From: Acidocella sp. 20-57-95
GTDB lineage: Bacteria; Pseudomonadota; Alphaproteobacteria; Acetobacterales; Acetobacteraceae
DNA length: 64,000 nucleotides
Direction of reading: 5' to 3'
Assembly: GCA_002255575.1 (NCBI GenBank)
Contig: NCAT01000003.1
Span: 62,001-126,000, forward strand
Shown here: positions 1 through 64,000 of the stretch, piece by piece
How positions within the stretch are numbered: position 1 is the stretch's first letter
Layout of the letters: the number at the start of each line of letters is the position of its first letter
Position numbers and translations under genes: made by a program
Notes under the pieces: generated by a model
What the model was told of the DNA's origin: nothing
What the model saw: only the letters and a program-made list of their open reading frames with translations
The model's database searches: none

Positions 1-135
1 CAACGCTTTAAACCGCGCCACATTGCGGACCACCGGCACGACACCAATATCTTGCCCGACAAGGGCATGACAAAGGGCCTGACCAGAGCGCCCGGATGCT
101 CCAATGACATGAACCTGGTGAGGTTGTTGTTTCAT
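1..135 (-). CDS. NAD(P)-binding Rossmann-fold protein, N-terminal fragment
   Basis: The first 45 codons of a minus-strand gene whose 3' part lies outside the window. Translation from the ATG ending at 135 gives a start with the dinucleotide-binding signature VIGASGRSG at about residues 10-18, typical of NAD(P)H-binding epimerase or NmrA-like proteins. It is divergent from the DUF2252 gene at 259, with about 120 bp between them for both promoters. The family is supported only by this motif, and the substrate cannot be told. Confidence 0.6.
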   Translation of the reverse strand, partial: MKQQPHQVHVIGASGRSGQALCHALVGQDIGVVPVVRNVARFKAL

Positions 136-258
136 GGGAATGTGACCGTTCTAAACACCAAATTAAACCGCACATTCACTATAGACGATGGATTGAGCGA
201 AGGCACATAGCGAGTTTGTCCGATTTGACAATTTGATCGCATAGGCTTTGCTACTCGT

Positions 259-1761
259 ATGAAACAACCAAAACCCGCCGGGCATCGCAATATGTCCGCT
301 GCCCAGGCTGCTGAATTGCAAGGTGCACCAGCGCAGCTTGTGAAAAATCTTGCGCAAGGCAAGGTGTTTGAGCCGCGTGATACCGAGGTGGAAACACTTA
401 CCACCGCCGGTGAAGCATGGGAGGCACGTGAGGCTAGCGGCCGTGCCTTGCGTGAGCATAACCCGCGCGAAACCCATGGCGACTGGAAGCCGGCGCCGCA
501 CCGTCCCGACCCGATGAAGCTGATCAAAGCCAGTAACCAGGGCCGGGTGCCAGAGCTGGTGGCGTTGCGCATGGAGCGGATGGCATCCTCTCCCTTTGCA
601 TTTTTACGTGGCGCTGCGGTGGTGATGGCTTGGGACCTGGCACAAACCAAAACGATGGGCCTGGACGTTGTGATCGACGGTGATTGCCATATCGATAATT
701 TCGGCCTGTCTGGTACAGCCCAGGATGAGGTTGTGCTTGACTTGAATGATTTTGATGAGACCACCATCGGCCCGTGGGAATATGACCTCAAACGCCTTAC
801 GGCCAGTATTAATCTGTCAGGGCGGGAAAACGGCCTGTCGCGCAAGGAGCGCAAAAAAGCCGTTATGGCGGCCGTTAATGGTTATAGGTTTTCGCTCAAC
901 CGGTTGCAAAGTCTGCCGGTGCTGGAACTATGGAACCGCCATACCGTGCCGGAGCGTATGGATGAACGGCAGATGAAACTGGATAAAAAATCCGCTGCCA
1001 TAATTCGCAAATCAGTCGCTAAAGCGCGTGCGACCAACAACGCAACCTTTCTGGAAACGGCCGCTGAGCGTGACCAGAATGGCAAATGGCACATCAAGCT
1101 TGATGCCCCGGTTACCACGGCGGTTGAACCTGCCTTAAAGACCAAAATCATTGCCGCCTTGCATGATTATATCGAGACGCTAGCGCCGGAGCGGCAATAT
1201 ATGATCCGGCGCTACCATGTGGTCGATATCGTCCGGCGTGTGGTGGGCGTGGGTAGTGTGGGTCTGCGTGCGTATTTGATTATGCTGATCGGCAATGGTG
1301 ATGATGATGGGCTGTTCCTGCAGCTAAAGGAAGCCGCCCCACCAGCTTTGGCGCCGTACCTGCCGGTGCTCCCAAAATCTTATAAACATGAAGGCCAGCG
1401 CGTGGTGTATGGTCAGCGCCTGCTGCAAGCGGCGGGTGATCCGCTGCTTGGCTGGACCACGATGGAAGACCGACCTTATTACGTGCGCCAGATGAAAAAT
1501 TTCAAAGGCGCAATCCCGACCGAATTTCTCTACGGTCAGCCCTTCAATTTTTTTGCTTTCGGCTACGGCGCGCTGTTGGCCCGCGCCCATGCCAGGGTAG
1601 GGGATGCCGCCGTCATCAGCGGCTATTGTGGTGCTTCAGATACGCTAGATGTGGCAATGGCCAGCTGGGCAGAAGCCTATGCTGATCAGACCGAAATCGA
1701 CCACAAGAATTTCGTCAAACGCCTATCCAAAAACCGCGACGCGGCGGAAAAAGCGGGTTAG
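259..1761 (+). CDS. DUF2252 family protein
   Basis: A 500-residue protein with the hallmarks of DUF2252: a conserved DPMKLIKASNQGRVPELV-type segment near residue 85, DCHIDNFG at 142-149 and DLNDFDET followed by PWEYDLKRL at 161-180. The H-x-x-N and D-x-D-x-x-x-x motifs resemble the nucleotide-binding centre of kinase-like phosphotransferases, but the family has no settled biochemical role. There is no signal peptide or membrane segment, so it should be cytosolic. It stands alone on its strand, and its 3' end overlaps the tail of the converging acyltransferase gene by 39 bp. Family call is confident; function unknown. Confidence 0.85.
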   Translation: MKQPKPAGHRNMSAAQAAELQGAPAQLVKNLAQGKVFEPRDTEVETLTTAGEAWEAREASGRALREHNPRETHGDWKPAPHRPDPMKLIKASNQGRVPELVALRMERMASSPFAFLRGAAVVMAWDLAQTKTMGLDVVIDGDCHIDNFGLSGTAQDEVVLDLNDFDETTIGPWEYDLKRLTASINLSGRENGLSRKERKKAVMAAVNGYRFSLNRLQSLPVLELWNRHTVPERMDERQMKLDKKSAAIIRKSVAKARATNNATFLETAAERDQNGKWHIKLDAPVTTAVEPALKTKIIAALHDYIETLAPERQYMIRRYHVVDIVRRVVGVGSVGLRAYLIMLIGNGDDDGLFLQLKEAAPPALAPYLPVLPKSYKHEGQRVVYGQRLLQAAGDPLLGWTTMEDRPYYVRQMKNFKGAIPTEFLYGQPFNFFAFGYGALLARAHARVGDAAVISGYCGASDTLDVAMASWAEAYADQTEIDHKNFVKRLSKNRDAAEKAG

Positions 1762-2812
1762 GGGCCGTTCCAAAAACCGGTTGATCAGCAGTGCTAAAAT
1801 TTGTGCGATGACCAGCACCAACACAACATAAATGATCCCCGCCGCCTCTGAGACGAGGTGCAAATGCCGCCATAATATTGATACGCTGCGCGTGATAAAG
1901 GGATGGATAAGATACATCGCGTAGGACGCATCGCCCAGACGTACCAACCAGTGCTCGGTCCGGTTCATGACGGTTGGCACGGCCCAGACCGGCGGCCATC
2001 ACCAGGATCGTGGCTGGAATGCCAAAGGCCCAGGCCCGCTCGTTCAGCGAAATAGTGGCGTTGATGTGCAAAGCTGTAATCGCAACCACCACCAGAACCG
2101 GGCGCAACCATTCTGGCATGCGTATGCCTTTTGCAAATAGCAGAGCAATCACCATACCTGCGCAAAATTCCAAAATAATCGGGTTGCTCCAGAACAACAG
2201 CGGGGTGTTGTGAAACCCGAAAGTTTGGCCGACCAAAACCAACAGGCCAAGCAACCCAACAACGCCCAGCACGGCTTTATGGCGGCTCAATAAAATGAAC
2301 GGCGTAAAAACGAGATAAAAAAACATCTCATAGTTCAGTGTCCAGCCGAGCCCATAAGCGGGTTGCACAAGCCCATCAGGCCGCATCACGGGGATGAAAA
2401 AATAGCCGGCCAGGCAGTAAACTGGGCTTCCAATATCACCATGGATGGCGCTGCGGTCCAGCAGCAACATCAGTATGAATAGGGTGGTGACAATCCAATA
2501 AAGCGGCACAATCCGCGCCAGCCGCCGTCCCAAAAATGTTATGGGGCCGTGCGCTGTTTTAAATAAAAGCGCTGAGGCATGGACAATGACGAACCCGGAT
2601 ATGACGAAGAAAATATCAACGCCGCCATACCAGGGAAAAAATTTTAGAATGGAATTGAGCAGGCCAGACGGATCGCCGCCGTTATTCGCAGCGTCAAATT
2701 CAACGTGACTGAAAGCTACCGAAAAAGCGGCCAGGGCCCGTAGTGCCTGAACCCAGGGAAGAAATTTATTGTCCGACCCTGGGACGGCAGGCGCCTGGCT
2801 GCGTGGCGTCAA
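1723..2812 (-). pseudogene. Acyltransferase 3 family protein, frameshifted near 1978-1985
   Basis: The first about 275 residues are a membrane acyltransferase of the OafA/YrhL type: the N-terminal helix carries LRALAAFSVAFSHVEFD (the catalytic-type His in the first helix), followed by many hydrophobic helices and GGVDIFFVISGFVI. After the AAGLGRA segment the frame changes. The original frame runs into non-membrane sequence and stops at 1715. The shifted frame gives LGDASYAMYLIHPF and a final helix ending in NRFLERPL, which is the expected family C-terminus, and stops at 1723. A single-base insertion or two-base deletion around 1978-1985 explains this. It may be a real disruption or a sequencing error. 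These enzymes normally O-acylate cell-surface sugars. Confidence 0.72.
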
Positions 2813-2816
2813 ACCC

Positions 2817-2984
2817 TTATTTGATTTTGGCTTCTTTGAACTTCACGTGCTTGCGCACAACGGGGTCGTACTTGTTCAGTTCCAGCTTGGTGGTCTGGGC
2901 ACGCGCGTTCTTTTTGGTCACATAAAAGTAACCAGTATCCGCAGTGGAAATAAGCTTGATTTGAACAACGTTAGATTTGGCCAT
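2817..2984 (-). CDS. rpmG: 50S ribosomal protein L33
   Basis: A 55-residue basic protein beginning [20 protein letters not shown] and ending KFKEAKIK, which matches bacterial L33 in length and sequence. It has the pattern [10 protein letters not shown] then KLELNKYDP and lacks the zinc-binding Cys pairs, so it is the C-minus form. A GGAG ribosome site lies 9 bases before the ATG. It is a component of the large ribosomal subunit near the E site. The acyltransferase gene starts 4 bp after its stop on the same strand, so the two may share a transcript. Confidence 0.96.
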
Positions 2985-3032
2985 GATATCGATCTCCAGT
3001 CGCGGGCATATGCCCCATCGGGGCGGCTTCGG

Positions 3033-4580
3033 TCAAGGGCTGATTGCGGGGGAAGCTGGTAGCAAGGCAGCATGATAGGCCGTATTGGAGGCCAGCAAGG
3101 CTTGTGCAGCCTTGAAATCGAGATCGCCGCCGATGCTTGCCGGGCAATGGTTACGAATGCTGAGGATTTTATCGACCGGCAGCGGAGCCCGGGCGGCACG
3201 CGATGCCAGCAAGGCGGCCTCCAGCCGGTTCGCGCCCCGCATGAGTGCTTCGAGTTGTAGCCGTAAATCAGCCGCGCCTAAGCTGGTACAAACCTGCGGC
3301 AGCACCCCGAGTGTTTGCAAAGGCCAGCCGCGCGGGGCCAGCACGCGGCTCCATGTCACGTAAAGTTCGCCGCCATCTGGTAAGGCAGTGACCGTTTGCA
3401 CGAGCCCCTTGCCAAGTGTGGCGCTGCCGACCACCACGGCGCGCCCATCATCGGCTAGGGCAGCAGCCAGAATTTCCGCGGCACTGGCGGTTTGGCCATC
3501 CACCAATATGACCATGGGCAGCCCGGCGGTTAAATCGGTCCCCTCAGCGGTGAAATCCTGGTCTGCATCGGGGTCGCGCCCCACTGCGTTGGCGATTTTA
3601 CCGTGATCGAGCAGGCTATCAGCAATCAGCACGGCCTGGCGCAGCACACCGCCACGGTTGCCGCGCAAATCTAGTATCAGTGCATTGGGGGGCTGGGGAG
3701 CGCCCAGCCCAGCTTCGAGGGCCGCCGAGAATTGTTCGCTGGTGCCTTTATTGAAGCCTGCAATTTTTAATATCAAAGCTCCCGGAATATCAGCACTGCC
3801 CGACTCATTAAACACGGTTTGTGCCGGTACCAGTGCGCGGGTCAGGGTAATATCTGTGCCGCTGGCATCTGCTGCAGGATCAACAATCCGCAAAATAACT
3901 TGGCTGCCCAGAATGCCGTTTAACTGTCCGTTCAAGCTTGCCACCTGAGATGGGTAAGCAGGGTGGCCATTCAGCGCCAACAGGATGGTTCCAACCGTCA
4001 AACCGGCCTCAGCGGCGGGGCTGGCTGCGGCCACGGCGGTGATGACCACTTTGTTGTCCTGCCGCCCGAAGGTAAGCCCGGTGCCAGCAATGCCGGTGAT
4101 CAGAAGCTGGTCCTGTGCGGCTTGCAGCGGCGGCTCATAGCGGGAATACGGGTCAAAATGGTTAAATAACTCGTCGAAAAAGCTTTCGATAATGCCCGGC
4201 GTGCCGGCCTGTTGCAGGGCCGGGGAGGCGGCAAATGCTGCATTTGCCACGGCCGCCGCAGCATTCCCCCAGCCTTGCGCGTCTTCTGCCGCGGGGGCTG
4301 GTACGGCAATGAGCAATTGCTCTGGCCCGTACAGGCGAATTTGGTTGTCCTGCAGTTGGGCCTTCAAATCCGGGTCCAGGGCGGTCAGGCCATTTAAGCC
4401 CCAAAGTGTCATTTGCGGAATGCTCAACGCTTCCAAAGCACGTGGCGCGATATAGGATAGTGCCGCGCCCCAGACCGATGCAGCGCTTTGCGTATCGAAG
4501 CCCGCCGCCATGGCCGGCTTCGCCCAGACGCTCAGCGGCAGGGCGATGATCAGCAACAAGGTTAGCGCCCGGCGGTTCAC
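3033..4580 (-). CDS. S41 family C-terminal processing peptidase, exported
   Basis: 515 residues. A signal peptide (basic MNRR, hydrophobic stretch, cut near AMA-A at about 25) sends it to the periplasm. A PDZ domain covers about 160-245 and the S41 protease domain about 260-440. The catalytic Ser is Ser366 in GQTASAAEIL and the general-base Lys is Lys391 in TLGKGLVQ, both present. The family (CtpA/Prc) trims or degrades exported proteins from the C-terminus. The ATG overlaps the rnr stop by 4 bp (ATGA), so the two are translationally coupled. The N-terminal 130 residues are less typical and the C-terminal 80 residues are extra. Confidence 0.88.
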   Translation of the reverse strand: MNRRALTLLLIIALPLSVWAKPAMAAGFDTQSAASVWGAALSYIAPRALEALSIPQMTLWGLNGLTALDPDLKAQLQDNQIRLYGPEQLLIAVPAPAAEDAQGWGNAAAAVANAAFAASPALQQAGTPGIIESFFDELFNHFDPYSRYEPPLQAAQDQLLITGIAGTGLTFGRQDNKVVITAVAAASPAAEAGLTVGTILLALNGHPAYPSQVASLNGQLNGILGSQVILRIVDPAADASGTDITLTRALVPAQTVFNESGSADIPGALILKIAGFNKGTSEQFSAALEAGLGAPQPPNALILDLRGNRGGVLRQAVLIADSLLDHGKIANAVGRDPDADQDFTAEGTDLTAGLPMVILVDGQTASAAEILAAALADDGRAVVVGSATLGKGLVQTVTALPDGGELYVTWSRVLAPRGWPLQTLGVLPQVCTSLGAADLRLQLEALMRGANRLEAALLASRAARAPLPVDKILSIRNHCPASIGGDLDFKAAQALLASNTAYHAALLPASPAISP

Positions 4581-6796
4581 CTGCGGTGTTTCTGTTTTGA
4601 CTTTTGCGGCGGCACGAAGCGTTTGGGAGCGCGTGCCTGGGGCGCGGATGGCCCGGTGAGGACGTTGAAAAGCAGCCCGCCAGTGACAGGTTTGGCCTCC
4701 ACCAATCGCACTCCAATGCTCTGGGCAAGTTGGAATGTAAGGCGGGTGCGTTTACCAATCAGGCTCTGGCTGGCCTCGTCATGTATCCAAAAATCATCAG
4801 GTAAAGCCGCCATAGGCGCGAATCCACTAGCTCCGGTTTCGATTAAAGTGACGAATAAGCCGAACTTCGTCACCCCGGAAATCCGAGCATCGAACAACTC
4901 TCCGATCCGGTGTTGCAAATACAGCGCAAGGTAGCGGTCGGTGGAGTCGCGCTCGGCGAGCGTGGCGCGCCGTTCTGTTCCGGTAATATGTTCGGCAGTA
5001 TCAGCAAACTTTGCAATATCTGTCTCTGTAAGACCATCCTTGCCGAGCTTCAGCCCTGTGATCAGCGCACGGTGGACCAGCAAATCCGCATAGCGGCGGA
5101 TTGGCGATGTAAAATGCGCGTAGCGGCTGAGGGCGAGGCCGAAATGCCCCAGATTATCCGGCGCATATTCCGCCTGGGACTGGCTGCGTAACATCGTTTC
5201 GTTCACCAAAACGGCTTTATCAGTGCCAGCTACCAGCTTGAGAATATGGTCAAGGTCGCGCGGATGCAGTTGGTCGGCGGCTTTCAGCGAGATATCGAGG
5301 GTTGCCAGGAAGCTACGCAGGTTGTCAATTTTCTCCGGGCTGGGCGGTGCGTGCACGCGGTACATGCAGGGCAGTTTATGCCGCTCCAGCTCCTCAGCCG
5401 CGCAGACATTCGCCAAAATCATGAATTCTTCGATCAAGCGGTGGCTGTCCAAACGTGGGCGGGGCGCAATTTTGGCCACCCGCCCGTCCGGCGTCAGCTC
5501 AACCTTGCGTTCCGGCAAATCTAAATCCAGCGTGCCGCGGGCGGTGCGGGCCGCCGAGAGGGCTTTGAACGCGGCATAGAGATCAGCATGGTTCTGCGGG
5601 TTACCCTCATGCTCCTCCTGCACCTGCTCATAGGTTTTGCGCGCTGCCGAGCGCATCAGCCCCCGGCCAAATTTATGCGATTGTTTGCGGCCCTCAGCAT
5701 CGATGAACATTTCGACAAACAAACAGCCGCGATCCTCGTGTGGCTTTAAGCTGCACCACCCATTGGAAAGCTCTTCCGGCAACATCGGCACCACACGGTC
5801 CGGGAAATAGCAGGAATTGCCCCGCTCGCGGGCCGAAATATCCAACGCCGAGCCTGGCTTCACATAATGCGCCACATCAGCAATCGCGACGATCAGCCGC
5901 ATGCCTTTGCCATCCCGTGCGGCAAACACCGCATCGTCAAAATCCCGTGCATCGGCACCATCGATGGTAATCAGCGGCACGTCCCGCAGGTCGGTGCGCT
6001 TGGCCAGCGGCGTGGCCTTGGCTTTAGCGGCTTCTTTCAAGGCAGCCTCTGGGAAATCCACCGGAATTTCATGGGTCGCGATGGCGATTAAACTCACCGA
6101 ACGCGCGTCGGTCACTTGGCCAAGGCATTCAGTCACGCGGGCCGGTTTCGGGCCGTAGCCAGAGCCAGGCAGAGGTTCGGCGCGAACAATCTCGCCGGTG
6201 GTCGCCCCCATCGTCTCGCCAGCAGGCACAACCCATTCAGATTTTTGTTTCTTATCAGTTGGTTCAATCCGCCCACCGGGCCCTTCGGCGCGAAACACGC
6301 CGACGATGCTGCCGGTTTTCTCGGTTAAGCGTTTGAGGGTACGGCCTTCATATTTATCAGGGCCTACGCGCCGCAGCCGGGCCAGCACCCGGGCCCCCGG
6401 AGCCAAAGCGGGCTGGCCACGCGCCTCCGCCAGCATGAAAATTATCGGCGGGCGGCCGGTGCCATCCCACACCACTGGCCGGGCTAACGCTTCGCCATCA
6501 CGGTCGATGCCAGTGACTTCCACCACGGCATTTTCCGGCAGCCGGCCGGCCTCGTTAAATTGCTTGCGCCCGGCGCGTTCCAGCGCGCCATCGGCTTCCA
6601 GAGACTTCATCAGCCCCCGCAGACCTTTTTTGTCGTCCGGCCCAATGCTGAAGGCCCGCGCAATCTCACGCATGCCAACCTTGCCGGGCGCTTCGGCGAT
6701 GAATTTTTTAACAGCGTCCCGACTCGGTAATTGGCTCGGCGTTTTTACCGTATTTTTCGGCAGCTTTGGCCGGGGTTTTTTATGGGCTGTCTTCAT
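4577..6796 (-). CDS. rnr: Ribonuclease R
   Basis: 739 residues, the usual length. An N-terminal winged-helix region and a cold-shock/OB region precede the RNB catalytic domain at about 265-590. The metal-binding acidic cluster DGADARDFDDAV at about 279-290 is intact, and the conserved TSPIRRYADLLVHR segment follows. An S1 domain lies near 640-720 and a basic tail ends the protein. It is a processive 3'-to-5' exoribonuclease that degrades structured RNA and rRNA fragments. It is first in a coupled pair with the S41 protease. The start chosen is the ATG before a Lys/Pro-rich N-terminus. Confidence 0.96.
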   Translation of the reverse strand: MKTAHKKPRPKLPKNTVKTPSQLPSRDAVKKFIAEAPGKVGMREIARAFSIGPDDKKGLRGLMKSLEADGALERAGRKQFNEAGRLPENAVVEVTGIDRDGEALARPVVWDGTGRPPIIFMLAEARGQPALAPGARVLARLRRVGPDKYEGRTLKRLTEKTGSIVGVFRAEGPGGRIEPTDKKQKSEWVVPAGETMGATTGEIVRAEPLPGSGYGPKPARVTECLGQVTDARSVSLIAIATHEIPVDFPEAALKEAAKAKATPLAKRTDLRDVPLITIDGADARDFDDAVFAARDGKGMRLIVAIADVAHYVKPGSALDISARERGNSCYFPDRVVPMLPEELSNGWCSLKPHEDRGCLFVEMFIDAEGRKQSHKFGRGLMRSAARKTYEQVQEEHEGNPQNHADLYAAFKALSAARTARGTLDLDLPERKVELTPDGRVAKIAPRPRLDSHRLIEEFMILANVCAAEELERHKLPCMYRVHAPPSPEKIDNLRSFLATLDISLKAADQLHPRDLDHILKLVAGTDKAVLVNETMLRSQSQAEYAPDNLGHFGLALSRYAHFTSPIRRYADLLVHRALITGLKLGKDGLTETDIAKFADTAEHITGTERRATLAERDSTDRYLALYLQHRIGELFDARISGVTKFGLFVTLIETGASGFAPMAALPDDFWIHDEASQSLIGKRTRLTFQLAQSIGVRLVEAKPVTGGLLFNVLTGPSAPQARAPKRFVPPQKSKQKHRR

Positions 6797-6835
6797 ACCC
6801 TTAGTATGGGGCTTCAGCGCCGCCCCGACAAAGGC

Positions 6836-7255
6836 TTAAATGACGAGCAGCAAAGCCTCGATGCTGGCCCAGCCAATCATCACCCATGTCAGCATGGCAC
6901 CACCAGCGCGGAACGGGTTGGGGGCGGGGCGTAACATGCCGAACGGGTGAGAAATCCGCCCAGCCACCAGCAGCACGGCAAGTAATTCCACCACCCAATG
7001 GGCGGCGCCAGCGGCTTCAATCCCACCCAACAATACCAGCGCCAGCGGCACATTTTCGGCAAAATTGGCATGGGTCCGCACGGCAACATGCAAGGGAGAG
7101 GCTTCATGCTCCTTGCCCAGAGCCACGCTGGCTGCCGCATTGTCACCTAACCCGATTTTGTATTTGCCGCGCGCCATCACTACCCGGGCGCTTAAAACCA
7201 AATAGAGAAGGCCAAGAATGCCCGCTGATGCCAAAGTAACTGGTATCGTCGTCAT
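6836..7255 (-). CDS. MAPEG family membrane protein
   Basis: 139 residues with four predicted membrane helices. The family motif region RTHANFAENVPLALVLLG at about 60-77 is clear, followed by GRISHPFGM. MAPEG proteins include glutathione S-transferases and leukotriene synthases, but bacterial members of this short type are mostly uncharacterised. Its start overlaps the end of the upstream MOSC gene by 4 bp (ATGA), so they are co-translated. Confidence 0.85.
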   Translation of the reverse strand: MTTIPVTLASAGILGLLYLVLSARVVMARGKYKIGLGDNAAASVALGKEHEASPLHVAVRTHANFAENVPLALVLLGGIEAAGAAHWVVELLAVLLVAGRISHPFGMLRPAPNPFRAGGAMLTWVMIGWASIEALLLVI

Positions 7256-7842
7256 AATAATGTCCCCGCTGTCCAGATTTTTTGTGCCGGTATTTTAAGC
7301 CGTACCGGACCGAGCTGGATGCTACCGGCTTGTTCGACGGTGGCAATAATACCACGGCAGTTTTTGGCGCATTTTACAAACAATAAATCGAGATTATCCC
7401 GCCCTGGATAATGGTTTGCAACCTCCCGCCCGGCAAACCGGCACGGGGCATTGTCGCCTTCATTTACCAACGCGGCGCCGCTTTCAAAAAACAACCTGGC
7501 TCCCCAAGGGATATTGGTGAAACTGGGCACGCCTTCGAGCAGAATATTCGCCCCCAGCCATTCAGGTTTAATCTCTGGCAGGTTCATCGCCGTGGCGATG
7601 CCAGCAAGCTCCTCAGTTGATACAATTGTTAGCTGCCGATCACTGCGGATTTCCGCGCCGGCCGGGTACCATTTTTCCCGAGCCCCAGCGGGCCGGGTGA
7701 AACCATAATGCCGGTCGCCAGGAATCCCCTGCAAATCAACATTCAGAACCGCCACGGGTTCGGTACGGAAATGACGGGTCTGCGGCGTTGCAAAAACAGC
7801 CAGCACCTTGGCGGTTATCTCAGTCATGGCACCCAGCGGCAA
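7252..7842 (-). CDS. MOSC domain-containing protein
   Basis: Up to 196 residues. A MOSC fold is indicated by GIPGDRHYGF near residue 36, ADRQ-like strand sequence IRSDRQLTIVS, a central LGANILLEGVPSFTNIPWGARL and the conserved cysteine in NAPCRFAGREV near 135. MOSC domains bind molybdenum cofactor or carry sulfur for it, and some members act in reduction of N-hydroxylated compounds. An internal ATG five codons later (7827) is an equally good start. It is coupled to the MAPEG gene. Confidence 0.85.
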   Translation of the reverse strand: MPLGAMTEITAKVLAVFATPQTRHFRTEPVAVLNVDLQGIPGDRHYGFTRPAGAREKWYPAGAEIRSDRQLTIVSTEELAGIATAMNLPEIKPEWLGANILLEGVPSFTNIPWGARLFFESGAALVNEGDNAPCRFAGREVANHYPGRDNLDLLFVKCAKNCRGIIATVEQAGSIQLGPVRLKIPAQKIWTAGTLL

Positions 7843-7896
7843 ATCATGAGTTTAGCCCGCAGCTCACCAAGGTTCGTACGATCAAACGAGCTAAGA

Positions 7897-10608
7897 TTAG
7901 GCTTTTGATTTCTGAACGGCTTTGGGCTTCGCAGCGGCCGCTTTGGTCTTTGGCTTGGCAGCCGCCTTGGCTTTCGGCTTAGCCGCCGCTTTGGCCTTTG
8001 GTGCCGCGGCTTTCGGTGCTGCCTTGGGTTTTGCCACCGCCGCCTTTGGCACAGCCGCTGCCTTGGCCTTCGGAGCTGCTTTCTTCACCGCGCCTTTCTT
8101 GCCTTTCGGCACCAGCACTTTGCCTTTTTCCGCCAGCAACGCCACCGCCTCATCGAGCGTGAAATCAGCCAGCTCGGTGCCGCGCGGCAAATTCGCCACC
8201 ATCTTGCCCCATTGCGCATAGGGGCCAAACCGGCCTTTGCGGGCCACCACCGGCTCGCCATCTTTCGGGTGCGCACCCAAGCTACGGATGGAATCCTGCT
8301 TCTTGCCGATCAAATCCATCGCCCGGTTCAGGCCGATATGCAGAACATCATCATCGCGATCGAGCGAGGCGTAAATCGCGCCCATTTTCACAAAGGGCCC
8401 AAACCGGCCCACCCCCGCTTCAATTGGTTCTTTCGCTTCCGGGTGGATGCCCACCAGGCGCGGCAGTGAAAGCAGCCCCAGAGCATCATCCAGGGTTAGC
8501 GCGTCAGCATCCATCCCCTTGGTCAGCGATGAGCGTTTGGGCTTGGATTTTTTCACGTTCGGGTCGGCTTCACCCTGCTGTACATAGAGCCCGTAGGGGC
8601 CGCGCTTGAGGGTAATTTCCTCACCGGTCTCGGGATGTTTGCCCAGCACGCGCATACCGTCTTTGAGCGAATCATCCGGGGTATCGCCACCATCCACCGC
8701 CAGTTTGCGGGTATATTGGCAGGTCGGATAATTCGAGCACCCAATGAAGCTGCCAAACTTGCCAAGCCGCAGCCCAATGCGGCCAGTACCGCACGCTGGG
8801 CATGAACGTGGGTCGGTGCCGTCTTCGCGTTCCGGGAAGAAATGCGGGCCGAGATCGGCGTCCAGCGCGTCAATCACGTCGGAGATTTTAAGGTCTTTGG
8901 TGCCGGCGATGGCCGCTGAAAAATCAGTCCAGAAGGCGCGCAGCACATCGCGCCAATTGGCCTTGCCTTCGGCCACTTCATCAAGCTGTTCTTCGAGCGC
9001 GGCGGTAAAGCCGGTATCCACGTAGCGGGTGAAAAAACTCACCAGGAAGGCAGTGACCAAACGGCCACGATCCTCGGGGATAAAGCGCCTATTTTCGAGC
9101 CGCACATAATTACGCTCGCGCAGCACGGTAAGAATGGAGGCGTAGGTGGAAGGCCGGCCAATGCCGAGTTCTTCCATTTTCTTTACCAGAGACGCTTCCG
9201 AATAACGCGGCGGCGGCTGGGTGAAATGCTGGGTCGCATCGACCTTGGCGGTCTTGGGTGTGTCGCCTTTGTTGATTGGCGGCAGAATGCGCGCATCATC
9301 ATCATCAGACGCATCATCCTGGTCTTCATGATACAGCTTCAAGAACCCATCGAACGCCAGCACCGAGCCAGTGGCGCGTAAAATCTGGCCCTTGCCGTCT
9401 GATAAATCCACAGCCGTTTGGTCCAATTCCGCCGACTGCATCTGGCAGGCGAGGGCGCGCTTATAAATCAGCTCATACAGACGCGCCTGGTCATTCGAGA
9501 GCATTTTCGAAACCCGCGCCGGGGTGAGCGAGATATCCGTGGGCCGGATCGCCTCATGCGCTTCCTGGGCGTTTTTGGATTTGGAAATATATTCGCGCGG
9601 CGCGCCTGGCAGGTAATTCGTACCAAATTCGGATTTTATTTGCTCGCGCATTGCCAGCACGGCTTCCTTGGCGAGCTGCACGCCGTCGGTCCGCATATAG
9701 GTGATCAAGCCCACCGTCTCGCCGCCGATCTCAACGCCTTCGTAAAGCTGCTGGGCGGTGCGCATGGTTTGCTGCGAGGAGAAACCAAGCTTGCGGCTAG
9801 CTTCCTGCTGCAAGGTAGAGGTGATAAAAGGCGGCGGCGGATTGCGCTTGGTGCGTTTTTTCTCAACTGCGGAAACTTCAAAGGCGCCCGCTTGCACCGC
9901 AGCTTTGGCAGCGAGCGCTTTGGTTTCGTCGTTCAGGTCGAACTGTTCAAGCTTCTTGCCCTGGTAATGCGTGAGTTTAGCGGCAAACGGCGCGCCGGTG
10001 GGCGTGGTGAAGACGGCTTCGATGGTCCAATATTCGCGGGCTTTAAAAACCTCGATCTCGGCTTCGCGCTCGCAAATTAAGCGCAGTGAGACGGACTGCA
10101 CGCGGCCCGCACTCTTGCTGCCCGGCAATTTGCGCCACAGCACGGGGGAGAGGGTGAATCCCACCAGATAATCCAACGCCCGGCGGGCCAGATAGGCTTC
10201 AATCAGCGGCTGGTCGAGCTCGCGCGGGGCGGCCATCGCGGCTTTCACGGCGTTTTTGGTAATTTCGTTGAAGGTGACGCGCAGAACATTCACGCCTTTG
10301 AGCGCGTTTTTATCCTCCAGCATCGCCCGCACATGCCAGGAAATGGCCTCACCCTCGCGGTCAGGGTCGGTGGCAAGGTACAGGGTTTTAGCACCCTTAA
10401 CGGCCTTGGCGATGGCGGCAACTTGCTTCTGGCCGCGGTCATCAGCCTCCCAGGACATCGCGAAATTCTCATCCGGGCGCACCGAGCCGTCTTTCGGCGG
10501 CAAATCGCGCACATGGCCGAAGGAGGCCAGAACGGTATATTTGTCACCCAAATATTTGTTGATTGTCTTGGCCTTAGAAGGCGATTCGACGACGACGATC
10601 TCAGTCAA
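7897..10608 (-). CDS. topA: DNA topoisomerase I
   Basis: 903 residues. The Toprim domain starts at the N-terminus with IVVVESPSKAKTINKYLG. The active-site tyrosine lies in GLITYMRTDG near residue 305. A four-cysteine zinc ribbon is seen near 600-630 (CPACGTG ... GCSNYPTC), followed by several Topo_C repeats of the GRFGPF/KLGPYA kind. The last about 70 residues are an almost pure Lys/Ala/Pro tail (bases about 7900-8110), as seen in many alphaproteobacteria. The enzyme relaxes negative supercoils. It lies 13 bp downstream of dprA on the same strand, a common arrangement. Confidence 0.97.
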   Translation of the reverse strand: MTEIVVVESPSKAKTINKYLGDKYTVLASFGHVRDLPPKDGSVRPDENFAMSWEADDRGQKQVAAIAKAVKGAKTLYLATDPDREGEAISWHVRAMLEDKNALKGVNVLRVTFNEITKNAVKAAMAAPRELDQPLIEAYLARRALDYLVGFTLSPVLWRKLPGSKSAGRVQSVSLRLICEREAEIEVFKAREYWTIEAVFTTPTGAPFAAKLTHYQGKKLEQFDLNDETKALAAKAAVQAGAFEVSAVEKKRTKRNPPPPFITSTLQQEASRKLGFSSQQTMRTAQQLYEGVEIGGETVGLITYMRTDGVQLAKEAVLAMREQIKSEFGTNYLPGAPREYISKSKNAQEAHEAIRPTDISLTPARVSKMLSNDQARLYELIYKRALACQMQSAELDQTAVDLSDGKGQILRATGSVLAFDGFLKLYHEDQDDASDDDDARILPPINKGDTPKTAKVDATQHFTQPPPRYSEASLVKKMEELGIGRPSTYASILTVLRERNYVRLENRRFIPEDRGRLVTAFLVSFFTRYVDTGFTAALEEQLDEVAEGKANWRDVLRAFWTDFSAAIAGTKDLKISDVIDALDADLGPHFFPEREDGTDPRSCPACGTGRIGLRLGKFGSFIGCSNYPTCQYTRKLAVDGGDTPDDSLKDGMRVLGKHPETGEEITLKRGPYGLYVQQGEADPNVKKSKPKRSSLTKGMDADALTLDDALGLLSLPRLVGIHPEAKEPIEAGVGRFGPFVKMGAIYASLDRDDDVLHIGLNRAMDLIGKKQDSIRSLGAHPKDGEPVVARKGRFGPYAQWGKMVANLPRGTELADFTLDEAVALLAEKGKVLVPKGKKGAVKKAAPKAKAAAVPKAAVAKPKAAPKAAAPKAKAAAKPKAKAAAKPKTKAAAAKPKAVQKSKA

Positions 10609-10621
10609 CCAACCATCCCAT

Positions 10622-11749
10622 TCATGCGGCGGCGATACGCACCACCCGGTTACCGGCCAGAATCTCTACCTTCGCTGCCAACTCCAGCTCAAGGAGAACC
10701 GCCATAATGGCGGATGTGGACAACTGGCAGCGCCGGGCGATCTCGTCAACCGCGACCGGGTCTGGGCCGATTAAAACCGGGATTTTTTGCCGTCCTGAGG
10801 CGATTTCCGCGGCACTGGCGGCTTCCCAGGCCGGGGTCCGCTCGGCCAAGCCGCTTTTGGCGTGCAAAAACAGCGGGTCGCGGGCCAAGCCCTGGCGGGC
10901 CGGGTGGTCGGGCAGGTTGGCCAGCACGTCGGCGGCGGTTTCGGTCAGGTGCGCGCCCTGGCGGATCAGGTCGTTCGAGCCTTTGCAGCGCGGGTCCAAA
11001 GGTGAGCCGGGGACCGCGAAAATCTCCCGGCCAGCCTCGTTACCCAGCCGGGCCGTCAGCAGCGAACCGGACCGGACCGCTGCCTCGATCACCACCAGCC
11101 CCAGCGATAACCCGGCAATAATGCGATTACGCTTGGGGAAATGCTTGGCCATCGGCGCAGTGCCGAGCGGGGCTTCGGTCACCACGCAGCCCGTTTCAGC
11201 AATTTGAGCCTGTAATTTTTCATTCTCTGGCGGGTAGGGGCAATCAATCCCCCCAGCAATGGCAGCGATCGTGCGGCCCGTGCTCATCGCCCCTTTATGG
11301 GCGGCGGCATCGATGCCGCGGGCCAGGCCCGAAACCACGGTCAGCTTGTGTTCGGCAAGGTCAGCGGCCAGTTGCTCGGCCATGCGCATGCCGTTGGCCG
11401 AAGCATTGCGTGCCCCCACCACGCCCACACAGCGCGTTGTCAGCAGTTTCACATCACCCAGAACCGCCAAAGCGGGTGGCGCATCCGGCATATCCGCCAG
11501 AAACTCAGGATAATCCGGCGTATCGAGAAAAATGAAGTTGCCGCCCAGTTTGGTGAGGGCCGCTACTTCGCGTTCCACATTGGCGCGGGTGGTGATGGTG
11601 GTTGCGGCACGGCCGCCAGCGCGGGCCAATTCCGGCAGGGCGTCCAGCGCCTGCTGTACGGTGCCGAACCGTCCCATCAGCCGCCGGTAGGTAAGGGGGC
11701 CGACGCCTTCGGTACGGATCAGCCGCAGCCGATCAAGCGCATCGTTCAA
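10622..11749 (-). CDS. dprA: DNA-processing protein DprA
   Basis: 375 residues from the chosen TTG. The Rossmann-like DprA domain shows [12 protein letters not shown] near 115 and [18 protein letters not shown] near 145, with [12 protein letters not shown] further on, then a C-terminal winged-helix segment ([17 protein letters not shown]). DprA loads RecA onto incoming single-stranded DNA in natural transformation. The TTG at 11749 overlaps the plsY stop and is followed directly by conserved sequence. An ATG at 11815 would overlap plsY by 70 bp and adds a non-conserved leader, so I rejected it. Order plsY-dprA-topA is common in this class. Confidence 0.93.
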
Positions 11750-12327
11750 GCTTTTTTGCCGATTTTCGGTTCGGTTCCAGCCTTCAACCGGGCGATGTTG
11801 GGGCTGTGCTTCCAATAGACCAACGCCGCGATCACCATCGCCAACGCCGCCAGCCGGAAATGGCCCAACACCACGGCCGCAAACGGCGCCGACGCAAACG
11901 CCACCAAAGCTGCCGTCGACGAATAGCGCATGAGAACCGCGGTGCCGAGCCAGGCGGCGCAGGCGATCAGTCCGACAGGAAAGGATTCCGCCAGCAGCAC
12001 GCCAAGGCCGGTGGCAACACCTTTGCCGCCCTTAAAGCCCAGCCAGATCGGATATAAATGCCCTAGAAACACCGCCAAACCCACGCAGTAGGGTGCGAGG
12101 TCGCCGAACTGCCAAGCGATCAACACGGCCAGATAGCCCTTGAAACCATCCAGAAACAGCGTTGCCGCGGCCAGCTTTTTATTGCCGGTGCGCAGCACGT
12201 TGGTGGCGCCGATATTGCCAGAGCCGATGGACCGGATATCGCCAAGCCCGGCAGCCCGTGTGAGGACCAAGCCGAAAGGAATTGATCCTAAAAGATAGCC
12301 AAGAACGCAGAGGAAAAATATTATCAT
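11746..12327 (-). CDS. plsY: Acyl-phosphate glycerol-3-phosphate acyltransferase PlsY
   Basis: 193 residues, five membrane helices. Family motifs are present: GSIPFGLVL near the N-terminus, [12 protein letters not shown] (first active-site loop), [21 protein letters not shown], and a KHSPNIARL segment near the end. It makes lysophosphatidic acid from acyl-phosphate in the inner membrane. I chose the ATG at 12327 because the hydrophobic N-terminus begins there and it overlaps the stop of the upstream pyrC-like gene (ATGA). A longer reading frame upstream is non-membrane and lies inside pyrC. Confidence 0.95.
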
Positions 12328-13586
12328 CCGAACACGCGCCTCCCGGCTTTCCATGTTCCCAATACACGGCCTTCCAGGGCGCGGCCATCGAACGGGGTAT
12401 TTTGCGCTTTGCCGGGCAGCTTGCCGGCTTCCACCCGCCAGGAGCGGTCCGGGTGAAACAGGCATAAATCCGCCGCCGCGCCTTTACGCAAAATACCGGC
12501 CTCAACGCCCAGCCACTTGGCGGGCTTTTCGGTCAGCAGGGCGAGCGCTTGTGCAAGGGTGAGTGTGCCAGCCTGTACCTGTGCCAAAGTGACCGCCAGT
12601 AAGGTGGCTAAGCCCGCGCCGCCGGAGGAAGCTTCTGCAAAAGGGAGACGCTTGTCATCAGCGTCACGTGGCTGGTGGTCGGAGGCGATGGCGTCGATCG
12701 TACCGTCCGCCAATGCTGCCAAAACCGCCAGCCGGTCTGATTCCGCCCGCAAAGGCGGGGAAAATTTGGCGTAAGTGCGGAAATCGCCGATGGCGGTCTC
12801 GTTCAAATCAAAATAGGGCGGGGCCGTATCGCACGTTACCTTTAACCCTTTATCCTTGGCCTGCCGGATCAACGCGCAGGCTTCAGCGGTGGTGACATGG
12901 GCAAAATGCACGGCACCATTGGTAAGCTCAGCAAGGCGGATGTCACGCGCGACCATGATGGCCTCAGCGGCAGCGGGAATACCGGGCAGGCCCATCATGG
13001 TGGCCCTGGCACCTTCCGTTGCCGCCCCGCCAGCCGCGAGATCAGGGTCTTCCGGGTGCTGCACAATGCGGGCGCCGAAGCCGCTGGCATAGGATAATGC
13101 CCGCCGCATCATGCGTGATGAGGCAATCACCTTGCGGCCATCGGAAAATGCCACCGCGCCGGCGGCTTTCAGCAGCCCATATTCGGCCAGTTCCTCGCCT
13201 TTACAGCCGCGCGTGGCGGCCGCGTACGGGATCAGCGTGACGCTGCCAATTTCCTCGCCGCGGGCTTTGATAAAGCGCACCAAAGCCGGGTCATCAATGG
13301 CGGGCTTACTGTCCGGCAGTACGGCAATGCTGGTAATACCACCAGCGGCCGCCGCCTGCGCTGCCGACTCAATGGTCTCCCGGTACTCATAGCCGGGCTC
13401 GCCCAGCGAAACCCGCATATCCACCAAGCCAGGGCAGAGAACCGCCCCATGCGCTTCGATAATCTCAGCGCCATCCGGCCTGCCGAGGGAGGCGCCGAAA
13501 TCAGCAATTTTGTTATCCTGCACCAACAATTCGCCGGGCACGATGCCATCGGGCGTGGCGAGCATCACCTTTCGGAAGAGCAACAT
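12324..13586 (-). CDS. pyrC: Dihydroorotase-like protein, probably non-catalytic (PyrC' type)
   Basis: 420 residues of the class I dihydroorotase fold. Later metal-site motifs are recognisable: VQHPEDPD near 178, [10 protein letters not shown] near 222 and AIASDHQP near 302. The first metal motif, normally D-x-H-x-H, reads [11 protein letters not shown] at about 55-65, so both histidines are missing. This is known from aspartate carbamoyltransferase-associated dihydroorotase homologues, which are structural partners without activity. The gene follows pyrB with no spacing (TAGATG) and overlaps plsY, which fits a complex with PyrB. An active PyrC should be encoded elsewhere. Confidence 0.88.
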
Positions 13587-14528
13587 CTAAATCCCCTCCC
13601 GTGCCAGCATATCAAGCACCGCCATCCGCACGGCGACGCCCATTTCCACCTGTTCCTTGATCACTGAGCGCGCCGGGTCGTCAGCCACCGCGCTGTCGAT
13701 CTCAACGCCGCGATTCATCGGGCCGGGATGCATCACCAAGGCGTCCGGTTTCGCATAAGCGAGTTTCTCGGCATTCAAGCCATAGAACGCGAAAAACTCC
13801 CGCTCGCTGGGAATAAGCCCTTTATTCATGCGCTCTTTTTGCAACCGCAGCGCCATCACGATGTCGGCGCCCTTCAGCCCTTCCACCATGTCGTTATAAG
13901 GGGTCACGCCGAGCGAACCGATCTGCGCAGGCATCAGGGTAGGGGGGGCAATCACCCGCACATGGTTGCCCATCATCGAGAGCAGCAACATGTTGGAGCG
14001 TGCTACGCGTGAATGCGCGATGTCACCGCAAATGGCGATGGTCAGCCCATCCAACCGGCCTTTGCGGCGGCGGATGGTGAGCGCGTCCAGCAGCGCCTGG
14101 GTGGGATGTTCATGGGTGCCGTCACCGGCATTAATCACCGAGGCTTCAACCTTCTGGGCCAGCAGCGCCGGAGCGCCGGACTGGCTATGCCGTACCACCA
14201 GCAAGTCGCAATTCATTGCGTTTAGTGTGGCGGCGGTATCTAGCAGGGTCTCCCCCTTGGTGACTGAGGAGGTGGAGACCGACATGTTGATCACATCCGC
14301 CCCCAGCCGTTTGCCGGCCAGCTCAAAACTGGTGCGGGTACGGGTGGAATCCTCGAAGAATAGGTTAATCAGCGTGCGACCCCGCAACAAATCCCGTTGG
14401 GTTTTGCCGGAACGGTTCAAAAGCACGTAATTTTCCGCGAGATCGAGGAGCGACGTGATGGCGGGCGGGTTGAGACCCTGAATCCCGAGGAGATGGCGAT
14501 TTGTCATTAAAACGTGGTTAGACCACAT
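13587..14528 (-). CDS. pyrB: Aspartate carbamoyltransferase catalytic subunit
   Basis: 313 residues. Carbamoyl-phosphate binding motif STRTRTSFE near 60-68, HPTQALLD near 139-146, and the aspartate-side loop [10 protein letters not shown] and HPGPMNRG near 268-275 are intact. It joins carbamoyl phosphate and aspartate in the first committed step of pyrimidine synthesis. The stop abuts the start of the dihydroorotase-like gene, so the two are made together. A second ATG at 14507 is a possible start. It is divergent from dmeR; no attenuator-like leader is obvious in the 96 bp between. Confidence 0.96.
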
Positions 14529-14590
14529 CCGGCCGCCCCATGGGAAGACTACAGACGCGAAAGCTGAATACTAATCGCCTATCATTCAGC

Positions 14591-14619
14591 TTGCATAGGG
14601 TGCCCCCCTATGGTATAAA
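14591..14619 (+). promoter_or_regulatory. dmeRF promoter with DmeR-type operator in its spacer
   Basis: TTGCAT at 14591-14596 and TATAAA at 14614-14619 are separated by 17 bp, a good sigma-70 pair. Between them lies a perfect inverted repeat, CATAGGG (14594-14600) and CCCTATG (14606-14612), with a C6 run at 14603-14608. RcnR/DmeR-type repressors bind sites made of a G/C run flanked by AT-rich inverted repeats, so this is a strong operator candidate. Transcription would start close to the dmeR ATG at 14625. Motifs are seen directly; binding is inferred. Confidence 0.7.
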
Positions 14620-14624
14620 GCTTC

Positions 14625-14903
14625 ATGGCACACACTGTTCATGAAAAGCAGAAGCTGCTGGCGCGGATCAAGCGCATTAAAGGGCTGGTGGACGCCATTG
14701 AACGCGCTTTGGAGGCTGACGCAGGGTGTGAGCAGGTTTTGCACCTCATCGCTGGCACCAGGGGTGCCATGACCGGCCTGATGTCTGAAGTGATTGAAGA
14801 CCATGTGCGCAACCATCTGGTGGATGCCGGAAAACACCCAAACGCCTTAAACCCCGAAGCTGCTGAGCAATTGCTCGAAGTGGTGCGGACCTATTTGAAA
14901 TGA
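14625..14903 (+). CDS. dmeR: Metal-sensing repressor, CsoR/RcnR family (DmeR-like)
   Basis: 92 residues, all-helical, beginning MAHTVHEKQKLLARIKRIKGL, the usual start of the FrmR/RcnR branch. Metal-ligand candidates are His at position 3 or 6, the Cys in AGCEQVLH near 35 and His near 60 (EDHVRNH). The family binds DNA as a tetramer and lets go when nickel or cobalt binds. It is followed after 7 bp by a DmeF-type exporter, which identifies it as the local regulator. No Shine-Dalgarno is visible and the predicted transcription start falls at the ATG, so the message may be leaderless. Confidence 0.9.
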   Translation: MAHTVHEKQKLLARIKRIKGLVDAIERALEADAGCEQVLHLIAGTRGAMTGLMSEVIEDHVRNHLVDAGKHPNALNPEAAEQLLEVVRTYLK

Positions 14904-14910
14904 GCCCCCG

Positions 14911-16143
14911 ATGAGCACGCACAGCCATGTATTTTTAGGCGACGGCCATGAAGCCAACGAACGCCGTACCTGGACCGTTATCTGGATTTGTGGCGCGATG
15001 ATGCTGCTGGAAATTGTTGGTGGCGTCTGGTTTGGTTCGATCGCGCTGGTGGCCGATGGGATGCATATGAGCACCCATGCCGGTGCCTTATTGCTCGCCG
15101 CACTCGCCTATTCCTTTGCCCGCAAGCACGCCAATGACCCGCGCTTTTCCTTCGGTACCGGCAAGTTGGGTGACCTCGCCGGGTTTACCAGTGCGGTGAT
15201 TCTGGCGATGATTTCGCTGCTGATAGGATACGAGGCGATCAGCCGGCTTTTCTCTCCCGTGACAATTCATTTTGCTGAAGCCATACCCATCGCTTGTTTA
15301 GGCCTTGGCGTGAATATCGTCTCTGCCTGGTTGCTGAGCGGGGGCGGGGATCATCACCATGGCCATCATCACGGACACAGCCACGGACACAATCACGGCC
15401 ATGGCCATGAGCACCATGATGATCATGGCGAACAACAAATGGTCGCCACCGCACAGGGCATGTTGGCGATCGAGATATTTGAAGACGGCGTGCCACCGAA
15501 ATTCCGCCTAACCGCGCAATCTGGCCCGCTGCCATTAGAGGCCAGCATTGAGACGCTGCGGGCCGATGGCAGCCGGGCAATTTTTACGCTGGCCAACCAC
15601 GCCGGGTATTTGGAATCCGTGCAGGAAATACCGGAGCCGCATGGTTTTTCAGCGCTGCTACGGGTGGCGGGTGATGAATACACCGTGGTGTTTGAGGAGC
15701 ACGAACACGCGACTGACAAAATGGGGCGTGACAATAATATGCGTGCCGCGGTGGTGCATGTGATGGCGGACGCCGCGGTTTCGGTGTTGGTGATTCTGGG
15801 CCTGGTACTGGCAAAATTATTCGGCTGGCTCTGGATGGACCCGCTGGCCGGGATTGTCGGTGCGTTGGTGATCGCAAGTTGGGCATTTGGGCTCATTCGC
15901 GATACTGGCGGCATCCTGCTCGACATGACCCCCGATGCCGACATGGCAAGCAAAATCCGCCAGACGATTGAGGGGGAAGGGGATAGTATCACGGACCTGC
16001 ATCTCTGGCGCTTGGGCCCCGGCCATCTGGGCGCCATAGTCTGCGTGGGCACCCAAGCCGCCCACGGCCCGGAACATTACCGCGCCAAACTGGCACGATT
16101 TAAGGCGCTGTCGCATTTAACGGTGGAAGTAAGGCAGGCTTAG
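14911..16143 (+). CDS. dmeF: CDF family cobalt/nickel efflux transporter DmeF
   Basis: 410 residues. The first membrane half has the cation-diffusion-facilitator signature (SIALVADGMHMSTHAGALLLA, with His/Asp metal ligands) at about 45-65. A cytosolic His-rich loop lies at residues 146-178 (bases about 15346-15440). About 80 residues between the loop and helix five form an extra domain seen in DmeF-type proteins. A second HD-type pair, HVMADAAVSVL, is near 285. It exports divalent metals, chiefly Co(II) and Ni(II), by proton exchange. It is co-transcribed with dmeR. Confidence 0.93.
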   Translation: MSTHSHVFLGDGHEANERRTWTVIWICGAMMLLEIVGGVWFGSIALVADGMHMSTHAGALLLAALAYSFARKHANDPRFSFGTGKLGDLAGFTSAVILAMISLLIGYEAISRLFSPVTIHFAEAIPIACLGLGVNIVSAWLLSGGGDHHHGHHHGHSHGHNHGHGHEHHDDHGEQQMVATAQGMLAIEIFEDGVPPKFRLTAQSGPLPLEASIETLRADGSRAIFTLANHAGYLESVQEIPEPHGFSALLRVAGDEYTVVFEEHEHATDKMGRDNNMRAAVVHVMADAAVSVLVILGLVLAKLFGWLWMDPLAGIVGALVIASWAFGLIRDTGGILLDMTPDADMASKIRQTIEGEGDSITDLHLWRLGPGHLGAIVCVGTQAAHGPEHYRAKLARFKALSHLTVEVRQA

Positions 16144-16173
16144 TCGGCGATGATTTCTTGCGACCGCTCTTAC

Positions 16174-16211
16174 TAAACCTGCCATTGCAATATAAACCTG
16201 CCATTGCAATA
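16174..16211. repeat. Tandem repeat, 19 bp x 2
   Basis: TAAACCTGCCATTGCAATA occurs twice head to tail without mismatch (16174-16192 and 16193-16211). It begins 31 bp after the dmeF stop. Two copies are too few for a clear function; it may be a replication-slippage product. Confidence 0.9.
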
Positions 16212-16235
16212 ACCGTACCTATGCTGTGGTCAGTC

Positions 16236-16258
16236 GTCACACCTGCGAAGGCGGGTGT
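16236..16258. repeat. Short REP-like imperfect palindrome
   Basis: A GTCACACC...GGGTGT imperfect inverted repeat with the inner sequence TGCGAAGGC. The layout resembles the GTCAT-C-GCG-GGCGGG element at 16317, so the two may belong to the same intergenic repeat family. Confidence 0.45.
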
Positions 16259-16316
16259 TTTATGGCTAATCCAATAATCGCAGAATCAATATTATGGAAA
16301 GTAATGAGGCGATAAT

Positions 16317-16381
16317 GTCATGCTCGCGCAGGCGGGCATCTTCTTGCTTCTTCAGAGGATACTCGCCTGCGCGAGTATGAC
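16317..16381. repeat. REP-like palindromic element, 24-bp arms
   Basis: Left arm 16317-16340 and right arm 16358-16381 are inverted copies matching at 21 of 24 positions. The 12-bp core CTCGCGCAGGCG / CGCCTGCGCGAG is perfect and the ends are GTCAT / ATGAC. The loop is 17 bases. This is the usual look of intergenic REP-type elements in alphaproteobacteria. On RNA it would form a very stable hairpin. It has no T-tract, so it is not a typical terminator. Confidence 0.75.
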
Positions 16382-16406
16382 GGTGGGCTCGTTGGCAGTA
16401 ACAGTT

Positions 16407-16759
16407 CTACTTGTTGGAAGTAGTCGGTGGGAAAATAAAATCTGGTTTTTGTCGATAACAAAAGTCGACCATACTCCAATTCACATTTGTCTGGTCTTCA
16501 GAAGTGTAGTCGTTCAGGCACGACACAGCCTCATTTGGGCGAAAGGTTGAAGCAGTTGTTAGCCACTTAAAATCTTGAAAATCTGAAATTTCTTGATCCA
16601 TAACGAATACCACTTCGGCATCATCGCGACTGTCGTTTTGTGTCCATTTGGATAATTCGCTGTTCAGATTTTAGTAGGAGATGGCTTACCACAATGCGGA
16701 CAATTTTTTGCGTCTGTGCTAATAGGCTTGCCGCATTCGATACAATTTTTAAGTGACAT
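16407..16759 (-). pseudogene. Small zinc-ribbon protein, frameshifted
   Basis: From the ATG at 16759 a 31-residue reading frame gives CIECGKPIS and CPHCGKPSP, a treble four-cysteine zinc ribbon, and stops at 16664. In the next frame, open from about 16670 to the stop at 16407, follows an acidic segment (LNSELSKWTQNDSRDD) and about 70 further residues with no start of its own before the ATG at 16613. Adding one base in the AAAA run at 16669-16672 would join the two into about 117 residues. The join is inference; the cysteines and the open frame are seen. Function is unknown. AT-rich compared with its neighbours. Confidence 0.5.
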
Positions 16760-16877
16760 CTATTAGCCCCTCGCTGCAAGATCCGATTAGCGATATTTCA
16801 TCTACCTATTTAATTCAAAACAACGTTCGTTTCAAAAATTGCCATTTGTAATACAAGTGATTTCATAAACATAGTGC

Positions 16878-17699
16878 TCAGAAATAGGTTAAGTCCACCA
16901 CCATCCCATCAAACCCCGGCTCAACCCCCTTCGGCAAATCCTTGAGCAAGCTCCGATAATCCATGGTTGGGCCCATATGGGTTAGAATTGTCAGCGTTGG
17001 CTTCACACGTTCAACCCACGCCAAAACCTGCTCTAAATTCGCGTGCGTTGGGTGCGGGGTGGTTTTGGTGAAGCAATCCACCACCAAAATCTCAACACCT
17101 GCCAGCGCGTTCAAAGCTGCGTCATCGAGCCGCACCACATCGGTGCAATAAGCAAAACTACCCACCCGCACGCCAAGGCTGCTGATATAGCCATGGTCTT
17201 GTTCAAACACCTGCACAGGCAGGCCCAGAATATCCATCACCTGCCCTGCCTCAATATTTTGCGGCGCTAACACGGGGCGGAAAAAACCGTTGCCGTTCCA
17301 CGGCTTAAACGCATAATCAAATCGCTGGCGAATTTCGCCAAACACCGCGGCGGTCGCGTAAATTGGCATCGGCGCATTGATCAGCCGGTTCAAAATGCGG
17401 ATTTCATCGAGCCCGGCAATATGGTCGGCGTGGGCATGGGTGTAGAGCACCGCGTGCACATTCGGCACACCGCAATTGGTGAGCTGGATGCGCAAATCCG
17501 GCCCGGTATCTACCAGCAAGCGCTTACCCTCGGGGCCTTCAATCACAATGCTGGGGCGGGTGCGGCGGTTGCGTGGCTCGGTGGGGTCCAGTTCGCCCCA
17601 ATCACCCAGCCCATCCGCCCCGCCAATTTGCGGTGAACCGGCGGACCCGCCAACACCAAGCAACGTAACTTTAATCTTGGCCAAGCCGCGCCTTGGCAT
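16878..17699 (-). CDS. MBL-fold metallo-hydrolase (PhnP-like)
   Basis: 273 residues. The zinc-binding motif YTHAHADHIAGLDEIR near 86-101 is complete, with downstream ligands in FEQDHGYI near 167, YCTDVV near 184 and LTHMG near 243. The N-terminus LLGVGGSAGSPQIGG resembles PhnP cyclic-phosphate phosphodiesterases and the related lipoate/coenzyme PQQ-B-like hydrolases. The substrate cannot be assigned. It overlaps the tatD 3' end by 29 bp; a TTG at 17684, right before the conserved KIKVTLLG, is another possible start. The pair tatD-MBL after metG is common in alphaproteobacteria. Confidence 0.88.
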   Translation of the reverse strand: MPRRGLAKIKVTLLGVGGSAGSPQIGGADGLGDWGELDPTEPRNRRTRPSIVIEGPEGKRLLVDTGPDLRIQLTNCGVPNVHAVLYTHAHADHIAGLDEIRILNRLINAPMPIYATAAVFGEIRQRFDYAFKPWNGNGFFRPVLAPQNIEAGQVMDILGLPVQVFEQDHGYISSLGVRVGSFAYCTDVVRLDDAALNALAGVEILVVDCFTKTTPHPTHANLEQVLAWVERVKPTLTILTHMGPTMDYRSLLKDLPKGVEPGFDGMVVDLTYF

Positions 17700-18459
17700 A
17701 GAGCGTGCGGAAATTATGGGTGGTGACCGAAGCCATTGCTGCCGGTGTCATGCCCTTCACCTCGGCCAATACTTTCGCTGTATATTGGGTGTGGCCGGGT
17801 TCGTTGCGCTTACCGCGGAAAGGCACGGGCGCTAGGTAGGGCGAGTCAGTTTCCACCAGCAGGCGGTCCAGCGGCACAATCGCTGCAATGTCACGGATTT
17901 CCTGCGACTTTGGGAAGGTTAAGATGCCTGAGAAGGAAATATAGCCGCCCATCGCAATCGCCGCTTCCGCCAACGCCCGGGTGGAGGAGAAGCAATGCAG
18001 CAAAAAGCTAAAATCCCCGCCCCCTGCCCGTTCCTCGGCCAAAATTCGCGCCACATCGTCATCGGCATCGCGCGCGTGAATGGCCAGCGGCAGGCCGGTG
18101 ATTTGCGCGGCCCGGATATGGGCGCGGAAATTCTCGTGCTGGGTGTCCTTCGGTGCCTTGTCGTAGAAATAATCCAGGCCCGACTCCCCAATGCCAATCA
18201 CCTTCGGGTGCTTGGTCATCTCGGCGATGGTCTCAGGCGTTGGTACCGGCAATTCATCGGCGGCGTGGTTGGGGTGCACGCCAATGCAGCACCACACATT
18301 AGGGTCCGCTTCCGCCATGGCGATGGCCTGGCGGGACTGGCTGAGTGTGACGCCGATGGTGACCATTTCCGTCACGCCGGCGGCTTTGGCGCGGTCGATA
18401 ATGTCCGGGCGTTCAGCCTCAGAATAATAGTCTAAATGGCAGTGGGAATCGATTAGCAT
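17671..18459 (-). CDS. tatD: TatD family metal-dependent hydrolase
   Basis: 262 residues. It starts MLIDSHCHLDYYSE, the first metal-binding His-x-His pair, with GIGESGLDYFYDKAP near 90, IHARDAD near 128, LHCFSS near 156 and LVETDSPYLAP near 205. Family members are 3'-5' DNases or general metal hydrolases in the cytosol. I chose the ATG at 18459, four bases after the metG stop, because the conserved N-terminus begins exactly there. Confidence 0.93.
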   Translation of the reverse strand: MLIDSHCHLDYYSEAERPDIIDRAKAAGVTEMVTIGVTLSQSRQAIAMAEADPNVWCCIGVHPNHAADELPVPTPETIAEMTKHPKVIGIGESGLDYFYDKAPKDTQHENFRAHIRAAQITGLPLAIHARDADDDVARILAEERAGGGDFSFLLHCFSSTRALAEAAIAMGGYISFSGILTFPKSQEIRDIAAIVPLDRLLVETDSPYLAPVPFRGKRNEPGHTQYTAKVLAEVKGMTPAAMASVTTHNFRTLYAKARLGQD

Positions 18460-18463
18460 CAGT

Positions 18464-20005
18464 CTATTCCAGCACTTTTTCAACGTAACGTGGGAAGATG
18501 CCGGACGGTGCGGGCAAAGCAGCGCCATCGGTCATTTTGGTCTCTAGGGCGGCAATCTGGCGGTCAGTCATGGGTTGGCCCAGCTGGTCCAGCAACGCCG
18601 CCATGCTGTCCGGCATAAAGGGCTGAAGCAGGATGGCAACCGTGCGGATCGCCTCCAGCAGCACCCGCAACACCGTATTCATGCGGTCAGGATCGGTCTT
18701 TTTCAGCGCCCAAGGGGCTTGGTGGTCTATATACGCATTGGCAGCGCGCACCAGCTTCCAGATATCTTCCATCGCCTCATGGAAGGCTAAGCGGTCCAGC
18801 GCATCCCGCACCTTGCCCGGCAGCGCATCGGCGGTGGCGAGCAGCGCATGGTCAGGTTCCGTGAGAGGCCCACGCGGCGGCACCACGCCACCGGCATTCT
18901 TGGCGATAAAGGAGAGCGTGCGCTGGCCTAAATTCCCAAGGTCGTTCGCCAGTTCTACATTCAACCGCATAATCAGCGACTTGCGGGAGAAATCGCCATC
19001 ACCGCCGAAGGGTACTTCGCGGAGCAGGAAAAACCGCACGGCATCCAGCCCAAACTCATCCACCAAGGGCCGCACATCGATGAAATTGCCGAGCGATTTG
19101 CTCATCTTTTCGCCCTCGACCGTCCACCAGCCGTGCGAGAAAACTTTTTTGGGCAGCGGCAGCCCCGCCGCCATCAAAAACGCTGGCCAGTAAACCGCGT
19201 GGAAGCGGATAATCTCCTTGCCCACCAGATGCACATCCGCCGGCCAGTATTTGAAGCGCTCGTTGCCTTCATCGGGGTAGCCGCAGGCGGTAATGTAATT
19301 CACCAACGCATCCAGCCACACATACATCACATGCGCTTCATCGCCTGGCACCGGAATGCCCCAGGAGAAGCTGGTGCGGCTGACGGAAAGGTCATTCAGA
19401 CCGCCTTTCACAAATGAAAGGATTTCATTGCGCTTGGCGGCGGGCGCAATAACGCCTGGATTGGCTTCATAGTAATCCAGAAGCTTGTCTTGAAATGCGC
19501 TGAGTTTGAAGAAATAAGACGGCTCCACCACCCATTCCACCGCCGCACCGGAGGCAATGGCGATGCGTGTGCCATCCGGCTTTAACGCGGTTTCTTCCTC
19601 ATCATAAAAAGCCTCGTCGCGCACCGCGTACCAGCCTTCATAGGCGCCCAGATAAATCGCGCCGGCCGCCACTAGTTTTTGCCAGATCGCCTGGCACGAA
19701 CGCTTATGCCGCGCCTCAGTGGTGCGAATAAAATCATCATTTGAGATTTTCATCCGCTTCGCCATATCGGCAAAATCCGCTGCAACCCGGTCGGTAAAAA
19801 TTTGCGGCGGCACGCCGGCGGCACGGGCGGCGGATTCCACCTTCTGGCCATGCTCATCGGTGCCGGTGAGGAAAAATACGTCATAGCCATCCAGCCGCTT
19901 GAACCGCGCCAAAACATCCGCCGCGGTGGAGGTATAAGCGTGGCCCAGATGGGGGGCGCCGTTCACGTAGTAAATTGGGGTGGAGATATAAAATGGTTTG
20001 GTCAT
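18464..20005 (-). CDS. metG: Methionyl-tRNA synthetase
   Basis: 513 residues. Class I signature PHLGHAYTSTAAD at 17-29 and KMSKSLGNFID near 300 are intact. It lacks the CXXC zinc knuckle pairs of the E. coli type and the C-terminal tRNA-binding domain, so it is the short form typical of alphaproteobacteria. It charges tRNA-Met. The start overlaps the holB stop by 4 bp. It is part of the tmk-holB-metG-tatD-MBL run. Confidence 0.97.
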   Translation of the reverse strand: MTKPFYISTPIYYVNGAPHLGHAYTSTAADVLARFKRLDGYDVFFLTGTDEHGQKVESAARAAGVPPQIFTDRVAADFADMAKRMKISNDDFIRTTEARHKRSCQAIWQKLVAAGAIYLGAYEGWYAVRDEAFYDEEETALKPDGTRIAIASGAAVEWVVEPSYFFKLSAFQDKLLDYYEANPGVIAPAAKRNEILSFVKGGLNDLSVSRTSFSWGIPVPGDEAHVMYVWLDALVNYITACGYPDEGNERFKYWPADVHLVGKEIIRFHAVYWPAFLMAAGLPLPKKVFSHGWWTVEGEKMSKSLGNFIDVRPLVDEFGLDAVRFFLLREVPFGGDGDFSRKSLIMRLNVELANDLGNLGQRTLSFIAKNAGGVVPPRGPLTEPDHALLATADALPGKVRDALDRLAFHEAMEDIWKLVRAANAYIDHQAPWALKKTDPDRMNTVLRVLLEAIRTVAILLQPFMPDSMAALLDQLGQPMTDRQIAALETKMTDGAALPAPSGIFPRYVEKVLE

Positions 20006-20967
20006 GATCCGTGCAATTGGCTGAGTGCCACGATGATCGCGGCACGTTTGTCTAGATTAAGGTTTTGCACGTCCCGTTCGAGCTTGCCAAATCCCTCCCA
20101 TAGCGTGACCGCGCGGCCAAGCGCTGGCTGGTTTTGCCGGGCGGCTTGGCGGGTACTGGCAGCCAGCCCCGAGCGCAAAAGCGCCATAAAAACCTCGTAG
20201 CCATCTTCACTGCGCGAAATTGCATCCGCGATGGATTGCGCGCGCGCCGGCGGTACCGGGGCTGCTAAAGCCTCATCCACCAGCCCGGCAATAGCCACAC
20301 CATCCTCTGCCGCCAATTCAAGGGCGGTGCCGATGCTACCTTCACTAAGGCGTGCGATGCGCGCTGCATCAACGCTGCTTAATTCCGGCGCATGTTCATT
20401 GAGCAACGAAATCACATCATTTTCAGCAAGCGGGCTGAGGTTAAGCGTGCGGCAGCGGCTGCGGATGGTGGGCAGCAACCGGCCTGGCGCGTGGCTGACC
20501 AGCAGCAAAATTGCCCGTTGCGGTGGCTCTTCCAAAAGCTTCAGCAGCGCATTGGCGGCGTTGCGGTTCATCTCCTCGGCACCATCCACAATCACGACCC
20601 GCCAACCACCCTCACCGGGCGTTAAGCGCAGGAATTTGCCGACTTCCAGCACGGTATCAACCACAATCTCGCTTTGCATTTTCTTACGCTTGTCATCAAA
20701 GCGCCGTTCGATGGTTAGCAAGTCAGTGTGGGTATTGGCCGCAATGCGTTTGAACGCGGGGTGGCTGGTTGGCACTGACAAATCAGAGTTCGTCGCTCCG
20801 GCCAGCAGCCAGCGCGCAAAACGGTACGCCATGGTGGCCTTGCCAATTCCCACCTGCCCGCCGATCAGCCAGGCATGATGCAACCGCCCGGACACCGCAG
20901 CACTATGCAGTGCTGCGACCGCCGCTTGGTGGCCAATGAATTCCGGGTTTTCACGCGGCGCTGTCAT
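20002..20967 (-). CDS. holB: DNA polymerase III subunit delta'
   Basis: 321 residues of the clamp-loader AAA+ fold. The N-terminus has FIGHQAAVAAL and the P-loop GGQVGIGKATMAYRFA near 37-50. Sensor regions include VIVDGAEEMNRNAANALLKLLEEPP near 124-148, the DEAD-box equivalent, and SRCRTLNLSPL near 170. Role: clamp loading at the replication fork. It is translationally coupled to tmk on one side and metG on the other through 4-bp overlaps. Confidence 0.94.
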   Translation of the reverse strand: MTAPRENPEFIGHQAAVAALHSAAVSGRLHHAWLIGGQVGIGKATMAYRFARWLLAGATNSDLSVPTSHPAFKRIAANTHTDLLTIERRFDDKRKKMQSEIVVDTVLEVGKFLRLTPGEGGWRVVIVDGAEEMNRNAANALLKLLEEPPQRAILLLVSHAPGRLLPTIRSRCRTLNLSPLAENDVISLLNEHAPELSSVDAARIARLSEGSIGTALELAAEDGVAIAGLVDEALAAPVPPARAQSIADAISRSEDGYEVFMALLRSGLAASTRQAARQNQPALGRAVTLWEGFGKLERDVQNLNLDKRAAIIVALSQLHGS

Positions 20968-21590
20968 AGGCCAAAACGCCCATGCACCAGCGCCAAAATC
21001 TCGGCCTGCACATGCGCAGCATCATCATCAGCATTGAGCAGCACGCACCGATCAGGCTCAGCTTCAGCAATCACACGAAATCCAGCAGCGATTCGGGCCA
21101 TAACATCAGCCCCCATCTGCTCATACCGGTCTGCAACGCCCCCCCTGCCCGCCAATCGTTGTTTTGCTATAAAGTCTGAGACTTCCAGCATAATGGTGAG
21201 GTCTGGCTTTAAGCCGACCAATGCTACCAACGCACGAATGGCTGCCAGATCAACCCCGAACCCATAGCCCTGATATGCCATGGTGGAGTCGTAAAACCGA
21301 TCACAAATCACCACCGCGCTCCGCGCCAATGCCGGGGCGATGATATTTGCCACATGGTCAGCCCGCGCGGCGAAATGCAGCAACGTGTCGGCCATCGGTG
21401 TGAGTATGGTTTCAGGGTTCAGCAATAACCCCCGGATTGCCTCTGCTCCCTTGGTTCCACCCGGCTCGCGGGTCAGCACCACCTCATGGCCGCGCTGTTG
21501 CAGCGTTTCAGCCAAAGCCCGGGCGGCGGTGGATTTTCCGGCTCCCTCGCCGCCTTCAAAACTGATAAAAACGCCGCGTTTGTGGTTCAA
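20964..21590 (-). CDS. tmk: Thymidylate kinase
   Basis: 208 residues. P-loop FEGGEGAGKSTAARAL at 10-25, TREPGGTKGAEAIRG near 40-54 with the DR-x motif VICDRFYDSTMAYQG near 93-107. It converts dTMP to dTDP. The start overlaps the 3' end of the RlpA-like lipoprotein gene by 4 bp, and the stop overlaps holB. Confidence 0.96.
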   Translation of the reverse strand: MNHKRGVFISFEGGEGAGKSTAARALAETLQQRGHEVVLTREPGGTKGAEAIRGLLLNPETILTPMADTLLHFAARADHVANIIAPALARSAVVICDRFYDSTMAYQGYGFGVDLAAIRALVALVGLKPDLTIMLEVSDFIAKQRLAGRGGVADRYEQMGADVMARIAAGFRVIAEAEPDRCVLLNADDDAAHVQAEILALVHGRFGL

Positions 21591-22453
21591 TGAACGATTA
21601 TCTCAGGATCGTTCACGCCATGCTGCAACACCTGCTGCAAAGCTGCATCAGCATCCGCCACGGTTTGGTATGGTCCCACCCGCACAGCATAAAGTGTGCG
21701 GTCGCCCGAAAAAACCGGAGTGGTAAAAGCTGGCATACCGATCAACTGGTCCATAATAACGTGCGCATCCTTGGCGCGGCCGAACCCCGGAATTTGCACG
21801 TAAAGCGGCCCTGGGTTGGCTTGGCCGACCGTAATATGACCCGAAAGCTGCCCAGGGTCGGCGGCATTTGTAACGCTTACTTGTGGGGTGAGATTCTGCG
21901 CACTCCCGGCACTTGACGAGCCCGGCGGTCCCAAACTCTGCGCCGTAATCCCGGCCTCAGGTGCCGCCGTTAATTGCGGCCCCTGGCCTAGCGAAGCATC
22001 TAAAGCGTCAGTTTTCTGCTCATTCAGCTTCACCTCGACCTCAACCGGCCCGCTCTGTGGAAAGCCGAGCAAGCTGGCCACTTTGGGTGTTACCGCCAGC
22101 ACCCGGCCTGGGTCATCCGGCCCGCGATCATTCACCCGTACCTCCATACTATAGCCATTTACCAAATTGGTGACTGTCACGATGGCAGGCAGCTGCAATA
22201 CGGGGCTGGCGGCTGCCAGGGCATCGGGATCGTAAGGTTCATTATCAGCGGTAATTGGCGGTTGGTTATCTGCCATTACGGTCGCGAGGCCAGTGGCATC
22301 ATAGTTCGGGAACACGTGCGGGTAACGCCACTCCCCCTGCGACTGGTAACCGTCTCCGACTGTAAATTTCGGCGGCCCCACCGGTTGCGGTGGCGGCTTG
22401 TGCACACAGCCAGCCAACGCCACGGACAGACCTAAAATAACCCGGTTAATCAT
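21587..22453 (-). CDS. rlpA: RlpA-type septal lipoprotein with SPOR domain
   Basis: 288 residues from the ATG at 22453. A lipoprotein signal is clear: MINRVILGLSVALAGC with Cys16 as the lipidated residue. The double-psi beta-barrel region follows (ASGLAT-like YDATGLATVM, VTNLVNGYSMEVRVNDRGP near 105-123), and the last about 75 residues form a SPOR domain that binds denuded peptidoglycan at division sites. RlpA proteins are lytic transglycosylases of stripped glycan strands. A longer frame upstream lies inside the MltB gene and was rejected. It is coupled to the MltB-type gene (TGATG). Confidence 0.88.
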   Translation of the reverse strand: MINRVILGLSVALAGCVHKPPPQPVGPPKFTVGDGYQSQGEWRYPHVFPNYDATGLATVMADNQPPITADNEPYDPDALAAASPVLQLPAIVTVTNLVNGYSMEVRVNDRGPDDPGRVLAVTPKVASLLGFPQSGPVEVEVKLNEQKTDALDASLGQGPQLTAAPEAGITAQSLGPPGSSSAGSAQNLTPQVSVTNAADPGQLSGHITVGQANPGPLYVQIPGFGRAKDAHVIMDQLIGMPAFTTPVFSGDRTLYAVRVGPYQTVADADAALQQVLQHGVNDPEIIVH

Positions 22454-23412
22454 CAGACCAATGCCATCCGTCCTAGTGCGCCAACCGCCAGCGCGTAAAA
22501 ATCCGAAGGGTTGTATTTTCTGATCACGCCAAAGTTCCGATAGAGCAAGAACGCCTCGCCCCCGATGCCATCCGGCAATAATAACGCGGCTGGGCTGTCC
22601 TGCCTCACCGAAGGTGCACCGGGCAGGCGTTGCACACCGAGACGAAGCCAATAGCCGATTGTATGTTCATGCTTGCGGCCAGTCTCAGCCAAATTGAGAT
22701 CGGCCGGGGCCAAGACCGGCTCGCTCGAAGGCTCACCTGGTAGCCAACCAGCCTTGGCCAGATAATTACCCATCGAGGCCAGAGAATCCGCATCATTGGT
22801 CCAAATATCTGGCCTGCCATTGCCCGCGAATGAGACCGCTGTGGATAAATAAACACTCGGCATAAATTGTGGCTGCCCCATGGCCCCGGCATACGAGCCA
22901 ATCAACCGATCCGCCGGTGCCTGCCCATTGGCGACAATCTGCATCGCCGCGACTGCCTCGCCAGTGAAATACGAACTATTGCGGTCCCACGCCAAGGTTG
23001 CCAACGCCTGAATGACATCAAAATTGCCCTGGGTTTTTCCGAAGTTCGTTTCAATACCCCAAATGCCCAGCAGCGCCGCTGATGCAATGCCAAATTGGCT
23101 GGTCACCGCCGCCAGCAAATTAGCATCCTCTGCCGCTTTGGCGCGCCCCGCTGCCACCCGCGTTGGGTTCAGCACATGCGAACTATAGGTCGCCCAGGTT
23201 TCGGTGAATTCCGGCTGATGCTTGTCCAACCGCAACACATCCGCATTCGGCACCAACCCCTGGGTGGTTTGGTCAATAATGTCTTGTGGAATTCCTGCCG
23301 CTGCCGCGCGTGCCTGTAGTGACGCGATATAGCTGCCAAAATCGCCAGCGCGTGCGCCAAGCGGCAACGCCGATAAAGCCAAAACCGAACCCAATAATAC
23401 CCGTCTATCCAT
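22453..23412 (-). CDS. Lytic murein transglycosylase, MltB type
   Basis: 319 residues from the ATG at 23412. A signal peptide with a twin-arginine-like start (MDRRVLLGSVLALSALPLGARAG) exports it. The catalytic Glu is in LLGIWGIETNFGKTQGNF near 112-129. GSYAGAMGQPQFMPSVY near 171 and the ASMGNYLAKAGW segment near 213 are family hallmarks. It lacks the C-terminal peptidoglycan-binding domain. It cleaves glycan strands to anhydro-muropeptides in the periplasm. Being next to the RlpA-like gene suggests joint cell-wall work. Confidence 0.92.
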   Translation of the reverse strand: MDRRVLLGSVLALSALPLGARAGDFGSYIASLQARAAAAGIPQDIIDQTTQGLVPNADVLRLDKHQPEFTETWATYSSHVLNPTRVAAGRAKAAEDANLLAAVTSQFGIASAALLGIWGIETNFGKTQGNFDVIQALATLAWDRNSSYFTGEAVAAMQIVANGQAPADRLIGSYAGAMGQPQFMPSVYLSTAVSFAGNGRPDIWTNDADSLASMGNYLAKAGWLPGEPSSEPVLAPADLNLAETGRKHEHTIGYWLRLGVQRLPGAPSVRQDSPAALLLPDGIGGEAFLLYRNFGVIRKYNPSDFYALAVGALGRMALV

Positions 23413-23541
23413 GGGCATACACTGCCACGCCGGTCCGGTGCGCCGCAACCTTCGGGTGGGTTATAAGTTGGTTAAGCCTAGCGGCGGCGCGGCTAAGGGG
23501 GGCGTCCACCAAATGGGCAGAACCCCAGACCTTAACTTAGC

Positions 23542-24555
23542 TTAAAACCGCGCCGAGACAGCGATAGAGCCGTATTGGAATGCGGGGGCCGCGCCATGAA
23601 ATTCGGGGGTGGTGAAAATTTCTGTGGCGGTGACGCGCAGGCCGTAGAGGATGACAGCGAGGCCGACTTCAGCGTCGGCTTGCAGGTAGTTCAAGCCCAC
23701 GCCGCGGCTGGATTGAAAATCATTGCCTTGAACCAGCACGTTGTGAGCGACCAGGCGACCGGAGGCACCGCCAAAGAGGTACCATACAAACGGTTGGGTG
23801 GGGGTGTAGGCATCCGTACCACTCATGACCGGTTCAATAACGGAGGCGCCAAAGTCGGAGTTCAGGCCAGACCCGAAGCGGACGATGCTGCCTGCCTGCG
23901 CGTATATTTCGGTATTGCCAAGCTGGGCGGTGACCTGCGGCAGGACTTGCAGGGTCAGGTTGCCGTTATCAAACTGAGCGAGGTCATAGCGCCAAGTACG
24001 GCCGGCAAGCACGTTGAAGGTCGGCTCATTATGGAGCTGATAATGCCAGCCTTTGGCACTGGTATTACCGATAAAGCCGTGGAAGCCATTTTGAACGGTC
24101 TGTCCCAGCGCGTCCGGCCCAACCACGCCAAAGCTGGCTTGCAGAATGCTGCGCGTATTGGTGGTGTCCTGGATGATGGTGGTATGCAGCGCCAGTTCAG
24201 CCGCATAGGGGCGGTCATGCGGGTTGGGATTGTAAACTTGCGTTTTGACCGGCGTGAAGATGATCTGTTGCAGCCCGATTTCCAGGCGCTGGGCACCATC
24301 ACCGAATACGGCATGGCCCAAAGCTGCCAGTGGGGAAGGCAAGGCCCCCGTCGGGCTAACATAGCTAAGGCTTTGCCCAGCGGTATAATAACGGTCCGTA
24401 CCGGGGATTGAGTAAGCATCGTTTTCGGTTTGCAGTGTGACAATGCTTTCCGGGTCATTCAGCGGGTCGGCGGCGTGTGCTGCCGGAACATGGCTGAAGC
24501 TGCTGATAATCAGCGCCGGAAAAATAGCTGCCGCCGCGCTCAAATAATTCTTCAT
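23542..24555 (-). CDS. lpxR: Lipid A deacylase LpxR family outer-membrane protein
   Basis: 337 residues. A signal peptide (cut after AHA near residue 28) is followed by an all-beta protein ending in Phe (VSARF), as outer-membrane barrels do. The LpxR/DUF2219 motifs are seen: TLQTENDAYSIPGTDRYYTAG near 41-61, where the Asn and Asp bind calcium in the known enzyme, and GVVGPDALGQTVQNGFHGF near 142. LpxR removes the 3'-linked acyloxyacyl chain of lipid A. It stands alone with 130 bp of upstream AT-rich sequence. Confidence 0.85.
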   Translation of the reverse strand: MKNYLSAAAAIFPALIISSFSHVPAAHAADPLNDPESIVTLQTENDAYSIPGTDRYYTAGQSLSYVSPTGALPSPLAALGHAVFGDGAQRLEIGLQQIIFTPVKTQVYNPNPHDRPYAAELALHTTIIQDTTNTRSILQASFGVVGPDALGQTVQNGFHGFIGNTSAKGWHYQLHNEPTFNVLAGRTWRYDLAQFDNGNLTLQVLPQVTAQLGNTEIYAQAGSIVRFGSGLNSDFGASVIEPVMSGTDAYTPTQPFVWYLFGGASGRLVAHNVLVQGNDFQSSRGVGLNYLQADAEVGLAVILYGLRVTATEIFTTPEFHGAAPAFQYGSIAVSARF

Positions 24556-24683
24556 GGCACCTGAAATCCTGTCGTGAGACGATTACGAATATCTACCGAC
24601 AAGGTATGTGCATTTTAGTTAATATGAAAGAGTATATACGTGATTGTTATGCAGGTCGTTACGTTCAGTTTGTTTTGAAAATA

Positions 24684-25349
24684 TCACATCCGCGGGCTGC
24701 AAATTGCTAAGTCGATCAATCGCTCAAGCACTTCGGGTTCCTGCGCACCGGCAATCGCCTGGTCGGTATCGATCAGAAAGCATGGTACGCCATTAATGCC
24801 GAGCCGGTGGGCGTGCAGGTTTTCGGCGTGAACAAACTCTGTCCCCTCGCCCGACAGCAAAAACGCCCGAATGGCGATTGGTTCCAGCCCCTGGGTATCG
24901 GCAATGGCGGTAAGCACATCTGTGTTGCCGATATCGAGCCCTTCGATGAAATGGGCGCGGAAAATGAGATGAACCAAGGCGTTGGCGATGCCGAGCGGGG
25001 CGACGTGGCGGATCAGCCGGTGCGCATCCACACTGCTTGGGGTACGACGTATATTGTTGAAATTAAACGTAATTCCTTCAGAAGCCCCGATTTCCGTGAT
25101 CGACGCGTAAAGCCGTTTGGCGCGGTCCTCGGCACCGAATTTACGCACCATATAGTCGGTACGGGACATGCCTTGCCGTGGCATGTCTGGGTTCAGCAGG
25201 AATGGCCGCCAGACGAGATCAACCGAGAGGTCCTGCCGGCGCGCCAGCAGGAATGCCAGGCGCTGGATGCCGAGATAGCACCATGGGCAGACGAAATCGA
25301 ACACGACTTCAATCGAGAGTTTACCGGGCCGGAAAGATAAAACATTCAT
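24684..25349 (-). CDS. DsbA family oxidoreductase (FrnE-like)
   Basis: 221 residues, thioredoxin fold with an inserted helical domain. The active-site pair is in FVCPWCYLGIQRL at about 17-29 and the cis-Pro loop in INGVPCFLIDTDQAI near 178-192. There is no signal peptide, so it is cytosolic, unlike DsbA itself. FrnE-like proteins are disulfide isomerases or glutathione-dependent isomerases of unclear substrate; 2-hydroxychromene-2-carboxylate isomerase is a relative. Confidence 0.87.
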   Translation of the reverse strand: MNVLSFRPGKLSIEVVFDFVCPWCYLGIQRLAFLLARRQDLSVDLVWRPFLLNPDMPRQGMSRTDYMVRKFGAEDRAKRLYASITEIGASEGITFNFNNIRRTPSSVDAHRLIRHVAPLGIANALVHLIFRAHFIEGLDIGNTDVLTAIADTQGLEPIAIRAFLLSGEGTEFVHAENLHAHRLGINGVPCFLIDTDQAIAGAQEPEVLERLIDLAICSPRM

Positions 25350-25485
25350 TCGTTGATATAGTATCCAGTTTTCCTGTGCAGGGCGAGCTAAGTTTGCAGG
25401 CAGGGCTGCACCTAATGTCGCTGCAAGCCGATTTTACGGAATAACTAGACTGAACTATACGCAGATTCGCAAATGGAGCTGTAGT

Positions 25486-25806
25486 GTGAACCTCAAGATA
25501 TTGGCGTCTGGATTGATTTTAGGCGTGGCTGTCCCGGTTTCGGCAATGGCCAGGCAGGACCCATTGCCGCCCCCCTCTGGCGTGGTGGTACATTTGTTTG
25601 GGCCGGATTCGATCATGTCGAACGTTATACCAACAACACCGCAGGCCGGTTTGGCCGGTAACACAGGCGCAAACACGGCAAGCAGCACTGGTAATGCTGG
25701 CAACCTGAGCCTAGGTGATATTGCGCACCAAATGTTTGTGACGGGAGACCCGAACGACCCGTCCCGCCCTGCCACTGGCAAGACGGGTCAGTTCAACGCA
25801 CGTTAA
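25486..25806 (+). CDS. Small exported protein of unknown function
   Basis: 106 residues from a GTG preceded by GGAG. A signal peptide is clear (MNLKILASGLILGVAVPVSAMA, cut near 22). The mature part is rich in Pro, Gly, Asn and Thr with a low-complexity stretch (NTGANTASSTGNAGN), and no known domain is visible. It converges on the EF-hand gene with 6 bp between the stops. It is probably periplasmic and I do not recognise a family. Confidence 0.62.
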   Translation: MNLKILASGLILGVAVPVSAMARQDPLPPPSGVVVHLFGPDSIMSNVIPTTPQAGLAGNTGANTASSTGNAGNLSLGDIAHQMFVTGDPNDPSRPATGKTGQFNAR

Positions 25807-25812
25807 TTCCGC

Positions 25813-26229
25813 TTACCCCTGGGCACGCAGCGCAGCGGCGCGTTTTTCCAAATGCTTTGCCATTTCTTCCATATGCCAGGCTTCAACCTGGTTGAATGTC
25901 ACGTAGCCCCGGTTGGCCGTGTCGATCTCGGCAAAATGGTCAACCACTGGCCGCAAATTGGCAGCTTTGGCCTGCGCCAGCGTTAGGTGGCCATCATGGG
26001 TGGTGTTGGCCGCATTGAAGCGGTCATGCATCTTTTGCTCCATTTTGCCATGATTCCAGCCGCCTGGGCCGTGACCAGGTGAACCGGGTGGCGCATCAGG
26101 TGGTGGTGGGCCAGGTGGCATGTCGCCTGGGCCTTGCATGGCCGGCGGTGGGTTTGGTGCTGATTGGGCCAAACTGAGGCCGGGCAGCAGAGCGGTCGAG
26201 AGTAACATTAGCAAAACAAAACGGCGCAT
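25813..26229 (-). CDS. Exported EF-hand domain protein
   Basis: 138 residues. A signal peptide (MRRFVLLMLLSTALLPGLSLAQ) is followed by a Pro/Gly-rich linker and two EF-hand-like loops: NAANTTHDGHLTLAQAKA near 73-90 and EIDTANRGYVTFNQVEAW near 101-118. The first loop lacks the usual first Asp, so calcium binding may be weak. Periplasmic EF-hand proteins of this type are frequent in Acetobacteraceae, mostly uncharacterised. The start codon and ribosome site lie inside a strong hairpin that also looks like the rpsD terminator. Confidence 0.82.
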   Translation of the reverse strand: MRRFVLLMLLSTALLPGLSLAQSAPNPPPAMQGPGDMPPGPPPPDAPPGSPGHGPGGWNHGKMEQKMHDRFNAANTTHDGHLTLAQAKAANLRPVVDHFAEIDTANRGYVTFNQVEAWHMEEMAKHLEKRAAALRAQG

Positions 26230-26267
26230 CTAATCCTCCAATCGAGGAGGACAGAATGCGCCGTTTT
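26218..26267 (-). terminator. rpsD terminator hairpin overlapping the EF-hand gene start
   Basis: Read on the minus strand, AAAACGGCGCAT (26267-26256) pairs with ATGCGCCGTTTT (26229-26218) over 12 perfect bases. Nested inside, TCCTCC (26251-26246) pairs with GGAGGA (26239-26234). The 3' side runs into TTTTGTTTT, as in an intrinsic terminator. The 3' arm contains the EF-hand start codon and the inner helix contains its ribosome site. A second hairpin, GTAACCGGC / GCCGGTCAC at 26269-26290, lies just upstream. Pairing is seen; the role is inferred. Confidence 0.72.
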
Positions 26268-26300
26268 TGTAACCGGCTGATGCCGGTCACGTAACGTTCA

Positions 26301-26915
26301 TTAACGTGAGTAGAATTCCACCACCAAGTTTGGGTCCATCTGTACCGGGTACGGCACATCAGCGAGCTTCGGCGCGCGCAGGAACTTGCCCTTCATGGCG
26401 CGGTGATCAACTTCCACATATTCCGGCAAATCGCGCTCGGTGCTCTGGGCAGCGTCCAGAACGGCGGCAATCTGCTTGGATTTTTCACGAACTTCGATGA
26501 CATCATTATCCTTCACCATGAAGGAGGGGATATTCACCTTCTGGCCATTGACCATCACATGGCCATGGCTGACGAACTGACGCGCAGCGAATGGGGTGAC
26601 CGCAAACTTCATGCGATAAATCACGGCATCCAGGCGGCGTTCCAAAATCTCGATGAGGTTTTCCGACGTGTCACCCTTCCGGCGCACAGCTTCTTCATAG
26701 TATTTATAGAAGGATTTTTCGGAAATATTGCCGTAATAGCCCTTCAGCTTCTGCTTCGCCATAAGCTGCACGCCGTAGTCAGACGGCTTCTTGCGGCGTT
26801 GGCCATGCTGGCCGGGGCCATATTCGCGCTTATTGACCGGCGACTTGGCGCGGCCCCACAGGTTGACGCCCAACCGGCGGTTGATTTTATACTTACTCTC
26901 AGTGCGCTTGGTCAT
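26301..26915 (-). CDS. rpsD: 30S ribosomal protein S4
   Basis: 204 residues, full length. The N-terminus [20 protein letters not shown] and the [16 protein letters not shown] segment are typical, as is the S4 RNA-binding domain with [28 protein letters not shown] near 92-119. It is a primary assembly protein of the small subunit. It stands as a single gene here rather than in the alpha operon, as in other alphaproteobacteria. Confidence 0.97.
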
Positions 26916-27057
26916 GGCGCATACCCTTTCTTGTTAAAATTCCGCCAGTAGTCCCTCCCTGTTTTCAGAAAAAACAAAAAGAGCGGGCGCAGGCGACCAC
27001 CGCCTGTCCACGTTCCCGGCAACGAGACTGGGTGATTATGAGGCTGGGGGCGCCAAG

Positions 27058-30000
27058 TCAATGGGTTGGGCGCGGGCTGGGCGGGACCCAGGATTGAATA
27101 ATCGCGGCAATTGCCAGGGTTAGTGTTCTGGGTGGGGTGACGCCCAAATGCAACGCCCCTGCCCCGCCCATCCAGATACCTGCATCGCCCGCCGCGCGCG
27201 GGTACCAGCCAAGACCCAACTTTGCCCCATCCGGCAGGCCGGCGAGGCAGATGCCCAATTGGCGGCGATCTTCGGAATCGGGGTCGGTATCGGCTGGCGT
27301 GGCGGCACGGGCGGCAAGTCCTAAATGCTCAAAAGTGCCGGGAAGTTTGAAGGTCACGCGCCGTTGGCCGCGCTGGCTATGGCGCGGCATAACGGAATTT
27401 GGTCCCCAAACCCCGCGTAACCCGCTTTCATAAGTAAGTGTATAACCCGCTTGCAACGCACGTTGGTGCAGCTTGCGGCGAATGCGGGCCAGTACCGGAC
27501 CGGAGGTGACCAACGCAGCACAGGGCGTGCGGGCGGTGCCGCGCTTACCAACCTCATGATATAGCTGCCCACGATTACCGGTATCAAGGTAGCTCTCAGC
27601 GGCCATACCTTCGGCCAGCAAAATATCGTGGCGGTCGAGTTCGAGGTGGTAATAGGTCACGGCGGCAGTTTTTTGCACGGTGATGGTGGCGCCATTTACC
27701 AGATGGCAGGCGGGCACCAATACGCCCTCCAGGAACACCGCATGCAAGGGCGAGAGGATAACAGGGCGCGCCGGAATACCAGGGGCGATGGACCCGGCGG
27801 CAAATTGTACCGGCAAAGCATGTTGGTGACTGCTCAGGTCGAGCGTGCGCCGGCCAATCCAGCGCACCGGGCGCTTGGCGCCTTCCAGCGTAATAATGGG
27901 ATCGCGCGGTGAGAAAGCTTCGACCGGCTTGTAGCCGTTTGGCGTGAGCAGCCTGGTGCCACGGGCAAAGCACGGCATATCGCCACCCAGGGTAATGAGC
28001 GTGCCACCATGGCCGTCAGAGATAAGTTGAACGGCAGGCTGTGCCGCCGCCACGCTGAGGGCGAAACTGCCAAGCGTACCCGCTATTATGGTACCGCCCG
28101 CATAGCTGACCAAAGACGGTGCCACGCCGATCAGGTCGATCGCGTCATGGTCCAGCATGTTAGTAATGGGTGTTTGGAAATAGGCGACATCATTAATGGT
28201 AAGTTCGGCACTGCCACCGGTAAAAGCGATGCTGCCGCCAGAGACAGCATGCGCAAGGTCAAGTGCCGCGGACGTGCCAATGAGAATCCCGGCATTGTTG
28301 GAAAGGCTGATATCGGCATCGAGCGCGAGCACGCCGCTGGCGAGAATTTCACCGCCGCTGACAGTGATGCTGCCAAGTGTACCGGCACCACCAACAAGGC
28401 CTGCACCCGTTAACAGCGCCGCGGATGTTAGCGTTAGGGAGGGCGTGATTAGCGTTCCACCGGCAAGATCAAGCGTATTGCTCGCCAGCAACGATGCCGT
28501 AACCATCAGTGTTCCGGCGAGTGATAGCGCGCCCGATGTTTGGCTAAAGGCCGCAGCGTTGAGCTGGGCATCGGGTCCGATGATAACCGCACCGGCTTCA
28601 ATCATTGTTCCGGTCACGTTCAGATCCGCCGTGCCGCCGATTGCCACTGTACCACCATCGAGGAGGCTCACCACGGTCGCCGTTGCGGTGTCGAACATAT
28701 TGAATATGCCGGTATTGTTCAGGCTACCCAGCGAAGCCTGCGCAGTTTTTTCCAGGACCATGATACCAGCACTGCTGATGCGTACGGCGCTGGCCGTCAG
28801 GCTGCCCATGATGGCCGCGTTGGCACTGCCCAACTGCACGCTGCCAGTCGTGGTAATCGCCCCGAGATCATTTAAACTGCCGTTCGTGATGTTCAAATCG
28901 CCCGACATTGAAAATTGCGGGCTCAGCATATCCAGCGTCCCGCTGCTGCCGCTGTTACCGATGATCGCGCTTGCACCCAAAGCGACATTGGCGCCGTGAT
29001 CGAATATGGCGGTCCCGCCGCCATTCACCAGCAAGGCGGTGCCAGACAGGCCGTTAACGATCAGGGCATCATTAAATGTCTGGCTGCCGGTCACGATGAT
29101 TTCGCCTGGAGCCGCCTGACCTTGTAGCGGGTTCAACTGATTGCCGGTGAAAACCGATGCCTGCCCGGCATCGCCAAAATTATTCGCTAACGTACCCGCG
29201 ACATTGCTCAATGTAATTGGCACGTTTTGGCTCGCACCACTCAACAACGCACTATTGCTGCTGATGCTCAGCGCATCGAAGCTGGCCATAGTGCTGGCGG
29301 TGTAGAGCAAACTGGCGAGGTCGGTATTGAGTACGGTCGGGCTGGCGGCATTAATCGTGAGTGAGGCTGCTTGCGGGCCGCCTGGTAAACTGAGCTGCCC
29401 ATGCGCCACGCTTAAGGTAAGGCTGAGCGTCTGGCCGGTCCAACTGCGCAGCAACACATCTAGCCCCTGCACCGGCTGGGCGATGCCTGGCATGGCGGTT
29501 ATGCCGGCGAGCGCCGCGGTGCTGCCGCCGAGGAAAATATCGGCGGTGACGTCCCGTAAACTAACCTCACCATTGCCAGCTGCGTCACTGCTCACAAACA
29601 GCGACATGCCTGAGGGAATGGCAGCAGCGATGGTGTAGTATTGCGTCACGCCGCCGCTATCCGTGCCCGCGACTTCAAAATGATTAGCAGTGATATTGAG
29701 CAATGTGAGACCAGAAAGGCCAGGAAAGACCAGCCGGTCACCGGGGGCAAAATTGGCGATGCTGCCCGCAAAGTCTTGTGGACTGTTCAATACGATCACA
29801 CCACCGGACTGGTTCAGCGTATCGGCAAATTGCCCATTGATGGGGGTCGCACCGCTATCCGCACCAAAACTGATGGTGACGTTGCTGGCCACGCTCAACG
29901 CCGTGGCATTGAAGAGGCCGTAAAGCGGGTCGAGGGGGCCGAGTTCCAACACCCCACCCGCTGCAACTTGTAAGCTGCTGCCCACCACCGCGCCCGCCGC

Positions 30001-31248
30001 GATGACCAGCGTATCGCCAGTGCCCGCGAGAATGGTGCCGGGACCGTTGATAAGACCAGAATAGCTGAAATTACCCGCGACGAGTTCGCCGCTGTCGGTT
30101 ATCATTGCGCCAGATGCCAGCGACAGCACGGGGACCAGATCGCTGGTGATCCCTCCCCCCGCGATAAAGCTGCCATCGACATTCAGCAGCGCATTTGCCG
30201 CCAAAGCGACCGCACCAGAGATCAGCGCCTGACCGGCGATCATTAAATTTCCGGCTTCGGTAAGCCCGCCCGCTGCCAGCGTCCCAAAATCATAGCTGGT
30301 GCCGCCAAGTGAGAGTTGGTTGTAGGGCACTTGCAAGGCGGCATCTGGCTGGATGATGACCGCACCGGTACCGCCAATACCACCGACATCGCTGGTGATC
30401 TGACTGACTAAGAGTGTGCTGCCCGCGCTAAGGCTGCTGACCCCCAGAATGGCGGTATCCGCACCCGATGTGACCGTCGCTGTTGGGCCTTGGGTGCCCA
30501 AAATATCAAGCGTGATATTACCCGACGTGATGGTGGCACCGAGGGGGCCGGCAACATCCCGCGCCGCGTAAGCGAGGCCCGATATAGCTGCCGGACCCGC
30601 CCATTCGAGCCCCGCCAGCAGCGTGTTTACAGCCCCGAGTTGATCCGCCGTGAAGGTGAGGAGAACTGAATTGCTGCCAACACCCGTGGCCGCAATTCCG
30701 CTGAGCGGCGTTAAGCCCGGTAGCAACAAGATACCGGAGGCAGCACTGAGCGAGACTTGCATGGTCTCGCTGGTGCCGCACCCCGCTGTGGCCAATGCCG
30801 CGGCCGCCGGATCAGCGAGCACAAGCCCCGCTAATAATGTTGGCTGATAGGACGAAATTGTCAGGCGCGCCGGTGGTGCGACAAAGGCCGGACCCGCGGT
30901 TGAGATAACATTGACGGCAATATTGGTGGCGGCTGTTAAACCGGCTTGGTCGGCCACCGAAATGGCCAGTGTGTCTGGCCCGGTATCTGTCAGCATCAGG
31001 CTGGAAAGCGCAGCATTCACCTGCGCAAGATTGCCCGTGATGCTCAACTGCCCGGCTGAACTGCTGATGGTGGCGCCGGCGGCCGAACTGGCAGACAGCA
31101 GCGCCGCCTTATTCCCAGCAAACAGGGTTACAGTAATAATCCCGCCGCTTTGATCCGACAGGCTGAACGGCGCGGAATCCACGGCATTAGCCAGACTCCC
31201 TAACAGCGTGATGGTCGCGGGCGCGAGGATGTCGATACGGGTTGTCAC
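27058..31248 (-). CDS. Large repeat protein with C-terminal Hint domain
   Basis: About 1396 residues from the GTG at 31248 (an upstream TTG at 31284 falls on the predicted transcription start and was not used). The first about 1080 residues are low-complexity beta-solenoid-like repeats rich in Gly, Ala, Ser, Thr and Leu, like autotransporter passengers (SLAGTLMV, GAGLVGGAGTLGSITVSGGEIL). A Hint domain starts near residue 1090 with the nucleophile in PCFARGTRLLT, then GYKPVEAF, SPLHAVFLEG and HLELDRHDILLAEGMAAESY. Such Hint_2 proteins can self-cleave. There is no Sec signal peptide, RTX repeat or barrel. Probably a surface or secreted protein; substrate and export route unknown. Confidence 0.8.
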   Translation of the reverse strand: MTTRIDILAPATITLLGSLANAVDSAPFSLSDQSGGIITVTLFAGNKAALLSASSAAGATISSSAGQLSITGNLAQVNAALSSLMLTDTGPDTLAISVADQAGLTAATNIAVNVISTAGPAFVAPPARLTISSYQPTLLAGLVLADPAAAALATAGCGTSETMQVSLSAASGILLLPGLTPLSGIAATGVGSNSVLLTFTADQLGAVNTLLAGLEWAGPAAISGLAYAARDVAGPLGATITSGNITLDILGTQGPTATVTSGADTAILGVSSLSAGSTLLVSQITSDVGGIGGTGAVIIQPDAALQVPYNQLSLGGTSYDFGTLAAGGLTEAGNLMIAGQALISGAVALAANALLNVDGSFIAGGGITSDLVPVLSLASGAMITDSGELVAGNFSYSGLINGPGTILAGTGDTLVIAAGAVVGSSLQVAAGGVLELGPLDPLYGLFNATALSVASNVTISFGADSGATPINGQFADTLNQSGGVIVLNSPQDFAGSIANFAPGDRLVFPGLSGLTLLNITANHFEVAGTDSGGVTQYYTIAAAIPSGMSLFVSSDAAGNGEVSLRDVTADIFLGGSTAALAGITAMPGIAQPVQGLDVLLRSWTGQTLSLTLSVAHGQLSLPGGPQAASLTINAASPTVLNTDLASLLYTASTMASFDALSISSNSALLSGASQNVPITLSNVAGTLANNFGDAGQASVFTGNQLNPLQGQAAPGEIIVTGSQTFNDALIVNGLSGTALLVNGGGTAIFDHGANVALGASAIIGNSGSSGTLDMLSPQFSMSGDLNITNGSLNDLGAITTTGSVQLGSANAAIMGSLTASAVRISSAGIMVLEKTAQASLGSLNNTGIFNMFDTATATVVSLLDGGTVAIGGTADLNVTGTMIEAGAVIIGPDAQLNAAAFSQTSGALSLAGTLMVTASLLASNTLDLAGGTLITPSLTLTSAALLTGAGLVGGAGTLGSITVSGGEILASGVLALDADISLSNNAGILIGTSAALDLAHAVSGGSIAFTGGSAELTINDVAYFQTPITNMLDHDAIDLIGVAPSLVSYAGGTIIAGTLGSFALSVAAAQPAVQLISDGHGGTLITLGGDMPCFARGTRLLTPNGYKPVEAFSPRDPIITLEGAKRPVRWIGRRTLDLSSHQHALPVQFAAGSIAPGIPARPVILSPLHAVFLEGVLVPACHLVNGATITVQKTAAVTYYHLELDRHDILLAEGMAAESYLDTGNRGQLYHEVGKRGTARTPCAALVTSGPVLARIRRKLHQRALQAGYTLTYESGLRGVWGPNSVMPRHSQRGQRRVTFKLPGTFEHLGLAARAATPADTDPDSEDRRQLGICLAGLPDGAKLGLGWYPRAAGDAGIWMGGAGALHLGVTPPRTLTLAIAAIIQSWVPPSPRPTH

Positions 31249-31287
31249 ACTCGAAACTTTGTACAACCAATAGGAATTGGTCAACTA

Positions 31288-31293
31288 AGTATA
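31288..31293 (-). promoter_or_regulatory. Candidate -10 box of the Hint-protein gene
   Basis: TATACT on the minus strand, about 40 bases before the GTG start. No convincing -35 box is seen. The leader would hold a small CCAAT / ATTGG hairpin. This site is the reason the upstream TTG was not taken as the start. Confidence 0.35.
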
Positions 31294-31412
31294 CCACTTT
31301 AAGTTACTACCCCTCTTGCGTCCCGGCGTATTGGGGGGAAATCGGCGTCAGTCTATGATCGCGTAAATTTGAGCCATAGCGCCGCGGGGCAAGCTGTGCT
31401 CTTGAGGGAGTC

Positions 31413-32108
31413 ATGACTGCTGCACCACTGCATTTCCGCAATGAACGTTTAATGCTTGACCCCGCTGGCGCTGCCTTCTGGCCGGCCCGGCGGATATTGA
31501 TTGTGGCCGACCTGCATTTGGAAAAATCCAGTGCGGCGGCCCTGCGCGGCCATTTGGTGCCGCCGTTTGACACGCGCGCCACCCTGGAGAAGCTAAACCG
31601 CTTGATCCGCCGCTACCGGCCGGCAAAGGTGATTGCGCTGGGAGATAGCTTCCACGATCGTGACGGCGCGGCGCGGTTAAGCGAAGCTGACCAAGTGAAA
31701 CTGGCTGCCATGACGCGGGAGGCGCATTTTATCTGGATTACCGGTAATCATGACCCGGTGCCGAGCGGGCTAACCGGCGAGACCGCGGCGGAATATCGCG
31801 AGGGGCCGTTCATTTTCAGGCATCAGGCGCAAGACCGGCTGGGGCCACGCGACATTGAAATTTCCGGGCATTTTCACCCCAAGGCGAGCATCGAAACCAA
31901 AGCCAAGCGGGTCAGCCGGGCTTGTTTTGTAGCGGATGCAGCCCGGCTCATTCTGCCTGCTTTTGGCAGTTTTACCGGCGGGCTGGATGTGCGGGATCCG
32001 GCGATTGCCAAATTATTCCCGCGTGGCCTGCGGGTGTTTCTGTTGGGCCAGGACCAGTTGTTCAGCTTTGCCCTTGGGCAGTTGGGCCGTATGGCAGAGG
32101 TTGCATGA
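31413..32108 (+). CDS. pdeM: PdeM-like metallophosphoesterase (ligase-associated DNA repair)
   Basis: 231 residues with a calcineurin-like metallophosphoesterase core: VADLHLEKS near 30, ALGDSFHD near 72, WITGNHD near 108 and ISGHFHPK near 149. The N-terminal LHFRNERLMLDPAGAAFWP and a C-terminal PAFGSFTGG are typical of PdeM, a nuclease usually encoded with a Lhr-type helicase, exonuclease and ATP-dependent ligase. Those partners are absent here; instead it overlaps phrB by 4 bp, which suggests a shared DNA-repair transcript. Confidence 0.87.
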   Translation: MTAAPLHFRNERLMLDPAGAAFWPARRILIVADLHLEKSSAAALRGHLVPPFDTRATLEKLNRLIRRYRPAKVIALGDSFHDRDGAARLSEADQVKLAAMTREAHFIWITGNHDPVPSGLTGETAAEYREGPFIFRHQAQDRLGPRDIEISGHFHPKASIETKAKRVSRACFVADAARLILPAFGSFTGGLDVRDPAIAKLFPRGLRVFLLGQDQLFSFALGQLGRMAEVA

Positions 32109-33547
32109 CAACCGCATTACTTTGGTTTCGCAACGACCTGAGGCTGAAAGATAACCCGCCGCTGCATGCAGCTTTGGCGACGGCGGATAAAATACTGCCG
32201 GTTTATGTTTTGGATGATGAAGCGGCTGGTGCGGCCAAAATGGGTGGTGCCAGCCGCTGGTGGCTGCATCATTCGCTCGCCTCGCTTGGCAAGGACCTAG
32301 CCCAATTAGGCGCGCCTTTGGTGCTGCGCAAAGGCGATGCGCGCGCGATCATCCCTGCTCTGGCCCGCCAAATCGGTGCCGATTTTGTGCATGTGGCCCG
32401 CGCCTATGAACCGCATATGCGGGCGATGGACAAGGATATTGCTGCGGCGCTGACGGCGGCTGGGATTGAGTATAAGCGGCATCTCTCGACCACGTTGTTT
32501 GCGCCCGAGCGGATTAAAAACAAAACCGGCGGCGTTTACGGGGTTTACACGCCGTTCTCGCGCGCCTGCTTTGAGGCGGGGGTTGCCGAACATATTTTGC
32601 CGGTGCCCCGCATGATTGCAGGTGTTGCTGGGATTGCCGGTGATGCGCTTGCAGCTTGGAAATTGCTGCCCACCAAGCCTAATTGGGCGGGCGGGTTGGA
32701 CGCTGCATGGCAGCCGGGCGAAGCCGGTGCGGCAGCGCTGCTGGCGAGGTTTCTGCAAAATGCGGTGCATGGATATGACGACGAGCGGAACGTGCCTGCT
32801 AAACCCGGTACCTCGCGTCTCTCGCCGCATCTGCATTTCGGTGAAATTTCACCGCGTGACGTATGGCTGCAAGCGGCAAAGTTTGAGGGCAAAGGCTCTG
32901 AGCATTATTTAAAGGAACTTCTCTGGCGGGAATTCTCAATCTATCTGCTGTGGCATCACCCGGATTTACCCAGCCAGCCCATCCGCCCGGAATTCACGCG
33001 TTTCCCCTGGGCCGATAATCAGGCGGCTCTGGCGGCTTGGCAGCGTGGTCAGACCGGTGTGCCGATTGTGGATGCCGGTATGCGCGAATTATGGCAGACC
33101 GGCTGGATGCATAATCGCGTCCGCATGATCACCGCATCGTTTCTGGTCAAGCACCTGCTAATCCCCTGGCAAGCCGGCGAGGCTTGGTTCTGGGATACGC
33201 TGGTGGATGCCGACCTCGCCGCCAATGCAGCCTCGTGGCAATGGGTAGCCGGTTGTGGTGCCGACGCCGCGCCGTATTTCCGGATTTTCAATCCGGTGCT
33301 GCAAGGGCTGAAATTTGATGCCGACGGTGCTTACGTGCGCCGATATGTGCCCGAAATAGCCAATTTGCCTGCGAAATATATTCATGCCCCGTGGGACGCA
33401 CCGGAAAGTGAGCTCACAAAGGCGCGCATCGCCCTGGGCAAGACCTATCCCCGGCCAATAATTGCGTTAAGCGAAGGTCGAGAACGGGCCCTCGCGGCTT
33501 ACAAGCAGATTTCTGGATCAAATAAGAATGTCACAGACGAAGCCTAA
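32105..33547 (+). CDS. phrB: Deoxyribodipyrimidine photolyase
   Basis: 480 residues from the ATG at 32105, which overlaps the pdeM stop. The N-terminal antenna domain begins LLWFRNDLRLKDNPPLHAAL. The FAD domain has TSRLSPHLHFGEISPRD near 237, LLWREFSIYLLWHHP near 276, GMRELWQTGWMHNRVRMITASFLVKHLL near 335 and LVDADLAANAASWQW near 367. It repairs UV-induced cyclobutane pyrimidine dimers with light. A longer frame upstream lies within pdeM and was rejected. It overlaps the next gene by 20 bp. Confidence 0.95.
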   Translation: MTTALLWFRNDLRLKDNPPLHAALATADKILPVYVLDDEAAGAAKMGGASRWWLHHSLASLGKDLAQLGAPLVLRKGDARAIIPALARQIGADFVHVARAYEPHMRAMDKDIAAALTAAGIEYKRHLSTTLFAPERIKNKTGGVYGVYTPFSRACFEAGVAEHILPVPRMIAGVAGIAGDALAAWKLLPTKPNWAGGLDAAWQPGEAGAAALLARFLQNAVHGYDDERNVPAKPGTSRLSPHLHFGEISPRDVWLQAAKFEGKGSEHYLKELLWREFSIYLLWHHPDLPSQPIRPEFTRFPWADNQAALAAWQRGQTGVPIVDAGMRELWQTGWMHNRVRMITASFLVKHLLIPWQAGEAWFWDTLVDADLAANAASWQWVAGCGADAAPYFRIFNPVLQGLKFDADGAYVRRYVPEIANLPAKYIHAPWDAPESELTKARIALGKTYPRPIIALSEGRERALAAYKQISGSNKNVTDEA

Positions 33548-34799
33548 ACTTGCCGTTATTGGCGCCGGCATTTCCGGCCTATCTGCCGCTTGGTTGTTGC
33601 GGCAAAAATTCGATGTGACGTTGTATGAGGCTGAGCCGCGTGCCGGTGGCCACGCCGATACGCAGTTGGTGACATTGGATGGCACTGCGGTGCCGGTGGA
33701 TACCGGTTTCATCGTGTTCAACAACATCAATTATCCAAACCTGGTGGGCTTCTTCAAAGAACTGGGAATTGCTGCGCATGACAGCAACATGTCCTTCGGT
33801 GTTTCCAAACATAACGCGACGTTTGAATATGCCGGGGGTGAGCTTAAGCAATTATTCGCGCAGCCGAGCAATGTGTTAAAACCACGTTTCTGGCGGCTGG
33901 TTCTGGATATTCTCCGTTTTAATCGCCAAGCCCCGGAACTATTAAAAACAGAGTCAACCCAAAGCCTGGGTGATTATCTGATCGCAAACAAATATAGTGA
34001 TGCCTTTACTGAGGATTACGTGCTGCCGATGGGGGCTGCTATTTGGTCTTCATCCGTTGAAGGCATGAAGGCATTTCCGGCGCGCAGCTTTATTCGGTTT
34101 TTTGTCAATCATGGGCTACTCAAAATTAACGACCGGCCGCAATGGCGGACCGTGACGGGTGGCTCGAAAGTTTATGTGAAGCGCGTTTTGCAGGATTTGC
34201 AGAATGTAAAATTGGGGGATGCTGTTAAGAAAGTCAGCCGATCCACCGATGGTGTGGTGGTCATCAGCGCAACCGAGAGTCGCGTTTTTGACCAAGTGGT
34301 GTTCGCCAGCCACGCTGATGCCACGCTGGCGATGATTGATCAGCCGACCGCACGTGAATTTGAGGTTCTGGATGCGGTGAAATTTCAGCCTAACGAGGCG
34401 GTTTTGCACCAGGATACCAGCCTGATGCCGCGCCGAAAGCTCGCCTGGTCATCGTGGAATTACATCAGCCAGGGGCGTGCCGACCAGACCCAGGCGGTGT
34501 GCCTGACCTATTGGATGAACCTGCTGCAAGGGATGCAAACCCGCCTGCCCTTGCTGGTGAGTTTAAACCCGGTGATCCCGATTGATCCGGCCAAAGTGCT
34601 GATGCGCAAAACCTACCGGCACCCGCAATTCAACGCCGCCGCCATGCAGGCGCAGGAGGATTTGCACGAAATCCAGGGCCGCGACCGGCTCTGGTTCGCC
34701 GGCGCCTGGACGTGCTGGGGTTTTCATGAGGATGGTATCGCCTCGGCGGTGCGGATTGCCAACGCGCTGGGGGTGCAGGCACCTTGGCAGACATCCTGA
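33528..34799 (+). CDS. FAD-dependent amine-oxidase-like oxidoreductase (COG2907 type)
   Basis: 423 residues. The FAD/NAD-binding motif VIGAGISGLSAAWLL is at 10-24, then YEAEPRAGGHADT, DTGFIVFNNINYPNL near 59 and a C-terminal FAD contact GAWTCWGFHEDGIASAVRIAN near 391. This family is almost always next to DUF1365 and a CFA-type methyltransferase, as here. One characterised relative group (UfaD type) desaturates a methylated fatty acid on the way to furan fatty acids. That role is inferred from context only. Confidence 0.88.
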   Translation: MSQTKPKLAVIGAGISGLSAAWLLRQKFDVTLYEAEPRAGGHADTQLVTLDGTAVPVDTGFIVFNNINYPNLVGFFKELGIAAHDSNMSFGVSKHNATFEYAGGELKQLFAQPSNVLKPRFWRLVLDILRFNRQAPELLKTESTQSLGDYLIANKYSDAFTEDYVLPMGAAIWSSSVEGMKAFPARSFIRFFVNHGLLKINDRPQWRTVTGGSKVYVKRVLQDLQNVKLGDAVKKVSRSTDGVVVISATESRVFDQVVFASHADATLAMIDQPTAREFEVLDAVKFQPNEAVLHQDTSLMPRRKLAWSSWNYISQGRADQTQAVCLTYWMNLLQGMQTRLPLLVSLNPVIPIDPAKVLMRKTYRHPQFNAAAMQAQEDLHEIQGRDRLWFAGAWTCWGFHEDGIASAVRIANALGVQAPWQTS

Positions 34800-35566
34800 C
34801 CGGCCCCGCAACCTTGTACGCTGGACGGGTCGGGCATATTCGCCACACACCGTTCCGCCATAAGTTTGACTACCGGATATGGATGTTGGCCGTTGATCTC
34901 GACCGCATTGATGAGGTGGCGCGCAACTCACGGCTATTTGCCCATAACAAAGCCGGGTTGATTGCGATTCATGATAAAGATCACGGGTTTCGTGATGGCC
35001 GGTCGCTGCGCGCCTTCGCTGAAGATGCGCTGGCGCAGCAAGGCTTTCGCGAATTTGGCGCCCGCATAGTGTTTGTAACCATGCCCCGCCTGCTTGGTTA
35101 CGCCTTCAACCCGATAAGTTTTTACTATTGCTATAATGCCCAAGGCCAACTGGGGGCGGTGCTGCATCAGGTTAAAAATACGTTTGGGGGGCAGATTGGT
35201 TATCTGTTGCCCGTGCATGGTGACGGGCTGATCCGCCAAAGTGCACCGAAGTTAATGTATGTATCACCTTTTTTTGACATGCAGGGCGGCTACCGATTCG
35301 CGTTGACACCGCCGGGCGAAAAGCTCGCAGTATCGATTCAGTACGGCACCGCTGAGGCAAAACGGATGACCGCCACCATGGTTTTAAAGCCGCGTCCGTT
35401 CACAGATGCGTCAATCCTGCGTTTAGCCGCCGAAATGCCGCTTGCGCCAATGAAAGTGATGTTTGCAATTCATTGGCAAGCGCTAAAGATTTTTCTGCGC
35501 GGTGCGAAATTTCACAGCGTACCACTAATAAATCACGAAACTGTTATCGCCGGAGAGCGGGAATGA
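34784..35566 (+). CDS. DUF1365 family protein
   Basis: 260 residues. It begins with ATLYAGRVGHIRHTPFRHKFDYRIWML near 9-35 and has LLGYAFNPISFYYCYNAQGQLGAVLHQVKNTFGG near 101-134, both diagnostic for DUF1365. No catalytic function is known. It is always encoded between the COG2907 oxidoreductase and the CFA-type methyltransferase, and it overlaps both here (16 bp and 4 bp), so a shared lipid-modifying pathway is likely. Confidence 0.9.
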   Translation: MADILTGPATLYAGRVGHIRHTPFRHKFDYRIWMLAVDLDRIDEVARNSRLFAHNKAGLIAIHDKDHGFRDGRSLRAFAEDALAQQGFREFGARIVFVTMPRLLGYAFNPISFYYCYNAQGQLGAVLHQVKNTFGGQIGYLLPVHGDGLIRQSAPKLMYVSPFFDMQGGYRFALTPPGEKLAVSIQYGTAEAKRMTATMVLKPRPFTDASILRLAAEMPLAPMKVMFAIHWQALKIFLRGAKFHSVPLINHETVIAGERE

Positions 35567-36795
35567 CTGAGACCACGACAGCCAATGAGATGATGAATTT
35601 TCCTAAGTCCAAGCCACGCGACCGGCGCTTGCAACTGGCCCTGCAATTTGCGCGATTGATGCGCGCGGGTAAGTTAAATTTGGTACTCCCTGATGGCTCG
35701 GTACATCATTTTGAAGGCGTTGAACCGGGGCCGACGGCAACGTTAGAAATTTTAAACCCCAAGATGATTACCAAGCTCGCCTTCGGTGGGTGCCTTGGCT
35801 TTTGTGAGGCTTACCTTGAAGATATGTGGCGCAGCCCGAACGTGACTGATGTGTTGCGACTGGGCACTGCAAACGAACAGGCGTTTGATGCTATGTTGCG
35901 CGGCAAAAAATGGGCGCGGGCAGCCTCCTGGCTAATGCACCGGCTGCGGCCCAACACACGTAAAGGCTCGCGCAAGAATATCGCCGACCATTATGATCTT
36001 GGTAACGACTTCTACGCCGAATGGCTTGATGGTTCGATGACTTATTCAGCAGCTTTGTTTGCCGACGGCAACAATGATTTGCGCACGGCGCAGTTGGAAA
36101 AATACCGCCGCCTATGCCGCTCGATTGATTTGAAGCCCGGCATGACGGTGCTCGAAATTGGTTGTGGCTGGGGCGGTTTCGCGGAAGTGGCAGCATCAGA
36201 ATTTGGCGCAACAGTCACCGGCATCACGCTATCGAAGGAACAGCTCGCTTATGCGCAGGAACGGATGAAGACGGCAGGACTGTCGGACAAGGTAACCTTA
36301 AAGCTTGAGGATTACCGTGACACCAAAGGGCAGTTTGACCGGATTGCGTCGATTGAAATGTTTGAGGCGGTGGGCGAGGAATATTGGCCTGTCTATTTCC
36401 AGACCGTACGCAACCGTTTGGCGCCGGGTGGCAAGGCTGGCATTCAGGTGATTACGCTGGCTGATCGGTTTTTTGCCGATTACCGCAAGACTGCCGACTT
36501 TATTCAGCGCTATGTATTCCCGGGCGGCATGCTGCCCTCGCCGTCTCGGCTGCGTGAGGAAATTGCCAGCGCAGGTCTGCATCTGAACGAAACATTCTGG
36601 TTTGGCCGCGATTACGCCGAAACGCTTAGTCGCTGGCAGGAGCAGTTCCAATCGGTCTGGAGCAAAATAACCAATTTATCCTCGCAATATGACGACCGGT
36701 TCAAGCGGCTTTGGGAATTTTATCTCAGCTATTGTGAGGTTGGGTTCGAGGTTGGTTGGACTGACGTGGGTCAGGTTGTCATCCAACGCGCCTAA
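35563..36795 (+). CDS. cfa: Cyclopropane-fatty-acyl-phospholipid synthase-type methyltransferase
   Basis: 410 residues from the ATG at 35563, which overlaps the DUF1365 stop. KNIADHYDLGNDFYAEWLDGSMTYSAALF near 139-167, the SAM-binding loop VLEIGCGWGGFAEVA near 195-209 and the RIASIEMFEAVGEEYWP segment near 262 identify the CFA family. It methylates double bonds of membrane phospholipid acyl chains. Given the neighbours it may be the UfaM-type methyltransferase of furan-fatty-acid synthesis rather than a plain cyclopropane synthase; the sequence alone does not decide. Confidence 0.9.
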   Translation: MTETTTANEMMNFPKSKPRDRRLQLALQFARLMRAGKLNLVLPDGSVHHFEGVEPGPTATLEILNPKMITKLAFGGCLGFCEAYLEDMWRSPNVTDVLRLGTANEQAFDAMLRGKKWARAASWLMHRLRPNTRKGSRKNIADHYDLGNDFYAEWLDGSMTYSAALFADGNNDLRTAQLEKYRRLCRSIDLKPGMTVLEIGCGWGGFAEVAASEFGATVTGITLSKEQLAYAQERMKTAGLSDKVTLKLEDYRDTKGQFDRIASIEMFEAVGEEYWPVYFQTVRNRLAPGGKAGIQVITLADRFFADYRKTADFIQRYVFPGGMLPSPSRLREEIASAGLHLNETFWFGRDYAETLSRWQEQFQSVWSKITNLSSQYDDRFKRLWEFYLSYCEVGFEVGWTDVGQVVIQRA

Positions 36796-36832
36796 CCTAT
36801 TTCAAGCACGACCAAGGATTTCTGGAGAGCGC

Positions 36833-38185
36833 GTGGTGGACATGAATTCAAAGAACGCGCCGGCCAGACTTCGTTTGCAGACGATCTTAACCTACGCCGC
36901 CCCAGCCATGCCGCTTGGTATGCTGGGGCTGCCATTATTGGTGATTCTGCCTAACTTCTGGGCTGGTCCCATGGGTATGGATCTCGCCACAGTGGGGTTT
37001 GTGTTGACCCTGGTGCGCGTCATGGATGCAGTGTTTGACCCGACGGTGGGGCGGTTATCAGACATGAGCCGCTCGCGCTTTGGCCGCCGCAAGCCGTTTA
37101 TTGCGGTTGCCATTCCAGTCGCAGTGGTCGGCGCCGTGGGTTTGTTCTTCCCGCCAGACCATGCAGGCGCGGTGTGGCTATTTGTGTTTAACGCGCTCGT
37201 CACCTGGGGCTGGACCATGATCTCCCTGCCCTATTGGGCTTGGGGGGCAGAGCTCTCCGATGATTATAAGGAACGCCAACGCATCACCAGCTTCCGCGAA
37301 GGCGGTACCATTATCGGTATTCTTATCTCAGCCATTGCGCCGGTGGTGCTTGGCATCACCGATGCAGCCGGCGAAGCGCATTTGCTGGTGATTTTAACGA
37401 TCACGTTGGCCACGCCATTTATTCTTGCGGCACTCTTGCTGGTGCCAGACCCGCTGCCCACCCAAACGGACAAGCCAGTCGGGCTGGCTACTGCGTTGAA
37501 AGTGGCCGCAGCCAACGTGCCGTTTCGCAAATTAATCATCGCCTGGTTGATCAATGGCCTCGCCAATGGTCTGCCAGCTGTGCTGTTCCTGATGATTTGC
37601 GCGCAGTTTTTGAACGACCCGGGCGCACAGGGGCCTTTATTGCTGGTCTATTTTGCATCCGGTGTCGTCTCAGTGCCGTTTTGGCTGTGGCTCGCGGTTC
37701 ATTTAGGCAAACACCGTGCCTGGATTGTCTCTCTGCTTGTCACGGCTTTTGCATTTTCCTTTGTGCCGTTGGTGCCGCATGTGGGCATCTGGTTTTTTGG
37801 CCTGATCAGTGTGTTTACCGGTTCTGGTTTGGGCGCTGATTTCACCATCCCCCCCGCGATCCAAGCCGATGTGGTGGATTTAGATGAGCTGCGCAGTGGC
37901 GAACGGCGCGCTGGTTTGTTCTTTGCGGCCTCAACCATGGCCCAGAAAGCCGGCAATGCGCTGGCCGTTGGCATTGCGTTTCCCATTCTGCAATTGGTCG
38001 GCTTTACCACTCATGGCGCCAATGGTCCCTTACAAAAGACCGCCCTACTGATCATGTATTGTGGCGTGCCGAGTTTGTTGAAATTAATCTGTGCGCTGAT
38101 CCTGCGTGGCTTTCCGTTGGGTGAACGTGAGCAGCACCGCCTGCGGGCTGAAATTCTTCAGCGCCAGGCCAAAGTGCCGGCATGA
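36833..38185 (+). CDS. MFS_2 (GPH-type) transporter of the CFA cluster
   Basis: 450 residues, about 12 membrane helices. The cytosolic loop DPTVGRLSDMSRSRFGRRKPFI near 62-83 is the MelB/GPH signature. I chose the GTG at 36833, preceded by GGAGAG at a good distance; an ATG at 36842 is also possible. Homologues sit in the same lipid cluster in other proteobacteria, so it may move a lipid precursor or lysolipid rather than a sugar. It overlaps the phosphoesterase gene by 4 bp. Confidence 0.85.
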   Translation: MVDMNSKNAPARLRLQTILTYAAPAMPLGMLGLPLLVILPNFWAGPMGMDLATVGFVLTLVRVMDAVFDPTVGRLSDMSRSRFGRRKPFIAVAIPVAVVGAVGLFFPPDHAGAVWLFVFNALVTWGWTMISLPYWAWGAELSDDYKERQRITSFREGGTIIGILISAIAPVVLGITDAAGEAHLLVILTITLATPFILAALLLVPDPLPTQTDKPVGLATALKVAAANVPFRKLIIAWLINGLANGLPAVLFLMICAQFLNDPGAQGPLLLVYFASGVVSVPFWLWLAVHLGKHRAWIVSLLVTAFAFSFVPLVPHVGIWFFGLISVFTGSGLGADFTIPPAIQADVVDLDELRSGERRAGLFFAASTMAQKAGNALAVGIAFPILQLVGFTTHGANGPLQKTALLIMYCGVPSLLKLICALILRGFPLGEREQHRLRAEILQRQAKVPA

Positions 38186-38862
38186 TCCCGGCTGGGCGGG
38201 GCATCCGAATTGTTGGTGATGTGCATGGCGATTCCAAAGCTTTTTCGATTGCCGCGGACACTGATCTGTTCGTGATCCAGCTTGGCGACCTGGTGGATGA
38301 CGGACCCGACACGCCAGGTGCGCTTGAGATTATGTTTCGTTTGGTTGATGAGCGGCGCGGGCTGTTTCTGCTAGGGAATCACGATTTCAAGCTGGCGCGG
38401 GCTTTGCGCGGTGATCAGGTTTTCAAGCCCGCTTATCTGCACCGCACATTAGACGAATTGTCGCCCGACTTAGCCGCACGCGCACAATATGAAATTATGC
38501 GCGCGCCCGCCTGGGTGAATTATCATGATTTGTTCTTTGTTCACGGTGGGTTTCATCCGGCCATGCTTACACAGGCTCCGCCCCCCTTCCCTGAAGGCCG
38601 TGCGGATGCATTGCTGGCGCGGGCCTTGTACGGGCAGACCACCGGCCGGGTTACCGGCAGCGGCAGACCTGAACGTTTAATTAGTTGGGTGAACCGCGTT
38701 CCCGCGAATGTGACTGTCTATTGCGGGCATGACCGTCGTAGTACCGACCACCGACCCCATATCGTACACGGGGCGCAAGGCGGAACCGTGGTATTTTTGG
38801 ACACTGGTGCTGGCAAGGGCGGTCATCTAAGCTGGATCGATATTCCAACGAATCATATATAA
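38182..38862 (+). CDS. Metallophosphoesterase, Ser/Thr-phosphatase-like
   Basis: 226 residues. The five metallophosphoesterase motifs are present: GDVHGD near 12, LGDLVDDG near 34, LLGNHDF near 62, FVHGGFHP near 118 and YCGHDRR near 180. The fold matches bacterial diadenosine tetraphosphatase/PrpE-like enzymes, but the substrate is unknown. It is inserted between the MFS_2 and DUF3833 genes with tight spacing (4-bp overlap and 10 bp). Confidence 0.85.
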   Translation: MIPAGRGIRIVGDVHGDSKAFSIAADTDLFVIQLGDLVDDGPDTPGALEIMFRLVDERRGLFLLGNHDFKLARALRGDQVFKPAYLHRTLDELSPDLAARAQYEIMRAPAWVNYHDLFFVHGGFHPAMLTQAPPPFPEGRADALLARALYGQTTGRVTGSGRPERLISWVNRVPANVTVYCGHDRRSTDHRPHIVHGAQGGTVVFLDTGAGKGGHLSWIDIPTNHI

Positions 38863-38872
38863 GGATTTTTCA

Positions 38873-39412
38873 ATGCATGGATTTCGTATTGGCGCCGTGG
38901 CCGCCGCAGTTATGGGTTTGAGTGCCTGCACCACGATGCAACCCAAGGATTTCGCCAGCGGTTCGCCCACCATGGCGCTAGATGATTACTTCCCCGGCCA
39001 TTCGGTTGCTTACGGCATATTCGTCGACCGGTTCGGCAATGTCCGCAACCAATTCACCGTGGATTGCAACGGCAGTTGGGACGGCACCACCATGACATTG
39101 CGGGAGCATTTCACGTATGTCGGCGGGGCCAATGGTCAGCCCACCAGCCGGACATGGCATTTCCACAAAACCGGACCCAATACATGGGAAGGCACCGCGG
39201 GCGACGTGATCGGCACAGCGGTTGGCGAGCAGGATGGCAATGCCTTCCACATGACCTACCAAACCATGTTGCATGTGGGCGACAGCACACATACGGTCTC
39301 AGTCAGTGATTGGATGTTCCGCCAAAGCCCGGGTGTGGTTCTCAACCACACCACCATCAGCAAGCTTGGCATCACGTTGGGCGACGTACAAATCGCCTTT
39401 GTACATGGCTGA
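38873..39412 (+). CDS. DUF3833 family lipoprotein
   Basis: 179 residues. The lipobox is GLSAC (Cys19) after a hydrophobic signal. The mature part has LDDYFPGHSVAYGIFVDRFGN and a FHMTYQTML segment, as in DUF3833, an all-beta lipid-binding-like family found with the CFA/DUF1365/MFS_2 cluster. It is probably anchored in the inner or outer membrane facing the periplasm. It is last on its strand and converges on the polyprenyl synthase gene after 6 bp. Confidence 0.86.
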   Translation: MHGFRIGAVAAAVMGLSACTTMQPKDFASGSPTMALDDYFPGHSVAYGIFVDRFGNVRNQFTVDCNGSWDGTTMTLREHFTYVGGANGQPTSRTWHFHKTGPNTWEGTAGDVIGTAVGEQDGNAFHMTYQTMLHVGDSTHTVSVSDWMFRQSPGVVLNHTTISKLGITLGDVQIAFVHG

Positions 39413-39418
39413 GGTTTT

Positions 39419-40462
39419 TTAGGATCGCCGGGCTGTGGTGTAGCGCGCCACGTCCTGCAGGTTCTCCCGGATCGGGGAGAGCGGAAAAATCTCCAGAGCG
39501 GCGCAGGCAGATTCCGCGAATGATTGGGCCCGCGCAATGGTACGGCCGATTGCGTTACGCTGATTGATGATCGCCAGAGCAATGGCAAGGTCATCATCGG
39601 TCTGCTCACCAGCGCCGATTGTGCGTTGCCAAAAAGCCTTGGCGTTTGCATCGGCTTCAGCAATCGCGAGCAACACCGGATACGTTATTTTGCCTTCGCG
39701 AAAATCATCGCCGATGGTTTTGCCAAGCTCATCGACATTGGCACTATAATCGAGCGCGTCATCGACAAGTTGGAACGCCATGCCGAGATCCATCCCAAAA
39801 CGTGCCAAGGCTTCACATTCGGCGGCCGGACGGTTGGCGATCACGGCACCAACCTCGCAAGCGGCGGCAAACAAGGCAGCGGTTTTGCCCCGGATCACAT
39901 CAAAATACTGGTCCTCGGTGGTGGCGATGTCGTTCTGGGTGCTAAGCTGCAACACTTCGCCCTCGGCAATGGTGGCAGCCGCATTGGAGAGGATACGCAG
40001 CACCTCCAATGAGCCGTCAGCCACCATTAGTTGAAAAGCTCGGGCGAACAGGAAATCGCCTACCAGGACCGAAGCCTTATTACCGAATACCGCATTGGCA
40101 CTTGCAAGACCGCGCCGCAGCACACTTTCATCAACCACGTCATCATGCAGAAGCGTCGCCGTATGGATAAATTCCACGCAAGCAGCCAGGCCCACATGAC
40201 GCTCGCCCTGGTAGCCGCAGAGTCGGGCCGAAGCGAGTGTAAGCAAGGGCCGCAGACGCTTGCCGCCGGCAGCAACCAGATGGGCGGCCAGTTGCGGGAT
40301 AAGCGCAACCGGCGAATTCATCCGCGCCACGATGGCTTGGTTGGTCGCCTGCAAATCCGCGTCCAAACTTCCGGTCAGGCGGGCCAGCGCATCCATCGTC
40401 AAAGGTGTCGTACCGTCCAAACTTATATCCCAGCTTGCTATTCGCCCCAGTCTTGCCACCAT
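39419..40462 (-). CDS. ispB: Trans-polyprenyl diphosphate synthase
   Basis: 347 residues. GGKRLRPLLTLASARLCGY near 66-84, the first Asp-rich motif LLHDDVVDESVLRRG near 109-123 and the second QLVDDALDYS near 232 are complete. It extends prenyl diphosphate to the long side chain of ubiquinone; the chain length cannot be told. An internal ATG at 40396 is an alternative start because the first 22 residues are not conserved-looking. It is divergent from the DUF2007 gene. Confidence 0.92.
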   Translation of the reverse strand: MVARLGRIASWDISLDGTTPLTMDALARLTGSLDADLQATNQAIVARMNSPVALIPQLAAHLVAAGGKRLRPLLTLASARLCGYQGERHVGLAACVEFIHTATLLHDDVVDESVLRRGLASANAVFGNKASVLVGDFLFARAFQLMVADGSLEVLRILSNAAATIAEGEVLQLSTQNDIATTEDQYFDVIRGKTAALFAAACEVGAVIANRPAAECEALARFGMDLGMAFQLVDDALDYSANVDELGKTIGDDFREGKITYPVLLAIAEADANAKAFWQRTIGAGEQTDDDLAIALAIINQRNAIGRTIARAQSFAESACAALEIFPLSPIRENLQDVARYTTARRS

Positions 40463-40502
40463 ATCGGTCCGGGCGAAACGGGGTCAAGGCGGAGGTAGGG
40501 AT

Positions 40503-40709
40503 ATGGAAATGGTGATCGCGTCAAACGAACCTGTTCGCTTGAGTTTTTTAATGGCACTGCTGCGCGATGCCGGGCTGGAGCCGGTGCTGTACGATGCCAA
40601 CATGGCAGTGCTGGAAGGTAGCGCCGGGGCGATCCAACGCCGGGTGATGGTGCCCAGCGACCAGGCCAGCCGCGCCCGGCGGGTATTGCAGGAAGCCGGT
40701 GAGCTGTGA
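40503..40709 (+). CDS. DUF2007 family protein
   Basis: 68 residues starting MEMVIASNEPVRLSFLMALL, with VLYDANMAVLEG and a C-terminal RVMVPSDQASRARRVL segment. This is the small ferredoxin-like DUF2007 (putative signal-transducing) fold. GGAGG lies 7 bases before the ATG. It overlaps the TrmN6-like gene by 4 bp; the same pair next to a polyprenyl synthase is common in alphaproteobacteria. Function unknown. Confidence 0.85.
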   Translation: MEMVIASNEPVRLSFLMALLRDAGLEPVLYDANMAVLEGSAGAIQRRVMVPSDQASRARRVLQEAGEL

Positions 40710-41428
40710 GCGACATCACGGAAGGCACATTGCTGGGTGGGAAATTGCGTTACCGGCAGTTTGTGACTGGGCACCGTAGCGGGTTTGAGCCGGTGCTATT
40801 GGCCGCATCGGTGCCGGCACGGTCTGGCGAGCTGGTTTTGGAAGCCGGTACCGGGGCTGGTGCGGCGTTACTATGTTTGGCACAGCGTGTGCCGGGAATT
40901 GGCGGTGTCGGCGTTGAAATCGCTGCGGGGTTGGCCGCATTGGCAAACGAAAATTTTAAAATCAATGGTTTGGATAGGCTTTCGTGCATTACGGCCGATG
41001 CCGCCGCACCGCCGTTCGGGCAGGCGTTTCATCATGTGATGGCAAACCCGCCTTGGTTTGACCCGCATGCAACACCGTCGCCCGATGCGAAGCGGGCGCT
41101 GGCGCATCATCGTATGCCGGGTCTGCTGGCGTCGTGGATTGGAAATTTAAGTAAGTGCCTGCGGGCTGGCGGTACGATGACGCTGATTTTACCCGCAGCG
41201 TCGTTGAGCGAAGCTGCCGCCTGTCTGCGGGCCGCCAAATGCGGCGGTATCACCCTGTTGCCGCTATGGCCACGCGCCGGCCAAGTGGCAAAGCAAGTTA
41301 TTATATCCGGCAAAAAAGCCGGGCACGGTGCGGACCGGCTGCTGCCTGGGCTGGTGCTGCACGACGCGGCCGGGATTACTGCCGCCGCGAATGCCATATT
41401 GCGCGATGGCCGAGCCTTAATGGGTTGA
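40706..41428 (+). CDS. tRNA1(Val) (adenine-N6)-methyltransferase-like protein
   Basis: 240 residues from a GTG overlapping the DUF2007 stop. The start LLGGKLRYRQFVTGHRSGFEPVLLAA is typical of the TrmN6/YfiC family; the SAM site is VLEAGTGAGAALLCLA near 44-59 and the catalytic NPPW is at about 113-116. E. coli TrmN6 methylates A37 of tRNA1(Val). Whether this protein has the same target is inferred from family only. Its 3' end overlaps the converging transporter gene by 12 bp. Confidence 0.85.
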   Translation: MSDITEGTLLGGKLRYRQFVTGHRSGFEPVLLAASVPARSGELVLEAGTGAGAALLCLAQRVPGIGGVGVEIAAGLAALANENFKINGLDRLSCITADAAAPPFGQAFHHVMANPPWFDPHATPSPDAKRALAHHRMPGLLASWIGNLSKCLRAGGTMTLILPAASLSEAAACLRAAKCGGITLLPLWPRAGQVAKQVIISGKKAGHGADRLLPGLVLHDAAGITAAANAILRDGRALMG

Positions 41429-42799
41429 GCGGAGCGACATGTCCCGCATCGCCAGCCCGATGAGCACCGACAATAAGGCAGCACCCGCACAGGCACCGAA
41501 GGCAGCGTGAAACCCATGGGCCAGCAGCATGGTGCCCGCTAAGGTTACGCCAGCTGAGCCGCCGATGGCGCGGAATAGCAGCATACAGCCAGTGGCAATG
41601 CCAACATCAGGCCGGGCGGCGGCGTTCTGAATGGCCACTGTGATGTTCGGCTGCACCAGCCCAATGCCGCCGCCGAGTAGCACCATGTACAATACGCACA
41701 GCGCGACGGGCGTTGTCCGCCCCATGCTGGCCAGCAGCATGAGCGCTAGCAGGCAAGTGGTCAGCGCCACCAAAATGGTCGGCTTGGTGCGGCCTAGCCA
41801 GCGTGCCACATGGCCACCCGCATAGGACATCACGACAAAAGCCAATAGAAATGGCGTGGTGAGTAGCCCGGAAACGGCGGCGCTGGTGCCGCGCTGATAT
41901 TGAAAGAACAAAGGTAACAGAAACGTGCCGCCAAAGGTGCAGAGCGAATTAGTAAAGGACAAAACCAGCCCACCCAGGACGATTTTATCGCCGAATATAT
42001 GCAAAGGCAGCATGGGCGTGGGAGCGCGGGTCTCCTGCCAGATGGTCAGCGCGGTCAGCACCAGGCCGGAAATTGCCAAGCCAGCTGTCAGCGACGAGTC
42101 CCACGCAAAATCGTGCCCGCCGGAAGCGCACAGCACCAGCCAGGCCGTAATGCTCGCCATCAGCAGGGTTGCGCCCAGGTAATCGATTTTCACCGCACCG
42201 GGCGCGTGTGGCGGCAAAACCCTCAGCGCCCGGCCGGCACTGATATAGGCGATGATGCCAAGCGGCAGGTTGATCCAGAAAATCGCCCGCCAGGACAGCA
42301 GATCGGTCAGCGCCCCGCCCGCGATTGGGCCGGCAATGCTGGCGATGCCCCACATACCGCTCATGTATATCTGGTAACGCCCACGCTCACGCGGCGGTAC
42401 CACATCGGCAATCGCCGTCTGCGCGATGGTGATCAGCCCTGCCCCGCCAATCCCCTGGACGGCCCGCAGCAGGATCATTTCCGGCAGATTTTGCGCGAGC
42501 GCACAGCCGAGCGAGGCGACCACGAACACAATAATGGCGGGCTGTAGCAATTGCCGCCGCCCATAGATATCGGAAAGCTTGCCGATCACGGGTGTCGCCG
42601 CCGTGCCGGTGAGCAGATAGGCGGCCACAATCCAGGATAAATGCCCCTGCGCCAGCAAATCGGCACCCATTTTCGGTACTGCCGGCACCACGATGGTCTG
42701 ATCGAGCGCCGAGAGGAGAATGGCCAGCGCCACACCACGGATCACTGGTAAAATCTCCTGATGGGTATAGCTGCGCGTCTGGGTCATAGGGACTGGCAT
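41417..42799 (-). CDS. MFS drug/H+ antiporter, DHA2 (14-helix) type
   Basis: 460 residues from the ATG at 42799. Motif C/A signatures of the DHA2 family are seen: ALDQTIVVPAVPKMGADL near the N-terminus, GKLSDIYGRRQLLQPA near 75-90, GIGGAGLITIAQTAIADVVPPRERGRYQ near 118-145 and GPIAGGALTDLLSWRAIFWINLP near 160-182. It exports toxic organic compounds using the proton gradient. No regulator gene lies beside it. An ATG at 42787 is also possible. Confidence 0.88.
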   Translation of the reverse strand: MPVPMTQTRSYTHQEILPVIRGVALAILLSALDQTIVVPAVPKMGADLLAQGHLSWIVAAYLLTGTAATPVIGKLSDIYGRRQLLQPAIIVFVVASLGCALAQNLPEMILLRAVQGIGGAGLITIAQTAIADVVPPRERGRYQIYMSGMWGIASIAGPIAGGALTDLLSWRAIFWINLPLGIIAYISAGRALRVLPPHAPGAVKIDYLGATLLMASITAWLVLCASGGHDFAWDSSLTAGLAISGLVLTALTIWQETRAPTPMLPLHIFGDKIVLGGLVLSFTNSLCTFGGTFLLPLFFQYQRGTSAAVSGLLTTPFLLAFVVMSYAGGHVARWLGRTKPTILVALTTCLLALMLLASMGRTTPVALCVLYMVLLGGGIGLVQPNITVAIQNAAARPDVGIATGCMLLFRAIGGSAGVTLAGTMLLAHGFHAAFGACAGAALLSVLIGLAMRDMSLRSTH

Positions 42800-42976
42800 A
42801 ACGCGCCTTGCCGGAACCGCAAAACACCGGAGTCGTACCATCTTGTACCCGGTGACGGTCGCACCAAGTAAGAACGGAGTATGAACATCTATGTTGCAGC
42901 GCAATGACGGACCGTTCAGAATCGGGCTGGGAATCGCGCTCTGAAAAAAATCTTAATCCCGGATGTAGTATTCAAT

Positions 42977-42985
42977 TGATATAAT
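42977..42985 (+). promoter_or_regulatory. Extended -10 promoter of nrdA
   Basis: TGATATAAT gives a consensus TATAAT (42980-42985) with the extended TGn element, 48 bases before the nrdA ATG. No good -35 is visible, which is usual with extended -10 promoters. I looked for the two NrdR boxes expected near nrd genes and could not find a convincing pair. Confidence 0.5.
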
Positions 42986-43033
42986 CCACCCAACATGTAG
43001 TGTGTAGCTCCAAATGAATAATCGAGGTCGGCG

Positions 43034-44920
43034 ATGAACATGATTTCCAACACTGAAGCCGCGATGCTGGATGATACCATCCAGATGCCTGGCCGTTTCC
43101 AAGTGCAGGTCGATCGGTCGCGCGATGCGCTGCTGACGGATTTCGGCCGGGCGACTCTGGATGACCGGTATTTGCTGCCAGGCGAAGGCTATCAGGATCT
43201 GTTTGCCCGGGTGGCGTCTTACTATGGCGACAATCAGGGCCACGCCCAGCGCATTTACGACTATATGAGCAAGATGTGGTTCATGCCCTCCACCCCGGTG
43301 CTCTCCAACGGTGGTACGGATCGCGGACTGCCGATCTCCTGCTTCTTGAATGAGACCTCGGATAGTCTGCAGGGCATTGTGGATTTGTGGAATGAGAATG
43401 TCTGGCTGGCCTCAAAAGGCGGCGGCATTGGATCTTACTGGGGCAATCTGCGCTCCATTGGTGAGAAGGTTGGCCAAAATGGCAAAACCTCTGGTGTGGT
43501 GCCGTTCATTCGCGTGATGGACTCACTCACTTTGGCGATTTCACAAGGCTCGCTCCGGCGCGGCTCGGCGGCGGTGTATCTGCCGGTCTGGCATCCTGAG
43601 ATTGAAGAATTTATTGAAATTCGTCGCCCGACCGGCGGCGACCCAAACCGCAAGGCGCTTAACCTGCATCATGGTATTTTGCTCTCTGATGCATTTATGC
43701 GTGCCGTTGAGACCGATTCTGAATGGATGCTGACCTCGCCGAAAGATCGCTCGCATGTGCGCAGCATTTCGGCGCGGGCTTTATGGGTGCGTATTCTTAC
43801 CGCGCGTATTGAAACCGGCGAGCCGTATCTGATCTTCTCTGATCATGTGAATAATGCCCGCCCGGAGCATCACAAATTAGCCGGACTGGAAGTGAAAACC
43901 TCTAACCTGTGCGCTGAGATCACACTGCCGACCGGGATTGATCAGCATGGCAAGCAGCGCACCGCTGTATGCTGCTTATCCTCGCTCAACCTCGAATATT
44001 GGTTCGAGTGGCACAAGAATGAGCAATTCATCGAGGATGCGATGCTGTTCCTCGATAACGTGCTGCAAGACTTCATCGATAAAGCACCGGATTCGATGGA
44101 AAAAGCCAAATATGCCGCGATGCGTGAGCGTTCGGTTGGGCTGGGTGTGATGGGTTTCCACTCCTTCCTGCAAGACCAGAATATCCCGTTTGAAAGTGTG
44201 ATGGCGAAAGTCTGGAACACCAAAATGTTCAAGCATGTGCGCGCCGGTGCCGATGCTGCTTCCAAGAAGCTAGCAGCCGAACGTGGTGCCTGCCCGGATG
44301 CTGCTGAGTACGGTATTGATGAGCGGTTTTCACATAAAATCGCAATCGCGCCGACCGCTTCGATTTCCATCATCACCGGCAACACCTCGCCGGGCATTGA
44401 GCCGATTGCTGCCAATGTGTTTTTGCAAAAAACCTTGTCTGGCAGCTTCTCGGTTCGCAACCGGCCGCTGCAAAAATTGCTCGCGAAATATGGTCGGGAT
44501 GATGAAGATACGTGGTCTTCCATCACCACTACCAAAGGCAGCGTGCAGCATCTGGACTTCCTGACCCAGCATGAGAAGGACGTGTATAAGACCGCGTTCG
44601 AGCTGGACCAGCGTTGGATTATTGAACATGCCGCTGACCGTGCCCCGTATATTTGCCAGAGCCAGTCGATCAATGTGTTCCTGCCGGCGAATGTGAGTAA
44701 GCGCGATTTGCACCAGATCCATTTCCAGGCCTGGAAAAAAGGCGTCAAGTCGCTGTATTATTGCCGTTCGCTGTCCATCCAGCGGGCTGACACGGTTTCG
44801 GAAAAGGCCGTCCGCCCGGATGAGTTTACCGGCATTCCTGTGGCAGCTAATGATGGCGCCGCCCCCTTACCGTTGGCCGCCAAATCCACGGACTATGAAG
44901 AATGCTTGGCCTGCCAGTAG
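43034..44920 (+). CDS. nrdA: Ribonucleoside-diphosphate reductase, alpha subunit
   Basis: 628 residues. It lacks an N-terminal ATP-cone. Catalytic features of class I alpha are seen: MPSTPVLSNGGT near 80, the first active-site Cys in LPISCFLNE near 97, the NLCAEITLPTG loop near 293 holding the Cys radical and Glu, PTASISIITGNTSPGIEPI near 439 and the C-terminal redox pair ECLACQ. It reduces ribonucleotides to deoxyribonucleotides. The beta subunit, usually next in line, is not here; a terminator follows after 40 bp. Confidence 0.95.
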   Translation: MNMISNTEAAMLDDTIQMPGRFQVQVDRSRDALLTDFGRATLDDRYLLPGEGYQDLFARVASYYGDNQGHAQRIYDYMSKMWFMPSTPVLSNGGTDRGLPISCFLNETSDSLQGIVDLWNENVWLASKGGGIGSYWGNLRSIGEKVGQNGKTSGVVPFIRVMDSLTLAISQGSLRRGSAAVYLPVWHPEIEEFIEIRRPTGGDPNRKALNLHHGILLSDAFMRAVETDSEWMLTSPKDRSHVRSISARALWVRILTARIETGEPYLIFSDHVNNARPEHHKLAGLEVKTSNLCAEITLPTGIDQHGKQRTAVCCLSSLNLEYWFEWHKNEQFIEDAMLFLDNVLQDFIDKAPDSMEKAKYAAMRERSVGLGVMGFHSFLQDQNIPFESVMAKVWNTKMFKHVRAGADAASKKLAAERGACPDAAEYGIDERFSHKIAIAPTASISIITGNTSPGIEPIAANVFLQKTLSGSFSVRNRPLQKLLAKYGRDDEDTWSSITTTKGSVQHLDFLTQHEKDVYKTAFELDQRWIIEHAADRAPYICQSQSINVFLPANVSKRDLHQIHFQAWKKGVKSLYYCRSLSIQRADTVSEKAVRPDEFTGIPVAANDGAAPLPLAAKSTDYEECLACQ

Positions 44921-44957
44921 CGTCTCTTCATTTGAACCCGTAAACTTTCTTTCCATG

Positions 44958-44991
44958 AGGGCAGCATAACCATTGGCTGCCCTTATTTTTT
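44958..44991 (+). terminator. Intrinsic terminator after nrdA
   Basis: AGGGCAGC (44958-44965) pairs with GCTGCCCT (44976-44983) with a 10-base loop, followed by TATTTTTTA. This is a complete Rho-independent terminator 38 bp after the nrdA stop. It marks the left border of the sulfonate-related region. Confidence 0.9.
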
Positions 44992-45129
44992 ACGCTCCTG
45001 TACAATTCCTGTTTGAAAATTCGTAACCGGTCAGGATGGCATAAAAAGTAGTTACAATTTAGCGATCTGGTTTTAAGTCTCGCAGCATAAAGGCGCGGAA
45101 TTGCAGGCAAAAAAGGATCATAAGCCAAC

Positions 45130-46050
45130 TTGTCCATCCGGGATTTGAAAACCTTTTTAGCGATTGCCAACGCCGGTTCATTTGTTGCTGCGGCGCGCAC
45201 GGTTTATCGTACGCAGTCGGCGGTCACCGCCCAGATGCAGGCGCTTGAGGAGCAGCTGGGCTTAACTTTATTTGACCGCAGCACGAGACCGCCGACCCTG
45301 ACCGATGAAGGGCGCAGCTTTGTGCCAAAAGCCTTGAATGTGGTGGCAGAATATGAGCGGTTGTTCAGCGAACCGCAGACTGAACATCTGCGTGGCAATT
45401 TGCGACTGGGCGTTGTGCCAAGCGTAATTACGGGAATGACGCCGCGCGTGCTGGTGATGCTGCGCGACCGCTATCCAGGCTTACACGTGGAACTGGCGAT
45501 GGGGCTTTCGGCTGAGTTAGTGGAACGGGTACGGCGCAATTTGCTGGATGTCGCCTTGGTGAGCGATCCGCTTGAGAAGGGGTTCAGTTTGAAATGGTCA
45601 CCGTTTTTGCGGGAACCATTAGTATTGGTGGCACCGATCGATGCGCCCGCTCTGCCGGTTCAGGATTTGCTCGAAAAATATCCCTTCATTCGCTACACCC
45701 GCCATGCCTGGGTGGGGCAATTGATTGAAAAGCAATTGAAGCAGCAGAAACTGAAAGTGCGTGAGACGATGATGCTCGATACGCTGGAAGCCATCATCGG
45801 GATGGTTCACGCGGGCATAGGGGTCTCCATTGTGCCGATGCGGCTGATTGAACCGGCAGGCTCGCCGCCGGTACGCCGCCTGACCTTGCCGGGGCCGACT
45901 GTTTACCGGACACTGGGGTTGGTTGAACTTCAGGACCACCCGAAATCAACGCTCACCGCTACCTTGCTCAGCGTTTTGCAAACTGTGGCAGAGCAAGCTG
46001 GCGGGGCGGCTATCGCAGCGTCTGGCCGGAGCGCCCGCCGCCGAACTTAA
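45130..46050 (+). CDS. LysR family transcriptional regulator
   Basis: 306 residues from a TTG start (no ATG fits before the conserved helix-turn-helix). The N-terminal domain SIRDLKTFLAIANAGSFVAAARTVYRTQSAVTAQMQALEEQLG matches LysR DNA-binding domains throughout; the remaining about 220 residues are the co-inducer-binding fold. It lies 129 bp upstream of, and in the same direction as, the complex-II-like operon and is the best candidate for its regulator. The effector is unknown, perhaps the dicarboxylate substrate. Confidence 0.9.
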   Translation: MSIRDLKTFLAIANAGSFVAAARTVYRTQSAVTAQMQALEEQLGLTLFDRSTRPPTLTDEGRSFVPKALNVVAEYERLFSEPQTEHLRGNLRLGVVPSVITGMTPRVLVMLRDRYPGLHVELAMGLSAELVERVRRNLLDVALVSDPLEKGFSLKWSPFLREPLVLVAPIDAPALPVQDLLEKYPFIRYTRHAWVGQLIEKQLKQQKLKVRETMMLDTLEAIIGMVHAGIGVSIVPMRLIEPAGSPPVRRLTLPGPTVYRTLGLVELQDHPKSTLTATLLSVLQTVAEQAGGAAIAASGRSARRRT

Positions 46051-46121
46051 CTTAGCTTCAATTAAATTGCGGTTAAAATTCAATCTTATACGTTTTATTT
46101 GAATGATGCTGTCTGCTATCT

Positions 46122-46158
46122 GTTTATCCCGAATTCGGTAAACATAAGCGGCCTTATG
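46122..46158 (+). promoter_or_regulatory. Inverted repeats before the complex-II-like operon
   Basis: Two palindromes stand in the 128-bp gap between the LysR gene and the FeS gene: CCGAATTCGG (46129-46138) flanked by GTTTA and TAAAC, and CATAAG N4 CTTATG (46143-46158). They end 20 bases before the ATG. LysR proteins bind dyads of this size, so they may be its site, but the exact T-N11-A pattern is not met. Confidence 0.4.
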
Positions 46159-46178
46159 CAGCCGCGCTGGAATGGAAA

Positions 46179-46910
46179 ATGTCTAAAGTGGCGGATACGT
46201 TGCAGGTCTCGTTATGGCGTGGCGGCGCCGAGGGTGGATTTAAAACCTATGAGGTACCGCAGCTTCCAAACCAAACTATTTTGGATGTGGTCACCTGGGT
46301 ACAGCGCAATTTAGATGCCACCTTGTCTTATCGCTTTGCCTGCCGGGTGGGTATGTGTGGGTCCTGTGCCATGATGGTAAATGGTCATCCGCGCTGGACC
46401 TGCCGCACCCATGTTACGAAGGTCGCGCAAAAGGGAGTGGTGGAAATTGCACCGCTCGCCAATCTGCCGATTATAAAGGACCTAGCTGCCGATATGCGGC
46501 CGTTCTTTGATAAATGGGTGGTGGCGCATGGTACATTTGCCGGCAGTAAAACCCGCGCCGATGAAATTGAGCCAATTAAGCCCAGTGATCCGGCCAGAAT
46601 TATGGCAGATGCCGCGATTGAATGTATCAATTGCGGGATATGTTATGCAGCATGCGACACGGTTCGTTGGAACCCTGATTATTTAGGCCCAGCGGCGCTG
46701 AACCGGGCCTGGAGCCTGATTAACGATGTGCGCGACGCTGACCATAAAGGCAGGCTAGAAGCTGTTTCAGCCAATGGGGGCTGCCATAATTGCCATTCCC
46801 ATCAATCGTGCCAGGTCCATTGCCCGCAATCGCTCAACCCGACACGTTCGATTGCGGGGCTGAAGCGACTATCGACCCAGGCATATATTCGAGGAGAGAT
46901 TAAGCCGTGA
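46179..46910 (+). CDS. Succinate dehydrogenase/fumarate reductase-like iron-sulfur subunit
   Basis: 243 residues. The [2Fe-2S] ligands are Cys55, Cys60, Cys63 and Cys75 (ACRVGMCGSC...WTC). The two other clusters use CINCGICYAAC near 149-159 and CHNCHSHQSCQVHCPQS near 199-215, so all three clusters of complex II are expected. It passes electrons from the flavoprotein to the membrane anchors. It is first in a BDCA-like gene order, unlike the usual CDAB of housekeeping sdh operons, which suggests a specialised paralogue. Confidence 0.9.
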   Translation: MSKVADTLQVSLWRGGAEGGFKTYEVPQLPNQTILDVVTWVQRNLDATLSYRFACRVGMCGSCAMMVNGHPRWTCRTHVTKVAQKGVVEIAPLANLPIIKDLAADMRPFFDKWVVAHGTFAGSKTRADEIEPIKPSDPARIMADAAIECINCGICYAACDTVRWNPDYLGPAALNRAWSLINDVRDADHKGRLEAVSANGGCHNCHSHQSCQVHCPQSLNPTRSIAGLKRLSTQAYIRGEIKP

Positions 46911-47236
46911 ACGTAAGGCTGTATTTGTGGCAGCGTGGCACGGCGGCAGTGATGCTGCCGATGATTTTCATACATTTGATCGTCATATATTATGCGATGA
47001 ATCACCAACTAACCGCTGCGGAGATTTTATCACGCACGCGGGCAAGTTTAGCCTGGGGTTTGTTTTACAGTTTCTTTGTGGTGCTTGCATCAATTCATGC
47101 TTCTATTGGCGTCGGAAATATTCTGCGCGAATGGGCGGGGTTGAAATCTAGGGCTTCTGAATTTGCAGCATCGGCGCTGGGGGTAGCGTTGTTGGTGCTG
47201 GGCTTGCGCGCAGTGGCAGCTGTGGTGCTGCCATGA
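46907..47236 (+). CDS. Complex-II-like membrane anchor subunit (SdhD-like)
   Basis: 109 residues with three membrane helices. The helix starting MLPMIFIHLIVIYYAMN carries a His, and FVVLASIHASIGVGNILREW has the second His typical of haem b or quinone-site anchors. It starts at a GTG overlapping the FeS gene stop (GTGA). By position it pairs with the next anchor. Sequence similarity alone is weak. Confidence 0.78.
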   Translation: MNVRLYLWQRGTAAVMLPMIFIHLIVIYYAMNHQLTAAEILSRTRASLAWGLFYSFFVVLASIHASIGVGNILREWAGLKSRASEFAASALGVALLVLGLRAVAAVVLP

Positions 47237-47583
47237 GTGTATCCCGCCGCGCTTACCGCTATAATATGCTGTGGAATGCAGCGTTGATTCATCGGCTCTC
47301 TGGCGTTGGGTTGGTCGTATTTTTGCCTCTGCATTTTTTGGTGTTGGGGTTGGCAATACAAAGTGCCGGTCGTCTCGACGGGTTTTTACAACTAACCCAA
47401 ATGCCGCTGGTGAAACTTGCCGAGTTTATATTGGTGTTTCTGTTGGTTGTGCATTTGCTGGGTGGCGCCCGATTACTGGTGCTCGAACTATTGCCTTGGC
47501 TGGATGGACAAAAATGGCTGGCGGCGGCAGCGACAGGCATTGCAGCAATAGCTGCCTTGATTTTCTTGATTCGCGTATTGTGA
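47233..47583 (+). CDS. Succinate dehydrogenase cytochrome b556-like subunit (SdhC-like)
   Basis: 116 residues with three helices. WNAALIHRLSGVGLVVFLPLHFLVLG near 14-39 is the SdhC family pattern with the HR-SG quinone-site motif, and VVHLLGGARLLVLE near 74 gives the haem-ligand His. It overlaps the preceding anchor gene by 4 bp. It should link the complex to the quinone pool. Confidence 0.85.
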   Translation: MSVSRRAYRYNMLWNAALIHRLSGVGLVVFLPLHFLVLGLAIQSAGRLDGFLQLTQMPLVKLAEFILVFLLVVHLLGGARLLVLELLPWLDGQKWLAAAATGIAAIAALIFLIRVL

Positions 47584-47592
47584 GATTTGATC

Positions 47593-49329
47593 ATGAATAT
47601 TAAGCGGCAACAAACCGATATTTTAATTCTAGGCTCCGGTGGTGCCGGGCTGTTTGCCGCCTTGCATGCACAGGCAGCGAACCCCAAACTTCGGATTATA
47701 ATCGCCACCAAAGGCTTGCTCGGCAAATGTGGTTGCACGCGCATGGTGCAAGGTGGCTATAATGTCGCATTGAATCCGGGTGATTCAATTGAGCGGCATT
47801 TTATGGATACGATCGAGGGCGGCAAATGGCTGCCCGACCAGGAACTTGCCTGGACACTGGTGACGAAAGCCATTGAACGCGTGCGGGAACTTGAAAACGA
47901 GATCGGCTGTTTTTTCGACCGTAATGCGGATGGAACGTTGCACGGCAAGGCGTTTGCCGGACAAACCTTCGACCGCACAGTGCACAAAGGTGATTTAACC
48001 GGTATTGAAATCATCAGCCGCCTGATGGAGCAGGTTTGGGCGCGCCCTGGTGTTGAAAAACTTGAGGAACATCGCGCGCTTGGGTTGATTAAATCAGCCG
48101 ATGGGAAAACCCTTGCGGGCGTGTTGATGCTGGATATACGTACCGGTGCATTCAAATTCATCCAGGCGAAAGCTGTGCTAATGGCAACGGGTGGCGGCCC
48201 CACCATGTATCGCTACCACACGCCATCCGGTGATAAGAGTATGGATGGCTTGGCGATGGCGCTGCGGGCGGGTCTGCCTTTGCGCGATATGGAAATGGTA
48301 CAGTTCCACCCGACCGGATTGCTCGCAGGGCCGGATACCAGAATGACCGGTACGGTGCTGGAGGAAGGCTTGCGCGGTGCTGGCGGGCATTTGCTGAACG
48401 GCAATATGGAACGGTTTATGGCGACCTATGATGCGAAGCTGGAGCGGGCAACGCGCGATATTGTCAGCCGGGCGATATATGCGGAAATGAAAGCTGGGCG
48501 CACCACCCCCAATGGTGGGGTGTATATCCAAATGAGCCATCTAGGTGCTGCGACGGTCGCGAAAAAATTCAAAGGCATGGTGGACCGGTGCCGCGATTGT
48601 GGCTTTGACCTCGCGGGCGGAATTGTCGAGGTGGTGCCAACTGCGCATTATTTCATGGGCGGTATTGTCTGCAAGGTTGATACGGCCACTGAATTGCCGG
48701 GCTTGTTTGTGGCTGGTGAGGATGCTGGCGGCGTGCATGGCGCTAACCGTCTGGGTGGCAATGGGGTTGCAAATTCTACAGTCTATGGTGGCATTGCCGG
48801 TGATGTAATGCCGCAATGGGTGGCACAACATCAGGAATTTTCCCCACCCGACGAAACGATGTTGACGGCAGAAATTGCGCGGGCGCTCGAACCATTTCAA
48901 AAACCTGCTGGCGATATCAACAGGCTTCGCGAAAACTTGCTTGATTTGATGTGGGATGATGTGGGGGTGGTGCGGGATGCAGAAGGTCTCGCCAGAGGCG
49001 TTGGTAAACTCGATGAGATTGAGCGTGAACTTCTGGCAACTGGCGTTGCCGATACTGACCGCGCGTTTAACCTGACTTGGCAGGATTGGTTGAACTTGCG
49101 TTCTTTATGCGAGACCAGCCGTGTGATTGCGCTAGCAGCATTACGCCGGGAAAATTCGCGCGGTGCGCATTATCGTTCAGATTTTCCGGATCCGGGTGAT
49201 TTTGAAACATCGCGCTTTACAGTGGCGCGGCAGGTGGGTGCCAAGGTTGAGGTCAGCGAAGAGCCGGTTCGTTTTACCCACATCAAGCCTGGCCAGTCTT
49301 TGTTAACCGCCGACATTGCCGCTGAATAA
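47593..49329 (+). CDS. Succinate dehydrogenase/fumarate reductase-like flavoprotein
   Basis: 578 residues from the ATG at 47593. The FAD motif ILGSGGAGLFAALHA is at 12-26. Substrate-side residues look intact: QFHPTGLLAGP near 237, LEEGLRGAGGHLLNGNMERFM near 255-275, RDIVSRAIYAEM near 290 and GVHGANRLGGNGVANSTVYGG near 376. The region where the FAD-linking His of SdhA/FrdA lies reads GCTRMVQGG, with Cys48 in its place, so the FAD is probably not covalently held. Substrate is likely a dicarboxylate or close analogue. It is last of the four complex-II-like genes, followed by the dehydratase pair. Confidence 0.88.
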   Translation: MNIKRQQTDILILGSGGAGLFAALHAQAANPKLRIIIATKGLLGKCGCTRMVQGGYNVALNPGDSIERHFMDTIEGGKWLPDQELAWTLVTKAIERVRELENEIGCFFDRNADGTLHGKAFAGQTFDRTVHKGDLTGIEIISRLMEQVWARPGVEKLEEHRALGLIKSADGKTLAGVLMLDIRTGAFKFIQAKAVLMATGGGPTMYRYHTPSGDKSMDGLAMALRAGLPLRDMEMVQFHPTGLLAGPDTRMTGTVLEEGLRGAGGHLLNGNMERFMATYDAKLERATRDIVSRAIYAEMKAGRTTPNGGVYIQMSHLGAATVAKKFKGMVDRCRDCGFDLAGGIVEVVPTAHYFMGGIVCKVDTATELPGLFVAGEDAGGVHGANRLGGNGVANSTVYGGIAGDVMPQWVAQHQEFSPPDETMLTAEIARALEPFQKPAGDINRLRENLLDLMWDDVGVVRDAEGLARGVGKLDEIERELLATGVADTDRAFNLTWQDWLNLRSLCETSRVIALAALRRENSRGAHYRSDFPDPGDFETSRFTVARQVGAKVEVSEEPVRFTHIKPGQSLLTADIAAE

Positions 49330-49342
49330 TGGGGTTGTGCAC

Positions 49343-50302
49343 GTGATTTCCATAGACACCGTACAAAAGACCGCCGCGACCTTGATGGCCAAAGCGGCAA
49401 TTGAAATACCAGATGATTACTTGGCCGGATTGCGCCGCTGTGCAGACACCGAAACCGGGGATCTCTCCTCGTTTGTAATCCAAGCCATGCTGGAAAATTA
49501 CGAAGCCGCGAAGGAGGACCGCCGGGCCATGTGCGGCGATACTGGCGTGCCGCGCTGGTATGTGAAGTACGGCAACGAGGCACGCGTTGAAGGTGGCCCG
49601 GTTGCAATGGAAGCGGCATTGCGGCGCGCGACTGCACATGCCACGCATTCTGTGCCGTTGCGGCCTAACCGGGTGCACCCGCTTTGGCGAACGGACCATA
49701 ATAATAACTGCGGCATATTCGCGCCCGAAATCGATTATGCGTTTGAACCCGAGGGCGACTGGGTGGATTTAACCACCGTGCATAAAGGCGGCCTGTTTGG
49801 TTCAGACTATCGGATGTTGTTCCCCGGTGATGGCATTGATGGGATCAGGCGGTTTTTCCTTGATACATTAATCGGTTTTGGTAAGCGAGGTCTGGCTTGT
49901 CAGCCAGCGATTGTGGGGATCGGGCTTGGTGGTTCAAAAGATACCTGCATGGTGCTCGGCAAACAGGCATCATGCTTGCGGGTTGTGGGCTCGCGCCATC
50001 CTGATCCGAAGATTGCTGCTCTGGAAGAGGAGTTAAAAGATCTCGGCAATCGGATCGGGATGGGGGCGATGGGCTTCATCGGGACGTCCATGGTGATCGA
50101 TTGTCATATTGAAGTGGGTTATTGCCATACGGGCGGCATGCCGATGAGCGTACATATGTTCTGCCTGTCCTCCCGCCGGGCGACCGCTCGGATTTACGGC
50201 GATGGCCGCGTGGCATTTCGAACTGATCCCGAATGGTTCAGCGATTATATGCGCCGCGCCGATGTTGAGTGGACCGGCCGGCAGACGCTGGCAGCGGAGT
50301 AA
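49343..50302 (+). CDS. Class I fumarase/tartrate dehydratase, alpha subunit
   Basis: 319 residues from the GTG at 49343 (GTG 49337 is also possible). CGDTGVPRWYVKYG near 66-79, HNNNCGIFAPEIDY near 122 and GIGLGGSKDTCMVLGKQA near 194 are the oxygen-sensitive [4Fe-4S] hydro-lyase family features, with Cys candidates in each. The family (TtdA/FumA N-half) adds or removes water on fumarate, mesaconate or tartrate. Together with the beta subunit it forms the enzyme. Directly following a succinate-dehydrogenase-like set, it should hydrate that complex's product. Confidence 0.88.
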   Translation: MISIDTVQKTAATLMAKAAIEIPDDYLAGLRRCADTETGDLSSFVIQAMLENYEAAKEDRRAMCGDTGVPRWYVKYGNEARVEGGPVAMEAALRRATAHATHSVPLRPNRVHPLWRTDHNNNCGIFAPEIDYAFEPEGDWVDLTTVHKGGLFGSDYRMLFPGDGIDGIRRFFLDTLIGFGKRGLACQPAIVGIGLGGSKDTCMVLGKQASCLRVVGSRHPDPKIAALEEELKDLGNRIGMGAMGFIGTSMVIDCHIEVGYCHTGGMPMSVHMFCLSSRRATARIYGDGRVAFRTDPEWFSDYMRRADVEWTGRQTLAAE

Positions 50303-50307
50303 TAGCA

Positions 50308-50976
50308 ATGCCAGGGCTGAAAACAGTAGATTTGCAATTGCCAGCGACCACTGAGCAATTACGGGGGCTAGACATTGGCACTGTGGTATATTTGACGGGC
50401 CGGGTTTTTACCGCCCGTGAAGGTGTATATAAACGGGTTGTAGAGGAAAGGCATGGATTGCCTGCAGCGCCGGAGATTTTGGGCCGGGTAAATTTTCATT
50501 GTTCCCCCGCCGCGACCATAGAGCCTGATGGAAGCTTTACGATGGGGGCGGTTTCGGCCACGGCATCGTTCCGGTTTGCCAAATGGCTGGATGGCTGGTT
50601 TACGCTTTCCGGTTGCAACATCATCATTGGCAAAGGTGGGATGACATCTGCCGACTACCGAAAGTTATTCGTGCCTCACAACGCCATTTACCTGACCACC
50701 GTAGGCTACGGAACCGGTGCGCTGTTGGGCCGTGGCATTACCCGCGTGGCTGACGTGTTGTGGGTTGAAGAATTGGGGCTAGCACAGGCAGTTTGGGTGC
50801 TTGATGTGGTGCGCTTTGGCCCCTTTTTGGTTGAAAGTGACCTCGCGGGAAACAGCCTGTTTGAGCGCGAGAATGCTAAAATTGCCGCGAATATTGCAGC
50901 ACTTTATGAAGGAACCAAGCCAGCGACACTGCGCCGTTATGGTGAAACTGACGATAAGACAGATGAAGTGATTTAA
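50308..50976 (+). CDS. Class I fumarase/tartrate dehydratase, beta subunit
   Basis: 222 residues. LPATTEQLRGLDIGTVVYLTGRVFTARE near 9-36 and the GCNIIIGKGGMTSADY motif near 107-122 are typical of TtdB/FumA C-half, which supplies part of the active site. A longer frame upstream overlaps the alpha gene and was rejected; the ATG at 50308 is 5 bases after that stop. Two separate subunits, not a fused FumA, is the ancestral form. Confidence 0.87.
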   Translation: MPGLKTVDLQLPATTEQLRGLDIGTVVYLTGRVFTAREGVYKRVVEERHGLPAAPEILGRVNFHCSPAATIEPDGSFTMGAVSATASFRFAKWLDGWFTLSGCNIIIGKGGMTSADYRKLFVPHNAIYLTTVGYGTGALLGRGITRVADVLWVEELGLAQAVWVLDVVRFGPFLVESDLAGNSLFERENAKIAANIAALYEGTKPATLRRYGETDDKTDEVI

Positions 50977-51049
50977 GAGCCAATTTATCGCAGATTGTTA
51001 TGGCCGACCGTGCGTCAGGTCGCCGTGCGCCAATCATATAGCCCCTACT

Positions 51050-51098
51050 TTGATATAAGATATATTAAGTTGACAAGGCGTGTGGGTCACCGTTAAGC
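51050..51098 (+). promoter_or_regulatory. Candidate promoter of the ABC transporter genes
   Basis: TTGACA at 51070-51075 is a perfect -35; 17 bp later TTAAGC (51093-51098) is a poor -10. Eleven bases before the -35 lies TTGATATAAG (51050-51059), 8 of 10 identical to the CTTATATAAG palindrome found twice in the suyA-hpsU gap, with an ATATAAGATA stretch shared exactly with the left copy. A link to the same regulator is possible but unproven. Confidence 0.4.
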
Positions 51099-51181
51099 TT
51101 CTAGCGTCCAAATAAAGTCGTGCAGTGGTGCCAAACGCTACCGCAAATAAACAGACTGAAAATAGCGATGGGAGAATGAAC

Positions 51182-52174
51182 ATGCGTTTCATACGCGGGC
51201 TATTCTTGGCTTTGATCTCTGGCTTCGTAATGCTTTCTGGTGGGGCTGGTTATGCCCGTGCTGAAACGGTCGCGATCGCTCAGGAATATGGAATTTCCTA
51301 TTTGCCGCTCACGATTATACGTGCGCAGGACCTGCTGGCGAAGGCTGGCAAGGCTGAAGGCATCGACATTACAACGAATTGGCTTACCTTCACCGGTGGT
51401 GCACCGATGAATGAGGCGCTGATTTCCGGCAATCTTGATATCGCCTCTGGCGGCGTGGCACCCATGCTGGTGTTATGGGATCGCACGCGCGGAAATATGG
51501 ATGTGAAGGCGCTGGCGGCCTTGGGCTCGATGCCGCTGTTTTTGAATACGTCTGATGCCGATGTGAAAACGATCAAGGATTTTAAAGATAGTGACCGGAT
51601 TGCGCTACCGGCGGTTAAAGTCTCTATCCAGGCGATTATACTTGAGATGGCAGCAGCGCAGGCATTTGGTGATGCCAACTACAATAAGCTGAATGGTTTG
51701 ACTGTTTCGATGTCGCATCCTGATGGGATGTCCTCGCTGATGAATGGCACCGCAGGTATCACCGCTCATTTTACGTCCGCACCATTTCAATATGAGGAAC
51801 TCGCTAATCCAAAAATCCATAAAGTGCTGGATAGCTATCAAGTGGTCGGCGGTCCTCATACTTTTAACGTGGTATGGGCCAGCAAGAAATTTGTCGATGG
51901 TAATCCGAAGGTTGTTAAAGCCTTTATGATTGCTTTGCAGCAGGCAATGGCATTCATTCATGAGCATCCGACCGAAGCGGCAAAAATTTATATTGCTGAT
52001 GAGAAATCGAAATCCTCGATCGAGTCGATTGTGAACATGATCAAAGATCCACAAAATGTCTGGACGACAAAACCACAGCGGATCATGGAGTTTGCCAAAT
52101 TCATGCAAAAAACCGGCCTGATCAAGCATGTGCCAGCTGATACGGCCGACGTTTTTTTCCAGACGTCGAAATGA
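51182..52174 (+). CDS. ABC transporter substrate-binding protein, TauA/SsuA/NMT1 type
   Basis: 330 residues from the ATG at 51182, which has GGAGA 7 bases before it (ATG 51176 is too close). The signal peptide ends at ARA near residue 26. The mature protein begins TVAIAQEYGISYLPLTIIRAQ and has GGAPMNEALISGNLDIASGGVAP near 72, as in periplasmic proteins for nitrate, taurine and sulfonates. It delivers its ligand to the permease encoded two genes later. The ligand is not readable from sequence. Confidence 0.88.
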   Translation: MRFIRGLFLALISGFVMLSGGAGYARAETVAIAQEYGISYLPLTIIRAQDLLAKAGKAEGIDITTNWLTFTGGAPMNEALISGNLDIASGGVAPMLVLWDRTRGNMDVKALAALGSMPLFLNTSDADVKTIKDFKDSDRIALPAVKVSIQAIILEMAAAQAFGDANYNKLNGLTVSMSHPDGMSSLMNGTAGITAHFTSAPFQYEELANPKIHKVLDSYQVVGGPHTFNVVWASKKFVDGNPKVVKAFMIALQQAMAFIHEHPTEAAKIYIADEKSKSSIESIVNMIKDPQNVWTTKPQRIMEFAKFMQKTGLIKHVPADTADVFFQTSK

Positions 52175-52214
52175 CGATTGGGTGTTGCAGCGTACATCAT
52201 GACCGGAGGCCGGT

Positions 52215-53006
52215 GTGACGGATAAAGATGATCTGGTGCTCGATGTCAGTAATGTTACGCTGCAGTACAAGACGCCACAATATTTAGTGACGGCCACCTA
52301 CCGGGTGAATCTCGAAGTGCATCAGAGTGATCGGTTTGTGCTGCTGGGGCCATCAGGTTGTGGGAAGTCAACATTGCTGAAGGCCATCGGTGGATTCATG
52401 GAACCTGTTGAGGGTAAAATTACCCTGCATGGTCGGCCCGTTACCAAGCCAGGCCCAGACCGGATGATGGTGTTCCAGGAATTTGAGCAATTGATGCCGT
52501 GGAAGAGCGTGTTGGAAAATGTAAAATTTCCAATGTTGGCAAGCGGGCGTTTCAAGGGCCGCGACGCACATGACCGAGCCTTGTCGGCGATTGACAAGGT
52601 TCGGCTGACGAAATTCACCAATGTCTATCCGCATATGCTCTCGGGTGGCATGAAAATGCGTGTTGCCATCGCCCGTGCCATGGCGATGGAGCCCGATATT
52701 TTACTGATGGATGAGCCTTTCGCCGCACTCGATGCGCTGACCCGCCGCAAGATGCAGGATGAGTTGCTTGCGCTGTGGGAGCAGGTTCGTTTCACCATGC
52801 TGTTTGTGACGCATTCCATTGAAGAGGCAATTGTCATCGGCTCGCGTATTATGCTGCTTTCGCCGCATCCGGGGCGGGTACGGGCGGAGCTGAATTCGCC
52901 AGGCCCACATGGCGATGAGGCCGAGATCTCCCGCTTATCAAAGCATATTCATGATTTGTTGTTCGGTCACGAGCTTTCGGCACCACGCCCGGCGGGGGTT
53001 GCATGA
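52215..53006 (+). CDS. ABC transporter ATP-binding protein, TauB/SsuB type
   Basis: 263 residues from a GTG. Walker A GPSGCGKST near 44-52, Q-loop QEFEQLMPW near 91, signature LSGGMKMRVAIARAMAM near 139 and Walker B ILLMDEPFAALDALTR near 160-175. It energises import with the binding protein and permease of this operon. It overlaps the permease gene by 4 bp. Confidence 0.94.
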   Translation: MTDKDDLVLDVSNVTLQYKTPQYLVTATYRVNLEVHQSDRFVLLGPSGCGKSTLLKAIGGFMEPVEGKITLHGRPVTKPGPDRMMVFQEFEQLMPWKSVLENVKFPMLASGRFKGRDAHDRALSAIDKVRLTKFTNVYPHMLSGGMKMRVAIARAMAMEPDILLMDEPFAALDALTRRKMQDELLALWEQVRFTMLFVTHSIEEAIVIGSRIMLLSPHPGRVRAELNSPGPHGDEAEISRLSKHIHDLLFGHELSAPRPAGVA

Positions 53007-53896
53007 ATACGAATACGATGAAAAAAGAGGCTTTAAAACTGGCCGCGCGGCCGGAGTTTGAACGTGAGCTCGTGGATGCCAGCTCGATTGGCGCAGCCGA
53101 AATTCCGTTGTCAGTCTTGCAGCGTCTGCAGAATAATACCGGTTTCCGCCGCGGCGCTGTTTTGGTGGCACTCGCGCTGATCTGGCAAGGCTACGCTATG
53201 TGGCTGAATAACCCACTACTATTCCCAACGTTCAGCGATTCCGTCACGGTAATGGTCAGCGATTTCATCAATGGCGAGCTTCTCGGCCGGGTGATGACGT
53301 CGATGAAAGTTCTTGTCATCGGCTATACGATCGGCGTTGCGGTGGCGGCGGTGCTCACCACTTTGGCCGTCTCAAGCCGCTTGGGAAGCGACGTACTTGC
53401 GACGCTGACCGCAATGTTCAATCCGCTGCCGGCCATCGCGCTGCTGCCGCTGGCGCTTATCTGGTTTGGGCTGGGCATGTGGTCGCTGGTGTTCGTGCTG
53501 GTGCATGGCGTGCTGTGGGCCATAGCGTTGAACACCAATTCAGGGTTTCGCTCGGTGCCGGAAACCTTGCGCATGAGCGGCCGCAATTACGGGCTGACTG
53601 GTGTAAGGTATGTTGTCTTAATCCTGATTCCAGCGGCGTTTCCCTCAATTTTGACGGGTCTTAAAATCGGATGGGCGTTTGCTTGGCGGACATTAATCGC
53701 GGCAGAATTGGTGTTCGGCGTGTCGTCGCGCTCCGGCGGGTTGGGCTGGTATATTTTCGAGGCCCGCGAGGAGTTGAATACATCGAGCGTGTTTGCAGGA
53801 CTTCTGACAGTGATCATCATTGGCCTACTGGTTGAATCCGTGTTGTTCCGCGCCATTGAAGTGCGCACGGTACAAAAATGGGGTATGCAGCGATAG
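53003..53896 (+). CDS. ABC transporter permease, TauC/SsuC type
   Basis: 297 residues with six membrane helices after a 50-residue cytosolic start. The EAA-like coupling loop is RSVPETLRMSGRNYGLTGVRYVVLILIPAAFPSILTGLKIGWAFAWRTLIAAEL near 178-230. The family takes up sulfonates, nitrate or similar anions. It is followed after 7 bp by the TauE/SafE gene. Confidence 0.92.
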   Translation: MNTNTMKKEALKLAARPEFERELVDASSIGAAEIPLSVLQRLQNNTGFRRGAVLVALALIWQGYAMWLNNPLLFPTFSDSVTVMVSDFINGELLGRVMTSMKVLVIGYTIGVAVAAVLTTLAVSSRLGSDVLATLTAMFNPLPAIALLPLALIWFGLGMWSLVFVLVHGVLWAIALNTNSGFRSVPETLRMSGRNYGLTGVRYVVLILIPAAFPSILTGLKIGWAFAWRTLIAAELVFGVSSRSGGLGWYIFEAREELNTSSVFAGLLTVIIIGLLVESVLFRAIEVRTVQKWGMQR

Positions 53897-53903
53897 TCGC
53901 GAT

Positions 53904-54638
53904 ATGAGCTTTGCGCTCCCCTATAATTTGCTGATGGTCGTATGGCTTGGGGCGTTTTTTGGCGGGATCATTTCCGGCGCCAGCGGTTTCGGTTTTGCAT
54001 TGATCGCAGCATCTTTCTGGTTGCATCGGCTAACGCCGGTGGAGGCAACGGCTCTGATTACGGGATGCAGCATTCTTGTGAATGCCGGGTTGATGTGGCC
54101 CTTGCGCACGGCCATTGAACCACGACGGTTAGCGCCTTTTGCGTTTGGCGGACTGCTCGGCGTGCCAATCGGCGTTTGGGTATTATCGATTTTGAATGTC
54201 AGTGATTTCAGATTGATCCTTGGCACATTGATGACATTATTTGGGCTTTATGTTCTGTTTGTGCGGCGCCTGCCGGTCTTTGCACACGTACCTCTTGCAG
54301 TTGATGTTGTTGTGGGGGCTGCCGGGGGCATGCTCAGCGGTCTGGGCGGCTTTGCAGGGGTGCTACCGATGATCTGGACTCAGCTGCGCGGCTGGCCGCG
54401 AGATATTGCGCGTGGGGTTTATCAGCCATTTGTTTTGGTCGTGCAGATTTTTACGCTGACGCTAATTGTTGTATCGCAGGTCGACAAAACGGCATTGACA
54501 CTGATCATTATTTCCATCCCTCCCCTCACTGCTGGCAGTTGGATCGGCTGGCAGCTTTACAGCCGCATGAACCACGAAATGTTCCGAAAACTGGTTGCCG
54601 CTGGGGTTATGGTGTCTGGGCTGACCTTAATTTTTTAA
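53904..54638 (+). CDS. TauE/SafE family membrane exporter
   Basis: 244 residues with about eight helices from the ATG at 53904. FFGGIISGASGFGFALIAASFW near 17-38 and VVGAAGGMLSGLGGFAGVLPMIW near 130-152 are the two internally repeated TauE signatures. Members export sulfite or organosulfur acids during sulfonate breakdown, others handle different anions. Tight linkage to a TauABC-type importer supports a sulfite role. A longer frame starting inside the permease gene was rejected. It converges on the GntR gene with 8 bp between. Confidence 0.88.
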   Translation: MSFALPYNLLMVVWLGAFFGGIISGASGFGFALIAASFWLHRLTPVEATALITGCSILVNAGLMWPLRTAIEPRRLAPFAFGGLLGVPIGVWVLSILNVSDFRLILGTLMTLFGLYVLFVRRLPVFAHVPLAVDVVVGAAGGMLSGLGGFAGVLPMIWTQLRGWPRDIARGVYQPFVLVVQIFTLTLIVVSQVDKTALTLIIISIPPLTAGSWIGWQLYSRMNHEMFRKLVAAGVMVSGLTLIF

Positions 54639-54646
54639 TACTCGCA

Positions 54647-55393
54647 TTATGTTACTTCGGTTGCGTAGGCATAATGGTTGGTCTTGCAATAGCTGATGCG
54701 CAACTCGACAATTTTGCCATTCACATCGCGGGCGATGCGGTTAATTTCCAGTAACGGGGTGCCCGTCTCGACCGCAAGATTTTTCATTTCATCGCGTCCC
54801 GCCAGAACGGCGCGTAAGGTTTCGCTGGCATTGGCAATCGTGATGCGATAGCGCTCCTGGTAGATCACATACATTTCCTCAGCCATGTCTTCGCCAGGCG
54901 AAATCGCTAAATCTGGCATCAGAACGACGGGAATATAAACCCGTTCGAAAATGGCGGGATCGCTGCTGAAATGCCGCACCCGTGTGATGACATGCAGCAT
55001 CTCGCCCACCGGAACGGCTAACATCCGCGCCAAATCCTTGGTCGCTTTGACCTGCTTTTGCGAGAGCGGACGGCTGACCGGCGTTAGCCGCTCGCGCTTG
55101 TCGTCCACCATCCGGAAGAACTGGAACAAGGTCTGCTCACCGGTATGGCGCGCCACATAGGTGCCACGGCCCTGTTGGCGCACAATCAGCTTATCGGCTT
55201 CCAGCGCAATAAGGGCCTTGCGGACGGTTCCTTGGCTAACCTTGAATTCCGCAGCGAGTTGAAACTCGTTTGGAATCATTTCGCCTGGTTGCCATTGCCC
55301 AGAACCGATGCGTTGCGTCATCACTGTTTTTACCTGCGCGTAGAGCGGTTGGAAGCTCATGCCGGTTTCGTGCTTATTGGCGGCCTGGCTCAT
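54647..55393 (-). CDS. GntR family regulator with UTRA domain
   Basis: 248 residues. The winged helix is at about 15-80 (IPNEFQLAAEFKVSQGTVRKALIALEADKLIVRQQGRGTYV) and the ligand-binding UTRA domain at about 95-240 (FERVYIPVVLMPDL, SETLRAVLAG, LLEINRIARD). Characterised HutC/UTRA regulators bind short dyads and release on effector binding. It lies next to the comC-slcC-suyBA operon and is the probable reader of the CTTATATAAG sites. In Cupriavidus the DHPS regulator HpsR is of LacI type, so this would be a replacement. Confidence 0.9.
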   Translation of the reverse strand: MSQAANKHETGMSFQPLYAQVKTVMTQRIGSGQWQPGEMIPNEFQLAAEFKVSQGTVRKALIALEADKLIVRQQGRGTYVARHTGEQTLFQFFRMVDDKRERLTPVSRPLSQKQVKATKDLARMLAVPVGEMLHVITRVRHFSSDPAIFERVYIPVVLMPDLAISPGEDMAEEMYVIYQERYRITIANASETLRAVLAGRDEMKNLAVETGTPLLEINRIARDVNGKIVELRISYCKTNHYAYATEVT

Positions 55394-55498
55394 CTTAGGG
55401 TGGGCTTTGCGTTGTGCTGGGAAATGAAAAATATATCATACCCTTTATAGATAATATCCGCCCTATGACGGCAAGGGGTAAAGCTAGCGCGGGGGCGG

Positions 55499-56476
55499 TT
55501 ATGATCCTACAAACCATGAATCCTGCACCTCTATCCCTTCCTGGGCAGCTTTTTGCCGGTTCGCGAGGCGCCGTTCGCCCGGCAGGCGTGCCCCTTTCTC
55601 AGCCGCAACCATAGTAAAAAGCCGCTCAATATAACTGACACCGGGGCCAAACAGGGCCGGATTGATGGCGATGATGAATTGGCCCGTGGCCGGTGGTGGG
55701 CCTTTGGCATCGAGAAACGATGATGCCTCGAAGGCAAAATGACTACCGGTGAGCCCGGCGGCCATCGCTTCGACCATCAGCGCCAGTGCTGCCCCCTTGG
55801 CGCCGCCCAGCGGCAGCATGGTGCCGGCCAGCGCGGCCTTCGCATCCGTGGTTGGTTTGCCGTCTACATCGAGCGCCCAGTCATCCGGAATTGCCGCGCC
55901 CTGCTGTGCCGCCGCCACCACATTGCCGCGCGCCACTTTCGAGAGCGATAAATCAATCACCACCGGCGGGCTGGCAGGGCGCGGAAATGCACTGGCAATG
56001 GGGTTGGTGCCCATGAGTGGCGTTTGCCCGCCCCAGGGCGCCATGGCGGCGGGGGCGTTGGCGAACATGATCGCGATCATGCCGCGTTCGGCAATGCGTT
56101 CCACCGCCAGCCCCATGGCACCGCAATGGCCTGAGCGCGTGATGGATGCTGCTGCAATACCTTGCGCCAGAGCAACCGGCACCAGTGCGGTGATGGCGAG
56201 GTCGATGGCCGGGTAGGCAAAGCCATTGGCGGCATCTACAATCAGAGCAGAAGGCGCGGTCTGGTTGAGGGTGGGAATGGCAAAACCATCAACTTTGCCG
56301 CAATTGGCTTGTGCCGCATAGTTCGCAAGCCGCAACAGCCCGTGGGTGCCCAGCCCGTCCGCCTGCGCCGACACCAAGGCCGTGGCAACCGATTTAGCAT
56401 TGGCGGCAGACGTTTTATGCGTCATCAGCACCGCTTCAGCCTTGGCCTGTGCTTCAGCGAGGGATAATTTTGCCAT
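55499..56476 (-). CDS. comC: (R)-sulfolactate dehydrogenase, Ldh/malate-dehydrogenase family
   Basis: 325 residues of the Ldh2/MDG family: DGLGTHGLLRLANYA near 40, ITRSGHCGAMGLAVERIAERGMIAI near 113-137 with the catalytic His, and LMGTNPIASAFP near 153. In sulfonate pathways ComC reduces 3-sulfopyruvate to (R)-sulfolactate with NADPH. The family also contains lactate, malate and ureidoglycolate enzymes, so the specific role rests on its place behind suyAB and slcC. It is last in the operon. Confidence 0.83.
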   Translation of the reverse strand: MAKLSLAEAQAKAEAVLMTHKTSAANAKSVATALVSAQADGLGTHGLLRLANYAAQANCGKVDGFAIPTLNQTAPSALIVDAANGFAYPAIDLAITALVPVALAQGIAAASITRSGHCGAMGLAVERIAERGMIAIMFANAPAAMAPWGGQTPLMGTNPIASAFPRPASPPVVIDLSLSKVARGNVVAAAQQGAAIPDDWALDVDGKPTTDAKAALAGTMLPLGGAKGAALALMVEAMAAGLTGSHFAFEASSFLDAKGPPPATGQFIIAINPALFGPGVSYIERLFTMVAAEKGARLPGERRLANRQKAAQEGIEVQDSWFVGS

Positions 56477-56481
56477 ACATC

Positions 56482-57411
56482 CTATCCGAGTTTGAGATCG
56501 CGCAGCACGATATCGGCAATCATGCCAGAAACCCGCACGTTTGATTCTGCCGTAACGCCGGCGATGTGGGGGGTGAGAAGCAATTGCTTGATCCCCTCCA
56601 ATAATGCGCCATGGGCCGCATCTAGCGGTTCTCGCTCGAACACGTCGAGCGCGGCGCCAGCGATTTTTCCAGCGCGCAGTGCGTCAGCCAGAGCGGCCTC
56701 GTCGACCACACCACCGCGCGCGGCATTGATCAGCACGGCGCTCGGCTTCATCAAAGCCAGTGTATCGCGGTTCACCAGATGCCGGGTTTCAGTTGATAAT
56801 GGGACATGCAGGCTGATGACATCGCATGTTACGAAAAGTTCGTTAAGCCCCAGCCGCGCGGCGGTTTGCCAGGCGGGGTGCGAGGCGGGCAAAAACGGGT
56901 CGGCAGCGCAAATCGTCATGCCCAGTGCCGCCAGCCGTGTTGCTGCCTGCCGGGCGGTGCCGCCAAAGCCCACCAACCCGGCACGCTTGCCCGCGATTTC
57001 AAGACCAATCAGCCGCTCACGCGGCCAGCTTCCAGCCGCCACGGCGGCGCTCTCCCGATAGGCGCCGCGCAGCAGCATCATGGCCGTGCAGACCACATAT
57101 TCGGCCACCGCCGCGTCGTTAGCGCCGGTTGCCGGGTAAACGGCAATGTTGCGGGCAGCGCATGCTTCAAGATCGATGTTATCGAGCCCCACACCCAGAC
57201 GCCCGATGAGTTGCAGTTTGGGTCCCGCTTCGAGCAACGCCGCCCTAACCTGAGTGCGGTTGCGGACAATTAACGCCCGCGCCGCGCCCAAAGCTGCCCG
57301 TAAATCATCGGGGCGGTCAACGAGGTCCGGCGCATACAGCACAGGCGTTTTCGCCTGCAGCTGATGCACCGAAGTCTCGTCCATGAACTCAGCGATGACG
57401 ATATCCGCCAT
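56482..57411 (-). CDS. slcC: (S)-sulfolactate dehydrogenase, D-2-hydroxyacid dehydrogenase family
   Basis: 309 residues. The NAD motif is a variant, AGLVGFGGTARQAATRLAALG near 147-167. Catalytic Arg in LINAARGGVVDEAALADAL near 225-243, Glu in FEREP and His in LLTPHIAGVTAES near 280 are present. SlcC oxidises (S)-sulfolactate to 3-sulfopyruvate. It is close to SerA-type sequences, so context decides the name. Five bp separate it from comC; together they turn the S form into the R form used by SuyAB. Confidence 0.84.
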   Translation of the reverse strand: MADIVIAEFMDETSVHQLQAKTPVLYAPDLVDRPDDLRAALGAARALIVRNRTQVRAALLEAGPKLQLIGRLGVGLDNIDLEACAARNIAVYPATGANDAAVAEYVVCTAMMLLRGAYRESAAVAAGSWPRERLIGLEIAGKRAGLVGFGGTARQAATRLAALGMTICAADPFLPASHPAWQTAARLGLNELFVTCDVISLHVPLSTETRHLVNRDTLALMKPSAVLINAARGGVVDEAALADALRAGKIAGAALDVFEREPLDAAHGALLEGIKQLLLTPHIAGVTAESNVRVSGMIADIVLRDLKLG

Positions 57412-57418
57412 GATGATT

Positions 57419-58588
57419 TCAGGCGCTGCGATACAGCTTCGTCATGCTGAATTCGCGGTGCCCTAATGCCTCGGCGGCGGTGAGGCGGCCGTTGGCTGTA
57501 CGGTAGATATTTTCAATCAACGCATCGCCGGCCTGCTCGATGGTCATTTCCCGACGCAGTACGCCCGAGACATCAACATCGATATGTTCAGGCATGGTCC
57601 GCACGGTGCGCGGGTTGCCGGTAATTTTGATCACCGGCACGATCGGGTTACCGATCACATTACCCTGGCCGGTCGGGAAGGTGTGGATCACATAACCACC
57701 CGCCGCCATCAACGTGACGCATTCGGCGGCGGCGGATGATGTGTCCATATAATACAGGCCAGGTCCACGCCCGGGTTCTTCGGCCGGCTGCAAAGCATCA
57801 AGGAACTTGCTGTTATGGCCCATTTTCTCAAGGTTCCCCAGGGCCTTCTCCTCAATGGTGGTCAAGCCGCCGAGGATATTGCCTTTGGTGGGCTGGCTGT
57901 CTGAAAGATCGTCGGTTTTGTGGGCCTCGATCACGTCTTCCTGGTAGGCTTTCCACATTTTATACCATTTTTCCTCGATCTCCGGAGAGATCGCCCGCTT
58001 GCGCGCCAGATGCTCCCCGCCGGTGATTTCCGAGGTCTCACCGAACACGCCGTAAATACCCTGTGGGATCAGCTTGTCATACATATTGCCAACGGCCGGG
58101 CAGGAAGCGAGACCGGTGGTGGTATCACTCTCGCCACACTTGGTTGAAATCCACAGATCCGAGACTTTAATCGGCTCACGCTTGAGCTCGGACGCCCACT
58201 GCACAAATTCCTTGGCTTTGCGTGAGGCGGAAGCGATGGTGTTGATATCGCCATGCTGCTCGATCCAAAAACCTTCAACCGGTTTGCCGGTTTTGCGGAT
58301 GCCATCCACCACCCGGCCGGTCCATGAGGGTTCAATCCCGATCACGATGACCGCAGCGACATTCGGGTTTGAGCCGGTGCCGATGAGGGTACGGAAATGC
58401 ACTTCCAAATCTTCGCCAAACTGCAAACGCCCATAGGCGTGCGGAATGGCCATGGTGCCTTTGATGTTGTTGGCTACCGCTTCGCAGGCGGCGTTCGACA
58501 AATCATCGAGCGGCAGGATGACAACGTGATTGCGCACGCCAACACGGTTATTTTCGCGGCGCCAGCCGGTTAGGGTCATTTCATTCAT
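57419..58588 (-). CDS. suyB: (R)-sulfolactate sulfo-lyase, large subunit
   Basis: 389 residues of the UxaA/altronate-dehydratase C-domain family. It begins [19 protein letters not shown] and has the iron-ligand region [21 protein letters not shown] near 149-169 and [22 protein letters not shown] near 309. Galactarate/altronate dehydratases are relatives, but in SuyAB the large subunit is separate from a SAF-domain small subunit, as here (14 bp apart). The enzyme splits (R)-sulfolactate to pyruvate and sulfite. Confidence 0.9.
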
Positions 58589-58602
58589 TATACGCGCTCC
58601 GA

Positions 58603-58890
58603 TTACCAGCGTTTCGTTTTGAGATTATGGGTGTGAACATGGCTGCCTTTGCGCGTGTCAGCCACGATCTTGCCGATGTCTTCGCCATATTTGATTGCGG
58701 TGTCACCAGCTTTAAGGTCGCGAAGCGCCACCTTATGGCCAATTGGCACATCATCATTCACGGTCAGATGAAATGCCTCATTGGTTTTGGTGATCACACA
58801 TAACATATCAGTGCCGGCCTTAAGGTCTTCAATTACGACAACGCCGACATTGTCTTCTGAGTTATGAACTAAAAGCTGTGGTATGCTCAT
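58603..58890 (-). CDS. suyA: (R)-sulfolactate sulfo-lyase, small subunit
   Basis: 95 residues forming one SAF domain: [21 protein letters not shown], then [22 protein letters not shown] and the C-terminal [14 protein letters not shown], where the HTHN motif is shared with the N-domain of altronate dehydratases. It partners SuyB. It is first in the suyAB-slcC-comC operon, behind a TTGACA promoter whose -10 lies in a 15-bp palindromic site. Confidence 0.9.
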
Positions 58891-58930
58891 GACGGCAATG
58901 TTCCTCTCTCTCTTTTAAATCCTTTGCCGA

Positions 58931-58945
58931 ATAACTTATATAAGA
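58931..58945 (+). promoter_or_regulatory. Operator candidate, left copy
   Basis: ATAACTTATATAAGA, centred on the perfect 10-bp palindrome CTTATATAAG (58935-58944). The same 15 bases recur in inverted orientation at 59026-59040. Likely target of the nearby GntR regulator, which is inference. Confidence 0.65.
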
Positions 58946-58962
58946 TAGCTGTTAACTGTCAA
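58935..58962 (-). promoter_or_regulatory. suyA promoter
   Basis: On the minus strand TTGACA (58962-58957) and TATAAG (58940-58935) are 16 bp apart, 45 bases before the suyA ATG. The -10 box is part of the palindrome at 58931-58945, so a bound regulator would block it. Confidence 0.65.
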
Positions 58963-59015
58963 CTGCTGCTTAGAGTTATCGCGGTTGTCGCTTAAAAAGC
59001 AACCCAACGTAAAGC

Positions 59016-59043
59016 TTGACATAAGTCTTATATAAGTTATATT
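59016..59043 (+). promoter_or_regulatory. hpsU promoter
   Basis: TTGACA at 59016-59021 and TATATT at 59038-59043 with a 16-bp spacer, about 78 bases before the hpsU ATG. The spacer contains most of the right copy of the palindromic site, so regulation by steric block fits. Confidence 0.68.
59026..59040 (-). promoter_or_regulatory. Operator candidate, right copy
   Basis: ATAACTTATATAAGA on the minus strand, identical over 15 bases to 58931-58945. The core CTTATATAAG is at 59027-59036; the two centres are 92 bp apart, close to nine helical turns. Confidence 0.65.
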
Positions 59044-59120
59044 AGCTACCGTCACGGGTAAAGCGTCAGCCAACAATTCAAGGCCGCGGAAAAACCAAGG
59101 AAAATCGGGGGAAACACCAC

Positions 59121-61843
<2,723 letters not shown>

Positions 61844-61846
61844 AGC

Positions 61847-62611
61847 ATGACGAATCGTCTTGATAATTTGTTCAATCTTGATGGCCGACACGCGCTGGTC
61901 ACGGGCGGTAGTAGCGGCATCGGCTTGGCGATCGCCGAGGCGCTTGGGCGGCAGGGTGCATCAGTAACGTTGGTGGCGCGGCGGGAGACTGAATTATTAG
62001 CCGCATCTGCGCGGCTGCATGATCTTGGCATCAGGGCAGAGTTTCTTGCAGCCGATCTAGGCAAACATGAGGGACCAGATGCGGTTGTTGATGCGATAAA
62101 AATGCCGGTGGATATTCTGGTGAATGCGGCCGGCATAAATTTGCGCCAGCCGTTTGAAAGCGTCACGTTGGAAGCGTTCGACGCGCACATGGCGATTCAT
62201 CTTCGCGCGCCATTCCGGCTGGTGCAGCGCCTCGCACCTGGCATGGCCGAGCGGCATTATGGCCGCGTGATCATGTTTGGATCGCTGCAATCCTACCGGG
62301 CCTTTCCAAACTCGGCGCCCTACGGTGCGGCCAAAGGTGGCGTTTTACAATTAACCCGTGCGATCGCCGAGCAATGGTCACGGCACGGCATCACGTGCAA
62401 CGCCATTGTGCCTGGATTTTTCCGCACCGGCCTGACCGAAGCGGTGTTTAAGGATGAGGCGATCGCGGCACGCAATGCCGCCCAAACCGCCATAGGCCGT
62501 AATGGCGTGATGGAGGATTTATTCGGGACGGCGATCTTTTTGGCATCACAGGCTTCAGCCTATGTGACAGGCCAGATATTGCCCGTAGATGGCGGATTTA
62601 CGGCCAAATAG
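61847..62611 (+). CDS. hpsO: SDR dehydrogenase, probable DHPS 2-dehydrogenase (HpsO)
   Basis: 254 residues. Cofactor loop LVTGGSSGIGLAIAEAL near 17-33, NAAG near 90, catalytic Ser in GSLQSYRA near 144 and YGAAKGG near 157-163, and the C-terminal ASAYVTGQILPVDGG. In the Cupriavidus system HpsO and HpsP together interconvert DHPS enantiomers through the 2-ketone. The assignment follows gene order. It starts 3 bp after hpsN. Confidence 0.8.
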   Translation: MTNRLDNLFNLDGRHALVTGGSSGIGLAIAEALGRQGASVTLVARRETELLAASARLHDLGIRAEFLAADLGKHEGPDAVVDAIKMPVDILVNAAGINLRQPFESVTLEAFDAHMAIHLRAPFRLVQRLAPGMAERHYGRVIMFGSLQSYRAFPNSAPYGAAKGGVLQLTRAIAEQWSRHGITCNAIVPGFFRTGLTEAVFKDEAIAARNAAQTAIGRNGVMEDLFGTAIFLASQASAYVTGQILPVDGGFTAK

Positions 62612-62623
62612 AAGGAGGCTTCC

Positions 62624-63619
62624 GTGAAAGCACTGATGTATCTGGCCCCTGGGGTCGTGGAATACCGCGATGTTCCGGTTCCTGTTGCAGGGCCCGATGA
62701 AGTTTTGGTGAAGGTGGAAGCGGTCGGTATTTGCGGCTCGGACATGCATGCCTACCATGGCCATGATGAGCGCCGCCCACCGCCGCTGGTGCTAGGCCAT
62801 GAAGCCGCCGGCGTGATTGCTGAAGGCCCACGCTGCGGTCAGCGCGTGACCATCAATCCGCTGGTGACATGTGGGCATTGCGAATTCTGCGTTGCGGGCA
62901 ACACGCATCTTTGCGGGCAACGGCAGATTATCTCAATGCCGCCGCGTCCCGGCGCGTTCGGTGAATATGTCACCATTCCGGAACGTAATGTCGTGGTGAT
63001 CCCTGAGTCTATGCCGTTCAATGTTGCGGCGCTGGCGGAGCCATTGGCGGTTTCCTGGCATGCGGTACGGATCGGCGTGGAATTATTACGGCGGCCTTTG
63101 GCGGTTGCCACCTGCTGCGTATTGGGCGGCGGGGCCATTGGGCTGGGGGCTGCCCTGGTGCTGCGCCGCTTCGGTGCCCACAAAATTCATTTGGGTGAGC
63201 CGAATGAAAAACGCCGTGCCACGGCGGTGGCGGCGCTGCCATTGAACGCCTATGCGCCAGGCACGCCTGCAGAGCCACTGGCGGCCTCGGTTGATTTTGT
63301 GATCGATGCTGTCGGCGCGAAAGCCACCCGCGAGGCCGCCAGCCGCTTGGTAAAGCCAGGGGGCATTATCATTCACGCCGGCTTGCTGCCGGGGGTAGAT
63401 GGCTTTGATGTGCGCCGGATCACCCTACAGGAAGTTACAGTGCGGGGAACCTATTGTTACACGCAGAGCGATTTCCGCGATGTCGTTGATACGCTTGCCA
63501 TTAGCGGCTTTGGCAATCTTAACTGGGTTGCCCAGATGCCGCTGAGTGCGGGTGCGCAGGCATTTGCCGAAATCGACCAAGGGGCGTTGGAAGCTGCCAA
63601 AATATTGCTGGTCCCGTAG
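62624..63619 (+). CDS. hpsP: Zinc alcohol dehydrogenase, probable DHPS 2-dehydrogenase (HpsP)
   Basis: 331 residues from a GTG with AAGGAGG 6 bases before it. Catalytic zinc site GICGSDMHAYHG near 36-47 and GHEAAGVI near 58, structural zinc cysteines in TCGHCEFCVAGNTHLC near 81-96, and the NAD loop CVLGGGAIGLGAALVL near 166. It pairs with HpsO in racemising DHPS. It closes the hpsUNOP operon; no terminator hairpin is obvious after it. Confidence 0.82.
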   Translation: MKALMYLAPGVVEYRDVPVPVAGPDEVLVKVEAVGICGSDMHAYHGHDERRPPPLVLGHEAAGVIAEGPRCGQRVTINPLVTCGHCEFCVAGNTHLCGQRQIISMPPRPGAFGEYVTIPERNVVVIPESMPFNVAALAEPLAVSWHAVRIGVELLRRPLAVATCCVLGGGAIGLGAALVLRRFGAHKIHLGEPNEKRRATAVAALPLNAYAPGTPAEPLAASVDFVIDAVGAKATREAASRLVKPGGIIIHAGLLPGVDGFDVRRITLQEVTVRGTYCYTQSDFRDVVDTLAISGFGNLNWVAQMPLSAGAQAFAEIDQGALEAAKILLVP

Positions 63620-63959
63620 GGAACACGCAGCTTCGATGGGCCTGATGTATCGGCACCTGGTGGTGTGCGAGCGCGATGGTGCCTTTCAGTATGGCTGCGG
63701 CTTGTTAACGATTATGACAAGCCGGCTAGTGAGACCGCCGCAAAGTAGCCCCGACCAAGCCAGGCAGACTACTATATATCAGCACGGAAATTTGATTTGA
63801 TACTAAATGTAGTCGAAATCTGCAAAAATTGCCCAATTCTGGTTTGCATTTTTCCCCCAGAGATGCGAACTTTACGCCCACTGATTCGATGCCATGTCTT
63901 CATCTCACGTCGTCTGGTGCTGTCAAAACGTCTAGTACTGCCGAAATAGGAGTAAGCTT
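63620..63959. other. Intergenic stretch, no gene recognised
   Basis: 340 bp after hpsP. No coding frame has a ribosome site plus recognisable sequence, and I saw no terminator, repeat or operator copy. It becomes AT-rich toward the right end, where promoters for the next gene may lie. Confidence 0.6.
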
Positions 63960-64000
63960 ATGATTTATAAGTGTTTTTATAAAAAGTTTGCGGCAGCAAG
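63960..64000 (+). CDS. Possible start of the next gene, cut by the window end
   Basis: An ATG with AGGAG at a good distance opens a frame reading MIYKCFYKKFAAA up to the end of the window. The basic start followed by small residues could begin a signal peptide. Thirteen codons are too few for any family call. Confidence 0.35.
   Translation, partial: MIYKCFYKKFAAA

Follow-up and report, generated by a model that had tools for sequence, protein, structure and literature searches.

A predicted autoregulated dmeRF promoter with a spacer operator and a probable leaderless or near-leaderless dmeR start in Acidocella sp. 20-57-95

A compact switch lies ahead of the metal sensor gene dmeR in the 64,000-nucleotide stretch of DNA analyzed here (the window), in which the operator, the promoter, and the translation start are contained in less than 40 bp. 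Sequence comparison and analogy with characterized systems lead us to assign a probability of about 0.8 to the reading that this is an autoregulated dmeRF promoter with an operator in its spacer, from which DmeR is released by metal, and that dmeR has a leaderless or near-leaderless start. The steps of the proposed mechanism are as follows. (i) Without metal, a DmeR tetramer would occupy the C-tract operator, which fills the spacer between the -35 and -10 elements and overlaps the former. (ii) The bound repressor would make the promoter unusable by RNA polymerase. (iii) Co(II) or Ni(II) would bind to the protein through its N-terminal region, Cys35, and His residues and loosen DmeR from the DNA. 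(iv) This release would permit the transcription of dmeR and dmeF. (v) The transcript would begin with the A of the dmeR ATG or no more than about five bases away from it. (vi) The mRNA translated into DmeR would have no leader or almost none, and it would also carry dmeF, which begins 7 bp later. The sequence, the identities of the genes, the spacing of promoter and ATG that most relatives share, and the rarity of Shine-Dalgarno motifs were established here, and the metal response, the repression, the occlusion of the promoter, and the transcription start are proposed by analogy with relatives of DmeR.

Results

The dmeR gene (14625 to 14903, plus strand) encodes a protein of 92 amino acids of the RcnR/CsoR family of repressors, of the Co/Ni type. 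The protein scored 72.2 bits against PF02583 (Trns_repr_metal; cutoff, 22.8 bits) and is the only match to this family in its own genome. All residues of the HCHH fingerprint given for DmeR (PMC7055735, PMC6044271) are present, namely, His3, Cys35, His60, and His64, and they are invariant across an alignment of 12 sequences. The scores for the NCBIfam equivalogs FrmR (85.7 of 133 bits) and RcnR (67.6 of 138 bits) were below the respective cutoffs. Compared to RcnR, the residues Glu34 and Glu63, which are ligands or likely ligands in that protein (PMC7055735), are replaced by Gly34 and Asn63. The three nearest named DmeR relatives, with 83 to 84% identity, are from Acidocella MAGs. The gene for the DmeF equivalog starts 7 bp 3' of dmeR, which is the gene adjacency that characterizes the DmeR subgroup, and the promoter is covered by AT-rich repeats around a G/C tract, which corresponds in sequence to the operators of this subgroup. 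This second gene of the presumed operon, dmeF (14911 to 16143, plus strand), encodes an efflux transporter for Co(II)/Ni(II) of the CDF family (NCBIfam NF033827; 485.3 bits, cutoff of 250). The window gene is thus dmeR, of the DmeR (Co/Ni) subgroup of RcnR/CsoR repressors, and its release from DNA by Ni/Co is predicted; the identity proposed in a first-pass annotation of this DNA is borne out by the PF02583 match, the HCHH fingerprint, and the adjacent dmeF. The divergent neighbor pyrB (13587 to 14528, minus strand; NCBIfam NF002032, 410.1 bits) encodes aspartate carbamoyltransferase and was not counted as part of the switch. About 30 bp 3' of dmeF there is a perfect 19-bp tandem duplication (16174 to 16211).

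Direct reading of the plus strand before dmeR revealed a -35 element TTGCAT (14591 to 14596), a 17-nt spacer (14597 to 14613), a -10 element TATAAA (14614 to 14619) that is directly preceded by TGG to form an extended -10 (14611 to 14619), a discriminator GCTTC of 5 nt (14620 to 14624), and the ATG (14625 to 14627), which is the predicted start codon and transcription start. The predicted operator is a dyad (14594 to 14612) with the arms CATAGGG (14594 to 14600) and CCCTATG (14606 to 14612) separated by N5, and it includes a C6 tract (14603 to 14608). The two hexamers, the length of the spacer, the dyad, the C6 run, and the ATG are as the first-pass annotation had described them, and its statement that the ATG is not preceded by a ribosome site holds as well, the discriminator being devoid of a Shine-Dalgarno (SD) motif. 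That annotation placed the operator in the spacer; the dyad does fill the spacer but begins inside the -35 hexamer, with the CAT of TTGCAT, and ends 1 bp before the -10 element, so that it is not wholly contained in the spacer. When the region from -45 to +10 of this locus was scored for combinations of a -35 and a -10 element, the best one used TATAAA at 14614 to 14619. A strict consensus sigma-70 scan detected no site in 14500 to 14700; the scan requires T6, which is absent from TATAAA, and is therefore blind to this promoter. When up to 2 mismatches were permitted, the dyad was found at a single site in the window, with 0 mismatches, as compared to a mean of 0.17 sites in shuffled sequences. 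A wider operator pattern matched one site with 0 mismatches and one other with 3 in the genome of the strain (3.04 Mb, 98.23% complete); the latter was taken as a chance match, and a DmeR regulon beyond dmeRF was rejected. Within the window there was no Rfam match at gathering thresholds, and a folding prediction for the initial 70 nt of the RNA showed nothing out of the ordinary (z of 0.14). The gap between pyrB and dmeR also contains a 9-bp perfect inverted repeat, AAGCTGAAT-N14-ATTCAGCTT (14561 to 14592), which overlaps the first two bases of the -35 element and was not seen upstream of dmeR in two relatives (L003 and L005).

An in-frame TAA (14616 to 14618) inside the -10 box closes the dmeR frame to any entry from further upstream; only two codons lie between it and 14625, neither of them a start codon, and no start codon in the open frame precedes the ATG at 14625. 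An N terminus further downstream is unlikely because the N-terminal amine and His3 are among the metal ligands of RcnR (PMC7055735), and the conserved His ligand is residue 3 when translation begins at this ATG. We assembled a pool of 105 dmeR loci (80 named loci and 25 from a search for relatives, with overlap). From this pool, 32 loci were removed, either because at least 43 of their last 50 bases were identical to a locus that was kept or, if there were any such loci, because fewer than 50 upstream bases were available. Two 42% paralogues (L026 and L027) and three weak matches (L028 to L030) were excluded, and the loci from a class search (L033 to L050) were held outside the resulting nonredundant set of 73; dmeF starts were present as controls in 70 of these. 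The start codon is ATG in 72 of the 73 loci. A small residue 2 followed by His3 was found in 68 of the DmeR proteins, and the other 5 (L082, L100, L106, L123, and L127) begin with Met-His-Thr. These lack one residue relative to the common Met-X-His-Thr, and their N-terminal metal site should be altered as a result. In all of these shorter loci but L106, TTG and the -10 element maintain their distance to the shifted ATG.

The 73 loci are mutually related, and the following counts are not independent. (i) TTG was present at -37 to -34 from the ATG in 49 of the 73 upstream regions, whereas other 4-nt blocks had a mean of 4.1 and a maximum of 6; this count involves no preselection of the TTG nearest to -35.5. 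(ii) The best joint -35/-10 fit, in which the -10 element was free over -45 to +10, placed the start of the -10 at -14 to -10 in 45 of the 73 loci and elsewhere in the remaining 28; shuffling, repeated 50 times, placed it there in 4.9 ± 2.2 loci (maximum of 10), with -14 to -10 being the range meant, and at dmeF this was so for 9 of 70 starts. (iii) Position -1 is occupied by C at 50 of 73 dmeR starts and at 16 of 70 dmeF starts. (iv) SD motifs (GGAG, GAGG, or AGGA at -17 to -5) were found before 6 of 73 dmeR starts, 24 of 70 dmeF starts, and 50 of 202 first starts of the contig. This motif count was adopted after the anti-SD duplex energy had failed to separate dmeR from dmeF (medians of -2.9 and -3.2, respectively; shuffled, -2.1). 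(v) The standard deviation of the TTG-to-ATG distance was 1.58, and that of the operator-to-ATG distance was 4.75 (51 of the 73 loci), the choice of the TTG nearest to -35.5 biasing this comparison toward the result. The placement of TTG and of the -10 element, the C at -1, the small number of SD motifs, and the ATG starts all fit a transcript that begins on the A of the start codon. For dmeR, a transcription start at the ATG itself or a few bases from it is thus very probable. The combination of TTG, -10, and ATG is not the local norm, since only 2 of 202 contig ORFs of at least 120 codons (a length that dmeR itself does not reach) conformed to this rule. No contig-wide -10 peak was seen before the first ATGs of 125 ORFs.

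A sub-case of our preferred explanation is that the same promoter starts at 14620 to 14624, which would produce a leader of 1 to 5 nt without a ribosome site and leave the function otherwise unchanged. The variation among loci of the gap between the -10 element and the ATG, which is 5 nt in the window, would suit this sub-case; discriminators are seldom much shorter than 5 nt, and a scatter of 1 to 2 nt is common among start sites. We nevertheless consider it rather unlikely, given that the C before the A in 50 of the 73 loci corresponds to a pyrimidine-purine start and that both published cases in the family map exactly to the A (PMC5057107, PMC12724321). It is improbable in our view that the region between pyrB and dmeR contains another promoter, upstream of the one described, that produces an mRNA with a leader and for which the operator would serve as a roadblock. 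The inverted repeat at 14561 to 14592 and the positive element between -120 and -39 inferred for the nreA promoter (PMC12724321) can be cited in its favor, but the ATG lacks a preceding SD motif, the in-frame TAA lies within the -10 box, and the distance of the -35 TTG to the ATG is kept in 49 of 73 loci. Furthermore, the scan of 14500 to 14700 provided no promoter-like site, though it also misses the TATAAA promoter.

We then turned to the operator. ATAGG or ATAGC was present at -35 to -18 in 70 of the 73 loci, and its position defined three registers, namely, A (-35 to -29; 49 loci, including that of the window), B (-28 to -22; 10 loci), and C (-21 to -18; 11 loci), with 3 loci in none of them. 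The longest operator tract is composed of C in some relatives and of G in others; Acidocella aquatica NBRC 112502 (L121), for example, shares the register of the window but carries a G tract. The perfect 7-bp arms reported in the first-pass annotation are not general among relatives, whereas ATAGG/ATAGC and a C or G tract are widely kept; the conservation of the tract and of TAT was judged by eye, and that of ATAGG/ATAGC was counted. That relatives do not share the full arms would suit a dyad that is a chance palindrome in a constitutive promoter. This explanation is nonetheless highly improbable, considering that the ATAGG/ATAGC motif is present in nearly all loci and that the site matches the published dmeR operator of Sinorhizobium meliloti (PMC6044271).

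Register and tract polarity each changed at least 8 times on the protein tree, which is poorly resolved. TTG was found at -39 to -34 in 34 of 49 loci of register A, 5 of 10 of register B, 11 of 11 of register C, and 3 of 3 of the others; the -35 element holds its place relative to the ATG across registers. At some loci of register B, the TAT half-site can itself open the -10 element (for example, TATACT in L082). In register C, the best -10 was at -14 to -10 in only 3 of 11 loci, none of them with a good hexamer, and TACCCC, which several of these loci have at a distance of 17 to 18 bp from the TTG hexamer on its 3' side, is a candidate -10 only. The operator almost abuts the dmeR ATG in the 11 loci of this register (L025, L057, L067, L069, L073, L074, L078, L081, L085, L095, and L098) and also in L146, with hosts that include Rhodopila, Acidisphaera, and Sinorhizobium sp.; the first 11 have TTG at -39 to -36 and no good -10.

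Several loci outside the set of 73 were also inspected. The geometry of the window recurs in a Rhodopseudomonas plasmid (L145; TTGAAA-17-TATATT-5-ATG) and in L033, where TATATT lies 6 nt before the ATG. Among the 18 family members from the class search, 15 were scored (the starts of L043 to L045 were unclear), and 8 of these carry an SD motif, which indicates that the motif test can detect SD-led starts. Two of these loci encode relatives of DmeR with 66% (L034) and 60% (L035; start codon TTG) identity, and in both the operator is followed by an SD motif. The leaderless geometry is therefore not universal even near DmeR, and these two loci appear to be natural leadered counterparts.

Discussion

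The compact design is already known from experiments on relatives of DmeR, namely, NreA and CsoR. The Mesorhizobium nreA promoter (2025) has a leaderless start on the A of the AUG, as determined by 5'-RACE and with a reporter in Agrobacterium fabrum (PMC12724321). As in the window, a CsoR/RcnR-family repressor is encoded by the first gene of an efflux operon (for Ni in the case of NreA), the operator fills the -35/-10 spacer, TTG is at -36 from the ATG, and there is no SD motif. NreA differs in that it belongs to another clade and has a Cys38/His63/Cys67 site, the operator TATCC-N9-GGATA, and the transporters NreX and NreY; the term DmeR is absent from the main text of that paper (PMC12724321). 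In Bradyrhizobium, the mRNA of csoR, another family repressor, maps to its AUG by RACE and is thus leaderless, and its operator lies over the -10 element, but CsoR is a copper sensor and the csoR-cueA promoters are divergent and overlapping (PMC5057107). These experimental precedents, together with the comparison of the 73 loci, support both the leaderless or nearly leaderless start and the operator in the promoter core that the first-pass annotation had proposed.

The closest counterpart is dmeRF of S. meliloti, which comprises both genes and a near-identical operator, ATAGGGTACCCCCCTATGCTATG, that overlaps the promoter; induction by Ni/Co and derepression in a dmeR mutant have been described for this system (PMC6044271). 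Unlike that of the window, the operator string quoted for S. meliloti ends in the letters ATG (PMC6044271), and in Sinorhizobium sp. M103 (L146, 49% identity) the end of this string is the start codon, a register different from that of the window. The Escherichia coli RcnR operator (type 1) is likewise associated with a Ni/Co response but consists of tandem TACT-G6-N-AGTA sites, and the exporter is RcnA (PMC3902906). Leaderless mRNAs have been reported at 62 of 1,344 start sites in the acetic acid bacterium Gluconobacter (PMC5756330) and at 171 sites in S. meliloti (PMC3616915).

At even odds, we propose that leaderless initiation is a selected trait in most of the DmeR clade, with the -35 element locked to the ATG, the operator sliding in three registers, the G/C tract flipping strands, and the TAT half-site in some cases serving as the -10 element as well. 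This clade comprises Alphaproteobacteria and some records labeled beta- or gammaproteobacterial. The lock between promoter and ATG across DmeR is possibly new, as the spread of this geometry was not found in print in a search that covered part of the literature. If selection maintains the trait throughout a clade of metal repressors, two questions become open to experiment, namely, whether translation without a leader provides a faster or stress-proof supply of repressor and efflux pump and whether the metal-ligand N terminus pins the start. Plasmid records considered for an independent DmeR set carried mostly FrmR/RcnR annotations among the 60 listed of 1,312. The Rhodopseudomonas plasmid contains two divergent CsoR/RcnR-family genes, of which one is the dmeR with the window-type promoter layout, and the other is preceded by a site that resembles the published NreA operator.

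Follow-up and report, generated by a model that had tools for sequence, protein, structure and literature searches.

Which regulator controls the divergent suyA and hpsU operons of Acidocella sp. 20-57-95, and through which DNA sites? The window (the whole stretch of 64,000 nucleotides analysed here) carries a predicted cluster for the catabolism of sulfolactate and DHPS, which is part of the sulfur cycle. The gene content (suyAB, slcC, comC, hpsNOPU) and the Pfam domains match such a cluster, and the synteny is kept in relatives, the nearest named ones being Acidocella genomes. Leftward, suyA is followed by suyB, the slcC-like and comC-like genes, a 105-bp gap and a GntR/UTRA gene; hpsU, hpsN, hpsO and hpsP run rightward. 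The gene names below come from domain families and synteny, and enzyme activities are predicted from them; the sole specific equivalog match (comC, L-sulfolactate dehydrogenase) is below the curated cut-off.

54647-55393, minus strand: gntR, GntR/UTRA regulator (HutC subfamily, SdhR branch, assigned by Pfam and tree), last gene in the suyA direction
55499-56476, minus strand: comC-like malate/lactate-family dehydrogenase (best NCBIfam match L-sulfolactate dehydrogenase, below its cut-off)
56482-57411, minus strand: slcC-like 2-hydroxyacid dehydrogenase, candidate (S)-sulfolactate dehydrogenase (domain and synteny)
57419-58588, minus strand: suyB, predicted sulfolactate sulfo-lyase large subunit (GD_AH domains in Pfam)
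58603-58890, minus strand: suyA, predicted sulfolactate sulfo-lyase small subunit (SAF domain, synteny with suyB)
59121-60539, plus strand: hpsU-like MFS transporter (domain and synteny)
60536-61843, plus strand: hpsN-like, histidinol dehydrogenase family, candidate DHPS-3-dehydrogenase (domain)
61847-62611, plus strand: hpsO-like short-chain dehydrogenase (domain)
62624-63619, plus strand: hpsP-like zinc dehydrogenase (domain)

Two operator-like sites in the suyA-hpsU gap

The gap between suyA (minus strand) and hpsU (plus strand) is 230 bp long and contains both copies of ATAACTTATATAAGA together with two predicted promoters:

58931-58945, plus strand: predicted operator 1, ATAACTTATATAAGA; core at 58935-58944, overlying the suyA -10 box
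59026-59040, minus strand: predicted operator 2, inverted copy of the same 15-mer; core at 59027-59036, inside the hpsU -35/-10 spacer
minus strand: predicted suyA promoter, -35 TTGACA at 58957-58962 and -10 TATAAG at 58935-58940, spacing 16 bp, kept in relatives
plus strand: predicted hpsU promoter, -35 TTGACA at 59016-59021 and -10 TATATT at 59038-59043, spacing 16 bp

An earlier note on this DNA had described two inverted copies of a 15-bp palindromic site, one on the suyA -10 box and the other in the hpsU spacer, with a perfect TTGACA at each promoter and 92 bp between the centres. Coordinates, strands, TTGACA boxes and the placement of both copies (TATAAG is inside operator 1) were all confirmed, and the core centres are indeed 92 bp apart. 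The term palindrome applies to the 10-bp core CTTATATAAG, which is perfect; the 15-mer is an imperfect palindrome, and its flanks set the inverted orientation. The two promoters have consensus -35 boxes and non-consensus -10 boxes, and the exact pattern TTGACA-N14-20-TATAAT is absent from the window. RNA hairpins were rejected as an explanation: by the predicted promoters, the palindromes are at or upstream of the transcription start, outside any transcribed leader.

A window scan for the 15-mer with up to three mismatches gave five matches (0.34 expected), namely both sites, both sites read on the opposite strand and one at 51049. The claim that the two sites are the only copies in the window holds, the match at 51049 being the sole further one at this threshold. 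The genome (3,042,749 bp, 98% complete) was scanned as well. ATAACTTATATAAGA with up to two mismatches and the 12-bp sequence TCTTATATAAGA with up to one mismatch are found in the suyA-hpsU gap only, and the core CTTATATAAG at the two gap sites only, compared to 5 for the reversed control. Many unrelated genome copies would have spoken against the earlier proposal; none was found in the 3.04 Mb. Exact sites number 42 in 712 kb of regulator loci versus 0.1 in dinucleotide shuffles. Chance AT-rich sequence is ruled out by the window, genome, reversed-control and shuffle counts.

Co-occurrence of the sites with one GntR protein

In four Acidocella-group gaps (the window, G017, G009 and G031) both 15-mers and both TTGACA boxes form fully conserved islands, while most other gap sequence has drifted; the site spacing is 92, 92, 93 and 94 bp. 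In A. facilis the GntR protein (61% identical) faces suyA, and one perfect TCTTATATAAGA is found behind TTGACA. In the family survey, a site (zero or one mismatch) was found within 300 bp of suyA in 12/12 promoters with the regulator, including G031, whose regulator sits on a short contig of its own, so that adjacency is assumed. No site was found in 36/36 suyA promoters without the regulator (best 3-7 mismatches), which gives a Fisher value of 1.4e-11 in a statistic that ignores the relatedness of the genomes. Where the regulator is 35-38% identical (two loci of the family), the 2-mismatch variant TCTTATAAATGA is all that is present; these loci were excluded from both counts.

A scan of the genome collection yielded 39 loci. 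Where a regulator of at least 50% identity and suyA are on the same DNA, a TCTTATATAAGA-like site is found upstream of suyA in all 20 loci (the window plus 19, which partly overlap with the 12 survey loci since the same genomes are in both collections). These 20 loci span Acetobacteraceae and Hyphomicrobiales, including Bradyrhizobium, Afipia and Methylobacterium. The copy with at most one mismatch in Acidiphilium iwatense is on the hpsU side, and its suyA-proximal copy has two mismatches. In Bradyrhizobium, Methylobacterium and Alteromonadaceae, gntR too is preceded by a site. At 40-42% identity there are two suy-linked homologues: L183 has no site and L184 only the 1-mismatch TCATATATAAGA. 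The gap comparison called for by the earlier note thus shows the sites kept wherever this GntR and suyAB are kept, and suyA promoters without this GntR are also without sites, which fits the assignment to the GntR protein at 54647.

Two loci are recorded separately. L181 (G215, genome 72% complete) has suyAB of the clade (at least 78%), no detectable GntR of the branch and no site (5 mismatches). On G031 contig C107 (L024/L112) the regulator is only 62% identical to that of the window; suyAB/hpsU are 91-96% identical and the sites identical. This mismatch is possibly due to replacement of the regulator or to an assembly break.

An SdhR-type core and a probably re-targeted regulator

The window regulator has an N-terminal GntR wHTH domain (Pfam, 71 bits, 6.5e-20) and a C-terminal UTRA domain (93.8 bits, 1.1e-26), both above cut-off, the arrangement that defines the HutC subfamily. 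The HutC-type operator GT-N4-AC (NyGTMTAKACNy), typical of the subfamily although not universal, is not present at the window sites, whose core CTTATATAAG lacks GT/AC. SdhR is listed as a HutC-subfamily exception with the motif TCTTATGTCTTATATAAGACATAAGA in PMC4494728 (citing Suvorova 2012), and this published motif includes the identical 12-bp core TCTTATATAAGA. Both window sites match the core at 11/12 positions; the match is 12/12 in A. facilis, at ZJ5 hpsU, in Bradyrhizobium and in others. The outer SdhR boxes (TCTTATG...CATAAGA) are absent from the flanks of the window sites and present in sdh-linked loci.

By a phylum-wide search we found homologues of 33-37% identity in loci where a site with the SdhR motif is flanked by mdh on one side and gntR-sdhC-sdhD-sdhA on the other (mdh<-site->gntR-sdhC-sdhD-sdhA). 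The mdh and sdh names are our reading of translations (e.g., the RSHTVAAQGG stretch of SdhA), and the SdhR regulon was compared through these recovered loci. No SdhR-type control of sdh/mdh is seen in the Acidocella genome, in which sites with up to one mismatch are confined to the suyA-hpsU gap. A tree of 99 proteins places the window regulator in a 25-row clade (support 100/99), 22 rows of which have suyB nearby and three of which are on cut contigs; the sdh-linked proteins group in a separate clade (100/97). Other suy-linked HutC proteins sit in other branches, one of these branches (found in suy-bearing Acetobacteraceae) with a different palindrome.

The shared core and the sdh-type loci at 33-37% identity point to the window regulator as an SdhR-branch HutC/GntR protein that was re-targeted to sulfolactate/DHPS genes. 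The two regulators share TCTTATATAAGA, the domain architecture, a Gln at the position of FadR Arg-45 and one broader branch. They differ in targets (mdh and sdhCDA for SdhR, predicted suyAB/hps for the window regulator), in the TCTTATG/CATAAGA boxes, which are on the SdhR side only, and in their separate supported clades. By predicted operator and branch the protein is SdhR-like; by predicted targets it is not SdhR. The earlier note had named the GntR at 54647 as the probable repressor, and this choice gains independent support from the SdhR motif published in PMC4494728, which belongs to the same branch and was recovered here at the mdh/gntR-sdhCDA loci.

The recognition residues were compared with FadR, in which Arg-35 and Arg-45 contact G specifically (tabulated in PMC4494728). 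Motif matching (E-R and T-R-T-T-x-R of FadR with E43-F44 and S53-Q54-G55-T56-V57-R58 of the window protein) places F44 and Q54 at these positions. Every suy-linked (22/22) and every sdh-linked (18/18) protein has Gln at position 54, and none has Arg at position 44. Judging from this alignment, the apparent loss of both G-contacting Arg residues would fit an operator without GT/AC. NagR/YvoA and DasR, HutC repressors with solved structures, likewise have the GntR wHTH and UTRA domains over nearly the full length. In contrast, the HutC consensus is GTMTAKAC where the window sites have TTATATAA, and the Arg at the start of their recognition helix is Gln in the window regulator.

Could a different DNA-binding protein, such as a global regulator, be the one that binds the sites, with the GntR co-occurrence reflecting shared cluster ancestry? 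The clusters do share ancestry and an AT-rich palindrome could serve other factors. However, with two copies in the genome a global regulator's site is ruled out, and the site follows the GntR branch to unrelated targets in other classes (mdh/sdh, GH31-TRAP and TctC/TauE). Furthermore, suyA promoters with other GntR proteins have different palindromes, and the SdhR motif was published independently (PMC4494728). We regard another protein as highly improbable.

HutC-type regulation is known; what appears to be new is a re-targeted regulon on sulfolactate/DHPS genes. Our literature search turned up no described operator of suyAB or hps genes, nor one for HpsR. HpsR, like the window regulator, is a cluster-linked regulator of DHPS genes; in Ruegeria pomeroyi it is annotated as LacI-family (PMC4334477) whereas the window regulator is GntR, and hpsR is also found in Cupriavidus pinatubonensis (PMC11382572). 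SuyR of the Chromohalobacter sulfolactate cluster (PMC6018796) is likewise the regulator gene of a suyAB-slcC-comC cluster, a comparison made by name and cluster only. With the window regulator, sulfolactate/DHPS catabolism gains a predicted regulator-operator pair, consistent across Acetobacteraceae and Hyphomicrobiales and usable for finding further regulon genes. It would be a case of a transcription factor branch in which the DNA target was kept and the genes moved from the citric acid cycle to malate-analogue catabolism.

Different HutC-type GntR proteins (26-33% identity) are divergent from suyA in other Acetobacteraceae (L098, L101, L164, L166, L167, L174, L178 and L180). The palindromes near suyA in these eight loci differ, e.g., TCATCTAGGTCATATAGTTGAC.

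Proposed mode of action and wider regulon

We propose that the two sites are operators of the cluster GntR/UTRA repressor, which would occlude the promoters of both operons and be relieved by a C3-sulfonate, likely sulfolactate. We give this reading a probability of roughly 0.87. Site identity, conservation, regulator co-occurrence, promoter overlap and the relation to the SdhR motif were computed; from them we infer actual binding, repression over activation, autoregulation and the effector. One GntR dimer would bind each CTTATATAAG palindrome separately. The dimer at suyA would cover the -10 box and that at hpsU the -35/-10 spacer, so that RNA polymerase is excluded and both operons are shut. 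Upon entry of the sulfonate into the UTRA domain, the dimer would leave both sites. Uptake through HpsU, the HpsNOP steps from DHPS to sulfolactate and desulfonation by SuyAB together with SlcC and ComC would then start jointly. As the last gene of the leftward run from suyA, gntR may also be repressed by its own product. A block GATATTATCTATAAAGGGTATGATA (minus strand, window 55425-55465) upstream of gntR is kept in three Acidocella genomes and has no operator match; this separate conserved block in the comC-gntR gap suggests that gntR may have its own promoter.

TTGAC is found 10-23 bp upstream of the site at 17/21 suyA and 4/4 hpsU promoters (1.8% expected). This geometry puts the site on the core promoter, a repressor's position. 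Promoter overlap alone leaves the sign unproven, and the GntR protein could instead be an activator at these sites, or activate one operon and repress the other; the degenerate site at the ssuA promoter (see below) does stand upstream of TTGACA. The main sites, however, overlie the -10 box or the -35/-10 spacer, a position at which a bound dimer stands in the way of polymerase, and both -35 boxes are consensus, whereas activated promoters typically have weak ones. Activation is thus very unlikely, and repression is the preferred sign.

The symmetric layout had been taken as a sign of one repressor for both operons. One GntR protein is supported, but the sites are probably two independent operators, one for each promoter. 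HutC divergons fall into two classes, with separate sites or with double sites acting as a pair (PMC4494728). If the latter applied here, two dimers some 92 bp apart would contact each other, looping out the gap and shutting both promoters, and the spacing of 92-94 bp in the four close relatives, despite diverged sequence in between, is what one would expect. However, the divergent gap of A. iwatense has one site per promoter 117 bp apart, a difference of 25 bp that is not whole helical turns. In strain ZJ5 (L115) the suyA and hpsU operons are separated and non-divergent with a single site at each. A single site is the usual number at suyA promoters, and each site keeps register with its own -35 box. 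A looped pair is therefore unlikely. The A. iwatense and ZJ5 arrangements favor sites that most likely act one per promoter, and the layout is closer to the separate-sites class than to a fixed loop.

Chemically, sulfolactate is malate in which a sulfonate replaces one carboxylate. It is the substrate of SuyAB, and suyAB is common to nearly all clade loci while hps genes are found in few; from these gene neighborhoods, sulfolactate is more likely than DHPS to be the effector. The sister regulator faces mdh/sdh, and together with the malate analogy this speculatively suggests a ligand switch. An SdhR-type C4-dicarboxylate sensor may have been recruited for sulfolactate, its ligand pocket and targets changed and its operator core kept; we put this forward only tentatively. 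Sensor-domain positions 112, 159, 173, 179, 186, 216, 223 and 224 are cleanly different between the suy and sdh clades.

The further window match is a candidate third operator:

51049-51060, plus strand: probable weaker operator TTTGATATAAGA, 2 mismatches, before the sulfonate-type SsuA-family ABC transporter/TauE operon (51125-54638)

The relative G009 has the 1-mismatch TCTGATATAAGA in the same place (L022:4438), and in REEB78 a single ACTTATATAAGA lies between suyA and a divergently oriented ssuA-like gene. These three observations suggest that the ABC transporter operon is probably in the same regulon.

More distant homologues also have such sites. In L128-L144 (mostly Alteromonadaceae; L143 excepted) GntR homologues of 35-41% identity come with one to four TCTTATATAAGA-type sites, which surround an operon with a GH31 glycosidase, a TRAP transporter and a TonB receptor (genes checked in L133). 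The RW..Y motif is typical of sulfoquinovosidases. The GH31 enzyme lacks it, and the idea that the Alteromonadaceae targets are sulfonate genes found no support. In L026, from another alphaproteobacterial family, exact TCTTATATAAGA copies (L026:9209 and L026:15907) precede a TctC-type transporter operon and a TauE/SafE permease gene, the latter adjoining a GntR protein of 37% identity.
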